Below are positions 1 to 43,867 of a stretch of DNA of 43,867 nucleotides, piece after piece. The stretch comes from an uncultured Bacteroidota bacterium (GTDB lineage: Bacteria > Bacteroidota > Bacteroidia > 2-12-FULL-35-15): positions 1-43,867 of the forward strand of contig CAIXIP010000084.1 of assembly GCA_903919535.1 (NCBI GenBank). The letters are read 5' to 3'. Position numbers and translations under genes: made by a program. The notes beneath the pieces were generated by a model that made no database searches, was not told the DNA's origin, and was given only the letters and a program-made list of their open reading frames with translations. Every line of letters begins with the position of its first letter. The stretch's first letter is position 1.

Positions 1-11
1 ATCTTGTCCAT
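1..11 (-). CDS. ftsZ: Probable first codons of ftsZ (cut by window edge)
   Basis: Read on the minus strand, an ATG begins at position 11 and encodes Met-Asp-Lys before the window ends. It lies 41 bases downstream of the ftsA stop. In almost all dcw clusters ftsZ follows ftsA, and Bacteroidota FtsZ proteins can begin with such residues. Only three complete codons are visible, so the assignment rests on gene order. Confidence 0.45.
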
Positions 12-52
12 AGTTACTAACTATTGAATGTTAATTTCCATAATTAAAGAAT

Positions 53-1327
53 TTATTTTTGCACAGAATCTTCATCAAAGAATTTTTTGATTTTATCAAT
101 GAACCCTGTTGATTTTTCTTTTGAATGACCTTTTATAGTTGTTTCCGGAATTGCAGTTACATTCTTATTTTTCTTATCCAGTGTCTGCAAGCCCTTCATA
201 ACAAGACCTACTGAGGTTGCAAACATCGGGCTGGTTACTTCATCGCTTCCTTTTGCAAGATGTTCATTTGGATAACCAATACGAGTATCCATTCCCGTAA
301 TGTACTCAACCAATTGAGTAACATGTTTCAATTGTGCTCCACCACCCGTAATTACTATTCCTGCAATTAATTTTTTTTCGTAACCTGAATTTTTTATTTC
401 ATAAAACACATGTTCAATAATTTCTTCCATGCGAGCTTGAATGATATTGGAAAGATTTTTAACAGAGATTTCTTTATGGGGACGACCTCTTAAACCTGGG
501 ATAGAAACAATTTCATTTTCCTGATTTTCGCTTGCCAATGCTGAACCGAATTTTATTTTCAATAATTCCGCCTGATTTTTTATGATTGTGCAGCCTTCTT
601 TAACATCTTCTGTGATTACGTTTCCACCAAATGGTATTACCGCAGTATGACGTATTATTCCATTCTGAAATATTGCAACATCTGTTGTTCCACCACCAAT
701 ATCGACTAACACAACACCTGCTTCTTTTTCTTCATCACTTAAAACGGCATCAGCAGAAGCAAGTGGCTCTAGAGTTAATTCTGAAACAGCTAAGCCTGAT
801 TTCTGAATACACTTGTAAATATTTTTTGCAGCAGCAATTTGCCCGGAGATAATATGAAAGTTTGCCTCTAAACGAATCCCTGACATTCCTATCGGATTTT
901 TTATTCCAGGTTCACTGTCAATAATATATTCTTGTGGCAACACATGTATAATTTCTTCTCCCGGCTGCATCACTAATTTAAACATGTCGTCAATTAATGA
1001 ATCGATATCTTTTTGAGAGATTTCTTCTTCGCCACTTGAACGGGTTTTAATACCTCGGTGTTGCATGCTACGAATGTGTTGACCTGCAATACCTACATTC
1101 ACTATTTTAATATCTACACCTGATTTTGCCTCTGCATCAGTAACAGCTGTTTTGATAGATTGAACAGTCTGGTCAATATTTTGAACAACACCACGTGCAA
1201 CACCAAACGATTCGGATTTACCCATTCCAAGAATTTCAATTTTTCCGAATTCATTTCTGCGACCTACGATGGCAACAATTTTTGTTGTTCCTATGTCTAA
1301 ACCTACTACAATTTCTGATGGCTCCAT
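53..1327 (-). CDS. ftsA: Cell division protein FtsA
   Basis: FtsA is an actin-like ATPase that tethers FtsZ filaments to the inner membrane and recruits the divisome. The 424-residue protein starts with the actin-fold phosphate-1 motif (VGLDIGTTK, about residues 8-16), has a second phosphate motif VLVDIGGGTTD near residue 207, and the adenosine motif ITGGGAQL near residue 328. The C-terminus, after a variable linker, is a short amphipathic stretch (FIDKIKKFF), the membrane-targeting helix typical of FtsA. The length is normal. It begins 6 bases after the ftsQ stop and is followed by a probable ftsZ, so it belongs to the same transcript. The start is ATG with no clear Shine-Dalgarno sequence. 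Confidence 0.97.
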   Translation of the reverse strand: MEPSEIVVGLDIGTTKIVAIVGRRNEFGKIEILGMGKSESFGVARGVVQNIDQTVQSIKTAVTDAEAKSGVDIKIVNVGIAGQHIRSMQHRGIKTRSSGEEEISQKDIDSLIDDMFKLVMQPGEEIIHVLPQEYIIDSEPGIKNPIGMSGIRLEANFHIISGQIAAAKNIYKCIQKSGLAVSELTLEPLASADAVLSDEEKEAGVVLVDIGGGTTDVAIFQNGIIRHTAVIPFGGNVITEDVKEGCTIIKNQAELLKIKFGSALASENQENEIVSIPGLRGRPHKEISVKNLSNIIQARMEEIIEHVFYEIKNSGYEKKLIAGIVITGGGAQLKHVTQLVEYITGMDTRIGYPNEHLAKGSDEVTSPMFATSVGLVMKGLQTLDKKNKNVTAIPETTIKGHSKEKSTGFIDKIKKFFDEDSVQK

Positions 1328-1333
1328 TACAAT

Positions 1334-2140
1334 TTATTTTTTAGTACAAACTATTTGATTCTTGAATTTTAAATTTATTGTTGAATATTTATCCCACCAA
1401 CCAGTGGTATTTAAACCTTGCTGATAGAATGTTAATAATTTTTTGAATTTTTCATCCATAGCGGTAGTGTCTCCAAATATTATTTTTTGGTTACCTACCA
1501 TAGGAACAATTTCCATATCCTTTTCATCATTAATATATATCTGATGTACTTGTGATTTCCAAAATTCATCAGCATTAATATAGTTGGCCATCGCAAATAA
1601 TTCGCCCAACATACTTGTTGCACTTAACAAACTATCCTTTGAAATATCGGTTACAGAATATTTATAACGAGAAGCAAATGGTTCTAAAATATTTCCATTC
1701 ACAACCAAAACCTTAGCTGTATATTTATCTGAAAGAGGCATTAATTTCCCTTGCTCATCTAGATAATAACTATCACCATTACTATTGATTACCCGAATTA
1801 CTGGCTTTCTTTGTTTTACATTAATTTTTACTTCACCATCAATCGACATGCTAACTTCAGAATTTGCAATATCGGCATGACTATTTAAAACGTTCTCCAA
1901 TTCTGGAATATTTATTGTCGATTTAGGCTGGCCAACAATCGAATCACCACGGTCTTTAAGAAGCTGTTTGATGTCATCTTTATCAATAAAATCTACATCT
2001 CCGTCCTGACTAACATTAACAGTTAAACGACTACAACACAATGCAGCTTGCTGTTTATTAACAAACCCCATAGTGATGAACAAGCCAATAATTAAAATCG
2101 ACCACATGGTAATAAATAATATTTTTTTAAACTTTTTCAA
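1334..2140 (-). CDS. ftsQ: Cell division protein FtsQ/DivIB-like
   Basis: This 268-residue bitopic protein has a short basic N-terminus, one membrane segment at about residues 7-26, and a periplasmic remainder. The part after the membrane anchor (residues 35-100) fits a POTRA-like region and the C-terminal half fits the FtsQ beta domain, though sequence conservation in this family is weak. FtsQ bridges FtsL and other divisome components. Its place between murC and ftsA is the standard position. The start codon is TTG (2138-2140); no ATG lies nearby in frame. The TTG sits in the second copy (in reading direction) of a perfect 14-bp tandem duplication, and the first copy's TTG runs into a stop, so only the second works as a start. 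Confidence 0.88.
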   Translation of the reverse strand: MKKFKKILFITMWSILIIGLFITMGFVNKQQAALCCSRLTVNVSQDGDVDFIDKDDIKQLLKDRGDSIVGQPKSTINIPELENVLNSHADIANSEVSMSIDGEVKINVKQRKPVIRVINSNGDSYYLDEQGKLMPLSDKYTAKVLVVNGNILEPFASRYKYSVTDISKDSLLSATSMLGELFAMANYINADEFWKSQVHQIYINDEKDMEIVPMVGNQKIIFGDTTAMDEKFKKLLTFYQQGLNTTGWWDKYSTINLKFKNQIVCTKK

Positions 2141-2163
2141 ACTATTTTATTCAAACTATTTTA
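2136..2163 (-). repeat. 14-bp perfect tandem duplication over the ftsQ start
   Basis: On the plus strand, ttcaaactatttta occurs at 2136-2149 and again at 2150-2163 with no gap. The duplication includes the TTG start codon of ftsQ and doubles the distance from the murC stop. It looks like a slippage event at a translation start. Confidence 0.9.
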
Positions 2164-2171
2164 AACTTTCT

Positions 2172-3578
2172 TTAGATACAATTATCCGATAGAAATTTTC
2201 GCAAAGGCTCAACAACAGTATCGATGTCTCCTGCGCCCATTGTAATTAAAACTTCTAACTTCCTTTTGCTTACTTCTTCAACTATATCTTTTTTCTGACA
2301 AATACTTTTATGAGATGATCTCATTTTATTCAACAACATTTTCGAATTTACTCCTTCCAAAGGCAATTCACGTGCAGGATATATTTCCAATAAAATACAT
2401 TCGTCCAAAAGATCTAAGCTCTTAGCAAAATCATCAGCAAAATCTCTCGTCCGTGAAAACAAATGAGGCTGAAAAATTCCAGTTATCTTTTTTCCAGGAT
2501 ACATCTCTTTTGCTGAATTAATTGTTGCTTTCAGTTCTTCTGGATGATGTGCATAATCATCTATATAAACCAACTCATCTGTTTTGATCTGATAATCAAA
2601 TCTGCGTTTAACTCCACTAAATGATTTTAATGCTTCACGAATCTCTGTTTCAGAAATCCCCATTTCGCATGCAACTGCTACAGCTGCTATTGAATTTTCA
2701 ACATTATGTAATCCAGGCAAGCCCAATGTCATATTTTTAAAAACACCTTTTGGAGTTACAATTTCATAATGATAAACTGCATTCTCAATCTTTATATTAT
2801 CAGCAAAATAATTTGATGTTGAATCACTGACAGAATAGGTTATTGGTGTGTTAGCAGAATTAATTTTGCTGACAATATTTTTCTTCAAGATCAATTTTGA
2901 TCTTACTTGTTTTGCAAACAATGAAAATGATTCTTCAACTTGCTCTTTGTTACCATAAATATCTAAATGATCAGCATCAACCGAAGTTATAACAGCAATT
3001 TCGGGATGTAATGTTAAAAATGAACGATCATATTCGTCCGCCTCAACAACTACTATATTATTGTTTGTTACACTTTGATTATTACTTTTTAAGGTAGAGC
3101 TGAGCAATAAATTTGTATTGTAATTTTTTGTGATGCCACCCAAAAAAGCTGAAGGGTCAAGATTTGCATATCTCAAAATGTGCGCGATCAATGATGATGT
3201 AGTGGTTTTACCATGCGTTCCGGATACAGCGATTGTTCGCGAAGTTTCGGTTATTATCCCCAATACTTCAGCCCTTTTTTTAATGTTAAACCCATTAATA
3301 TTAAAATAAACAAACTCGCTGTGATCCTTTGGAACTGCAGGCGTATAAACTATTAAAATTTGAGATTTGAGATTTACAGACTTAAAGCCTTCTGCAATCA
3401 AATCTATGTTATCTTCAAAATGAATTTCAATTCCTTCAGCAATTAATTCATCAGTAAGTTTCGTTGAAGTTTTATCATACCCACTTACATTTTTCCCCAT
3501 CGCTTTAAAATAACGAGCTAAGGCACTCATTCCAATGCCTCCAATACCAAGAAAATATATGTGCGTAAAACTCTTCAA
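2172..3578 (-). CDS. murC: UDP-N-acetylmuramate--L-alanine ligase MurC
   Basis: MurC adds L-alanine to UDP-MurNAc, the first amino-acid step of peptidoglycan precursor synthesis in the cytoplasm. The 468-residue protein has the N-terminal Rossmann motif FLGIGGIGMSALA (about residues 9-21), the Mur ligase ATP loop SGTHGKTTTSS near residue 121, the VVEADEYDRSF segment near residue 178, and the C-terminal domain motif DDYAHHPEEL near residue 342. These are diagnostic of MurC rather than MurD, MurE or MurF. The start is TTG (3576-3578), 13 bases after the murG stop; it must lie here because the conserved Rossmann motif begins only eight residues later and there is no ATG before it. Confidence 0.97.
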   Translation of the reverse strand: MKSFTHIYFLGIGGIGMSALARYFKAMGKNVSGYDKTSTKLTDELIAEGIEIHFEDNIDLIAEGFKSVNLKSQILIVYTPAVPKDHSEFVYFNINGFNIKKRAEVLGIITETSRTIAVSGTHGKTTTSSLIAHILRYANLDPSAFLGGITKNYNTNLLLSSTLKSNNQSVTNNNIVVVEADEYDRSFLTLHPEIAVITSVDADHLDIYGNKEQVEESFSLFAKQVRSKLILKKNIVSKINSANTPITYSVSDSTSNYFADNIKIENAVYHYEIVTPKGVFKNMTLGLPGLHNVENSIAAVAVACEMGISETEIREALKSFSGVKRRFDYQIKTDELVYIDDYAHHPEELKATINSAKEMYPGKKITGIFQPHLFSRTRDFADDFAKSLDLLDECILLEIYPARELPLEGVNSKMLLNKMRSSHKSICQKKDIVEEVSKRKLEVLITMGAGDIDTVVEPLRKFLSDNCI

Positions 3579-3591
3579 CTTTCTGCTATTA

Positions 3592-4701
3592 TTATTTTTT
3601 ATTATTTATTAAGTTCAATACTTCATTTGCAATGACCTTTGCAGAATCATGCATAGCTAACTTTGATATATTTTCCGACAACTTAAAGCATGTTTCATCA
3701 TCTTTTATTAAACTAATAGCTTGCTCACACAAATTCTCACGCGCTTCTGAATCCTTAATGATAATTGCAGCGTTGTATGTAACAAGTGCCATTGCATTTT
3801 TAGTTTGATGATCTTCTGCTGCGGTTGGCAATGGAATAAATATGCAAGGTTTTTTCACTAAACATAATTCGGATACAGAACTTGCACCGGCTCTTGAAAT
3901 AACCATATCTGCAACGGCATAAGCATAATCCATCTTTTGAATAAAGTCGAATGCTTTTATTCCTTTTTCTTCAAATTGAGAAACAGCTTGTTTTGCAGTA
4001 TTCAGAAAGGCTGTACCTGTTTGCCAAATTAATTGAACGTTATTTTTTTCAAATGCTTCTAGACATTTTAATATACTTTCGTTAATTGTTCTTGCACCTT
4101 GACTTCCACCAATCACTAATATTATTTTTTTTTCTCCACTCAAACCAAATTGCTCCAATCCTCGATCACGTTTACCTTCTAAAGTCAGGATATCTTGCCG
4201 AACAGGATTGCCAGTTAAAATAATTTTTTCTTTCGGAAAGAATTTTTCCATTCCCGAATAGGCAACACAAATACGATTTACCTTTTTAGAAAGAATTTTG
4301 TTTGTTACCCCAGCATATGAATTTTGTTCTTGAATTAAGGTTGGTATTCCATAATTTGATGCAACCCTTAACATAGGCCCGCTTGCGTAACCACCAGTAC
4401 CAATTACAGCATCAGGCTTAAAAGATCTTACAATTTTTTTCGCCTTCATTAAACTACTGATAACTTTAAATGGAAAAGCAAAATTCGACATAGAAAATTT
4501 CCGCTGAAATCCTGAAATCCATAGGCCTTCGATTTTATATCCAGCTGCAGGCACTTTTTCCATTTCCATTTTTCCTTCAGCACCAACAAATAAAAACTCA
4601 GTATCAGGTCTCAGTGCTTTGATTGCATTAGCAATAGCAATGGCAGGAAAAATATGTCCGCCTGTACCTCCACCACTAACAATTATTCTAAGCGGTTTCA
4701 T
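3592..4701 (-). CDS. murG: Lipid II synthase MurG (GlcNAc transferase)
   Basis: MurG transfers GlcNAc from UDP-GlcNAc to lipid I at the inner face of the cytoplasmic membrane, making lipid II. The protein (369 residues from this start) has the N-terminal glycine-rich loop GGGTGGHIFPA, the GGSQGA loop of the second domain, and the sugar-nucleotide motif RAGASSVSEL followed by PLPTAAEDHQ, all characteristic of GT28 MurG. An upstream in-frame TTG would add 14 residues, but the ATG at 4699-4701 is preferred: it directly precedes the conserved core and has a strong Shine-Dalgarno sequence. The gene overlaps the end of ftsW by 14 bases. Confidence 0.97.
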   Translation of the reverse strand: MKPLRIIVSGGGTGGHIFPAIAIANAIKALRPDTEFLFVGAEGKMEMEKVPAAGYKIEGLWISGFQRKFSMSNFAFPFKVISSLMKAKKIVRSFKPDAVIGTGGYASGPMLRVASNYGIPTLIQEQNSYAGVTNKILSKKVNRICVAYSGMEKFFPKEKIILTGNPVRQDILTLEGKRDRGLEQFGLSGEKKIILVIGGSQGARTINESILKCLEAFEKNNVQLIWQTGTAFLNTAKQAVSQFEEKGIKAFDFIQKMDYAYAVADMVISRAGASSVSELCLVKKPCIFIPLPTAAEDHQTKNAMALVTYNAAIIIKDSEARENLCEQAISLIKDDETCFKLSENISKLAMHDSAKVIANEVLNLINNKK

Positions 4702-5836
4702 GATTACCTCCTTCCTTTTCGAGTTCGTTTTCGCGACTAACACTTAATATCACTCCAATCGATATACTTGTGAACCAGATAGAAGTTCCACCCATACTTA
4801 TCAATGGAAGGGGCTGACCAGTTACAGGGAATAAATTTACCGCTACTGCCATATTTATCATTGCCTGAAAAACCAGACTAAATGTTAATCCAATAGCTAG
4901 TAAACTTCCAAATGTTTTTTCACTCTTATTTGCAATGTTAACACCCCGAAATAACAAAACGAGATATAAAAAAATAATAATTACTGCTGCAGCTAAGCCC
5001 CATTCTTCAATAACAATAGCAAAAATAAAATCAGATGATGCCTGAGGCAAAAAATTCCTTTGCATACTATTACCCGGCCCTTGAGGCACTCTACCTCTGG
5101 CAATAGCAATTTTTGCTTGTTCGGCTTGGAAATTGCTTTCGCTATCACCGGAGCTAAAATTTTCTATCCGAGCTTTCCATGTCTCGCCACGCTTGACTAT
5201 TTTAGGGAAATTAAATATTAACACTATCAATAAAGTTCCTAATAGTAAACCCGATGCAAGTAGAATCAACAAATGCTTTGTATTCATTCTACCAATAAAC
5301 ATTAACACAAGGCAAGTCAAAAACAATAAAGCTGCTGTTGAAAAATTTGCAGGCAAGATCAATGCACAAATAACCCCTACAGGAATTATTATAGGCAAGA
5401 ATGCTTGCTTAAAATCTTTTATAACATCTTGTTTTATTGCCAACATACGTGCAACATATGTTATCAATGCAAGCTTTGCAAAATCTGATGTTTGAAAAGT
5501 TAATGATGTTCCGGGTATAGCGAGCCATCGACTAGCTTCGCCTGCACTTACTCCTTTAAATAATGTATATAGTAATAATGGTGCAGCTAAAAATAGAGCA
5601 ATCTGTGAGATACGTGAGAAATAAGAATATTTTACTTTATGAATTAAATACATCAAAAATATTCCGGATGCAACAATAAAAACATGTTTGATCAAGTAGG
5701 ATCCCGTATCGCCTCCTTTAAAACGATAAGCCAATGCTACAACTGAACTGTAAACAACCAACACAGATAAAAGGGATAGCAGCAAAACTACTGTCCAAAT
5801 AACTTTATCCCCTTTTATGTATTTAAATAAATTCAT
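4688..5836 (-). CDS. ftsW: SEDS peptidoglycan glycosyltransferase FtsW
   Basis: FtsW is a polytopic membrane protein of the SEDS family that polymerises lipid II together with the class B penicillin-binding protein FtsI at the septum. The 382-residue protein has about ten hydrophobic segments. It carries SEDS landmarks: SRWLAIPG near residue 103, and near the C-terminus PVTGQPLPLISMGGTS followed by a last membrane helix. It lies between murD and murG, the usual location for FtsW rather than the rod-associated RodA. Its last codons contain the murG Shine-Dalgarno sequence and overlap murG by 14 bases. Confidence 0.95.
   Translation of the reverse strand: MNLFKYIKGDKVIWTVVLLLSLLSVLVVYSSVVALAYRFKGGDTGSYLIKHVFIVASGIFLMYLIHKVKYSYFSRISQIALFLAAPLLLYTLFKGVSAGEASRWLAIPGTSLTFQTSDFAKLALITYVARMLAIKQDVIKDFKQAFLPIIIPVGVICALILPANFSTAALLFLTCLVLMFIGRMNTKHLLILLASGLLLGTLLIVLIFNFPKIVKRGETWKARIENFSSGDSESNFQAEQAKIAIARGRVPQGPGNSMQRNFLPQASSDFIFAIVIEEWGLAAAVIIIFLYLVLLFRGVNIANKSEKTFGSLLAIGLTFSLVFQAMINMAVAVNLFPVTGQPLPLISMGGTSIWFTSISIGVILSVSRENELEKEGGNHETA
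4707..4713 (-). promoter_or_regulatory. Strong Shine-Dalgarno sequence for murG
   Basis: On the minus strand AAGGAGG lies 5 bases before the murG ATG, inside the last codons of ftsW. Most genes in this window have no such motif, so its presence here decides the murG start and suggests reinitiation or coupling at the ftsW/murG overlap. Confidence 0.85.
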
Positions 5837-5850
5837 GCTTTTACTTTATT

Positions 5851-7191
5851 TTACAATGCGCGAACTGCTTGTTTAAATTGTGTTCCGCGATCTTCATAAT
5901 TTTCAAACAAATCGAAACTTGCACAAGCAGGAGACAACAAAACAGTATCTCCTTTTTTACCTATTTTGTATGCATGGGCTACGGCTTCTTTTGCAGAGTT
6001 TGCCTCAACAATAGTTTCAACCATACCACCAAAAGCTTTAATAATTTTTTTATTATCAGCGCCTAAACAAATAATTGCTTTTACTTTTTCTTTTACAAGA
6101 TCATTTAGCATGGAATAATCGTTCCCTTTATCAACACCACCAAGAATAAGGATAACAGGATTATTCATGCTTTCCAAAGCATACCATGTCGAATTTACAT
6201 TTGTAGCTTTTGAATCATTTATAAATTCAATACCATGAACATTTCCGACTAACTCCAATCGATGATCGATGTTATGAAAATCAGAAAGACTTTCACGAAT
6301 CGTTTCTTTTCTAATGTCAATCAATTTTCCGGCAACACCAGCGGCCATTGAATTGTACATGTTGTGTTTCCCTTGTAGTGCTAGTTCTTGTATTGTCATA
6401 AATAAAGGATTAGTGTTGTTTATTAATATTTCTAGTTGATTGTTTTCGTTTAAAAATGCTCCTTGATCAACTTTTTGTTTGATTGAAAAAGGGTATTGTT
6501 TTGCTCTAATTTTTTTATTTTTAATAATGCTCATTGTTACTTCATCATCAATGCAATAAATAAATGCATCATCTGAAGTTTGATTTTGAATTACTCTGAA
6601 TTTTGATTCTGCATAGTTTTCTAATTTGTAATCATATCTGTCCAAATGGTCGGGAGTGATGTTTAACAGAATTGCTATATCCGCCTTGAAATCAAACATC
6701 CCATCCAATTGAAAACTGCTTAATTCAATCACATAATAATCGAAACTGTTTTCTGCCACCTGCATTGCAAAACTTTGTCCAACGTTACCAGCAAGCCCTA
6801 CATTCAATCCTGCTTTTTTTAACATGTGATAAATCAACAGAGTTGTTGTTGTTTTCCCATTACTTCCAGTGATACAAATTTTCTTTGCATTTGTATATCT
6901 TCCCGCAAATTCAATTTCAGATATCACAGGAATTCCTTTTTTTTCCAACGCTTTTATTAAGTCTGCTTTATCAGGAATACCTGGACTTTTCACCACTTCA
7001 TCTGCATTCAGGATCAATTCTTCAGTATGCTTTTCATCTTCATACTTAATTCCACATTTTGAAAGAACGTTTTTGTACTTATCTTTTATTTTTCCTTTAT
7101 CAGAAAGAAAAACATCAAATCCTTTTTTTTGTGCAAGTACAGCAGTACCAACACCACTCTCTCCACCACCAAGTATTACAAGGCGTTTCAT
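5851..7191 (-). CDS. murD: UDP-N-acetylmuramoylalanine--D-glutamate ligase MurD
   Basis: MurD adds D-glutamate to UDP-MurNAc-L-Ala in the cytoplasm. The 446-residue protein opens with a Rossmann motif (ILGGGESGVG), then VKSPGIP near residue 63, the Mur ligase ATP loop ITGSNGKTTTT near residue 107, the ITPDHLDRY segment near residue 178, and the C-terminal FINDSKATN motif typical of MurD. The C-terminal SPACASFDLFENYEDRG is also a MurD signature. It starts one base after the mraY stop and lies 14 bases ahead of ftsW, so the genes are cotranscribed. Confidence 0.97.
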   Translation of the reverse strand: MKRLVILGGGESGVGTAVLAQKKGFDVFLSDKGKIKDKYKNVLSKCGIKYEDEKHTEELILNADEVVKSPGIPDKADLIKALEKKGIPVISEIEFAGRYTNAKKICITGSNGKTTTTLLIYHMLKKAGLNVGLAGNVGQSFAMQVAENSFDYYVIELSSFQLDGMFDFKADIAILLNITPDHLDRYDYKLENYAESKFRVIQNQTSDDAFIYCIDDEVTMSIIKNKKIRAKQYPFSIKQKVDQGAFLNENNQLEILINNTNPLFMTIQELALQGKHNMYNSMAAGVAGKLIDIRKETIRESLSDFHNIDHRLELVGNVHGIEFINDSKATNVNSTWYALESMNNPVILILGGVDKGNDYSMLNDLVKEKVKAIICLGADNKKIIKAFGGMVETIVEANSAKEAVAHAYKIGKKGDTVLLSPACASFDLFENYEDRGTQFKQAVRAL

Positions 7192-7192
7192 G

Positions 7193-8446
7193 TTATCTCA
7201 ATTTCAATGTTACTATGGTCAAAATCGCCAACATAATTCCTATGATCCAAAAACGAGAAACAATTTTTGATTCATGAAACCCTTTTTTTTGATAATGGTG
7301 ATGTAGTGGAGACATGAGAAAAATTCTGCGACCTTCTCCATATTTCTTTTTTGTGTATTTGAAATAAGCAACTTGCATCATTACAGACATGTTTTCAATT
7401 ACAAAAACTCCACAGAGTATAGGAATCAGCAATTCTTTTCTCGCCACAATGGCAAATACTGCAATAATTCCACCTAGTGTAAGGCTACCGGTATCTCCCA
7501 TAAACACTTGAGCAGGGTAGGCGTTATACCAAAGAAAACCAACGCAAGCTCCCACAAATGCAGAAATAAAAATTACCATTTCGCCAAAATTCGGGATGTA
7601 CATAATGTTGAGGTAATCAGCGAAAATCATGTTGCCGGATACGTATGCAAAAAGAGCTAATGTTGAGCCAATGATTGCAGATGTGCCTGTTGCGAGTCCG
7701 TCTATCCCGTCAGTAATATTTGCGCCATTTGAAACTGCTGTGATAATTATAATTACAGCGAGAATGTATATTATCCAGGTATATTTTCGCATTCCTTCAC
7801 CGAAAATTGCCATCAAAGAAGAATAATTGATTTCATTATCCTTTACGAATGGTATTGTAGTATTCGGTAATTTTCTATCAAGCATATAATGAACTTTTCC
7901 GTCAGTTTCAACTACTTTGGTGACTTTAGTAGAATCAACTTTCTGCACTAATTCCTGAGGAATCTCTACTTTCGTTTTAATATCCGGGTGAAAATAAACT
8001 GTTATACCCACAAACAAGCCTAGTCCAACTTGTCCTAACACTTTGAATTTCCCTGCAAGTCCTTTTTTATCTTTTTTAAATACTTTGATGTAATCATCTA
8101 AAAAACCTATTAATCCAAGCCAAATGGTTGAAACGATCATAAGGATGATATAAATATTATCGAGTCGTGCGAAAAGAAATGTAGGAACAAGAATCGCTGC
8201 AATAATAATTAACCCTCCCATTGTTGGAGTTCCAGCCTTTTGTTTTTCTCCCGCAAGTCCAAGGTCTCGAATAGTTTCCCCTACTTGCTTTTTTTGCAAG
8301 AGAAGAATAATCCGTTTTCCAAGCAACATTGAAATAATGAGGGAAACAAGAATAGCCATAGCTGCCCTAAAAGAGATATACTGAAACACTCCCGCACCAG
8401 GGAAATTAAAATGTTTGTCTAAAAAATTAAATAAGTAGTAGAACAT
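7193..8446 (-). CDS. mraY: Phospho-MurNAc-pentapeptide transferase MraY
   Basis: MraY transfers phospho-MurNAc-pentapeptide to undecaprenyl phosphate, making lipid I at the cytoplasmic membrane. The 417-residue protein is polytopic and contains the family motifs GTPTMGG near residue 73, [13 protein letters not shown] near residue 109, [13 protein letters not shown] near residue 242, the catalytic loop VFMGDTGSL near residue 312, and [12 protein letters not shown] near residue 381. At 417 residues it is longer than the roughly 360 of typical MraY; the extra residues are a hydrophilic stretch at about 150-200, known in other Bacteroidota MraY proteins. Its ATG overlaps the murE stop as TAATG. 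Confidence 0.97.
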
Positions 8447-9909
8447 TATTTTCCAAATAGTTTTAAGTTTTCCTGTAACACTTGCATATCATCAAATGAA
8501 TGCTTAACTCCTTTTATCTCTTGATATTTTTCATGCCCCTTACCAGCCACAAGTATTATGTCTCCAGCATTTGCAAACGAGCACGCTATTTTTATTGCTT
8601 CACTTCTATCTGTAATAGAAATAGTTTTTTTATTATTCACAACATCAACACCGTGTTGCATTTCTTTAATAATTGCATCAGGATCTTCGCTGCGTGGATT
8701 GTCTGAAGTAATAATTACTCTGTTACTTAGGTCACATGCAATTTTTGCCATGATTGGTCGCTTAGCAGAATCTCTGTCACCTCCGCAACCTACTATGGTA
8801 ATTACCTGTTCATTTCCAGTACGGATATCCGCAATTGTTTTTAATACGTTCATCAATGCGTCCGGAGTGTGCGCATAATCAACGATTCCTATTATCCCAT
8901 TATCACTTCGTACATGTTGGAAACGACCTTCAACAGAATTTAAAGAACTTAAAGTGGTTAGGACATTTAATTTATCTTCCTTCAACAAAACTGCAGTAGC
9001 ATATACAGCAAGCAAATTATAAGCATTGAAACTGCCGATAAGTTTGCTCCACATTTCCTGATTATCGATATTTAAAAGCAAACCACTGAATTGATTTTCT
9101 ACGACTCTGCATTTAAAATCAGCCATAGAACGAAGCGAATAAGTATACTTGGAGGCACGAGTATTTTGCAACATCACTTCACCATTTGCGTCATCTTTAT
9201 TTGTTAATGCAAATGAGTTACTCCCAAGTGAATCAAAAAAACATTTCTTTGCTTTGATATATTCGGCAAACGTTTTGTGATAATCTAAATGATCGTGCGT
9301 AATGTTTGTAAATACGCCACCAGCAAAATGAATTCCAGCAATACGGTTTTGAACAACAGCATGTGAACTTACTTCCATGAAACAGTGAGTACAGCCCTTA
9401 TCAATCATCTTACGAAGCAATTTATTTAATTGAATTGCATCGGGTGTGGTATGAGTTGAAGGAATAATTTCATCATTGATCTGATTTTTCACTGTTGAAA
9501 GCAAACCAACTTTATGTCCTAATTTTACAAATAGATTAAATAATAAGGTTACAGTTGTTGTTTTACCATTTGTTCCTGTAATGCCTATTAATTTAATATG
9601 TTCAGAAGGATTATCAAAATAATTACTCGCAATAATGCCTAACGCAATGGTGGTATCTTTTACTTTTATATATGTAACTTTTTCATTTTGTTGCGTAGGC
9701 AACTCTTCACATAAAATCGCAATAGCACCTTTTGCAATAGTATCATCGATATATTTATGCCCATCGCTCAGCGTACCTTTCACCGCAACAAATAAACTAT
9801 CCTTTTCGATTTTTCTAGAATCAAAACTGATAGTATTAATTGCAATATTGGTTGAGCCAACAACTTCAATTAATCCCGCTTTATATAATATGTCTTTTAA
9901 TAATTTCAT
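8446..9909 (-). CDS. murE: UDP-MurNAc-tripeptide synthetase MurE (meso-DAP type)
   Basis: MurE adds the third stem-peptide amino acid. The 487-residue protein has the ATP loop [11 protein letters not shown] at residues 109-119, a TTPDA motif near residue 154, the carbamylated-lysine region around AEYIKAKK (215-222), and the DNPR motif at 403-406. DNPR in this place is the known specificity signature for meso-diaminopimelate rather than lysine, as expected for a Gram-negative wall. It overlaps ftsI upstream and mraY downstream through TAATG junctions, which suggests translational coupling of the three. Confidence 0.97.
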
Positions 9910-12029
9910 TAAATCAATTGCAAAATAATTTGTGTGCCTTTAATAAAAGTTGCTCCTGCTTGAATTGACTGTGTTGCAACAGAGCCACTGCCAATAATTT
10001 TAACTCTCAAACCTTTGGGTTCTAATAAAAACAAAACATCTCTTGCAGTCATTCCTGTTAAATCTGGAATAATATTTTTCTTCAAATCATTCTCAATTTT
10101 CTGTGATGACAATCTAATTGATGTAGAATCTTTCATAGTGCTTAAAACCCAATCCGCTTTCAAATCAGTTGATTGATTTTTAATTTTTAATTTGGTTAAT
10201 ACATTTTGAATTTCTTTTTGGCAGCCATTTTTTACTGATGGTGCTTTAACAGCAAATTCTGATTGTTTTGAATTTATTTCTTTATGAATCTCTAAACTTG
10301 TTGAATATACTTTATCAGCTACATCCTTAAACACAGGACCTGCTACAACACCCCCATAGTATGCGTCACCACTAGGTGCACTAATTACAACAATGCATGA
10401 ATACTTTGGATTATCTGCCGGGAAATACCCTACAAATGAGGCTTGGTAAGTCATTTTACCATTTACTATTCCCATTTGTGCTGTTCCGGTTTTTCCAGCA
10501 ATTTGATAATTCGCTGACTTCAAACTTTTTCCGGTCCCTCTTAATACAACACCTTCCATCATTGACTTCGCCTTATTGACAGTACTTTGAGAACAGATAG
10601 ATGGATTAATAACTTCCGGTTCAAATATTTTTGTAGCCTTTCCTCTATTATGAATTTCTTTAACAAACATTGGTCGCATCATTTTTCCGTTGTTTGCAAT
10701 AGCACTATAAAAATTCAAGATCTGTAATGGAGTGATTCTTGATTCGTACCCATAACTAATCCAAGGCAAAGTAATTGCTGACCATGTTTTATCCTCTGTA
10801 TTTTTTATGTATGGATTTGCTTCACCCGGAATCGTAATATTAAGCTTAGAGTTTAATCCCATTTTATACAACCTATCGATGTATTTTTGCGGATCCTTTG
10901 CGTAATAACGCGTAATGATTTTTGTAACTCCAACATTTGACGATTGTTCAAAAACTTCCTGAACTGATATTCTGCTTTTCTCAGGATGATGCGAATCATG
11001 CACCGGCTTACCACTATAAAAACAAGTACCATCACCAATATCAATAATCTCATTTAGGCTAACATTAAAATCTTCCATAGCTGCAACAAGCGAAGGCAAT
11101 TTGAATGTAGAACCAGGTACTGTTGCAACACCAACAGCATAATTCAAATTTTCCATGTAAATGGAAGTGTCTTTACTATTTCGTGTCAGATTTGCAATTG
11201 CTTTAATTTCTCCAGTTTTAATTTCCATTAATACCAAACAACCATGATCGGCACCATGTTTCCTCAAGCAATTCATTAATGAATTTTCAGCAACATCCTG
11301 TACATTGATATCAATTGTAGAAACTATATCAGCCCCATCTTCCGGATCTACTTCGTTATCGTCATTTATCGGACGCCAAACATTTCCAGCAATTTTTTGC
11401 ATCAATCTGTGACCGCTTGTTCCTTCTAGATAATTATTGTACGCAACTTCCATCCCATAGGACTTGCCGGTTCCGTTATCATTTAACTTACCAATGGTTC
11501 GTGCAGCAAGGAATTGAAAGGGCCGTTCACGTTTGTTAGTTTGCAGATAAACAAATCCACCACGATTTTTTCCTTTACGGAGAATCGGGAACTTTTTCAT
11601 TTTTTGCAAATTCGTATAAGAGACATCTTTTTGCAAAAGCACCCACCGATCTCCTCCTTTGCGAGCCTTTACTAAATCTTTTCTATACTCTTTCCAAGTT
11701 TTATCCTGAAACAAATTCGACAACGAAATAGACAATGAATCAACATTATCATCAAATATTTCTTGAGTAATTGCATCTGTATTTACATCCATACCTACTT
11801 CATAGTAGGGCAAAGAAGTAGCCAACAAACTTCCATTTGAGTCATAAATATTTCCACGAACTGCTTCGATATCAAAAAACTTGGTTAAAAAGCTTTCTGC
11901 TTGAGCCCTATATTTGTCGCCATCAACAAATTGAATGATGCATATTTTGGAAATTATAGCGACACCAAAAAGACATATAATAAAATATATGAGATATACA
12001 CGCCACAGTATGTCTTTTTTCGCTTCCAA
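9909..12029 (-). CDS. ftsI: Septal peptidoglycan transpeptidase FtsI (PBP3) with PASTA domain
   Basis: This class B penicillin-binding protein crosslinks septal peptidoglycan with FtsW. The 706-residue protein has one N-terminal membrane anchor (about residues 11-30), a PBP dimer domain starting near the RGNIYD motif (58-63), and a transpeptidase domain with the catalytic triads S307-T-F-K310, S363-S-N365 and K513-T-G515. After a linker, residues of about 645-706 form a single PASTA domain (IPDLTGMTARDVLFLL...). The start is TTG (12027-12029), four bases after the ftsL-like stop; no ATG precedes the membrane anchor. PASTA on FtsI is known from Bacteroidota but unusual for Gram-negatives in general. 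Confidence 0.95.
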   Translation of the reverse strand: MEAKKDILWRVYLIYFIICLFGVAIISKICIIQFVDGDKYRAQAESFLTKFFDIEAVRGNIYDSNGSLLATSLPYYEVGMDVNTDAITQEIFDDNVDSLSISLSNLFQDKTWKEYRKDLVKARKGGDRWVLLQKDVSYTNLQKMKKFPILRKGKNRGGFVYLQTNKRERPFQFLAARTIGKLNDNGTGKSYGMEVAYNNYLEGTSGHRLMQKIAGNVWRPINDDNEVDPEDGADIVSTIDINVQDVAENSLMNCLRKHGADHGCLVLMEIKTGEIKAIANLTRNSKDTSIYMENLNYAVGVATVPGSTFKLPSLVAAMEDFNVSLNEIIDIGDGTCFYSGKPVHDSHHPEKSRISVQEVFEQSSNVGVTKIITRYYAKDPQKYIDRLYKMGLNSKLNITIPGEANPYIKNTEDKTWSAITLPWISYGYESRITPLQILNFYSAIANNGKMMRPMFVKEIHNRGKATKIFEPEVINPSICSQSTVNKAKSMMEGVVLRGTGKSLKSANYQIAGKTGTAQMGIVNGKMTYQASFVGYFPADNPKYSCIVVISAPSGDAYYGGVVAGPVFKDVADKVYSTSLEIHKEINSKQSEFAVKAPSVKNGCQKEIQNVLTKLKIKNQSTDLKADWVLSTMKDSTSIRLSSQKIENDLKKNIIPDLTGMTARDVLFLLEPKGLRVKIIGSGSVATQSIQAGATFIKGTQIILQLI

Positions 12030-12033
12030 TTAT

Positions 12034-12450
12034 TTAATCTTTTTGAGGGGTTGGGTTAACTATTTTTACTAAAATCTTTTTAGGAGACACCACCGACTCC
12101 TTTATTCCTGTTAGCTGCAAAGCCAATGCTTTTGCCACTTCAGTTTGTTTACTTTTTATTACTAATGAATCTTTTACAACTATATATTGAGTTCTTAATT
12201 CTTTTATTTCATTTGTCAAGCGATTTACTTTTCTTACTTGATCATCTGCATAATATCCATTAGCTATATAACATATAGCGAGAAAAGACAAGAAAATAAT
12301 AAAAGGCAAATTCTTAAGTGTCGTTTCTTTTGAAAGAAAACTTCCACTCACAACGTTAGCAACAGAGCGCACCACTTTACTTTCCTTTACAGGAGCTTCA
12401 GCTTTTTGCGGCTCTTCCGCTTTTGGTTGTTCTTTGAATTTATTACCCAT
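12034..12450 (-). CDS. ftsL: FtsL-like divisome protein
   Basis: This small bitopic protein of 138 residues fits FtsL by size, topology and position between rsmH and ftsI. It has a charged N-terminal cytoplasmic region of about 48 residues rich in Lys, Glu and Pro, one membrane helix at about 49-67, and then a segment with heptad-like spacing (VRKVNRLTNEIKELRTQY) expected to form a coiled coil with FtsB/FtsQ. FtsL sequences diverge strongly, so the call rests mainly on context. The cytoplasmic tail is longer than in E. coli FtsL. Its ATG overlaps the rsmH stop as TAATG. Confidence 0.8.
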   Translation of the reverse strand: MGNKFKEQPKAEEPQKAEAPVKESKVVRSVANVVSGSFLSKETTLKNLPFIIFLSFLAICYIANGYYADDQVRKVNRLTNEIKELRTQYIVVKDSLVIKSKQTEVAKALALQLTGIKESVVSPKKILVKIVNPTPQKD

Positions 12451-13346
12451 TATTTTTTTTCTGCTATCCTTAATTTTGCACTTCGCGCCCTGCTATTTTC
12501 TTCATTTTCCTTTTCAGTCGGAACAACTGGTTTCCTTGTTATTTGTTTAAAAGGCGTTAACTGATTACCAAAAAAATCTTTATCCACTTCACCCTCAAAC
12601 TTTCCGCTACGCATTATATTTTTCACCAATCGATCTTCTAAAGAATGATATGCTATAACTACTAATCGCCCTCCCGGCTTTAAAACCTCTAAACTTTGTG
12701 TCAATAAATCCTTTAACACATCTAACTCCTTATTCACCTCAATCCTTAATGCTTGAAACACTTGTGCGAAATATTGATTTTCGCGACCTCGCCTAACACA
12801 CTTTTCAATTGCTACCTTCAAATCATTAACGGTTTCAATTTGCTTCTCTTTTCTTGCATGAAAAATTACGTAAGCTAACCTTCCTGCATTTTCAACTTCT
12901 CCATACAATTTGAAAATCCGTTTCAAATCTTCTTCACTATAAGTATTTAATATATCTGCAGCAGTTAGCTTGTCATTTTGATCCATTCGCATATCCAACT
13001 TTGCATCAAAACGAGTAGAAAAACCTCTTCCTGCTTCGTCAAACTGATGAGACGAAACACCTAAATCTGCTAGCAAACCATCAACAGGCAAAGCGTTGTA
13101 CATTTTCAGGAAATTTTTGAGATACCTAAAATTTTGTCTGATGAGAACAAATCTCTCATCAACGATATTATTTTTTATTGCATCTTCATCCTGATCAAAA
13201 GCATACAACTTACCAGTTGTTAGATGCTTTAAAATCTCTCTAGAATGACCTCCCCCGCCAAAAGTTACATCAACATAAATACCTTTAGGATCAATGTTCA
13301 AACCTTCAATACACTCTTTTAAAAGAACGGGGTTATGATATTCCAT
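12450..13346 (-). CDS. rsmH: 16S rRNA (cytosine-1402-N4)-methyltransferase RsmH
   Basis: RsmH (MraW) methylates N4 of C1402 in the ribosomal P site using S-adenosylmethionine. The 298-residue protein opens with YHNPVLLKECIEGL and shows the SAM-binding VDVTFGGGGHSREIL segment near residue 25, LADLGVSSHQFDEAGRGFS near residue 93, DMRMDQ near 117, and the C-terminal AYHSLEDRLVKN followed by NSRARSAKLRIAE. All are hallmark RsmH motifs. It is joined to mraZ upstream and to the ftsL-like gene downstream by TAATG overlaps. Confidence 0.97.
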   Translation of the reverse strand: MEYHNPVLLKECIEGLNIDPKGIYVDVTFGGGGHSREILKHLTTGKLYAFDQDEDAIKNNIVDERFVLIRQNFRYLKNFLKMYNALPVDGLLADLGVSSHQFDEAGRGFSTRFDAKLDMRMDQNDKLTAADILNTYSEEDLKRIFKLYGEVENAGRLAYVIFHARKEKQIETVNDLKVAIEKCVRRGRENQYFAQVFQALRIEVNKELDVLKDLLTQSLEVLKPGGRLVVIAYHSLEDRLVKNIMRSGKFEGEVDKDFFGNQLTPFKQITRKPVVPTEKENEENSRARSAKLRIAEKK

Positions 13347-13813
13347 TATTCTGCAGTTGTAGGATTAATTCCTCCCATTACATCTTCAGCCAATTTTTCA
13401 AAATCGGTTGTTCCATCATTAATAAACTTCTCGTATGCTTTGGTATCCCAAATTTCAATTCGATCCCCTGCGGCTGCCATCATTACATTTTTTGAGATCC
13501 CGGAAAAAGTCATCATGTCTTTCGAGATTAATAAACGCCCAGCCGAATCAAGCTCCACAGGAACAACACCGTAATTAAACATTCGGATAAACTCCACATT
13601 CTTCTTCACAAACTTGTTCAGTTTATTTACCTCTTTCACCATTTCATTCCATGTTGCTGTAGGAAACAACTCCAAGGACTTGCTGAATATGCTTCGTTTC
13701 ATCACAAATCCTCCTTTCAACTCTTTTGCAAGTTGTTTTTTGAAGGCAACAGGAAGCATTACACGTCCCTTCGCGTCAGCATTACACTCATATACTCCAA
13801 ACAGACTACTCAT
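13346..13813 (-). CDS. mraZ: Transcriptional regulator MraZ
   Basis: MraZ is an AbrB-like DNA-binding protein that in studied bacteria regulates its own dcw operon. The protein (155 residues from this start) has two SpoVT/AbrB-type halves: the first around FGVYECNADAKGRVMLPVAF (residues 4-23) and the second around VPVELDSAGRLLISKDM. The ATG at 13811-13813 is chosen because the conserved N-terminus (MSSLFG) starts there; a GTG at 13879 in the same frame would add 22 residues that overlap the putative MraZ operator and do not resemble the family. mraZ is the first gene of the cluster. Confidence 0.95.
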   Translation of the reverse strand: MSSLFGVYECNADAKGRVMLPVAFKKQLAKELKGGFVMKRSIFSKSLELFPTATWNEMVKEVNKLNKFVKKNVEFIRMFNYGVVPVELDSAGRLLISKDMMTFSGISKNVMMAAAGDRIEIWDTKAYEKFINDGTTDFEKLAEDVMGGINPTTAE

Positions 13814-13849
13814 AGCGGTTTTATCCTTTGTGGGGTAAAAATAACGAAA

Positions 13850-13879
13850 GTTTTCCCACTTTTTACCACAATTTCCCAC
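13850..13879 (-). promoter_or_regulatory. Three MraZ-type operator boxes, 10-bp spaced
   Basis: On the minus strand three consecutive 10-bp units occur: GTGGGAAATT, GTGGTAAAAA, GTGGGAAAAC. MraZ is known to bind direct repeats of a TGGGN core separated by five bases upstream of mraZ, giving exactly this 10-bp period. The boxes lie 37-66 bases before the mraZ ATG. The middle box deviates (GGT instead of GGG). I could not recognise a confident promoter next to them. Confidence 0.85.
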
Positions 13880-14095
13880 TTTGTTGAAAACTTTTAGGTT
13901 ATCGACAAACCATTAACATTTTTTTTAGATTTGTTAAAATAAACAAACCAGCCGGAAATGCCTTACCAATAAAACATTCAAAAAATATTAAGAGATTTTT
14001 TTGATTGCCATTTATTCACAAAAAAATAAATATGCAGCTGAAAATTTTCCGGTTTTCAATTTGAATCATTTTTTATTTAGAATGAAATGGAAAAC

Positions 14096-14103
14096 TATCT
14101 TTG
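14096..14103 (+). promoter_or_regulatory. Bacteroidota -7 element (TATCTTTG) at pabB
   Basis: TATCTTTG matches the Bacteroidota -7 consensus TAnnTTTG exactly. No good TTG element is seen 17-23 bases upstream. The motif overlaps the TTG start codon proposed for pabB, so either the transcript is leaderless from GTG 14107 or translation starts slightly later. Confidence 0.55.
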
Positions 14104-15417
14104 CATGTGCTTCAAAAAATCACATATAAAAATTCAGACAACGACTTTGATATCAATATTGAAGTACTTAGCAGCCGTTTTGACCGCATTTGCTTCTTTG
14201 AATCAAACAAAAAAGCAAACAACAATAAAAACTTATATTCCTCTAAAATTGTTGCTATTGGAGCAAATGAAGAACTAATCATAAAAAAAACAGGGACTGC
14301 ATTATCTGAATTGCAAGAATTTTACGATAAAAAAAAAGGTTGGCTCTTCGGATTTTTTAGCTACGATTTAAAAAATGAAATTGAAGAATTAACTTCTAAA
14401 AATACAGACAACATTAAATTCCCTTTGCTTCATTTTTTTTCTCCAAAAGTTGTCTTACAAATTGAAAATGAAATTACTTTTCTTTTTTACGATGATGATT
14501 TTATTTCAAAATCGGAAGCGGAAGAAATATACATATTGAGTCTTTCTCCCTCGAATCATCATTATAAAGAGGGATTAAAAAAAATAAATATTCAATCAAA
14601 AATTACGAAGGAAGAATACATTGATTCAGTAAATCAACTTAAAAACCATATCCTTAAAGGAGATATCTACGAGATCAATTTTTGTCAAGAATATTTTGCG
14701 ACAAATGCGGAACTAAACCCTGTCCAAATTTTCAAAAAACTAAACTCCATTTCTCAAGCTCCCTTTGCGGCTTTTTGCAAGTTTTCAGAGCACTATTTAA
14801 TATGTTCGAGTCCCGAACGATTTTTACAAAAACGGGGGAACACTTTAATTTCACAGCCTATAAAAGGAACTACAAAACGCTCAGAAAACAAATATGAAGA
14901 TGAGGAATTAAAAAATCAATTATATAGAAATCAAAAAGAACGCAGTGAAAATGTAATGATCGTTGACCTTGTTCGGAATGACCTCTCGCGCATTGCAGAG
15001 CGAGGAACTGTTAATGTGGATGAATTATTTGAGATTTACAGCTTCAAGCAAGTTCATCAAATGATCTCAACAATAAGTTGTAAACTGAAAAACAACATTC
15101 CCTTTTCTGAAATTATAAAAGCGACATTTCCTATGGGATCAATGACAGGTGCCCCAAAAGTAAGCGCTATGAAATTGATAGATGAATTTGAAAGCACAAA
15201 ACGAGGATTATATTCCGGAGCAGTTGGTTATATAGCTCCTAATGGCGATTTTGATTTCAACGTAATTATCCGAAGCATTTTATATAATAAGGAAAACAAA
15301 TATCTATCTCTTATGGTTGGCAGTGCAATTACAGATAAGTCCACTGCGCAACTCGAATATGATGAGTGCTTGTTAAAAGCGAAAGCGATGTTCGATGTAC
15401 TTCAAATCTCTTTTTAA
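14101..15417 (+). CDS. pabB: Aminodeoxychorismate synthase component I PabB-like
   Basis: This chorismate-binding enzyme aminates chorismate to 4-amino-4-deoxychorismate for folate synthesis. It has 438 residues if started at TTG. The C-terminal catalytic half carries the family motifs: PIKGT (253-257), ENVMIVDLVRND, and TFPMGSMTGAPKVSAM. The lysine in PIKGT (K255) is the residue used by PabB; anthranilate synthase TrpE has alanine there, so PabB is favoured. No glutamine amidotransferase partner gene is adjacent. The start is uncertain: there is no in-frame ATG near the N-terminus; TTG 14101 or GTG 14107 gives a normal N-terminal length before the conserved RICFFESN segment. Confidence 0.88.
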   Translation: MHVLQKITYKNSDNDFDINIEVLSSRFDRICFFESNKKANNNKNLYSSKIVAIGANEELIIKKTGTALSELQEFYDKKKGWLFGFFSYDLKNEIEELTSKNTDNIKFPLLHFFSPKVVLQIENEITFLFYDDDFISKSEAEEIYILSLSPSNHHYKEGLKKINIQSKITKEEYIDSVNQLKNHILKGDIYEINFCQEYFATNAELNPVQIFKKLNSISQAPFAAFCKFSEHYLICSSPERFLQKRGNTLISQPIKGTTKRSENKYEDEELKNQLYRNQKERSENVMIVDLVRNDLSRIAERGTVNVDELFEIYSFKQVHQMISTISCKLKNNIPFSEIIKATFPMGSMTGAPKVSAMKLIDEFESTKRGLYSGAVGYIAPNGDFDFNVIIRSILYNKENKYLSLMVGSAITDKSTAQLEYDECLLKAKAMFDVLQISF

Positions 15418-15418
15418 T

Positions 15419-15426
15419 TAACTTTG
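15419..15426 (+). promoter_or_regulatory. Candidate -7 element (TAACTTTG) at tilS
   Basis: TAACTTTG lies between the pabB stop and the tilS ATG, with only four bases between its last G and the ATG. If used, the tilS transcript would start at or next to the start codon. No TTG element is visible at the usual distance upstream. Confidence 0.4.
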
Positions 15427-15430
15427 CTAA

Positions 15431-16783
15431 ATGCTTCAGTCCTTTAAATCATTCATCAAAAAAGAAAATCTTTTCAACCTTTCTGATAAAATACTTTTGA
15501 CGGTTAGTGGAGGTATCGATTCAGTTGTAATGTGTGAACTTTTTTACCAGTCAAAAATAAATTTTGGTATCGCACATTGTAACTTTCAGTTACGAAATAA
15601 GGAAAGCGATAAAGATGAATTATTCGTAGAGGCATTAGCAGAAAAATACGGTGTTCCATTTCACTCTGTATCTTTCAACACTTCAGTTTACGCTAAAAAA
15701 AACAAATTATCAATACAAGTTGCCGCCCGACAATTACGTTATGATTGGTTTGAAGAGATTAGGGAGCAATTCAATTTCAAATTTATTGCAACAGCTCATC
15801 ATCAGGATGATTCTATTGAAACTTTTTTTATCAATATTATTCGAGGAACAGGAATTTCTGGTTTACATGGAATCTTACCAAAACATGGTAAAATTATCAG
15901 ACCATTGCTTTTTACAAACAAAAATGAAATTGAAGTTTTTTCTAAAAAAAATAAATTAAAGTATCGTGAAGATAGCAGTAACGCTTCTGATAAATATTTA
16001 AGAAACAAAATTCGACATCACATTATTCCGGTTTTGAAAGAAGTAAATCCTAATCTTGAAGAGACTATTGACAATAACATTAAGCACATCCGCGATGTCG
16101 AACATATCTACAAAAAAGAGATTGAGAACAAACGTAAAAAAATCGTAAAACAAGAAAAAGGAAACGATACAATTTCAATCGAAAAACTTAAAAAACTATC
16201 TCCGATTTCAACTTATTTATTTGAATTTTTAAAACCTTATAATTTCAATTCAACGGTAGCCAATGAAATTATCGAATCCTTGAATGCCGAATCGGGGAAA
16301 CAATTTTTTTCAGAGACACATCGATTAATAAAAGATAGAGATAATTTAATTATTGACAATAGAAATAAAACTAAAGACATAATTTCCAAGGCTCCAAATT
16401 CAAGTCTAAATTTCTTAGTAAAAAAAAGTCAGAAAGAATTAGCGTTAAATGACATTCAATTACTATTAAACTCTGAGCTAAGAACAAAAACGGTTGGCAT
16501 TCCAAAAGATAATTCAATTGCTTGTATAGATTATGACAAACTCGAATTTCCACTTGAAATCCGCAAATGGGAAAAAGGCGATTTTTTCTATCCATTGGGA
16601 ATGAAAGGGAAAAAACTTGTCAGTGATTTTTTCATCGATAAAAAACTGTCCCTAAAGCAAAAAGAAAGCACTTGGCTATTAACATCTAACAGCAAAATTG
16701 CATGGATTATTGGTCATCGCCTTGATGAACGTTTTAAGATTACTGACAAAACACTGAAAATATATTTTGTAAAAATAGTTTAG
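15431..16783 (+). CDS. tilS: tRNA(Ile)-lysidine synthetase TilS
   Basis: TilS converts C34 of the CAU-anticodon isoleucine tRNA to lysidine with ATP and lysine, letting it read AUA. The 450-residue protein has the N-type ATP pyrophosphatase loop SGGIDS at residues 26-31, followed by GIAHCNFQLR and the ATAHHQDDSIETFFINIIRG segment, all typical of TilS. A middle domain and a C-terminal domain with WEKGDFFYPLGMKGKK and IIGHRLDERFKI complete the long, bacterial-type form. It begins 13 bases after pabB. AUA codons are common in this AT-rich sequence, consistent with need for the enzyme. Confidence 0.95.
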   Translation: MLQSFKSFIKKENLFNLSDKILLTVSGGIDSVVMCELFYQSKINFGIAHCNFQLRNKESDKDELFVEALAEKYGVPFHSVSFNTSVYAKKNKLSIQVAARQLRYDWFEEIREQFNFKFIATAHHQDDSIETFFINIIRGTGISGLHGILPKHGKIIRPLLFTNKNEIEVFSKKNKLKYREDSSNASDKYLRNKIRHHIIPVLKEVNPNLEETIDNNIKHIRDVEHIYKKEIENKRKKIVKQEKGNDTISIEKLKKLSPISTYLFEFLKPYNFNSTVANEIIESLNAESGKQFFSETHRLIKDRDNLIIDNRNKTKDIISKAPNSSLNFLVKKSQKELALNDIQLLLNSELRTKTVGIPKDNSIACIDYDKLEFPLEIRKWEKGDFFYPLGMKGKKLVSDFFIDKKLSLKQKESTWLLTSNSKIAWIIGHRLDERFKITDKTLKIYFVKIV

Positions 16784-16796
16784 TAGCGTAACTTTG
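16766..16796 (+). promoter_or_regulatory. Bacteroidota promoter (TTTG-N19-TAACTTTG)
   Basis: TTTG at 16766-16769 and TAACTTTG at 16789-16796 are separated by 19 bases, an exact match to the Bacteroidota vegetative promoter. Only seven bases separate the -7 box from the ATG at 16804, so the message should be leaderless or nearly so. The -33 element lies inside the last codons of tilS. Confidence 0.75.
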
Positions 16797-16803
16797 AAAT
16801 CCC

Positions 16804-17352
16804 ATGGAAGAAAAAGACAAACACCTTTTTGAAGAGAAACAATATATTGGTTATAATAAATGGGCAATCCTTTGGCGAACAGTTTTAGCTTTGTTTTGCT
16901 TTTTGCTTTATTATTGGAGCGAACATCCTAAACCACTCGAAGTTGCTGTAGTAGGTGAAATCCCTTCTTCTCCGGTTGGGGAGGACTCTGGGCAATTGTT
17001 CTTCTTAATGGGTATGATAATTATGGTGCTTTCATTGATCCTAATTTTCGTTTTACATATTCATACAAAAGTAATTGGGAATAGCCTCATCATTGATGGA
17101 CTATGGACATCACGAAAAGTAAAAATTGACCTAAATAGTATTGTCGTAGTGAAAAAAATAAAATACAGCAAGTATTTATTAAATCGCCCAGTTTATAATT
17201 TGCATTTCAAAAACACAATTAGATTTTTTACTCAGGGAAACTACGCAGTAGAGCTTACAGATAAAGATGGACTTAAATATAAAATAGGCAGCCAGAGACC
17301 AGAAGAGCTGAAAGCTGTTTTAGATCACGTTATTTCTAAAAATAAAAATTAG
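16804..17352 (+). CDS. Small membrane protein of unknown function, PH-like C-terminus
   Basis: I do not recognise this 182-residue protein as a named family. After a charged N-terminus of about 19 residues there are two hydrophobic segments (about 19-38 and 61-82) separated by a loop rich in Pro, Gly and Ser. The remaining hundred residues are predicted cytosolic and alternate beta-like strands ending in a helix (RPEELKAVLDHVISK), a layout reminiscent of bacterial PH-like domains attached to membrane anchors; this is inference from pattern only. It has its own strong promoter and is followed by a second small gene of unknown function. No enzyme motif is visible. Confidence 0.8.
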   Translation: MEEKDKHLFEEKQYIGYNKWAILWRTVLALFCFLLYYWSEHPKPLEVAVVGEIPSSPVGEDSGQLFFLMGMIIMVLSLILIFVLHIHTKVIGNSLIIDGLWTSRKVKIDLNSIVVVKKIKYSKYLLNRPVYNLHFKNTIRFFTQGNYAVELTDKDGLKYKIGSQRPEELKAVLDHVISKNKN

Positions 17353-17449
17353 AAATAATTCTACAAATTGAAACTGTTATTTCCTTTGTTCGTAGAAGAA
17401 GCCAAATTCTCCTTTCATTCCTATACACTAACACCTAAATTTAATTTGT

Positions 17450-17749
17450 ATGACAAACACCACACAAAATCACCAGCCAGTAATTATTTCAAAAGAAGAT
17501 GTAAGTGAATTAAAATTTCCGCACGAAGACGTTTTATCAAACAAGGACGCTATAACATTACGCCTCACAAACCTTGAAAAAGCACTAAAACTAGGCAACA
17601 CAGAGAACCACAAAATAAAAATCGTTTTTGAAGATAGTCATGGTTTAAAACAAGTAGAAACCACTATTTGGGGAGTAACCGACAAACGTGTTATTTTAAA
17701 ACAGGGTGTACTTATTCCGATTTCACGAATTCATGAGGTAAAAATATAA
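17450..17749 (+). CDS. Conserved small cytosolic protein of unknown function
   Basis: This 99-residue protein lacks signal peptide, membrane segment and cysteine. It has an N-terminal region (ISKEDVSELKFPHEDVL), a helix-like middle with several leucines, and a C-terminal beta-rich part (KIVFEDSHGLKQVETTIWG, then TDKRVILKQGVLIPISRI) ending with HEVKI. I recall similar short proteins without assigned function in other Bacteroidota, but cannot confirm this here. A terminator follows it. The 97 bases before it contain TTAATTTG just ahead of the ATG, one mismatch from the -7 consensus, and nothing else evident. Confidence 0.8.
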   Translation: MTNTTQNHQPVIISKEDVSELKFPHEDVLSNKDAITLRLTNLEKALKLGNTENHKIKIVFEDSHGLKQVETTIWGVTDKRVILKQGVLIPISRIHEVKI

Positions 17750-17771
17750 CATCAATTACTAATAATATTTT

Positions 17772-17805
17772 AAAAATAGCTCCGAAGTATCGGGGCTATT
17801 TTTTT
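17772..17805 (+). terminator. Rho-independent terminator after the 99-residue gene
   Basis: A hairpin of AAATAGC-t-CCGA against TCGG-g-GCTATTT with an AGTA loop is followed by a run of T. It lies 23 bases after the stop codon and 49 bases before dsbD. Confidence 0.85.
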
Positions 17806-17853
17806 ATCTTTACAGAATATCAAAAGATAATTCTCACATTTATAAATATCTGC

Positions 17854-19980
17854 ATGAAAAAATATCTTAGCCTATTTTTATTAGGATTCTTATTGTCAAA
17901 CATTATCCTGGCACAAGACAACCCTGTTAAATGGAAAGTTTCAACAAAAAAAATAAGCCCTTGTGAATACGAGATACAATTTACAGGAACAATTGAAGAT
18001 CATTGGCATGTTTATTCATTAACAATGAAAGGCGATGATGGCCCAATGCCTGCAAGAATTGTGCTTGACAAAAGCAGTGAGTATGAGCCAACAGGAAAAG
18101 CAACAGAAGGCACTCCAGTTAAGGCTTTCGATAAAGTTTTTGAAATGAATGTGGCTTATTTTGAAAAAACTGTAACATTCAAGCAAAAAATAAAATTAAA
18201 ATCCAACAAAGAGGTAATTGTTAAAGGTACTTATGAATATCAAGCCTGCACTGAAGAAAAATGCATCTTCCCCCCTGCTACACCTTTTGAATATAAATTG
18301 CAGGGTAGTGAAGATTGTTTAAAAAGCAGCACAACTTTGCAAAACACAACAACAAATCCACTTGCTTGTGAATGTGACTCTAACGCCATCTATTCTATTA
18401 TCAAGGCCAAAGAGATCGTAACACCAAATACGAATACAAAAACAGATACTACTGTTAAATCTGAGACGATAGTAGCTTCAAACAACGACACAAAAAATGG
18501 AAAGCCAACTTCTGAAAATGATCCTTGGTGGATGATTTATTTAACAGGATTAGTATGGGGATTTGCTGCCTTACTCACCCCTTGCGTTTTCCCTTTAATA
18601 CCTATGAACGTAAGCTTCTTTTTAAAACGAAGTAAAACTAAATCTCAAGGTCGTTTTAATGCAATTGCATATGCTGTGTCAATCATAATAATTTTTATTT
18701 CTTTGGGGCTTGGAATCTCATTGGTATTTGGGGCGGGTGCATTAAATACACTTTCAACAAGTGCCATATTCAATTTAATAATTTTTGCATTATTAATGGT
18801 TTTTGCAGCTTCATTTTTAGGAGCATTCGAAATTGTTCTCCCATCATCATTTGTAAATAAAATTGACAAACAAAGTGACCGAGGAGGTTTAGCCGGAATA
18901 TTTTTTATGGCATTGGCATTGGTTGTGGTTTCGTTCTCATGCACTGGTCCAATGATTGGGAATGCTCTTGTTGCAGCTGCAGGAACTGGAAAAATATCAG
19001 GACCTTTCTGGGCAATGTTCGGATTTTCTACCGGCTTAGCCATCCCTTTCGGTTTATTCGCCTTCTTTCCGTCATTATTAAATTCGATGCCAAAAAGTGG
19101 CGGTTGGTTAAATACAGTAAAAGTTACATTGGGATTTTTAGAGTTAGCTCTTGCAATGAAATTCGCTTCAAATGTTGATTTGGTTTATCAATTAGGAATT
19201 TTAACAAGAGAAGTATTTATAACTTTCTGGATCGTAATTTTTGGATTACTAAGTATTTATTTGATGGGAGGGTTTAAGACAGCTCACGATAGCGACACTA
19301 AGCATATTTCTGTTACACGTTTATTTTTCATTATCATTTCTTTTTCTTTGACAATTTATTTAATTCCAGGATTATGGGGTGCTCCTCTAAAACTTTTCAG
19401 CGGCATTCTTCCTCCATTAGAATATTCTGAATCTCCGCATGGCTTTGGAGGTGGAGGAAATAGTTTCAGCGCTTCTTCTTCAACAGCTATTGACCCTGAA
19501 TTTGCAGCATACATTGAAATAAATAAAAATGGAATAGTACATTTCAAAAACGATTATGAACATGCACTTGCTTATGCAAAAAAAACAGGAAAACCTTTAA
19601 TGGTAGACTTTACAGGACATGCTTGTGCTAATTGCAGAAAAACAGAAGATTTTATTTGGCCGGACCCTGAAGTTGTTAAACGATTAAACAACAACGTGGT
19701 TTTAGTTTCATTATATGTTGATGACAAGAGAGCCTTGGATCCTAAAAATTACATGAAAGTTTTTTGGTATGGACAGGAAAGAGAAATAAAAGACATTGGA
19801 GATAAATTTAAATACATGGAAGAGACTCTTTACAAACAGAGCACTCAACCTCTTTATATTTTACTCGACCAAAATGAAAAACTATTGAATGATCCACGAG
19901 GATATAAATCAGGAATACCTGAATACACCCAATGGCTCGATGAAGGAATAAATGAATTCAAAAAACGATCAGGCAAATAA
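17854..19980 (+). CDS. dsbD: Thiol:disulfide interchange protein DsbD
   Basis: DsbD moves electrons from cytosolic thioredoxin across the inner membrane to periplasmic thiol proteins and cytochrome c maturation. The 708-residue protein has all three parts: a signal peptide (about 1-20, cut near ILAQ) and periplasmic alpha domain with a cysteine pair C132/C137 (ACTEEKC); a membrane domain of about eight helices beginning near residue 226 with the reactive cysteines C244 (TPCVFPLIP) and C363 (SCTGP); and a C-terminal thioredoxin-like domain with C591-A-N-C594. All six redox cysteines are present. It is flanked by terminators on both sides, so it is probably monocistronic. TATCTTTA at 17805-17812 is a near match to the -7 element. 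Confidence 0.95.
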   Translation: MKKYLSLFLLGFLLSNIILAQDNPVKWKVSTKKISPCEYEIQFTGTIEDHWHVYSLTMKGDDGPMPARIVLDKSSEYEPTGKATEGTPVKAFDKVFEMNVAYFEKTVTFKQKIKLKSNKEVIVKGTYEYQACTEEKCIFPPATPFEYKLQGSEDCLKSSTTLQNTTTNPLACECDSNAIYSIIKAKEIVTPNTNTKTDTTVKSETIVASNNDTKNGKPTSENDPWWMIYLTGLVWGFAALLTPCVFPLIPMNVSFFLKRSKTKSQGRFNAIAYAVSIIIIFISLGLGISLVFGAGALNTLSTSAIFNLIIFALLMVFAASFLGAFEIVLPSSFVNKIDKQSDRGGLAGIFFMALALVVVSFSCTGPMIGNALVAAAGTGKISGPFWAMFGFSTGLAIPFGLFAFFPSLLNSMPKSGGWLNTVKVTLGFLELALAMKFASNVDLVYQLGILTREVFITFWIVIFGLLSIYLMGGFKTAHDSDTKHISVTRLFFIIISFSLTIYLIPGLWGAPLKLFSGILPPLEYSESPHGFGGGGNSFSASSSTAIDPEFAAYIEINKNGIVHFKNDYEHALAYAKKTGKPLMVDFTGHACANCRKTEDFIWPDPEVVKRLNNNVVLVSLYVDDKRALDPKNYMKVFWYGQEREIKDIGDKFKYMEETLYKQSTQPLYILLDQNEKLLNDPRGYKSGIPEYTQWLDEGINEFKKRSGK

Positions 19981-20016
19981 AAAAATCCCCGCTTATTAAA
20001 GCGGGGATTTTTTTTT
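19981..20016 (+). terminator. Strong Rho-independent terminator after dsbD
   Basis: AAATCCCCGC and GCGGGGATTT form a perfect GC-rich stem around an 8-base loop, followed by nine or more T. It starts immediately after the dsbD stop codon. The rest of the gap up to 20171 shows no other feature I can support. Confidence 0.95.
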
Positions 20017-20171
20017 GAAAACGATATGCTTTTTATAATTAGCTTACCTAAATAAAGCATCAGCAAATTTATTAATGTAAACGAAAATTGCTTTGTTTGA
20101 AATACTTCCATATTTTTACATTCCTAACGCTCAAATTGGGTGACAATTTATTTGCCTTCTAACTAAACAAT

Positions 20172-21467
20172 ATGATAAAAAAAGTTTTTTTAATCATCGT
20201 TTCGTTTTTTACAATAGTACAAGTATTCTCCCAAAGTGAAAAACCAATTCAAATCCCCTCCGTTGCAATTGGCGCAGGTGCTCTTTCCTTTAAGGGAGAT
20301 GTAAGCAAAGGAGGTAACACTTTCGGTGGAATAAGAGGAGGCTACAATTTAACTTTAGAAGAACATATCTGGAAGTATTTTGCAGTGTCTATTAACGCCA
20401 TGTATGGTAAATTATCTGGTACTCAACGCAGTAAACTTTCTAACTTAAATTTTCAATCAAAAATTTTTCAAGGCGATCTGAATTTAGTTTTTCATGCTGA
20501 CAATGGCTTACTTTTTAAACGGGACAGTTTGCTTTCGCCATATATTTCAATTGGGTTAGGCTTTTTGAAATTCAACCCTTATGGAGACCTTAAAAATGCT
20601 AATGGTATAACATATAATTACTGGACTGATTTTACAATACGTGATATTGGCGAATCAGAACCCAATGCTTCATCTGCAGTCATAATTCAACGTGATTTTA
20701 CCTACGAAACAAAATTAACTGACCCAAACACAAATTATAAAAGATCAACATTAGCTTTACCAATTGGAGGTGGATTTAAACTTAAACTACTCGACAATAT
20801 TGATGTTAATCTCAGTGCAACCTATTATTTAACCTTCACTGATTGGATTGACAATTATAAAAGTGGAAATAATGACAAATTTCTTTATACAAACATTTCG
20901 CTTCAATACAATTTTGCAAAAAACAAAAGCAAAAACTCATTTTCCCATGCACTTGATTTTTCGGCAATTGACAATTTAGACTCAGATGGCGATGGAGTAA
21001 GCGACAGTAAGGATCATTGCCAAGGCACACCAAATGGTGTAGGTGTTGATATTTATGGCTGTCCAACAGATTCAGATGAAGACGGCATCCCAAATTACCT
21101 TGATAAGGAACCCCAAACAAAAAAAGGAGATATTGTTAATGAAAGTGGAGAAACGTTAACAACAAAAATGATAAAGGAGAAGCAGATAGCATACGAAGCT
21201 GAAGCTTCCGAACGCAATAATATGTTTAATGAAAGACCTAGTCTAGAATATTTAAAAGAGATAGAATCAATGGCTGAGGCATCTCAAAAAAAGAACTCAA
21301 AAAATAAAATTGAGATTCCAGAATCATTAAAGCCTGCAGACAAAAACAAGGATGAATTTATTTCTGCCAATGAAATAAAAGATGCAATTGATAATTTTTT
21401 TGAAGGAGATTCAGACTTTACAGTTGAAAAAATAAATGCCTTAATTGATTTCTTCTTTCAACAATAG
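20172..21467 (+). CDS. Outer-membrane beta-barrel-like protein with TSP3 and EF-hand motifs
   Basis: The 431-residue protein has a signal peptide (about 1-20, ending VFSQS), then roughly residues 25-260 of alternating, glycine- and aromatic-rich strands like an outer-membrane barrel. From D270 it carries thrombospondin type 3-like calcium motifs (DSDGDGVSDSKD, then DSDEDGIPNYLD) with the cysteine-containing CQGTPNGVGVD...GCP spacing common in OmpA-type proteins of Bacteroidota. However, no OmpA peptidoglycan-binding domain follows; instead there is a charged helical stretch and a canonical EF-hand loop at D390 (DKNKDEFISANE). I infer a calcium-stabilised surface or periplasmic protein; the specific function is unknown. 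It ends directly against the stop of the convergent ferritin-like gene. Confidence 0.82.
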   Translation: MIKKVFLIIVSFFTIVQVFSQSEKPIQIPSVAIGAGALSFKGDVSKGGNTFGGIRGGYNLTLEEHIWKYFAVSINAMYGKLSGTQRSKLSNLNFQSKIFQGDLNLVFHADNGLLFKRDSLLSPYISIGLGFLKFNPYGDLKNANGITYNYWTDFTIRDIGESEPNASSAVIIQRDFTYETKLTDPNTNYKRSTLALPIGGGFKLKLLDNIDVNLSATYYLTFTDWIDNYKSGNNDKFLYTNISLQYNFAKNKSKNSFSHALDFSAIDNLDSDGDGVSDSKDHCQGTPNGVGVDIYGCPTDSDEDGIPNYLDKEPQTKKGDIVNESGETLTTKMIKEKQIAYEAEASERNNMFNERPSLEYLKEIESMAEASQKKNSKNKIEIPESLKPADKNKDEFISANEIKDAIDNFFEGDSDFTVEKINALIDFFFQQ

Positions 21468-21926
21468 TTAAAACACTTCTGGATACCCAATATCTACAAA
21501 AGCATTTTCTAGCTTATGCTTATGTCCCAGTTCCATGTTTGCCAAACGTTCCAAAGCTTCTTTTATTTTTTTGTCGATAGCATTATTAGCTAATGAATGA
21601 TATAATTCTGCCGCTGCTTGCTCCCGTTTCATTGCAATAGCTATTGCTTCGGCAGGTTTCATGTTAGTAGACAGAGGAGGCATATCCTGTGTTTCAGCAA
21701 TTTTATAATCGACCACTTTGTTTTTAAACAATTCTCCTACTGCATTATTATTTCGATACATTTCTAAAAGGTTTGCATGCCCATTTTCATCCTGTGCCAA
21801 TTCCTCAAAGAGTTGTTTTACTCCCGGATTAGTTACTTTTTCTGAAGCTTCTTTATAAAAAGCATAAGCTGCATGTTCTTGCTCAATAGCAAAATCAATT
21901 AGTTTGTTGATGTCAGTTAGATTCAT
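21468..21926 (-). CDS. Ferritin-like diiron protein (rubrerythrin-type, no rubredoxin domain)
   Basis: The 152-residue, all-helical protein contains two repeats of the ferritin-like diiron pattern: E17 with E47/H50 (ELAQDENGHA) in the first half, and KREQAAAELY with ANMELGHKHKLE in the second. There is no rubredoxin-type Cys4 domain, so it is a erythrin-like member of the broad COG1633-type group. Such proteins bind iron or detoxify peroxide. It is the last gene of the formate dehydrogenase block, 36 bases after the catalytic subunit gene; a role in protecting the oxygen-sensitive enzyme or in iron supply is inference. Its stop abuts the stop of the upstream plus-strand gene. Confidence 0.85.
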   Translation of the reverse strand: MNLTDINKLIDFAIEQEHAAYAFYKEASEKVTNPGVKQLFEELAQDENGHANLLEMYRNNNAVGELFKNKVVDYKIAETQDMPPLSTNMKPAEAIAIAMKREQAAAELYHSLANNAIDKKIKEALERLANMELGHKHKLENAFVDIGYPEVF

Positions 21927-21962
21927 TGTTTTGTATCTTAAAATTTATTAATTAACTATTTA

Positions 21963-24692
21963 TTATGGACGAGCTTGTCTAAATCCTCTATCGATAACTG
22001 CAACACCATCGCTTACTTTTTCAACCTTAATAGCACACGCTTTGTATTCAGGCGTTTCGGTTACATCATCATACGCATCATTGGTTAAAACATTTGCATG
22101 TGCTTCACGGAAGTGAAATGCACACCAAGTAACTCCTTCCGGAGAACGTTCTGTTACCCATGCTTTCAATGTTATCGTTCCACGTCTGCTGGTTGCTTTC
22201 ACCATATCACCTGTTTTTACATTCATCTTTTTTGCATCAACAGGACTAATCTCTAAAAGTTCTTCAGGGAAAATATTTTCCAACCCAATTGAATTTCTAG
22301 TCTGTGTCCCCGTATGGTAATGCCACAATCTACGACCTGTTGAAAGTATGAATGGATATTCTTTATCCGGTAATTCGGCTTGCGAACGATAATGCGTTTG
22401 TGAAAACAATCCTTTTCCTCTTGTGAATTTTCCGTTCAAATGTAAGATTGGAGTACCTGGATGATAAATTGTTGGACAAGGCCATTGTAAACCGATGTGT
22501 TGAATACGATCATAAGTGATACCACCCATAATGGTTCCACTTTGTCGCATATCTTCCCAAGTAGCATTTGCAGATGTAAATTTAAGATCTACACCAAATC
22601 GTTTTCCAAGCTCTTGCATAATCCACCAAGTAGGTCGAGCTTCTCCGGGGGCATCAACGGCTTTGCGTAAAAACTGTACACGTCTATCCAAGTTGGAATA
22701 AGTCCCTTCATCTTCATTAAAACAAACATCGGGCAATATTACATCAGCATATTCTGTAGTCATATTTGGAAAAATATCTACCACAACAAGAAAATCTAAT
22801 GCTTCAACTTCTTTGATTGTTTTAGCCGTATTAGGTTCTGTCTGAACAGTATTGTCTCCAACGCAGAATAATATTTTTGTATCACCAGTTGTCGCTTTGT
22901 GCAACATGGTAGGAAGTTTATAGCCTTCTTTTCTTGACAGACCTGTTACTCCCCAATCGTTTTCCATTTTTACAATTGCTTGCTCATTTGTACACGATTG
23001 ATAATTATGGAATACATTTGGTAAAGCACCCATATCACAAGCTCCCTGCACATTGTTTTGTCCGCGTAACGGATTAACACCACAACCACGTTTTCCTAAA
23101 TGACCAAGTATCATTTGCAAATTCGCAAGTGTTTTCACATTATCTGTACCGCAAACATGTTCAGTGATTCCGAGTGTATATAGAATACTTACTTTTTTTG
23201 CATCAGCCAACATTTTTGCAACATGCTTCATTGTTTCAACTGGCACACCTGAAATTTCGGAAGATTGTTCAAGAGTAAAATCCTTCAACCATTTTTTTAT
23301 TTCTTCAGGATTTTCGGTATTATTTTTCATGAACTCTTTATCCTCCCAACCATTATTCAAAATCTCACTCATGAGTCCGTTTAAAAAAGGAACATCTGTT
23401 CCTACTCTGATTGGAACATAAAGGTCGGACCAATGGGAAATATCTACCTTACGCGGGTCACAGACAATTAATTTTGCACCATTTTGTGCTGCACGTTTTA
23501 CATAATATGAAACAACTGGATGCGCTTCAGTCATGTTTGAACCAATGACAAAAATTAATTCTGTTTCCAGAATTTCATCAATTGAATTTGTTGCAGCTCC
23601 ACTTCCAAAAGCATGAGCAAGTCCTGCAACTGTTGGTGCATGGCATGTTCTGGCGCAATGGTCAATATTATTTGTTTTTATTACAGCACGTGTAAATTTT
23701 TGTATCGCGTAATTATTTTCGTTCGTGATTCGTCCAGAACCTAATGCTGAAAATACATCCGGTCCATGTTTATCAACAGTTGTTTTTATTTTTTCTGCAA
23801 TCAAATCTAGTGCTTCATCCCATGTTGCACGTTCGTGTTTCCCATTCTTTCTAATCAATGGATATTGCAAACGTTTTGGACTAGCATGAAACTCAAATCC
23901 ATAACGCCCTTTTACGCAAAGCATTCCATTGTTTGGCCAAACTTCTCTACCTTCTACTCGTACCACTTTATTTTTTGCACGATCAACATGCAATGTCATT
24001 TGACAGCCTACACCACAATATGGGCATGTTGTATCTACTTTCTCAAATTCATATGAACGACCTAGTCCTCTAGATTTTTTATCTGTCAATGCACCTGTCG
24101 GACAAAGCTGCACACACTCTCCACATTGCACGCAAGTTGATTCGCCCATCGGAATATTATCATCACACATGATGGTTGTTTCCAATCCTCGGAATCCGAA
24201 ACCAAGAACTTCGTTTACCACCGAGTGATTGCAGGCTGCAACACATCTTCCACACTTGATACATTTATCATAATCAATTACAATAAATTCTGAACTCTCA
24301 TCTTTTATTCCGGTAGGATGATCTGAAAAAGTTGTTTTTTCAATTCCCAAATGATAACAAGCATCCTGTAGTTCGCAAGTGCCGCTTCTATCACAAGCTA
24401 AACAATTATGATAACCAGATGAAAGCATAAGATCAACAACCATTCGTTGTGCATCTTTTATTTCTTTGCTGTCAGTAACAACCGACATTCCCTCTTTAAT
24501 TTTAAGATTACAGGATGTTTGATATCCACGCATTCCTTCTACAGAAACAACACAAGCTCTGCACTTTGCTGCTTGACCAGTTTTTGCATGATAACATAAT
24601 GTAGGAATATAGATACCGTTTCTTTTAGCAACATCAAGAACTGTTTCGTTTTCTTGTGCAGCGTAAGATTTATTATTTATGGTGATTTGCAT
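21963..24692 (-). CDS. fdhA: Formate dehydrogenase catalytic subunit (Cys-type, Mo/W-bis-MGD)
   Basis: This 909-residue molybdopterin oxidoreductase oxidises formate to CO2 or does the reverse. It has a NuoG-like N-terminus: a [2Fe-2S] site (C33, C44, C47, C61), a cluster site C97/C100/C106, and two ferredoxin-type [4Fe-4S] sites (C144-C154 and C187-C197). The FdhF-like part follows with C223, C226, C230 and C259 for a further [4Fe-4S] and the TCHAPTVAGL active-site segment. The metal-ligand position is C350 with H351 next to it; selenoproteins have Sec here, so this is the Cys form. The C-terminal domain is the MGD-binding barrel. No twin-arginine signal is present, so it is cytoplasmic. It is cotranscribed with NuoF- and NuoE-like genes. 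Confidence 0.95.
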   Translation of the reverse strand: MQITINNKSYAAQENETVLDVAKRNGIYIPTLCYHAKTGQAAKCRACVVSVEGMRGYQTSCNLKIKEGMSVVTDSKEIKDAQRMVVDLMLSSGYHNCLACDRSGTCELQDACYHLGIEKTTFSDHPTGIKDESSEFIVIDYDKCIKCGRCVAACNHSVVNEVLGFGFRGLETTIMCDDNIPMGESTCVQCGECVQLCPTGALTDKKSRGLGRSYEFEKVDTTCPYCGVGCQMTLHVDRAKNKVVRVEGREVWPNNGMLCVKGRYGFEFHASPKRLQYPLIRKNGKHERATWDEALDLIAEKIKTTVDKHGPDVFSALGSGRITNENNYAIQKFTRAVIKTNNIDHCARTCHAPTVAGLAHAFGSGAATNSIDEILETELIFVIGSNMTEAHPVVSYYVKRAAQNGAKLIVCDPRKVDISHWSDLYVPIRVGTDVPFLNGLMSEILNNGWEDKEFMKNNTENPEEIKKWLKDFTLEQSSEISGVPVETMKHVAKMLADAKKVSILYTLGITEHVCGTDNVKTLANLQMILGHLGKRGCGVNPLRGQNNVQGACDMGALPNVFHNYQSCTNEQAIVKMENDWGVTGLSRKEGYKLPTMLHKATTGDTKILFCVGDNTVQTEPNTAKTIKEVEALDFLVVVDIFPNMTTEYADVILPDVCFNEDEGTYSNLDRRVQFLRKAVDAPGEARPTWWIMQELGKRFGVDLKFTSANATWEDMRQSGTIMGGITYDRIQHIGLQWPCPTIYHPGTPILHLNGKFTRGKGLFSQTHYRSQAELPDKEYPFILSTGRRLWHYHTGTQTRNSIGLENIFPEELLEISPVDAKKMNVKTGDMVKATSRRGTITLKAWVTERSPEGVTWCAFHFREAHANVLTNDAYDDVTETPEYKACAIKVEKVSDGVAVIDRGFRQARP

Positions 24693-24717
24693 GGTGCAAA
24701 AATTATGATTCGTTTTA

Positions 24718-26580
24718 TTAATATTTTACAATTGCATCAAACTTACAAGTACTCAAACACAATCCGCATCGAATACACAAATCAGTATTGATGATGTGAG
24801 CTTGTTTCTTTTCTCCGTGAATTGCTTCCACCGGACATACTTTTTTGCAAGCTTGACAGCCATTACAAGCATCGAGGATTTCAAAAACAATTAATTCTTT
24901 ACAAACTGCAGTTCTGCATTTTTTATCTCTTATGTGTTCAATGTATTCTTCTTTAAAATGACGTAGTGTGCTCAGCACTGGATTTGGGGCTGTTTGTCCG
25001 AGCCCACACAAAGATGCGTTGGTAACAGTACTTGCCAATTTTTCCAACTCGTCAATATCTTTCATTTCACCTTTACCTTCACAAATTCGATCAACGATTT
25101 GTTTCATACGTGCTGTTCCTTCGCGGCATGGAACACATTTACCACAAGATTCATCCTGAACGAATTCTAGAAAGAAACGAGCAACATCCACCATACAACT
25201 ACTTTCATCCATCACAATCAAACCACCACTGCCCATGATAGCTCCTAATTTATTTAGTGATTCGTAATCCAGAGGAACATCCAAATGTTCAGCAGGAATA
25301 CATCCGCCTGATGGCCCACCAATTTGAGCTGCTTTATATTTTTTATTAGTAGATATTCCACCACCGATGTCGTATACTAATTTGCGTAAAGGTGTTCCAA
25401 CAGGAACTTCAACAAGTCCCGAAATTTTTACTGTTCCGGCAAGAGCAAATATTTTTGTGCCTTTACTTTTTTCAGTACCTGTTTCGGCAAATACTGCTCC
25501 TCCTTGATTAATTAAAAGTGGAATATTAGAAAATGTTTCCACGTTATTAAGAACAGTTGGTTTGTTCCACAAGCCTTTTTCGGCTGGGAATGGTGGGCGT
25601 GGGCGTGGCTCACCGCGATTGCCTTCAATAGAAGTAATGAGCGCTGTTTCTTCTCCACATACAAATGCTCCTGATCCTTTTCTGATTTCCAATTCAAAAT
25701 TAAATCCTGTTCCTAATATATTTTTTCCAATTAATCCAAACTCTTGCGCTTGGTCAATTGCAATTTGTAGCCGTTCTATCGCAAGTGGATATTCAGCACG
25801 CACATAAACATAACCTACAGAACTTCCAATCGCATAGGCACCGATTGCCATTCCTTCGATAATACTATGCGGGTCACCTTCCAAAATGCTACGATCCATA
25901 AACGCTCCCGGATCACCTTCATCAGCATTACAAAGTATATATTTTTCTATGTCTTGACTTTTTCTAGCAAAACTCCATTTCGTTCCTGTTGGAAAACCTG
26001 CACCACCTCTGCCGCGAAGGCCTGACATTGAAACTTCCTGAACAACCTGTTCGCTTGTCATTCCGCTTAACACCTTGCTTAATGCTTGGTATCCGCCAGC
26101 AGCAATATAATCTGCAATTTTTGTTGGATTAATTTTTCCGCAATTTCTCAGAACCTTCTTATCCTGATTTTTAAAAAATGGCAATTCCGATTTTTTTGAA
26201 ACTTTTTGCTCATCTACAAGATGTAAAAGATTTTCAACAACCTTACCACCGATTAAATGCTGTTCAACAATTTCCTTCACATCCTGAGCGCGAACTTTCT
26301 GATAAAATGTATCATCCTTTCCTATAACAACAACAGGACCTATAGCGCATGGGCCAAGGCATCCTGTTTCCATAATGTCAAGTTTTTCATTTAATCCGTT
26401 ACTAGCCAGATGAGAGACAAAAGCATCTTTCACCTTCATAGATCCGGATGCAATACAACCACCTCCGGCACATATATATACTTTTTCAGAATTATATTCT
26501 TTGCTATTTAAGAGCGAACTACATAATGTTTGCAATTCTTCAGTGCTCTTCACAAAATGCATATGTGCATTAATATCCAT
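24718..26580 (-). CDS. NuoF/HydB-like flavin subunit of the formate dehydrogenase complex
   Basis: This 620-residue diaphorase subunit passes electrons between iron-sulfur clusters and NAD(H) through FMN. Order of domains: N-terminal thioredoxin-like [2Fe-2S] domain (C37, C42, C74, C78); the Nuo51 FMN/NADH domain with GLRGRGGAGFPTG (188-199) and CNADEGDPGAFMDR (217-230); an SLBB domain; the [4Fe-4S] site C479, C482, C485, C525; and a C-terminal double [4Fe-4S] ferredoxin domain (C572, C575, C578, C582 and C602, C605, C608, C612). The N- and C-terminal additions are those of HydB/HndC-type proteins rather than simple NuoF. The ATG at 26578-26580 is supported by a strong Shine-Dalgarno sequence inside the preceding gene, which it overlaps by 11 bases. 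Confidence 0.94.
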   Translation of the reverse strand: MDINAHMHFVKSTEELQTLCSSLLNSKEYNSEKVYICAGGGCIASGSMKVKDAFVSHLASNGLNEKLDIMETGCLGPCAIGPVVVIGKDDTFYQKVRAQDVKEIVEQHLIGGKVVENLLHLVDEQKVSKKSELPFFKNQDKKVLRNCGKINPTKIADYIAAGGYQALSKVLSGMTSEQVVQEVSMSGLRGRGGAGFPTGTKWSFARKSQDIEKYILCNADEGDPGAFMDRSILEGDPHSIIEGMAIGAYAIGSSVGYVYVRAEYPLAIERLQIAIDQAQEFGLIGKNILGTGFNFELEIRKGSGAFVCGEETALITSIEGNRGEPRPRPPFPAEKGLWNKPTVLNNVETFSNIPLLINQGGAVFAETGTEKSKGTKIFALAGTVKISGLVEVPVGTPLRKLVYDIGGGISTNKKYKAAQIGGPSGGCIPAEHLDVPLDYESLNKLGAIMGSGGLIVMDESSCMVDVARFFLEFVQDESCGKCVPCREGTARMKQIVDRICEGKGEMKDIDELEKLASTVTNASLCGLGQTAPNPVLSTLRHFKEEYIEHIRDKKCRTAVCKELIVFEILDACNGCQACKKVCPVEAIHGEKKQAHIINTDLCIRCGLCLSTCKFDAIVKY

Positions 26581-27106
26581 TTTTTGCCTCCTCCTGTTTT
26601 ACCTCTTTTTTGTTTTTATAGGAACTAATAATTTTCTTTACATCGTTAGGTTTTACCCATTGATGAACATCGTCATTTACCATGATGATAGGCGCTAAAC
26701 CGCAAGCTCCGAAGCATCGTCCAACATCCAGTGTAAAAAGTTTATCTGGAGAGGTTTCGCCTATTTCGATACTTAATTGTTGTTTGAGTGCCGTTAATAT
26801 TTCATTTGCTCCCTGGACATAACAAGCCGTTCCAAGACAAACACGTATTAAATATTTACCTCTGGGTTTTAATGAGAAAAAGGAATAAAAAGTGATGACG
26901 CCATATACTTTTTGTAAAGGCTCATTCAGAATTTCCGAAATTTTAAGAATCGCTTCTTGAGGTATGTACCCAAAAAGACTTTGTGTTGCCTGAAGCACTG
27001 GGATTAGGGCTCCCGGCTTTTCTTTGAAGGAAATGATAATCTCTTCTAATCTATTTAACAACCCCTCTTCATCATTACCACAAGAACATTTTTCAACTTT
27101 TGCCAT
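26570..27106 (-). CDS. NuoE/HydC-like [2Fe-2S] subunit
   Basis: This 178-residue thioredoxin-fold ferredoxin partners with the flavin subunit. It has the family pattern C90-x4-C95 (CLGTAC) and C131-x3-C135 (CFGAC) that binds one [2Fe-2S] cluster, preceded by the helical NuoE N-terminal domain (LQATQSLFGYIPQEAI, then VYGVITFYSFF). Length is normal for the family. Two further cysteines near the N-terminus (C7, C9) are not part of the usual site. It begins 150 bases after fdhD, across a repeat element, and overlaps the downstream gene by 11 bases. Confidence 0.94.
   Translation of the reverse strand: MAKVEKCSCGNDEEGLLNRLEEIIISFKEKPGALIPVLQATQSLFGYIPQEAILKISEILNEPLQKVYGVITFYSFFSLKPRGKYLIRVCLGTACYVQGANEILTALKQQLSIEIGETSPDKLFTLDVGRCFGACGLAPIIMVNDDVHQWVKPNDVKKIISSYKNKKEVKQEEAKNGY
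26587..26594 (-). promoter_or_regulatory. Strong Shine-Dalgarno sequence for the NuoF-like gene
   Basis: GGAGGAGG on the minus strand ends six bases before the ATG and lies within the last codons of the NuoE-like gene. It decides the start (Met1 rather than Met7) and suggests coupled translation of the two subunits. Confidence 0.8.
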
Positions 27107-27137
27107 TTGAATTTAATTTGTATCAGATTTTATTGCT

Positions 27138-27246
27138 TGTCATCCCGACCACTTCGGCTTTGCTCAGTGTAAACTCTGTGGAGAGATCTTTTTATACATT
27201 GTGCAAATACTTTCAAAAGATTCCTGCGCATTGGCTGGAATGACCT
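27138..27246. repeat. Palindrome-ended extragenic repeat (MITE/REP-like)
   Basis: The 150-base gap between fdhD and the NuoE-like gene is almost filled by an element whose ends are imperfect inverted repeats: GTCATCCCGACC at the left and the complement of GTCATTCCAGCC at the right (9 of 12 match). The inside includes cttcggctttgctcagtg and gagatct...agattcctgcgca. Elements with GTCAT..CC ends and a similar interior are frequent intergenic repeats in several bacterial genomes; I see only one copy in this window. It is more GC-rich than its surroundings. Confidence 0.65.
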
Positions 27247-27256
27247 TTATTATTTT

Positions 27257-28054
27257 TTAGTTGATATTTTCTACGTTGCTATAAGCAGTAAATTTCTTTT
27301 CTCGACAGAATGCCATTAATGTAATTCCTAATTGCTCTGACAAATCAACAGCCAAGGATGATGGTGCTGAAACAGCTGCCAAAAAAGGGATGCCGGCTGT
27401 ATAACATTTATTTACAATTTCATAAGATATTCTTCCGCTTACTACCATGCATTTTGCATTTTGCATTTGTTTTTGAAACAGCAAGCTTCCTATAACTTTA
27501 TCAACCGCATTGTGACGACCAATATCTTCCTGAATTACCAAAAGGTTTCCGTCAATTGTAAAGGCAGCAGCTGCATGTGAGCCACCTGATTGTTTGAAAG
27601 TATTTTGAGCCAAATTCATTTTTTCAAACATTCTTCCAACTAGTTCGGAATCCAATTTTTCTTCTGCAATTATTTTTTTTGAATTAATTGATAATTCATC
27701 CAACTCTGATTTCCCACAAATTCCACATGACGAAACAGAAACAATGCTGCGCGAAATTTCCATTCCTTTTCCAACTTTTGCTGTTGGAATTGTAACATCG
27801 ACCTGATTTATAAAACCTTTTTCGCTTTTACCGATTATTGAAATAATTGGATCGGTGTCAATATCTACATAAACATTTTCAGAAAACAAAAGCCCACGCA
27901 CAAGCTCTTTTTCAGAGCCTGGCGTGCGCATTGTAATAGTAAATGGGGTATTGTTAATTGTTATTTTGAGCGATTCTTCTACAACAAGAATATCGTTTAC
28001 CTGAACAGATTTTCCTTCAGTATATTTTTGACCTTTATAAGAGGCTGTGCTCAT
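27257..28054 (-). CDS. fdhD: Formate dehydrogenase sulfurtransferase/chaperone FdhD
   Basis: FdhD moves sulfur from a cysteine desulfurase to the molybdenum or tungsten cofactor of formate dehydrogenase, which is required for activity. The 265-residue protein has the sulfur-transfer loop S-S-C110-G-I-C113-G, the core TPGSEKELVRGLL near residue 44, SGGSHAAAAF near 156, and the EDIGRHNAVDKVIG motif near 175 that binds cofactor or nucleotide. The length is normal. It starts one base after the fhs stop (TAA-A-ATG) and precedes the formate dehydrogenase subunits on the same strand, matching its role. Confidence 0.96.
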   Translation of the reverse strand: MSTASYKGQKYTEGKSVQVNDILVVEESLKITINNTPFTITMRTPGSEKELVRGLLFSENVYVDIDTDPIISIIGKSEKGFINQVDVTIPTAKVGKGMEISRSIVSVSSCGICGKSELDELSINSKKIIAEEKLDSELVGRMFEKMNLAQNTFKQSGGSHAAAAFTIDGNLLVIQEDIGRHNAVDKVIGSLLFQKQMQNAKCMVVSGRISYEIVNKCYTAGIPFLAAVSAPSSLAVDLSEQLGITLMAFCREKKFTAYSNVENIN

Positions 28055-28055
28055 T

Positions 28056-29735
28056 TTAGGAAAGTCCGGTTATTTTTCCGTTTGCATCAATATCCATTCC
28101 TTCAGACGCAGGCGTTTCAGGCAAGCCTGGCATACGCATCATTTCACCAAGGATTGGAATCACAAAACCTGCTCCAGCTGCAAATTCAAATTCTCGGACA
28201 GTTACACTAAAGTTTCGTGGTCGACCAATTTTTGATTCGTTATCTGATAAAGATTTTTGAGTTTTAGCCATACAAATAGGCAATTTGTCATAACCCAACG
28301 CATTAATTGTTTTTAGCCCTGAACGTGCTTTTGCTGAATATTCAACGCTATCGGCACCATAAATTTCGGTAGCGATAATTTTAATTTTTTCTTCGATTGA
28401 TAAGTTCCAATCGTATAAAGGTTTGAAATTATTTTCACCACTTTCAATTACTTTTACAACTGCTTTCGCAAGATCCGTTGTACCTGCCCCGCCTTTTGCC
28501 CAACACTCTGAAAGCACAGCATCAACACTATGTTTAGCGCATTCTGTTTTTATAAATTCTACTTCTTCTTTTGAATCACTTATAAAACTATTTATCGCAA
28601 CAACAGGTTTGATTCCAAATTTTAAAATATTTTCAATGTGTTTTTCAAGATTTTCAAATCCTTTTTTTACACGTTCTAAACTTGGTGTATTGTACTCTTC
28701 TTTTTTTGCACCACCATGATGACGCAATGCTCTTATTGTTGCAACCAAAACAACTGAATTTGGCTTTAGTCCTGCATAACCACATTTTATGTTCATGAAT
28801 TTTTCAGCACCTAAATCTGCACCAAAACCTGCTTCTGTAACAACATAATCAGCTAATGACAACCCCATTTTTGTGGCAATAATGGTATTTGTTCCTTGTG
28901 CAATATTTGCGAACGGACCACCATGAATAATTGCAGGATTACCTTCCAATGTCTGAACAAGATTTGGCTTAATAGCATCTTTCAATAAAATAGCCATGGC
29001 ACCTTCTGCTTTTAAATCACGTGCGAATATTGGTTTTTTATCAAATGTATATCCAACAAAAATATTTCCAAGCTTAACTTTTAAATCTTCAATATTTTTC
29101 GACATACATAAAATCGCCATTACTTCGGATGCAGGTGTAATGTTAAATCCGTCCTGACGTGGAGTACCATTGGTTGTTCCACCTAGTCCGATTACAATAT
29201 TTCGCAATGCGCGGTCATTCATATCCATTACTCGTTTCCAAACAACTGTTCTTGCATCTATGTTTAGGTTTCGAGTTTTGTTTTGAATATTATTATCTAT
29301 AAGTGCTGCCAATAAATTATTTGCTTTTTCGATAGCAGAAAAATCTCCTGTGAAATGCAAATTAATATCTTCCATCGGAATTACCTGGGAATATCCACCA
29401 CCGGCAGCACCACCTTTTATTCCGAAAACAGGCCCAAGAGATGGTTCGCGAAGAACTACAGCCGTTTTCTTGCCGATAATGTTTAAGCCTTCAGTTAAAC
29501 CAATTGAGGTAGTCGTTTTTCCTTCTCCAGCTGGAGTTGGACTGATAGCTGTTACTAACACCAATTTATGTTTTTTAATTTTTTCTTCATCAATTAATGA
29601 TAAAGGAAGTTTTGCCTTGTATTTACCAAAATGCTCAAGGTCATCAACAGCAATACCTAATTTACTTGCTATTTCATTAATGTGTTTGATGGTTGCATTT
29701 TGTGCAATATCTAAATCTGATGGAACGGTACTCAT
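28056..29735 (-). CDS. fhs: Formate--tetrahydrofolate ligase
   Basis: Fhs makes 10-formyl-tetrahydrofolate from formate, ATP and tetrahydrofolate; the reaction is reversible and can yield ATP. The 559-residue protein shows the ATP loop TPAGEGKTTTSIGL near residue 68, followed by LREPSLGPVFGIKGGAAGGGYSQV-type motif (about 97-120), HFTGDF near 130, and the C-terminal MPGLPETPASEGMDID segment. It is the first gene of the formate block, with a clear Shine-Dalgarno sequence. Two weak promoter candidates lie upstream on the minus strand: TTG-N17-CACTTTTG and TTTG-N21-GATATTTG. Coupling with fdhD and the dehydrogenase links formate to the folate C1 pool. Confidence 0.97.
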   Translation of the reverse strand: MSTVPSDLDIAQNATIKHINEIASKLGIAVDDLEHFGKYKAKLPLSLIDEEKIKKHKLVLVTAISPTPAGEGKTTTSIGLTEGLNIIGKKTAVVLREPSLGPVFGIKGGAAGGGYSQVIPMEDINLHFTGDFSAIEKANNLLAALIDNNIQNKTRNLNIDARTVVWKRVMDMNDRALRNIVIGLGGTTNGTPRQDGFNITPASEVMAILCMSKNIEDLKVKLGNIFVGYTFDKKPIFARDLKAEGAMAILLKDAIKPNLVQTLEGNPAIIHGGPFANIAQGTNTIIATKMGLSLADYVVTEAGFGADLGAEKFMNIKCGYAGLKPNSVVLVATIRALRHHGGAKKEEYNTPSLERVKKGFENLEKHIENILKFGIKPVVAINSFISDSKEEVEFIKTECAKHSVDAVLSECWAKGGAGTTDLAKAVVKVIESGENNFKPLYDWNLSIEEKIKIIATEIYGADSVEYSAKARSGLKTINALGYDKLPICMAKTQKSLSDNESKIGRPRNFSVTVREFEFAAGAGFVIPILGEMMRMPGLPETPASEGMDIDANGKITGLS

Positions 29736-29745
29736 AGTGATTGGT

Positions 29746-29751
29746 CTCCTT
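29746..29751 (-). promoter_or_regulatory. Shine-Dalgarno sequence for fhs
   Basis: AAGGAG on the minus strand lies 10 bases before the fhs ATG. It is one of only three clear Shine-Dalgarno motifs I found in the window. It has no upstream gene in the same transcript, unlike the other two. Confidence 0.65.
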
Positions 29752-29812
29752 TTAGTTTTTAAGGGTTAGGTTATTAAATCAAAAGTGAATAAAAAGAATG
29801 GAATCAATTATG

Positions 29813-29836
29813 ACAAATATCAGTATTTCTATTTGT
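29813..29836. repeat. Small inverted repeat upstream of fhs
   Basis: ACAAATA (29813-29819) and TATTTGT (29830-29836) form a 7-bp inverted repeat with a 10-base spacer; a further ACAAAT occurs at 29842-29847. It overlaps a weak promoter candidate for fhs in the 258-base divergent gap before efp, so it could be an operator. AT-rich inverted repeats also arise by chance. Confidence 0.3.
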
Positions 29837-29923
29837 GAGATACAAATCTTATTTACGTTATATTTATTATTCGACAAGGGTACTTTCCCAATCAATAAAA
29901 CGAAAGAAAGAGGTTGCTTTTCA

Positions 29924-29954
29924 TTTGCATTTAAACCCATAAATCATATATTTG
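29924..29954 (+). promoter_or_regulatory. Bacteroidota promoter of efp (TTTG-N19-TATATTTG)
   Basis: TTTG at 29924-29927 and TATATTTG at 29947-29954 are 19 bases apart, an exact consensus match. The start codon of efp follows 39 bases after the -7 box, giving a short leader. Confidence 0.85.
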
Positions 29955-29993
29955 CATTCCAATATAAAATTCATAAATTAAAATATCAATATA

Positions 29994-30554
29994 ATGGCAA
30001 ACTCAGGAGATATAAATGTAGGTTCAGTAATTCGTTTTAATGGTGACCTTTGTAAAATAGAAGAATATCAGCACCGTACACCAGGTAATTTGCGTGCCTT
30101 TTATCAAGCTCGAATGCGCAATTTAAAGAACGGGAAAATTGTTGAAAATCGTTTTCGTGCAGGTGAAGCAGTTGAAGTAGTTCGTGTTGAATACAAACAA
30201 ATGCAATATATTTTTCCAGAAGGAGACTTTATTGTTGTGATGGATAATGAATCATTTGAACAAGTTTATGTTCCCGCTTTTTTATTCGGAGATTCAATTA
30301 AATTTTTGAAAGAAGGAATGGAAGTAAAAGTTTCATTTGAAGGAGATGAGCCCATTTTAGCTGAAGGTCCAACATTTGTTGAACTTGTAATTACATATGC
30401 TGAGCCTGGTGTAAAGGGAGATACGGCTACTAACACATTAAAACCTGCAACTATGGAAACAGGTGCAATTGTTAACGTTCCCTTATTTGTGAATGAAGGC
30501 GAAAAAATAAAAATAGACACACGCACCAATTCTTATGTGGAGCGTGTAAAATAA
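29994..30554 (+). CDS. efp: Translation elongation factor P
   Basis: EF-P binds the ribosome between the P and E sites and relieves stalling at polyproline stretches. The 186-residue protein has the N-terminal KOW-like domain with the loop EYQHRTPGNLRAFYQARMR near residue 23, where the tip residue (R33-L-R type context, PGNLRAF) replaces the modified lysine of E. coli-type EF-P, followed by two OB domains ending in the signature KIDTRTNSYVERVK. It has its own consensus promoter and a terminator directly downstream, so it is a single-gene transcript. Confidence 0.96.
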   Translation: MANSGDINVGSVIRFNGDLCKIEEYQHRTPGNLRAFYQARMRNLKNGKIVENRFRAGEAVEVVRVEYKQMQYIFPEGDFIVVMDNESFEQVYVPAFLFGDSIKFLKEGMEVKVSFEGDEPILAEGPTFVELVITYAEPGVKGDTATNTLKPATMETGAIVNVPLFVNEGEKIKIDTRTNSYVERVK

Positions 30555-30572
30555 TATCACCGAATGATCTTT

Positions 30573-30611
30573 AAAAAACGCCCCAGCAACAATATTGATG
30601 GGGCGTTTTTT
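30573..30611 (+). terminator. Rho-independent terminator after efp
   Basis: AAAAAACGCCCC and GGGGCGTTTTTT form a 12-bp perfect stem around a 15-base loop. It starts 18 bases after the efp stop. The loop and 3' arm overlap the promoter of the next gene. Confidence 0.92.
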
Positions 30612-30625
30612 AATCCTTATCTTTG
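30595..30625 (+). promoter_or_regulatory. Promoter of the LpxD-like gene (TTG-N20-TATCTTTG)
   Basis: TTG at 30595-30597 lies in the loop of the efp terminator and TATCTTTG at 30618-30625 lies just after its T run, with a 20-base spacer. The ATG follows 29 bases after the -7 box. The arrangement lets the next gene start exactly where the efp transcript ends. Confidence 0.75.
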
Positions 30626-30654
30626 CATCCCATTAACAAACAATTACTAAACAA

Positions 30655-31587
30655 ATGAAATTATTAAGCCCACATAAACTAAAAGATATAGCTTCCATAA
30701 TTAATTGTGAATTCGATGGAGATGCCAACCACCTAATAAGTGGTTTAAATGAAATTCATATGGTTGAAGAAGGTGATATTGTATTTGTTGATCACCCTAA
30801 ATATTATACAAAAGCACTTGAATCAAAAGCTACAACTATTTTAATAAATAAAAAAGTTGAATGCCCAAAAGGAAAGGCTTTATTGATCTCTGAAGATCCT
30901 TTCACTGATTACAATAAATTAGTACGTCATTTTCAACCAATAAATTATTCACAAAAACAAATAAGCGATTCTGCTAAAGTTGGCACGAATAGCGTTATCA
31001 TGCCAGGTGTTTATCTAGGCAACAATGTTTCTATCGGAAACAATTGTGTTCTTCATCCTAATGTAGTTATTTACGACAATTGTCAATTAGGTAATAATGT
31101 GATAATTCATGCCGGCACTGTGATTGGCGCTGATGCTTTTTATTATAAAAAACGTGCTGCATTTTTTGACAAAATGATTTCTTGTGGCAGAGTAATTATT
31201 CATGATGACGTTGAAATTGGTGCTCTTTGCACAATTGATAAAGGAGTATCTGGTGACACCATAATTGGTGCAGGAACAAAAATCGATAATCATGTTCAGA
31301 TTGGGCATGATACCCAAGTTGGGAAAATGTGTTTAATGGCTTCCCATGTTGGTGTTGCAGGTGTTGTAACAATTGAAGATGGCGTAACATTATGGGGGCA
31401 AGCAGGAGTAAGAAGTGATGTAAGACTTGGAAAAGGATCAGTATTATTGGCTCAAGCAGGATTAGGAGAAGATATTCCAGAAGGAAAAACTTATTTTGGC
31501 TCTCCTGCAGGTGAAGCTAGAGGCAAAATGAAAGAAGTAGCAGCCCTTAAAATGTTACCTGAATTAATAAAAAAAATGAATGAATAA
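30655..31587 (+). CDS. LpxD-like UDP-3-O-acyl-glucosamine N-acyltransferase
   Basis: LpxD adds the N-linked hydroxyacyl chain to UDP-3-O-acylglucosamine in lipid A synthesis, in the cytoplasm. The 310-residue protein has an N-terminal substrate-binding domain (ISGLNEIHMVEEGDIVF, residues about 29-45) and a left-handed beta-helix of hexapeptide repeats from about residue 100 to 260, with the probable active-site segment KIDNHVQIGHD. The expected LpxD is about 340 residues; this one is shorter and lacks the usual C-terminal helix pair. It is not linked to lpxC, lpxA or fabZ here, so it may be a second, divergent copy with a different acceptor; Bacteroidota genomes often have more than one. Confidence 0.8.
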   Translation: MKLLSPHKLKDIASIINCEFDGDANHLISGLNEIHMVEEGDIVFVDHPKYYTKALESKATTILINKKVECPKGKALLISEDPFTDYNKLVRHFQPINYSQKQISDSAKVGTNSVIMPGVYLGNNVSIGNNCVLHPNVVIYDNCQLGNNVIIHAGTVIGADAFYYKKRAAFFDKMISCGRVIIHDDVEIGALCTIDKGVSGDTIIGAGTKIDNHVQIGHDTQVGKMCLMASHVGVAGVVTIEDGVTLWGQAGVRSDVRLGKGSVLLAQAGLGEDIPEGKTYFGSPAGEARGKMKEVAALKMLPELIKKMNE

Positions 31588-31673
31588 TAAAGATTCGGAA
31601 GATTGATCAATTTGAATTTTTGTTTCCACTTATAAATTCAAACCAATTTTATTTTTCTCGATTCAAATTAGCA

Positions 31674-32894
31674 ATGGCAATACAAGCAAATAATAATTCT
31701 TCAAAACCTATTAAGGATATCAAACTTAATTCCCTTTTGGAGATCACCAAAGCTATCAACCATAATTTTTCTACTGAACAAATTCTCGCAATTTTTAAAG
31801 AGGTTCTTGAAACACAATTAAATATCGGGAAACTCGTATTATTCAGCCACAATAATGGATGGAAATGCATTTTAAAATATGGCGTTGGAGACGAATACAA
31901 TGACATAGATGTTGAGCGAGATCTTTCACCAATTGATGAGATAGGGACAATAAATTTTTCGAAGAAAACACTAAATAAATCATTTGAAATTGTAATTCCT
32001 GTTTTTCATAAATCTCAAGCGTTAGCTTATTTACTTATTGGCGACCTGGAAGACAAAATGGAAGTAAGTCCTGCTATTAAGCATTTACCATTTGTCCAGA
32101 CCCTAACCAGTATAATAGTTGTTGCTATTGAGAATAAAAAATTAGCTAAAGAAAATATTCGTCAGGCCGCGATCAAAAAAGAATTGGAGTTAGCATCTGA
32201 AATGCAGTCTATGCTATTTCCTTCTTCACTACCAAATGATAAGAAACTGGACGTTGCAGCTTATTATTTGCCCCATCAGCAAGTAGGCGGGGATTACTAT
32301 GATTTTATCTGGCTGAATGAAAATGAATGCGCCTTTTGTGTTGCTGATGTTTCCGGCAAAGGCATTGCAGCTGCGCTGCTAATGTCGAATTTTCAAGCAA
32401 ACCTTCGAGTTTTATTTAATCATACTTCCTCTTTAACAGAGCTTGTTCGTGAATTGAACTCTAAAGTTATGGCGAGTGCGAAAGGTGAAAAATTCATTAC
32501 ATTATTCATTGCAAAATATAATTTAGTTACTCGTACCTTGACATACATAAATGCTGCGCATAACCCACCATTACTAGCAACGGGGAATTTTATCAGCACG
32601 TTAAAAATTGGATGTACTGGTTTAGGAATGTTTGACGAGATCGTAAAAATAAAAGAAGGCATCGTCAATATTACTCCTGAGTCAAGAATAATTTGCTATA
32701 CAGATGGACTTGTTGAATTAGAAAATGATAGTAAAGAAGACTTTGGAATTGAAGGGTTAAAAGACCTTGTAAGAAACAATTCTGACTTAAATATGAATAG
32801 CTTAAATAAGTTAATTATGGAAACCTTAATTAACTATAAACAGAAGCAACCATATATTGATGATATTGCTTTGTTTAGCTTAAGAATGCATTAA
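31674..32894 (+). CDS. SpoIIE/RsbU-type PP2C serine phosphatase with GAF-like N-terminus
   Basis: The 406-residue protein has an N-terminal sensor-like region of about 160 residues resembling a GAF domain (LLEITKAINHNFSTEQILAI at its start), a short helical linker (KKELELASEMQSMLFP), and a PP2C-type phosphatase domain with the metal-binding aspartates in VGGDYYDF (D207, D210) and ADVSGKG (D225), then NAAHNPPLL and YTDGLVE. Such phosphatases usually act on phosphorylated anti-sigma antagonists, but no partner gene is adjacent. The ATG at 31674 is preferred over an in-frame TTG at 31620. Its TAA overlaps that of the convergent ligase gene. Confidence 0.9.
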   Translation: MAIQANNNSSKPIKDIKLNSLLEITKAINHNFSTEQILAIFKEVLETQLNIGKLVLFSHNNGWKCILKYGVGDEYNDIDVERDLSPIDEIGTINFSKKTLNKSFEIVIPVFHKSQALAYLLIGDLEDKMEVSPAIKHLPFVQTLTSIIVVAIENKKLAKENIRQAAIKKELELASEMQSMLFPSSLPNDKKLDVAAYYLPHQQVGGDYYDFIWLNENECAFCVADVSGKGIAAALLMSNFQANLRVLFNHTSSLTELVRELNSKVMASAKGEKFITLFIAKYNLVTRTLTYINAAHNPPLLATGNFISTLKIGCTGLGMFDEIVKIKEGIVNITPESRIICYTDGLVELENDSKEDFGIEGLKDLVRNNSDLNMNSLNKLIMETLINYKQKQPYIDDIALFSLRMH

Positions 32895-34333
32895 TTTTCT
32901 GTAATGCTTTTTTCCTCACCTCTGTCTTTATGATAAATATCTATTGCAACAATCATTGCAATAAAACCCCAAAATGGGACAGACGCTTTATCTGTATCCA
33001 AGAAATTATTTAAAGCACCATGAACAATATAGGTAACAAGTCCAAGAATAGTAACTAATAAAAGTTTCTTCATTTCATAATCTTTTATGGAATAATACAA
33101 CCTAAATGCAGTGGATAAAACAGTTAGTAGAATGGCAATAAAAGTTATCGGACCTAGCAATCCTGACTCACTTAATGGACCAAGGTATTCACTATGTGCA
33201 TTTCCCTTATCTCCTTTATTAGTACTAATTATTGTTTTCTCACTAGCGTGTTGGAAAGGAGCATACTGAAAACTATATGTACCAGGACCATATCCTAATA
33301 TTGGTTTGGTTTCAAACATCCGCAATGCACAACTCCAACGATTCAAACGCTCAACGTTTGATGCATCTGTAGAAATATTAGAGATTGATTCAATATGTTT
33401 ATTAAAATCCTGAGATGCATCTTGGCGATTCGATTCGAGCTTTAAAATTATATCAGCTCGAAAAACAAAAACCAGAATAATAACTACTGTTAACCCATAC
33501 ATTAAAGTGCGGAATTTAATACGAAGTAATAATATAATGTATACAATAAGTGCAACAGCTAAACTTAACCAAGCAGCTCGTGTATAGGAAAAAATTAAAG
33601 CAACAATAAAAACAATAAAAAACAATATTGCTGTTATGCGGACCCGGAGTGAGTATTTTTTGTTTAGAGTAAAAAACAAAAGCACAGGAAAAAACATTGC
33701 AAGCATTGCACCATATATTGTATGATCATTGTAAAATGGGGACATTACATAATTTGCAGGCTGTTCTCCAAAATCTAATAAATAGTGATTATATAAGGTG
33801 TAAAAAATAATTAATGTGAAAGGGATTATATATAGCCAAATATATTTTTTAATGTTTGAGTAGTTTTTAAATAATTGCGTGCAGAGGAAATAAAAAACAA
33901 TAACGAACCACAAGCGCGACAATAAAAATTTAAATGAAACAACTGGCATTTGACTAGTAATACTAGTAATTAGAATCCAAACCAAGTTTAAGATAATGGC
34001 AATCGTAATTGGATGATTCATTAATTTTGTGTCGATAGAACTATGATTGATCTGCTTCAAAATAAAGATCATCATAATTCCAAATATTATTGGCTCTGTT
34101 GGTAAGCTCAAGCCAAAGCCTTCATCAAAATTTTGAAGATTAACAGCCAAAGGTGTTAAAAAAACAACAAGTAAAATAAGTTTATCCAAGGAAAATATGG
34201 CAAGGAGCACTATTAATAATGCAGCCGGAAATAAATTAAAATAATAATAATTGTAGTATATACAGGTGGCATTAATTAAGATAAATGCAACACTCAAAAT
34301 ATAAACCCAAATTATGTTTTTCTTCTCTAACAA
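32891..34333 (-). CDS. O-antigen ligase/polymerase family membrane protein (Wzy_C)
   Basis: The 480-residue protein has about twelve hydrophobic segments and one large periplasmic loop (about residues 300-390) containing GYGPGTYSFQYAPF and NAHSEYLGPLSESGLLG, the signature of the RfaL/Wzy_C family. Members either ligate O-polysaccharide to lipid A core or polymerise repeat units; sequence alone does not tell which. The histidine in NAHSEYL is conserved in the family. It starts 12 bases after the downstream Wzz gene and is probably cotranscribed with it. The last bases overlap the end of the convergent phosphatase gene. Confidence 0.9.
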   Translation of the reverse strand: MLEKKNIIWVYILSVAFILINATCIYYNYYYFNLFPAALLIVLLAIFSLDKLILLVVFLTPLAVNLQNFDEGFGLSLPTEPIIFGIMMIFILKQINHSSIDTKLMNHPITIAIILNLVWILITSITSQMPVVSFKFLLSRLWFVIVFYFLCTQLFKNYSNIKKYIWLYIIPFTLIIFYTLYNHYLLDFGEQPANYVMSPFYNDHTIYGAMLAMFFPVLLFFTLNKKYSLRVRITAILFFIVFIVALIFSYTRAAWLSLAVALIVYIILLLRIKFRTLMYGLTVVIILVFVFRADIILKLESNRQDASQDFNKHIESISNISTDASNVERLNRWSCALRMFETKPILGYGPGTYSFQYAPFQHASEKTIISTNKGDKGNAHSEYLGPLSESGLLGPITFIAILLTVLSTAFRLYYSIKDYEMKKLLLVTILGLVTYIVHGALNNFLDTDKASVPFWGFIAMIVAIDIYHKDRGEEKSITEN

Positions 34334-34345
34334 TTTTTTAAAAAA

Positions 34346-35302
34346 TTACTGAATTATTCTTTTTCTGTAATCGCGTGCAACAAGAAGCAAATATAAAAAC
34401 AGGTTGGTAGAAACCAATGAAATTAAAACAATTAACCAACGTACAGGATAATCCTTTTTATCTGACGGGTATGGAGCAGTAACAATACTTGTATAAGTAA
34501 GCTCCTTATTCATATCCTTCCAAACATTATCATATTCTATTTTAATAGTATTGTAAGCTGATAAGGAGGAATTATAATAAGCCATTTTTTCATAATATTC
34601 TCCTCCTTTTTCTTCTAAATTTCGCATCATTACATCAAGATCTTTAAGATTTCCACTTCCCTTTCCGCTACTTAAAACTTTAACATATCCTTTAATTACT
34701 TCTTTTGCCTGAGTTCCATAATCCAAAATCTGATACTTCACACGTAATTCTACAAGATCTGCATTTAAAGAATCTAACTGACGCTTTTTCAAATTCAATT
34801 GATTTGCTTCAACAACTAATACCTCTTGTGTTTTTTCTCGCTGTAAATTACGAGCCTTAAGATTCAGAGCATTTATAATTTCATTTACCATATCACAAGC
34901 AACTTGTGGGTCTGAATCCATTGCCTTTATTTCTACAGATTGATATTTTGTTGCACTAGTAAAAATGTTGGATTCATACATTTTAATTAATGCTGCACGA
35001 TATGATTTTGCCGTAGAATCAATCTCGTATCGTTCTATTAAGTTAAACTTTTTGATAATATGATTTCGGATGTCTGCGGATTCCAATAGCTGAATCATCT
35101 GCTCTGACTGACTCTCACCTGAATATGGAGTAATGTTAGATGGGTAAACAATTGCAAATGATTTATATTTTGGCTTAATAAAAAATTCGTTAGAAAAAAT
35201 TACTGCACAGACTACTGCAATAACAGAAACAACTACAAATTGTTTTTTCCAGGTTACGAGTAGTTGTAAAAAATAAAAATTACTTTTAGTGTATTCTTCC
35301 AT
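34346..35302 (-). CDS. Wzz-type polysaccharide chain-length regulator (second copy)
   Basis: This 318-residue protein has the Wzz topology: a membrane helix near residues 21-40, a periplasmic region with predicted coiled coil (about 165-245), and a second membrane helix near residues 288-307 after the YPVRWLIVLISL motif. It resembles the gene just upstream and shares its YP(S/A)(D/E)KK-YPVRWLIVL segment, so the two are paralogs. Wzz proteins set O-antigen or capsule chain length; no kinase domain is present. The ATG (35300-35302) is a natural start, yet the frame is open for 59 further codons up to the TGA of the upstream paralog. Confidence 0.85.
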   Translation of the reverse strand: MEEYTKSNFYFLQLLVTWKKQFVVVSVIAVVCAVIFSNEFFIKPKYKSFAIVYPSNITPYSGESQSEQMIQLLESADIRNHIIKKFNLIERYEIDSTAKSYRAALIKMYESNIFTSATKYQSVEIKAMDSDPQVACDMVNEIINALNLKARNLQREKTQEVLVVEANQLNLKKRQLDSLNADLVELRVKYQILDYGTQAKEVIKGYVKVLSSGKGSGNLKDLDVMMRNLEEKGGEYYEKMAYYNSSLSAYNTIKIEYDNVWKDMNKELTYTSIVTAPYPSDKKDYPVRWLIVLISLVSTNLFLYLLLVARDYRKRIIQ

Positions 35303-35479
35303 TTTATTAGGTGTTACTTTGTCGACAATTTTATTTGGTATTACTCTATCCTCAATGATAGTTGATGTTTCTTTTTTATCGACAATTTTATTTGGTATTA
35401 TATTGTCAATTATTGTTAATGCCTTATTCCATGTGTTACTTGCATTCGTAAAATTAAAATCAGGGTTTGGACCTTGCAG
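35303..35479 (-). other. 59 open codons joining two Wzz genes in one frame
   Basis: Between the TGA of the upstream Wzz gene (35480-35482) and the ATG of the next (35300-35302) the same frame has no stop. Its translation starts LQGPNPDFNFTNASNTW and is hydrophilic. It contains a perfect 22-bp direct repeat (35322-35343 and 35379-35400, a 57-bp period) encoding IPNKIVD twice, and a third degenerate TPNK just before the ATG. Both membrane termini are cytosolic in Wzz, so a linker here would fit topology. No start codon is in frame inside it. Confidence 0.7.
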
Positions 35480-36496
35480 TCATTTGGCTTCCTGTTTTGT
35501 TAGTTTTCCGAAAATTATTAAAATTATTATAGTAATTATAAGCGATGACATTGTTGAAAGCAAAACGATTAGCCATCTAACAGGATAAGTTTTCTTCTCC
35601 GCAGGGTACGCTTTACTAACAACAAATTTTTGAGGAAGAATTTGCTCTGCATTTACTTTAGCTTCCTCGTATTTTGTTTTTAAATTAGTAATTACCTTAT
35701 CCTGTAAAGCCAAATTATCTCGTAATGAAACATATCTGCTTCCATATTTTGCAAGCACTTGTAATTTTTCATCCAATGCTTTCATAGCACGTTGATCACC
35801 TTTAGCTAATGCAATATTATATTGTTGAATGGTTCTTTCTGTTTGTGATTCATAGTCATAAACACCATAACTATTAATTACTTTGATAGAATCATTTAAT
35901 GCGTTTAAGTCTTCAACTTTGTTAAGATAAGCTCTTTCAACAATTTTCAAAACCTCTAAAGCTCTTCCATGTTGAATTTTTATTTTAACAGAATCAAGGA
36001 GGTTGGCAATGTCGTTTGCCATATCGGAAGCTATTTTGGGGTCGCTATCCAGCACATCAATTTTAACTGACATATACTCAGTTAGTTTAAAGTTGATATT
36101 ATCAGAATATATATTGTACAGCTTGGTGTTTTTTAATTTATCATTATCCTTAATGCCATAATGTTTCATCAAATTATATTTTTCGCAAATTCGAGAACGG
36201 ATGTCATTTGAGTTAAGTATCTGCAACATCTGTTCAGCATCTTCCTCTTCCCCAAATCGTAAAAGATCGTCCTTGGAGGTGTTTACCTCAGCAAGAACAG
36301 AATTTGAAATAGAATTTGTAGTAGCTGGAAATAATATAACAGTCGATTTATATCTATCAGAAAGGGTTAACGAAACAATGCTAGAAATGACTATTGCTAA
36401 AAAGCCAACAATTGCAAGCTGTTTCCACCAATAGGTTATAAAATAAATCACATTCAATGAGTCAAATTCATCTGATTTGGAATCTTTTTTGTTCAT
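35480..36496 (-). CDS. Wzz-type polysaccharide chain-length regulator (first copy)
   Basis: This 338-residue protein has a membrane helix near residues 27-47, a long periplasmic domain with a coiled-coil stretch (about 175-290), and a second membrane helix near 308-330 after YPVRWLIVLLST. It fits the Wzz/polysaccharide co-polymerase family without a tyrosine-kinase domain. It has its own -7 element upstream, after the flippase gene. It ends TKQEAK-TGA, and the frame continues open beyond the TGA into the paralog downstream. It could be a genuinely complete protein or the first half of a former fusion. Confidence 0.85.
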   Translation of the reverse strand: MNKKDSKSDEFDSLNVIYFITYWWKQLAIVGFLAIVISSIVSLTLSDRYKSTVILFPATTNSISNSVLAEVNTSKDDLLRFGEEEDAEQMLQILNSNDIRSRICEKYNLMKHYGIKDNDKLKNTKLYNIYSDNINFKLTEYMSVKIDVLDSDPKIASDMANDIANLLDSVKIKIQHGRALEVLKIVERAYLNKVEDLNALNDSIKVINSYGVYDYESQTERTIQQYNIALAKGDQRAMKALDEKLQVLAKYGSRYVSLRDNLALQDKVITNLKTKYEEAKVNAEQILPQKFVVSKAYPAEKKTYPVRWLIVLLSTMSSLIITIIILIIFGKLTKQEAK

Positions 36497-36528
36497 GTGT
36501 TATTTTTAAGTATTTCGAATTAGGATGA

Positions 36529-36536
36529 CAAAAGTA
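36529..36536 (-). promoter_or_regulatory. Candidate -7 element (TACTTTTG) of the first Wzz gene
   Basis: On the minus strand TACTTTTG matches TAnnTTTG, 32 bases before the ATG. No TTG is seen at the usual distance. It would give the Wzz/ligase genes transcription independent of the flippase gene. Confidence 0.4.
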
Positions 36537-36572
36537 TAAATTTTTGAGACATAGTCGATACGCAGAACCCTT

Positions 36573-38018
36573 TTATCCATATTTGAAAACACGAAGCAAA
36601 GATTTTACTCGTATTATTCCAATAAAAAAGGCCCATACCCCACAACAAGAAACCATTATAGCAAAATTTACTATCCAATAAAAATGTAACATTTTTGATC
36701 CATAATTAATTGCAATTACTCCTATGGCAAACATTATTAAAGTGCTGATTAACCTGTAGTTTACACGGAATTTAAATATCCTTTGCGCTATTACTACCTG
36801 AATGCCGGCAGTTAAAAACTGTGTTGTCATGCTGGATATTGCTGAACCAAAAGCTTCCATCTTTCTGATCAGAATTACATTTAATGTGATATTCAACAAC
36901 ATACCAAAAGCAGCCATAATATTAAGTTGCTTCATATTGCCATTGGCAGTAAGTAGTGTACCAAAAATATAAGTTGTTGAAACAGCAATAAAACTTAACA
37001 TCAACAGTCCAAATATTCTTGCTGATTCTTCCACATGTTTAGGGTAGAGCATCCCCATCAATTCTGTGCTATAAAAAACACAACCAACCCCAATAACTAT
37101 GGCTGGCGTAAGCAAAAGGGTACTTATCAATTTCACCAAAGGCTCAACAGATTCTTTGTATTTTAACATTCTTGAAAATATCGGCAAAAGCATGCCTGCT
37201 GTTAAAAAAGCAATCATGTTAGTAGCATCTAACAAACGAAATGCTTGAGCATAAATACCTGACTGCACATCGCCAACCCCTTTGGGCAATAACCTTTCAA
37301 TCATTACAGGATCTATTCGATTATAAAAAGACATCAATAGAGTTAAAATAGCAAAAGGCAAACTCTTTTTTAATATCATTAACGAGAATGGAAAATTCCA
37401 TGTCAATTTAAATGTTTGTGTTTTACCCAGAATAATTATGAAAGCAATTATTGCTGTTAAGGAATAGGAAAAAGTTTGAGCATAAACAAAATACATTATT
37501 CCATCAGGCCCTTTGAATGCACCCATTCTTAGCAAAAAAATGCACAGTATAATTAAAATACTTCGATCTAAAACAGAAACAATGGAATCGGTTTTAAAGA
37601 AATGGAGACCTGCTAAATTAGAACGCAAATAATTAATAAAAAACAGCAAAAACATATTAAACCCTTGTACCAGCAAAAGTTTCATTAAACGTGTATCATA
37701 ACCGATCAAAAAACCGGAGATTATAACTACCGATATATATATGACCGCAAGTATTAGTTTTAATGTAAATAGGCTAGAAAAATGCTTTGTGAGAAGGTGA
37801 CTATTTTGGGCAATATTCTTATTATTAAAATTGGTAATCCCGAAATCAAGAATGATTGTAAGAATGAAGCAAAAATTGAAAATCACAAAATAAATTCCAT
37901 AATTTGCTGCTTCAACTTGATTTTGCACCGCTCTATCAATACCCAAAATATAAATAGGTTTGATAAGCAAATTCAAAAACAAAATTAAACCAAGATTGGT
38001 CAGAAATTTTTTGTGCAT
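36573..38018 (-). CDS. Wzx-like polysaccharide flippase (MOP superfamily)
   Basis: The 481-residue protein is hydrophobic throughout with about twelve to fourteen membrane helices and no soluble domain. It fits the polysaccharide-biosynthesis/Wzx branch of the MOP superfamily, which moves undecaprenyl-linked oligosaccharides across the inner membrane. A conserved loop with YNRIDPVMIERLLPKGVGDVQSGIYAQAFR (around residue 230; quoted in parts: YNRIDPVMIE, GIYAQAFRLLD) is typical of this branch. The ATG is chosen because it is the first in frame and lies four bases after a -7-like element. It is transcribed divergently from the glycosyltransferase gene. Confidence 0.88.
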   Translation of the reverse strand: MHKKFLTNLGLILFLNLLIKPIYILGIDRAVQNQVEAANYGIYFVIFNFCFILTIILDFGITNFNNKNIAQNSHLLTKHFSSLFTLKLILAVIYISVVIISGFLIGYDTRLMKLLLVQGFNMFLLFFINYLRSNLAGLHFFKTDSIVSVLDRSILIILCIFLLRMGAFKGPDGIMYFVYAQTFSYSLTAIIAFIIILGKTQTFKLTWNFPFSLMILKKSLPFAILTLLMSFYNRIDPVMIERLLPKGVGDVQSGIYAQAFRLLDATNMIAFLTAGMLLPIFSRMLKYKESVEPLVKLISTLLLTPAIVIGVGCVFYSTELMGMLYPKHVEESARIFGLLMLSFIAVSTTYIFGTLLTANGNMKQLNIMAAFGMLLNITLNVILIRKMEAFGSAISSMTTQFLTAGIQVVIAQRIFKFRVNYRLISTLIMFAIGVIAINYGSKMLHFYWIVNFAIMVSCCGVWAFFIGIIRVKSLLRVFKYG

Positions 38019-38022
38019 TCGG

Positions 38023-38030
38023 CAAAAATA
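38023..38030 (-). promoter_or_regulatory. Candidate -7 element (TATTTTTG) of the flippase gene
   Basis: On the minus strand TATTTTTG matches TAnnTTTG and is followed by CCGA and then the ATG. If used, the mRNA would be leaderless. The TTG element is not clear upstream. Confidence 0.4.
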
Positions 38031-38141
38031 CTGAATTTATTGAGGTACTATTATAAAGTTTCGGGTTTTTACATTTTTTAGCAATTGACTTTAGCTTATG
38101 GCAAGCTATAAATTCCTATTTTCGTCCTTTGAAAGTTCAAT

Positions 38142-39269
38142 ATGGAAATTGTTGTTAACACCAGATTACTATTAAAAAATAAACTTGAGGGCATTGGATG
38201 GTTTACGTTTGAAACACTTAAACGCATTACCAATGATCACCCTAACGACCACTTTGTCTTTTTATTTGACAGAGATTTTGATGAAGATTTTATCTTTGCA
38301 GATAATATCACCCCTCTTATAATTTCTCCTCAAGCTAGACATCCGATTTTGTATTATTTATGGTTTGAATATTCTGTTGCTTCTATTTTAAATCGCATTA
38401 AACCCGATCTGTTTCTTTCTCCTGATGGATACCTTTCTTTAAAGAGTGATTGTAAACAATTAGCCGTTATTCATGACATTAATTACGAGCATTATCCTAA
38501 TGATGTACCATTTTTAGAACGAAAATATTACAAACATTTTTTTCCAAAATTTGCCCAAAAAGCTACCCGGATTGCCACTGTTTCGGAGTTTTCGAAAAAT
38601 GATATTATTGAAACATATACGATTGACCCTTCAAAAATTGATATTGTTTACAACGGCTGTAACGAATTGTATACACCAATAAATGATTTAACAAAACAAC
38701 AAACAAAACAGAAATTTTCTCAGAATTGCGATTACTTTTTATTTGTAGGAGCACTGCATCCACGAAAAAACATTTCACGATTATTTCAAGCTTTTGATAA
38801 ATTTAAAGATGATCAATCAAGTACAATAAAAATGGTTGTTGTTGGTGTAAAATACTACTGGACAAGTGAAATAAAACATACTTATCTTAACATGAAACAT
38901 AAAGATGATGTTATTTTCACGGGTCGTTTATCTACCGAAGATCTAAAAAATGTGCTTGGTTCAGCATTCGCAATGACCTACGTTCCTTACTTTGAGGGAT
39001 TCGGAATTCCAATTCTTGAAGCAATGAATTGCGATACTCCAGTAATAACAAGTAACATTACTTCCATGCCAGAAGTAGCTCAGGACGCTGCTTTACTAGT
39101 CGATCCTTTTTCAGTTGAATCAATTGCAAATGCAATGCTTTATATTTATAAAGACGAAGATATGCGGAACAAATTGATTGAAAAAGGAAGAAAACGAAAA
39201 CTGGATTTTAGTTGGGACAAAACAGCCAATGCGCTCTGGGAAAGTATTGAAAAAGCCGTAAATGAATAG
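38142..39269 (+). CDS. Glycosyltransferase, GT-B fold (group 1/GT4)
   Basis: The 375-residue cytosolic enzyme has the two-domain GT-B layout. The C-terminal half shows the nucleotide-sugar region: FVGALHPRKNISRLFQAF near residue 200, then YVPYFEGFGIPILEAM near 283 with the E-x7-E pair of family 4, followed by TSNITSMPEVAQDAALLVDP. It probably adds one sugar to the lipid-linked repeat unit made by this locus; the donor and acceptor cannot be read from sequence. It is divergent from the flippase gene with a 123-base gap, and convergent with ispF, six bases from its stop. Confidence 0.9.
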   Translation: MEIVVNTRLLLKNKLEGIGWFTFETLKRITNDHPNDHFVFLFDRDFDEDFIFADNITPLIISPQARHPILYYLWFEYSVASILNRIKPDLFLSPDGYLSLKSDCKQLAVIHDINYEHYPNDVPFLERKYYKHFFPKFAQKATRIATVSEFSKNDIIETYTIDPSKIDIVYNGCNELYTPINDLTKQQTKQKFSQNCDYFLFVGALHPRKNISRLFQAFDKFKDDQSSTIKMVVVGVKYYWTSEIKHTYLNMKHKDDVIFTGRLSTEDLKNVLGSAFAMTYVPYFEGFGIPILEAMNCDTPVITSNITSMPEVAQDAALLVDPFSVESIANAMLYIYKDEDMRNKLIEKGRKRKLDFSWDKTANALWESIEKAVNE

Positions 39270-39275
39270 GTGAAT

Positions 39276-39752
39276 TTATTTCTGAATTAACACAACAGCA
39301 TACGCACAAACGCCTTCTTCTCGACCAACATAGCCCATCTTCTCATTTGTTGTAGCTTTTATTCCGATGTCATTTGTTTCGATATTTAAAATCGGAGCAA
39401 GTGTTTTTTTAATCGTATCGATATGCGGATTAATTTTTGGATTTTCTAAAACCAAAGTACAGTCAAGGTTTCCTATAGAATAATTTTCTTTTTTTAATAG
39501 ATCCATTACTCGCTGAAGGAGAATTTTACTGTCGATGTTTTTAAATTCCCCCGAAGTATCAGGGAAATGAAATCCTATATCCCGCATTCCCGCGGCTCCA
39601 AGCAAAGCATCGCATATTGCGTGTATCAACACATCAGCATCCGAATGCCCAACCGTCCCTTTGGTATGTGAAATCTTAATTCCACCAATCCACAAGTCGT
39701 TGCCTTCTTTTAACTGATGAACATCAAATCCAAAACCTACTCGAATTTTCAT
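39276..39752 (-). CDS. ispF: 2-C-methyl-D-erythritol 2,4-cyclodiphosphate synthase
   Basis: IspF forms the cyclic diphosphate in the MEP pathway of isoprenoid synthesis, releasing CMP. The 158-residue protein has the metal-binding GFGFDVHQL near residue 6, GHSDADVLIHAICDALLGAA near 35 (quoted in parts: GHSDADVL, CDALLGAA), IGFHFPDTSGEF near 59, and the C-terminal TTNEKMGYVGREEG segment. Trimeric with a zinc ion in the active site is the known form. It lies 24 bases after porV on the same strand. Isoprenoid supply links it loosely to undecaprenyl-dependent wall and polysaccharide synthesis nearby, but its place beside porV may be incidental. Confidence 0.97.
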   Translation of the reverse strand: MKIRVGFGFDVHQLKEGNDLWIGGIKISHTKGTVGHSDADVLIHAICDALLGAAGMRDIGFHFPDTSGEFKNIDSKILLQRVMDLLKKENYSIGNLDCTLVLENPKINPHIDTIKKTLAPILNIETNDIGIKATTNEKMGYVGREEGVCAYAVVLIQK

Positions 39753-39776
39753 GGTTAAATTGAAGATAAAAAAGAA

Positions 39777-41039
39777 TTATTCGCTCTTATCATCATTTTG
39801 AGATTTGAATGCATCAAAATCAAATGTGAGTGTAAATCGTAATGTGTTTTCGAGAGGATTCTTTTGTTTTGTTGGAATCAAATATGCAAAATCAAGACCG
39901 AAGACATTGTATTTAACTCCCGCTCCAATTGTGAAATATTGACGATTTCCTTTTTTAGGATGCTCATAAAAATAACCAGCACGTATAGCAAACAATTTAT
40001 TGTACCAGTATTCCATACCAACAGAATAATTTATTTCATGTAGCTCTTCTTTTCCTCCACCTGGTGCATCATTAAAAGAACCAAACATACCTTCAACAAT
40101 CCCTCTGTTTGGATCCTTACCATATTTAATAACTGGATCACCGTTGGCATCATATTTTATCTGATTGGTCTCTACCCCATTCGTATCAACAACATGAGCA
40201 TAAACAGGAGGTGTTGGAACCAATAATTTATTTGCATCTACCATAAAAGCAACACTGTTATAATCATCCAACTGCATCGTTAACGAAGCTCCTAATCGCA
40301 AATTAATAGGAATAAAGTCAGCATTGTTTTTACCATTTCTATCAGAATAAGACATCTTAGCACCGATATTCGATATGTTCAATCCTACTCCTACGATTCC
40401 TTTTTTATCGCCAATTTTAATTTTATCTTTTCTGTACAATGCCGATATATCAACAGCAATAGATCTTCCTGCATGTGTTCCAGCACCTTCAACAACTGTT
40501 CCTCCAGTTAAGTTTGAATTAATATAGCGAACAGCACCTCCAACTGAAAAATTATTGGAAAGTTTTGTTGCATAAGCGACATCAATTGCAAATTCATTAG
40601 GACGAAACTGGCCTATTACAGTACCATTCGCATCGGTAAATGTAATATCTCCCAATGAAAAATAACGTAGTGATGCTCCTATCGATCCTCTCTTTTTTGT
40701 TTTGTAATAACCTGATAAATAAGCAAGATTAATATCCGGAACCAATGCTCTAAGCCAAGGTGTATATGAAACACCAATACCCATTTTTTTATCTGCAAAT
40801 GCAAGCTTTGAAGGGTTCCAGTGAATTGAATTAACATCAGTAGAGGAAGCGCAACCAACATCTCCCATTCCTCCTGCTCTTGAATCAGGCGATATCACTA
40901 AAAAGGGAACAGCGGTAGTTATTGTGTTCAGTTGATCAGCAATTGTTTTATAATCAACCTGTGCTTTTATGTTAGTTCCAACAAGTAAAGCTAAAGCAAG
41001 CGTGTAAAAATAGTTGCTATGTGCTCGAAAATCAGTCAT
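39777..41039 (-). CDS. porV: Type IX secretion outer-membrane protein PorV
   Basis: PorV is an outer-membrane FadL-like barrel that collects T9SS substrates from the translocon and delivers them to the PorU sortase. The 420-residue protein has a signal peptide (about 1-26, ending IKAQ), the strongly conserved LVISPDSRAGGMGDVGCASS near residue 47, NSIHWNPSKLAF near 70, and repeated beta-strand segments ending in an aromatic-rich C-terminal strand (LRFTLTFDFDAF). It directly follows porU, 32 bases downstream, as in many T9SS-containing genomes. No secretion-pore gene is in the window. Confidence 0.94.
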   Translation of the reverse strand: MTDFRAHSNYFYTLALALLVGTNIKAQVDYKTIADQLNTITTAVPFLVISPDSRAGGMGDVGCASSTDVNSIHWNPSKLAFADKKMGIGVSYTPWLRALVPDINLAYLSGYYKTKKRGSIGASLRYFSLGDITFTDANGTVIGQFRPNEFAIDVAYATKLSNNFSVGGAVRYINSNLTGGTVVEGAGTHAGRSIAVDISALYRKDKIKIGDKKGIVGVGLNISNIGAKMSYSDRNGKNNADFIPINLRLGASLTMQLDDYNSVAFMVDANKLLVPTPPVYAHVVDTNGVETNQIKYDANGDPVIKYGKDPNRGIVEGMFGSFNDAPGGGKEELHEINYSVGMEYWYNKLFAIRAGYFYEHPKKGNRQYFTIGAGVKYNVFGLDFAYLIPTKQKNPLENTLRFTLTFDFDAFKSQNDDKSE

Positions 41040-41071
41040 TCTTTTTTTATTTGGGGTTGCTAAATTACTAA

Positions 41072-43867
41072 TTAATTTAAAATTACAAGTTTTTCATATT
41101 TTTCTGCCGTTGCTCCGTCACTTGTTTTTACTTTTATTCGATAGATGTATACTCCTTTACCAATCTTATCTCCAAAATCATCTCTTCCATCCCACTCAAT
41201 AGGATTGGAACGGTAACCTTCTGATTGCACAAATTGATTTATATTTTTTATCAGTTTTCCGGAAACCGTAAAAATCTGTAATTCAACATTCAAAAGCTGA
41301 CAACATTGGTTTTGTTCAAAGAAAAACTGTGTTTTTGTTGTAAAAGGATTTGGATAATTTAATACATGACTTAATGCTAATTCAGCTGATTTTGCAACTA
41401 CAAATTCTGTGTATGAATCTGAAGAATTATTATAAACATCCCATGCTTTTATCTTCAAGGTGTGTTTCCCCTCAGAAAGGCCTGAAAAAGGATAGCGAAT
41501 ACTTCCGCTTTTATAACTGTTCAAATCTGCTTGGTAATAATCATTCAACACAACCGAGTTTTCCGTATTCGCATCTAGAGTCGCTATAATATCATGTCCA
41601 ATACCATTTCCAACTGTATTAATACCATTTGCATCTTTAAGGACACAATATAGGTCTGGATTTTCATCTGTCAATCCACCAAAAACAAATTTATTATCAT
41701 TCAAGAACAAATTAACTTCCGGACCCGTAACATCAATCGGAGCGTTGTCATTCGAACCGCCAATTATTATTTTTTCATATGAGCCATTAGCATCCACTGA
41801 GCCATTTTCGGCATAATAACTGATCCGCCCAATCCCGTATTGATATGCAATATCTTTAGGAACAATAAATGAAAACTTAAAGAATCCATTGGTAACACTT
41901 ACTTTTCCTTTGTATAAAATGTTTTTTTGAAGCCCGAAGGTGAATGGCGGACTACCAGTTATTCCATCATTTGAAAGAGTTGTAATGTTTTGTGGTTTAT
42001 CATAAATTGTTGGATAAAGTACACCATTATAATTTGTTAGAATAACCCCGTTTCGATCTCTAACAAATCCACTTATCGTCATAGATGACAATGCTTTTAA
42101 AGTATCCAAATTCGAAGAAGTGATTCCCACAGAATTAATAGAATCTGTAGATACGCTATCTTGGGGATAAGATAACTTTAATGCCGGATCACCTAAAAGT
42201 GTAAAGTTTCGACTATTTACTGAATTTCCACCTGCTTGAGTTTTCATATATTTGAAAAGATCACCTAGCGCAGGCATTTTACCATTTACGGGCACGAAGG
42301 CTGCTTTATAAAAATCTTTATTCAAATAAAAATTCGGACTAGCAAACACCAATCGAACTGTCGTAAACAAAGCTATTCCACCACCATTCGGATTCAGAAA
42401 AACATACTCCCCGGCCGAAGTTCTTTCCGGATCATCAAACCTGCTAAATTCACAAGTTGCTGTGAAAAATAATGGAAGATTATTTTTATTATTCCATGAA
42501 TTAATTTGGGATACTTCTATTATTCGCTCATGTGCCAAGCCAACTTCTCCTCCATGGCCAGTGTAATTTAAAACCAAGCACCCTTTCTCAACACGCTTGT
42601 TTATTGCCTCTGAAACAGTTGGGTAACGATCTCCGCCAGGTGTTGCCACTTGCTGATAAGAATCTAAATAAATTTTATCAACATTAATATTATTATAGGA
42701 TGTATCTACCAACGTTGCTAATTTGTTTGCATCAGAAATGTGAAGATCACCATCTTCATCGTCAGCAATAAAACAAACAGTATTCCGCCAATCGCCAAAA
42801 GGAGAACCTGATACTTGACTAGTACAGGAGTTGGATGTTATTGCAGAAGAAGAAAAACCAGTTTTAGAATAATTGAACACTTTACTAATAGCAGATTGAG
42901 CTTCAGCTTTAGTTTTTACAGGGAATCGACCTACTCCTAAATCTAATGCATCATTGTTCCAAACACCTTCATTATCATCCAACAAACCATAAAAATCATC
43001 TGATACGTATGACGATGTTGACACAGTTGAGTTCTCTGATTGATAGGTTGGTATATAATTAGTATTACTTAAACCGAAACGGGTTTTATTATCATATGAA
43101 CCATCGCCAAACAACAATAAATATTTGGGCATTTCTGATGTCGTTGTTGCTCTGTCATAAAACATTTTTACAAAATCGCGTATTGCAGAAATATCCTGAG
43201 AACCGGAAGAAAACTCATTATAAATTTGTTGTGGAGTTACAACTATAGTTGATAAGGTGTCTTTTGTTTCGTGAAACGCTGCAAGTTGTAATGCTTCATT
43301 ATAAAAATTCGGATGAACGACAATGATAAAATCTTTGTTTGTTATCGCATGCAAATCCTGATTTAAAACTTTTCCTGAGGCTGACGGAGAAAGGAATGCC
43401 GTTCCGGTAAAAGCCACAAATTGTTTTAAGGAATCTGCAGGCAAAACAAATTGATAATCTGAAGCAGAAGGATTAGTTAAAGATTGAAGTTTAATATTAT
43501 ATAGATCTGTTATATCCCATATTTCAATTGGAAAGTTACTTGAAACATTATACTCCGCTACATTACCGCTTCCAACAGATTTCGCATCTCTGAAATTCAT
43601 TTGAGAACCATTCATGATAAGTTGTCGTCTTGCATTTACTTCAATATAATCAAGCCAAGCAATAGCATCAGTTGTTTGTTTTGTGATATTTACAGTAAGT
43701 GATGATGATGTTGGATTAAATGAGTAACAAGCTGATGAAATTTTTGCGTAATCATCGTATGCACTTCCCGAAACTTCAGGAATTGCAAGTAAAACATTTC
43801 CAGATTGGCTACTTATGGAATAAAACCCTTTATCTACTTCACCGAACCCTTTATCTACTTCATCAAC
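41072..43867 (-). CDS. porU: Type IX secretion sortase PorU (N-terminus beyond the window)
   Basis: PorU is a C25-family cysteine endopeptidase that removes the C-terminal signal of T9SS cargo and joins the cargo to anionic LPS at the cell surface. The frame stays open from the stop to the window edge (931 codons); an internal Met at 43615 is not the start, because the conserved LDYIEVNARRQL lies upstream of it. Catalytic residues: His in NYTGHGGEVG (codon 42554-42556) and Cys in FTATCEFSRF (codon 42452-42454). The protein ends with a T9SS-type C-terminal domain including NYPNPFTTKTQFFF and GKGVYIYRI. About two hundred N-terminal residues are probably missing. Confidence 0.94.
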   Translation of the reverse strand, partial: VDEVDKGFGEVDKGFYSISSQSGNVLLAIPEVSGSAYDDYAKISSACYSFNPTSSSLTVNITKQTTDAIAWLDYIEVNARRQLIMNGSQMNFRDAKSVGSGNVAEYNVSSNFPIEIWDITDLYNIKLQSLTNPSASDYQFVLPADSLKQFVAFTGTAFLSPSASGKVLNQDLHAITNKDFIIVVHPNFYNEALQLAAFHETKDTLSTIVVTPQQIYNEFSSGSQDISAIRDFVKMFYDRATTTSEMPKYLLLFGDGSYDNKTRFGLSNTNYIPTYQSENSTVSTSSYVSDDFYGLLDDNEGVWNNDALDLGVGRFPVKTKAEAQSAISKVFNYSKTGFSSSAITSNSCTSQVSGSPFGDWRNTVCFIADDEDGDLHISDANKLATLVDTSYNNINVDKIYLDSYQQVATPGGDRYPTVSEAINKRVEKGCLVLNYTGHGGEVGLAHERIIEVSQINSWNNKNNLPLFFTATCEFSRFDDPERTSAGEYVFLNPNGGGIALFTTVRLVFASPNFYLNKDFYKAAFVPVNGKMPALGDLFKYMKTQAGGNSVNSRNFTLLGDPALKLSYPQDSVSTDSINSVGITSSNLDTLKALSSMTISGFVRDRNGVILTNYNGVLYPTIYDKPQNITTLSNDGITGSPPFTFGLQKNILYKGKVSVTNGFFKFSFIVPKDIAYQYGIGRISYYAENGSVDANGSYEKIIIGGSNDNAPIDVTGPEVNLFLNDNKFVFGGLTDENPDLYCVLKDANGINTVGNGIGHDIIATLDANTENSVVLNDYYQADLNSYKSGSIRYPFSGLSEGKHTLKIKAWDVYNNSSDSYTEFVVAKSAELALSHVLNYPNPFTTKTQFFFEQNQCCQLLNVELQIFTVSGKLIKNINQFVQSEGYRSNPIEWDGRDDFGDKIGKGVYIYRIKVKTSDGATAEKYEKLVILN
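43824..43865 (-). repeat. 21-bp tandem repeat inside porU
   Basis: Two adjacent 21-bp units (43824-43844 and 43845-43865) share their first 18 bases. In the PorU frame they encode VDKGFGE and VDKGFYS-like heptads, so the duplication keeps the frame. It lies at the cut edge and may extend further. Confidence 0.75.

Follow-up and report, generated by a model that had tools for sequence, protein, structure and literature searches.

Viruses and animals provide well-documented examples of stop-codon readthrough that evolution has maintained. A case from within a bacterium is that of phage Q-beta, in which tRNA-Trp reads the leaky UGA of the coat/A1 gene and a product with a longer C-terminus, needed in minor amount, is made. 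From bacterial chromosomes, by contrast, no clear case of maintained readthrough is known once selenocysteine and phage genes are set aside. A 2016 recoding review notes no known organism in which stop readthrough has taken over from RF2 autoregulation (PMC5009743), and a literature search, with most subscription papers outside its reach, returned no report of wzz readthrough, of a joined Wzz pair or of anything similar on a bacterial chromosome. Here we analyse two adjacent wzz genes in a 43,867-nt stretch of DNA from an uncultured Bacteroidota bacterium (the window, taken as a whole), which belongs to a metagenome-assembled genome of 3.87 Mb and 98% completeness. Comparative sequence evidence makes it probable that this pair undergoes programmed UGA readthrough, yielding Wzz1 together with a Wzz1-linker-Wzz2 tandem.

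Organisation of the wzz locus

The upstream gene, wzz1 (35480–36496, minus strand), is an open reading frame with sub-threshold Pfam Wzz similarity that encodes a polysaccharide co-polymerase-like protein of 338 aa and ends in TGA (35480–35482, minus strand), the proposed leaky stop. The gap between this TGA and the ATG of wzz2 is exactly 177 nt in one open frame, forming a stop-free linker of 59 codons (35303–35479, minus strand) that encodes NASNTWNK and contains no in-frame ATG, GTG or TTG; the base directly 3′ of the TGA is C. The second co-polymerase-like gene, wzz2 (34346–35302, minus strand; 318 aa; borderline Pfam Wzz match), has its own conserved ATG at 35302, and the proposed Wzz1-(X)-linker-Wzz2 readthrough product (34346–36496, minus strand) would comprise 716 residues with the UGA counted as one residue. 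The pair is preceded by a wzx-like flippase gene (36573–38018, minus strand; Pfam Polysacc_synt) and followed by a wzy/O-antigen ligase-like gene (32891–34333, minus strand; Pfam Wzy_C).

The coordinates confirm the arrangement described in the original prediction, namely two Wzz-type genes in one frame separated by a single TGA and 59 open codons, and the same arrangement is found in 18 further species with a complete linker. The accompanying estimate that such a gap would arise by chance with a probability below 1–2% was fair, as dinucleotide models give ~1% for 59 stop-free codons, to be multiplied by 1/3 for in-frame placement. Within 427 kb of the genome (285 genes, 165 adjacent same-strand pairs), wzz1/wzz2 is the sole pair with an in-frame stop-free gap of >78 nt. 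Elsewhere in the window (39777–43615, minus strand), two adjacent genes resemble, by eye from their sequence, PorV-type and PorU/C25-peptidase-type proteins of type IX secretion.

Conservation of the junction across the genus

The junction was compared across 36 species of the genus, which are also all the members of the order that were examined. The TGA is present at the end of wzz1 in 20 of the 36 species, one of which (G031) is cut by a contig end, leaving 19 complete linkers. In 19/19 cases, the TGA and the wzz2 ATG are separated by a multiple of three nucleotides, although the distance varies from 72 to 222 nt (24–74 codons) with 17 distinct lengths. No stop was found among the 974 frame-0 codons of these linkers, compared with 107 and 98 stops in frames +1 and +2, and codon usage was best in frame 0 for 18 of the 19. 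The one linker that departs from this codon pattern (G022) is also without the motif and the stem described below, and may represent a decayed, non-functional or chance case. Ten of the 19 linkers contain no ATG, GTG or TTG at all, so that their translation would require passage through the UGA.

In 15 members of the genus, wzz1 ends in TAA or TAG and the spacers are out of frame or stop-bearing, or there is no adjacent wzz2. The remaining species (G007) has a TAA followed by an open in-frame linker of 34 codons and lacks the stem, which suggests either that readthrough was lost recently or that the UAA is itself read through. Open-linker species therefore comprise 20 with TGA and 1 with TAA, while none of the other 15 has TGA (Fisher 3e-9, a value that overstates independence as the species are related). 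Stops and frameshifts, which the original prediction had regarded as the mark of a non-coding linker, are thus present in TAA/TAG lineages only and absent behind the TGA in 19 of 19 linkers.

These patterns bear on the alternative that the linker is a non-coding spacer, open by chance or composition, with the stem-loop serving mRNA stability, processing or translational coupling. The poor conservation of linker amino acids would fit such a spacer, and a post-stop stem-loop could protect or couple operon genes, but the absence of stops, the constant multiple of three across so many lengths, the frame-0 codon usage and the closed spacers of TAA/TAG relatives make it very unlikely. Comparison across the genus instead shows the linker to behave as protein-coding sequence in frame with both genes, with the TGA selectively kept alongside.

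No species of the genus (36 compared) has a sense codon at the position of the TGA, and the wzz2 ATG occupies the same place in every examined member having wzz2. If separate proteins alone were sufficient, the linker would decay, as it has in the TAA/TAG lineages, while if the fusion alone were needed, the stop would mutate to sense, which it did in no species. Joint conservation of a stop and an open linker is, as a pattern among related sequences, the standard comparative signature of programmed readthrough. In a tree of Wzz1 and Wzz2, both deep branches of the genus contain open-linker species, and the open linker seems to be the ancestral condition, lost at least twice, the relevant deep nodes being weak (31–61%).

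The two proteins are ~30% identical, and in other Bacteroidia families wzz1 and wzz2 are separate genes, usually with few bases between them; judged by these comparisons, they are old paralogues that stand as separate genes across much of the class. A single in-frame TGA would also be accounted for by a fused gene that lately acquired a nonsense mutation, by an error of sequencing or assembly, or by a duplicate that was split not long ago. All are highly improbable, because the same TGA, never replaced by a sense codon, and the open linker are common to ~20 independently assembled genomes in which wzz synonymous sites are near saturation, and because in other families the two genes stand apart, with little space between them. 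Among the options raised in the original prediction, these three are consequently set aside, and comparative evidence favours the fourth, stop readthrough producing a tandem Wzz.

Stop codon choice and 3′ context

The use of TGA at the junction stands against a genome background in which only 17 of 285 genes (6%) end in this codon. The base that follows is A or C in 20/20 junctions, compared with 7 of the 17 TGA genes genome-wide, where T follows in 10/17; in E. coli, T after the stop has been reported to favour termination (PMC11126739). The usual codons after the TGA are [A/C]TR-CGG-AAA-CCN. Where +2 encodes Arg, CGG is used in 10 of 11 cases although it makes up 3.6% of Arg codons genome-wide, and the retention of so rare a codon points to constraint on the nucleotides themselves. 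The counterpart of the [AC]TR-CGG-AAA-CC context in the window is CTG-CAA-GGT-CCA (35468–35479, minus strand), which is the same in the nearest relative (G016). Beyond the junction, the motif TGAMTRCGGAAACC has only 4 further matches in the 36 genomes, all within longer ORFs in another frame. By its context, the junction stop is of the putatively leaky kind, in conserved weak-termination surroundings.

The same positions speak to the possibility that ribosomes terminate at the UGA and reinitiate at an adjacent non-AUG codon, which would make the linker an N-terminal extension of Wzz2. Adjoining stops and starts are frequent in bacterial operons, and the ATA, ATT or CTG found after the TGA are weak near-cognate starts. 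The codon in this position is also CTA (4 species) or ACA (G033), however, neither of which is a start; reinitiation has no need for TGA over TAA or TAG; a C, T or G frequently precedes the TGA, so that an overlapping ATGA is not conserved; and the true Wzz2 ATG is kept everywhere. We consider reinitiation to have a small probability. A separate reading suggested by the window alone, an ATGA-overlap start with a +1 frameshift at CCC-TGA, was rejected because the A before the TGA is not conserved across species.

In-frame hopping over the UGA, in place of decoding, would give a product differing by only two residues and is hard to tell from readthrough (PMC5009743). Such bypassing needs matching take-off and landing codons, whereas the codons around the junction (e.g. 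GCC TGA ATA, GAA TGA CTA) show no match across species, and no natural case of stop hopping is known (PMC5009743), which makes it very unlikely here.

Selenocysteine insertion or a reassigned UGA would also place a UGA in frame, and bacterial selenoprotein recoding resembles the proposed readthrough in that an in-frame UGA is passed with the help of a downstream hairpin. It differs in that no Sec machinery was found in the window genome: neither a tRNA-Sec (the best match being a tRNA-Ser) nor SelB was detected above cut-off in this 98% complete genome. Reassignment conflicts with the 17 of 285 genes that end in TGA, with an ordinary RF2 gene that carries the SPF motif and the CTTTGA frameshift, and with a tRNA-Trp anticodon of CCA, no UCA anticodon being present among the tRNAs found. 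The probability of either is negligible.

A downstream stem-loop in most species

A stem starts 10–11 nt past the TGA in 16 loci (e.g. arms CCTACTTT/AAAGTAGG, CCGATTTCAG/CTGAAATTGG and CAACTATCA/TGATAGTTG). The duplex signal has its maximum exactly at +10 (−7.7 kcal/mol) and falls to about −2 by +20. Native arms reached −7.7 compared with −4.7 for arms swapped between species, and the observed sum was reached in 0 of 20,000 permutations, which is not a strict probability given that the species are related. Compensatory pair types with pairing kept were seen at +12 (16/16 loci), +13 (15/16) and +14 (15/16), a count that is fitted to the structure, as the arm-swap test is not, and that was made on hand-anchored arms because, in some rows of the MAFFT alignment after the TGA, the 3′ arm is one column out of place. 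Comparison of the arms thus shows a predicted covarying 3′ stem-loop to be carried by most species. Its placement at +10 to +50, mostly far from the wzz2 ATG and with no T-run after it, is a further point against a role confined to stability, processing or coupling of a non-coding spacer.

The +10 stem-loop is absent from the window genome (G000) and its sister G016, a two-species clade in which only a weak CCA/UGG remnant was observed. The claim for the window itself accordingly rests on frame, TGA and context, and the stem-loop is, as a candidate stimulator, not universal. Readthrough measured with reporters in E. coli showed no correlation with the RNA structure predicted downstream (PMC11126739). 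A mini-hairpin of 4 bp with a GNRA-type loop (GACU-GCAA-GGUC) overlaps the UGA in the window (35470–35481, minus strand); the same sequence is present in G016 and was not seen in other clades.

Outside the genus, a genome from another Bacteroidia family (G071) carries Wzz1-TGA-CTG followed by 58 open in-frame codons and then Wzz2 (C118:14000–17600, with the junction at about 1775–1950 within that stretch). A 7-bp hairpin begins at about +9 in this genome and is not significant alone (z −1.3). No long open linker was found in the four other species of its genus in which the junction was read. This locus may be a second occurrence of the device or may have arisen by chance.

Linker evolution and the predicted fusion protein

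The linker, which is proposed to be flexible and cytosolic and to be made only by readthrough, evolves with a dN/dS of ~0.5–1, such that amino acids change fast and the sequence is weakly constrained while the frame is strictly kept. This combination is as would be expected of a flexible tether; ALTIIDNIIPNK is an example of a linker peptide. In the window, the linker contains direct repeats of PNKIVDK units (35318–35400, minus strand) at spacings of 27 and 57 nt, both multiples of three, which suggests growth by in-frame duplication. Among the TGA species, synonymous differences are lower in the linkers than in the flanking wzz genes (for example, pS 0.14 compared with 0.56–0.62 for G003/G035), which suggests either nucleotide-level constraint that reaches further than the first 50 nt or a composition strongly biased towards A.

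Pfam Wzz scores were 20.1–23.7 bits for Wzz1 and 21.5–25.9 bits for Wzz2 (cut-off 25.5), the value of 25.9 being obtained with the neighbours in frame. An AlphaFold2 model built from an alignment of 19 fusions, with the TGA set to W, contains two PCP modules with terminal helices in each, at a mean pLDDT of only 68. Residues 328–406, between the modules, were modelled with low confidence and are probably disordered. Foldseek searches with the fusion model returned Wzc, WzzE, KpsE and WzzB (E 1e-8 to 2e-5), and each module is accordingly predicted to have the PCP fold with two TM helices. A PDB sequence search with the fusion profile gave no match, nor did a plasmid search.

Proposed mechanism of readthrough

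Under programmed readthrough, most ribosomes would stop at the wzz1 UGA and release Wzz1, while a fraction would read the UGA as a sense codon, near-cognate tRNA-Trp being the most likely decoder, and translate on through the linker and wzz2. Trp is predicted at this position since readthrough of TGA in E. coli nearly always inserts Trp (PMC11126739). The efficiency of this decoding event would yield a set ratio of Wzz1 to the Wzz1-linker-Wzz2 tandem, and translation starting at the wzz2 ATG, which is retained throughout, probably supplies free Wzz2 as well. The linker would join two cytosolic termini, the C-terminus of Wzz1 and the N-terminus of Wzz2, and could therefore place the two subunits side by side in one co-polymerase ring, and we infer that the resulting fixed share of mixed Wzz1/Wzz2 rings would help to set polysaccharide chain length.

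Comparison with known systems

Taken together, the comparative data probably indicate that a chromosomal operon of otherwise ordinary kind in these Bacteroidota carries a dedicated UGA-readthrough signal (UGA, a weak 3′ context and mostly a stem-loop ~9 nt downstream), making a tandem at fixed ratio that would control the composition of the chain-length ring, with G071 perhaps a second occurrence. The junction is represented in many species, has been lost naturally in some and is mostly accompanied by a covarying RNA element, and it offers a ready system for asking how the 70S ribosome passes UGA. It also bears on the polysaccharide question of whether distinct Wzz proteins combine in a single co-polymerase ring to set chain length, and by what means.

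Among described systems, readthrough of the gammaretroviral gag-pol and alphavirus type is alike in having two same-frame ORFs around one conserved stop, a short conserved 3′ context with RNA structure shortly downstream, and a set ratio of short to fused product, which is proposed here. The wzz case differs in that it lies in a bacterial chromosomal operon translated by the 70S ribosome with RF2, and in that its UGA is followed by A or C and by a simple stem-loop that is missing in the clade of the window. The Q-beta coat/A1 gene belongs to an RNA phage, whereas at wzz the proposed extension would comprise an entire further gene, a paralogue that also has a start of its own. With the known Wzz/PCP proteins (WzzB, WzzE, Wzc and KpsE), the products encoded here have in common the wzx-wzz-wzy context and, as predicted, a periplasmic alpha/beta-coil domain with a TM helix on either side, and they differ from them in that two different Wzz would be joined by a proposed readthrough linker.
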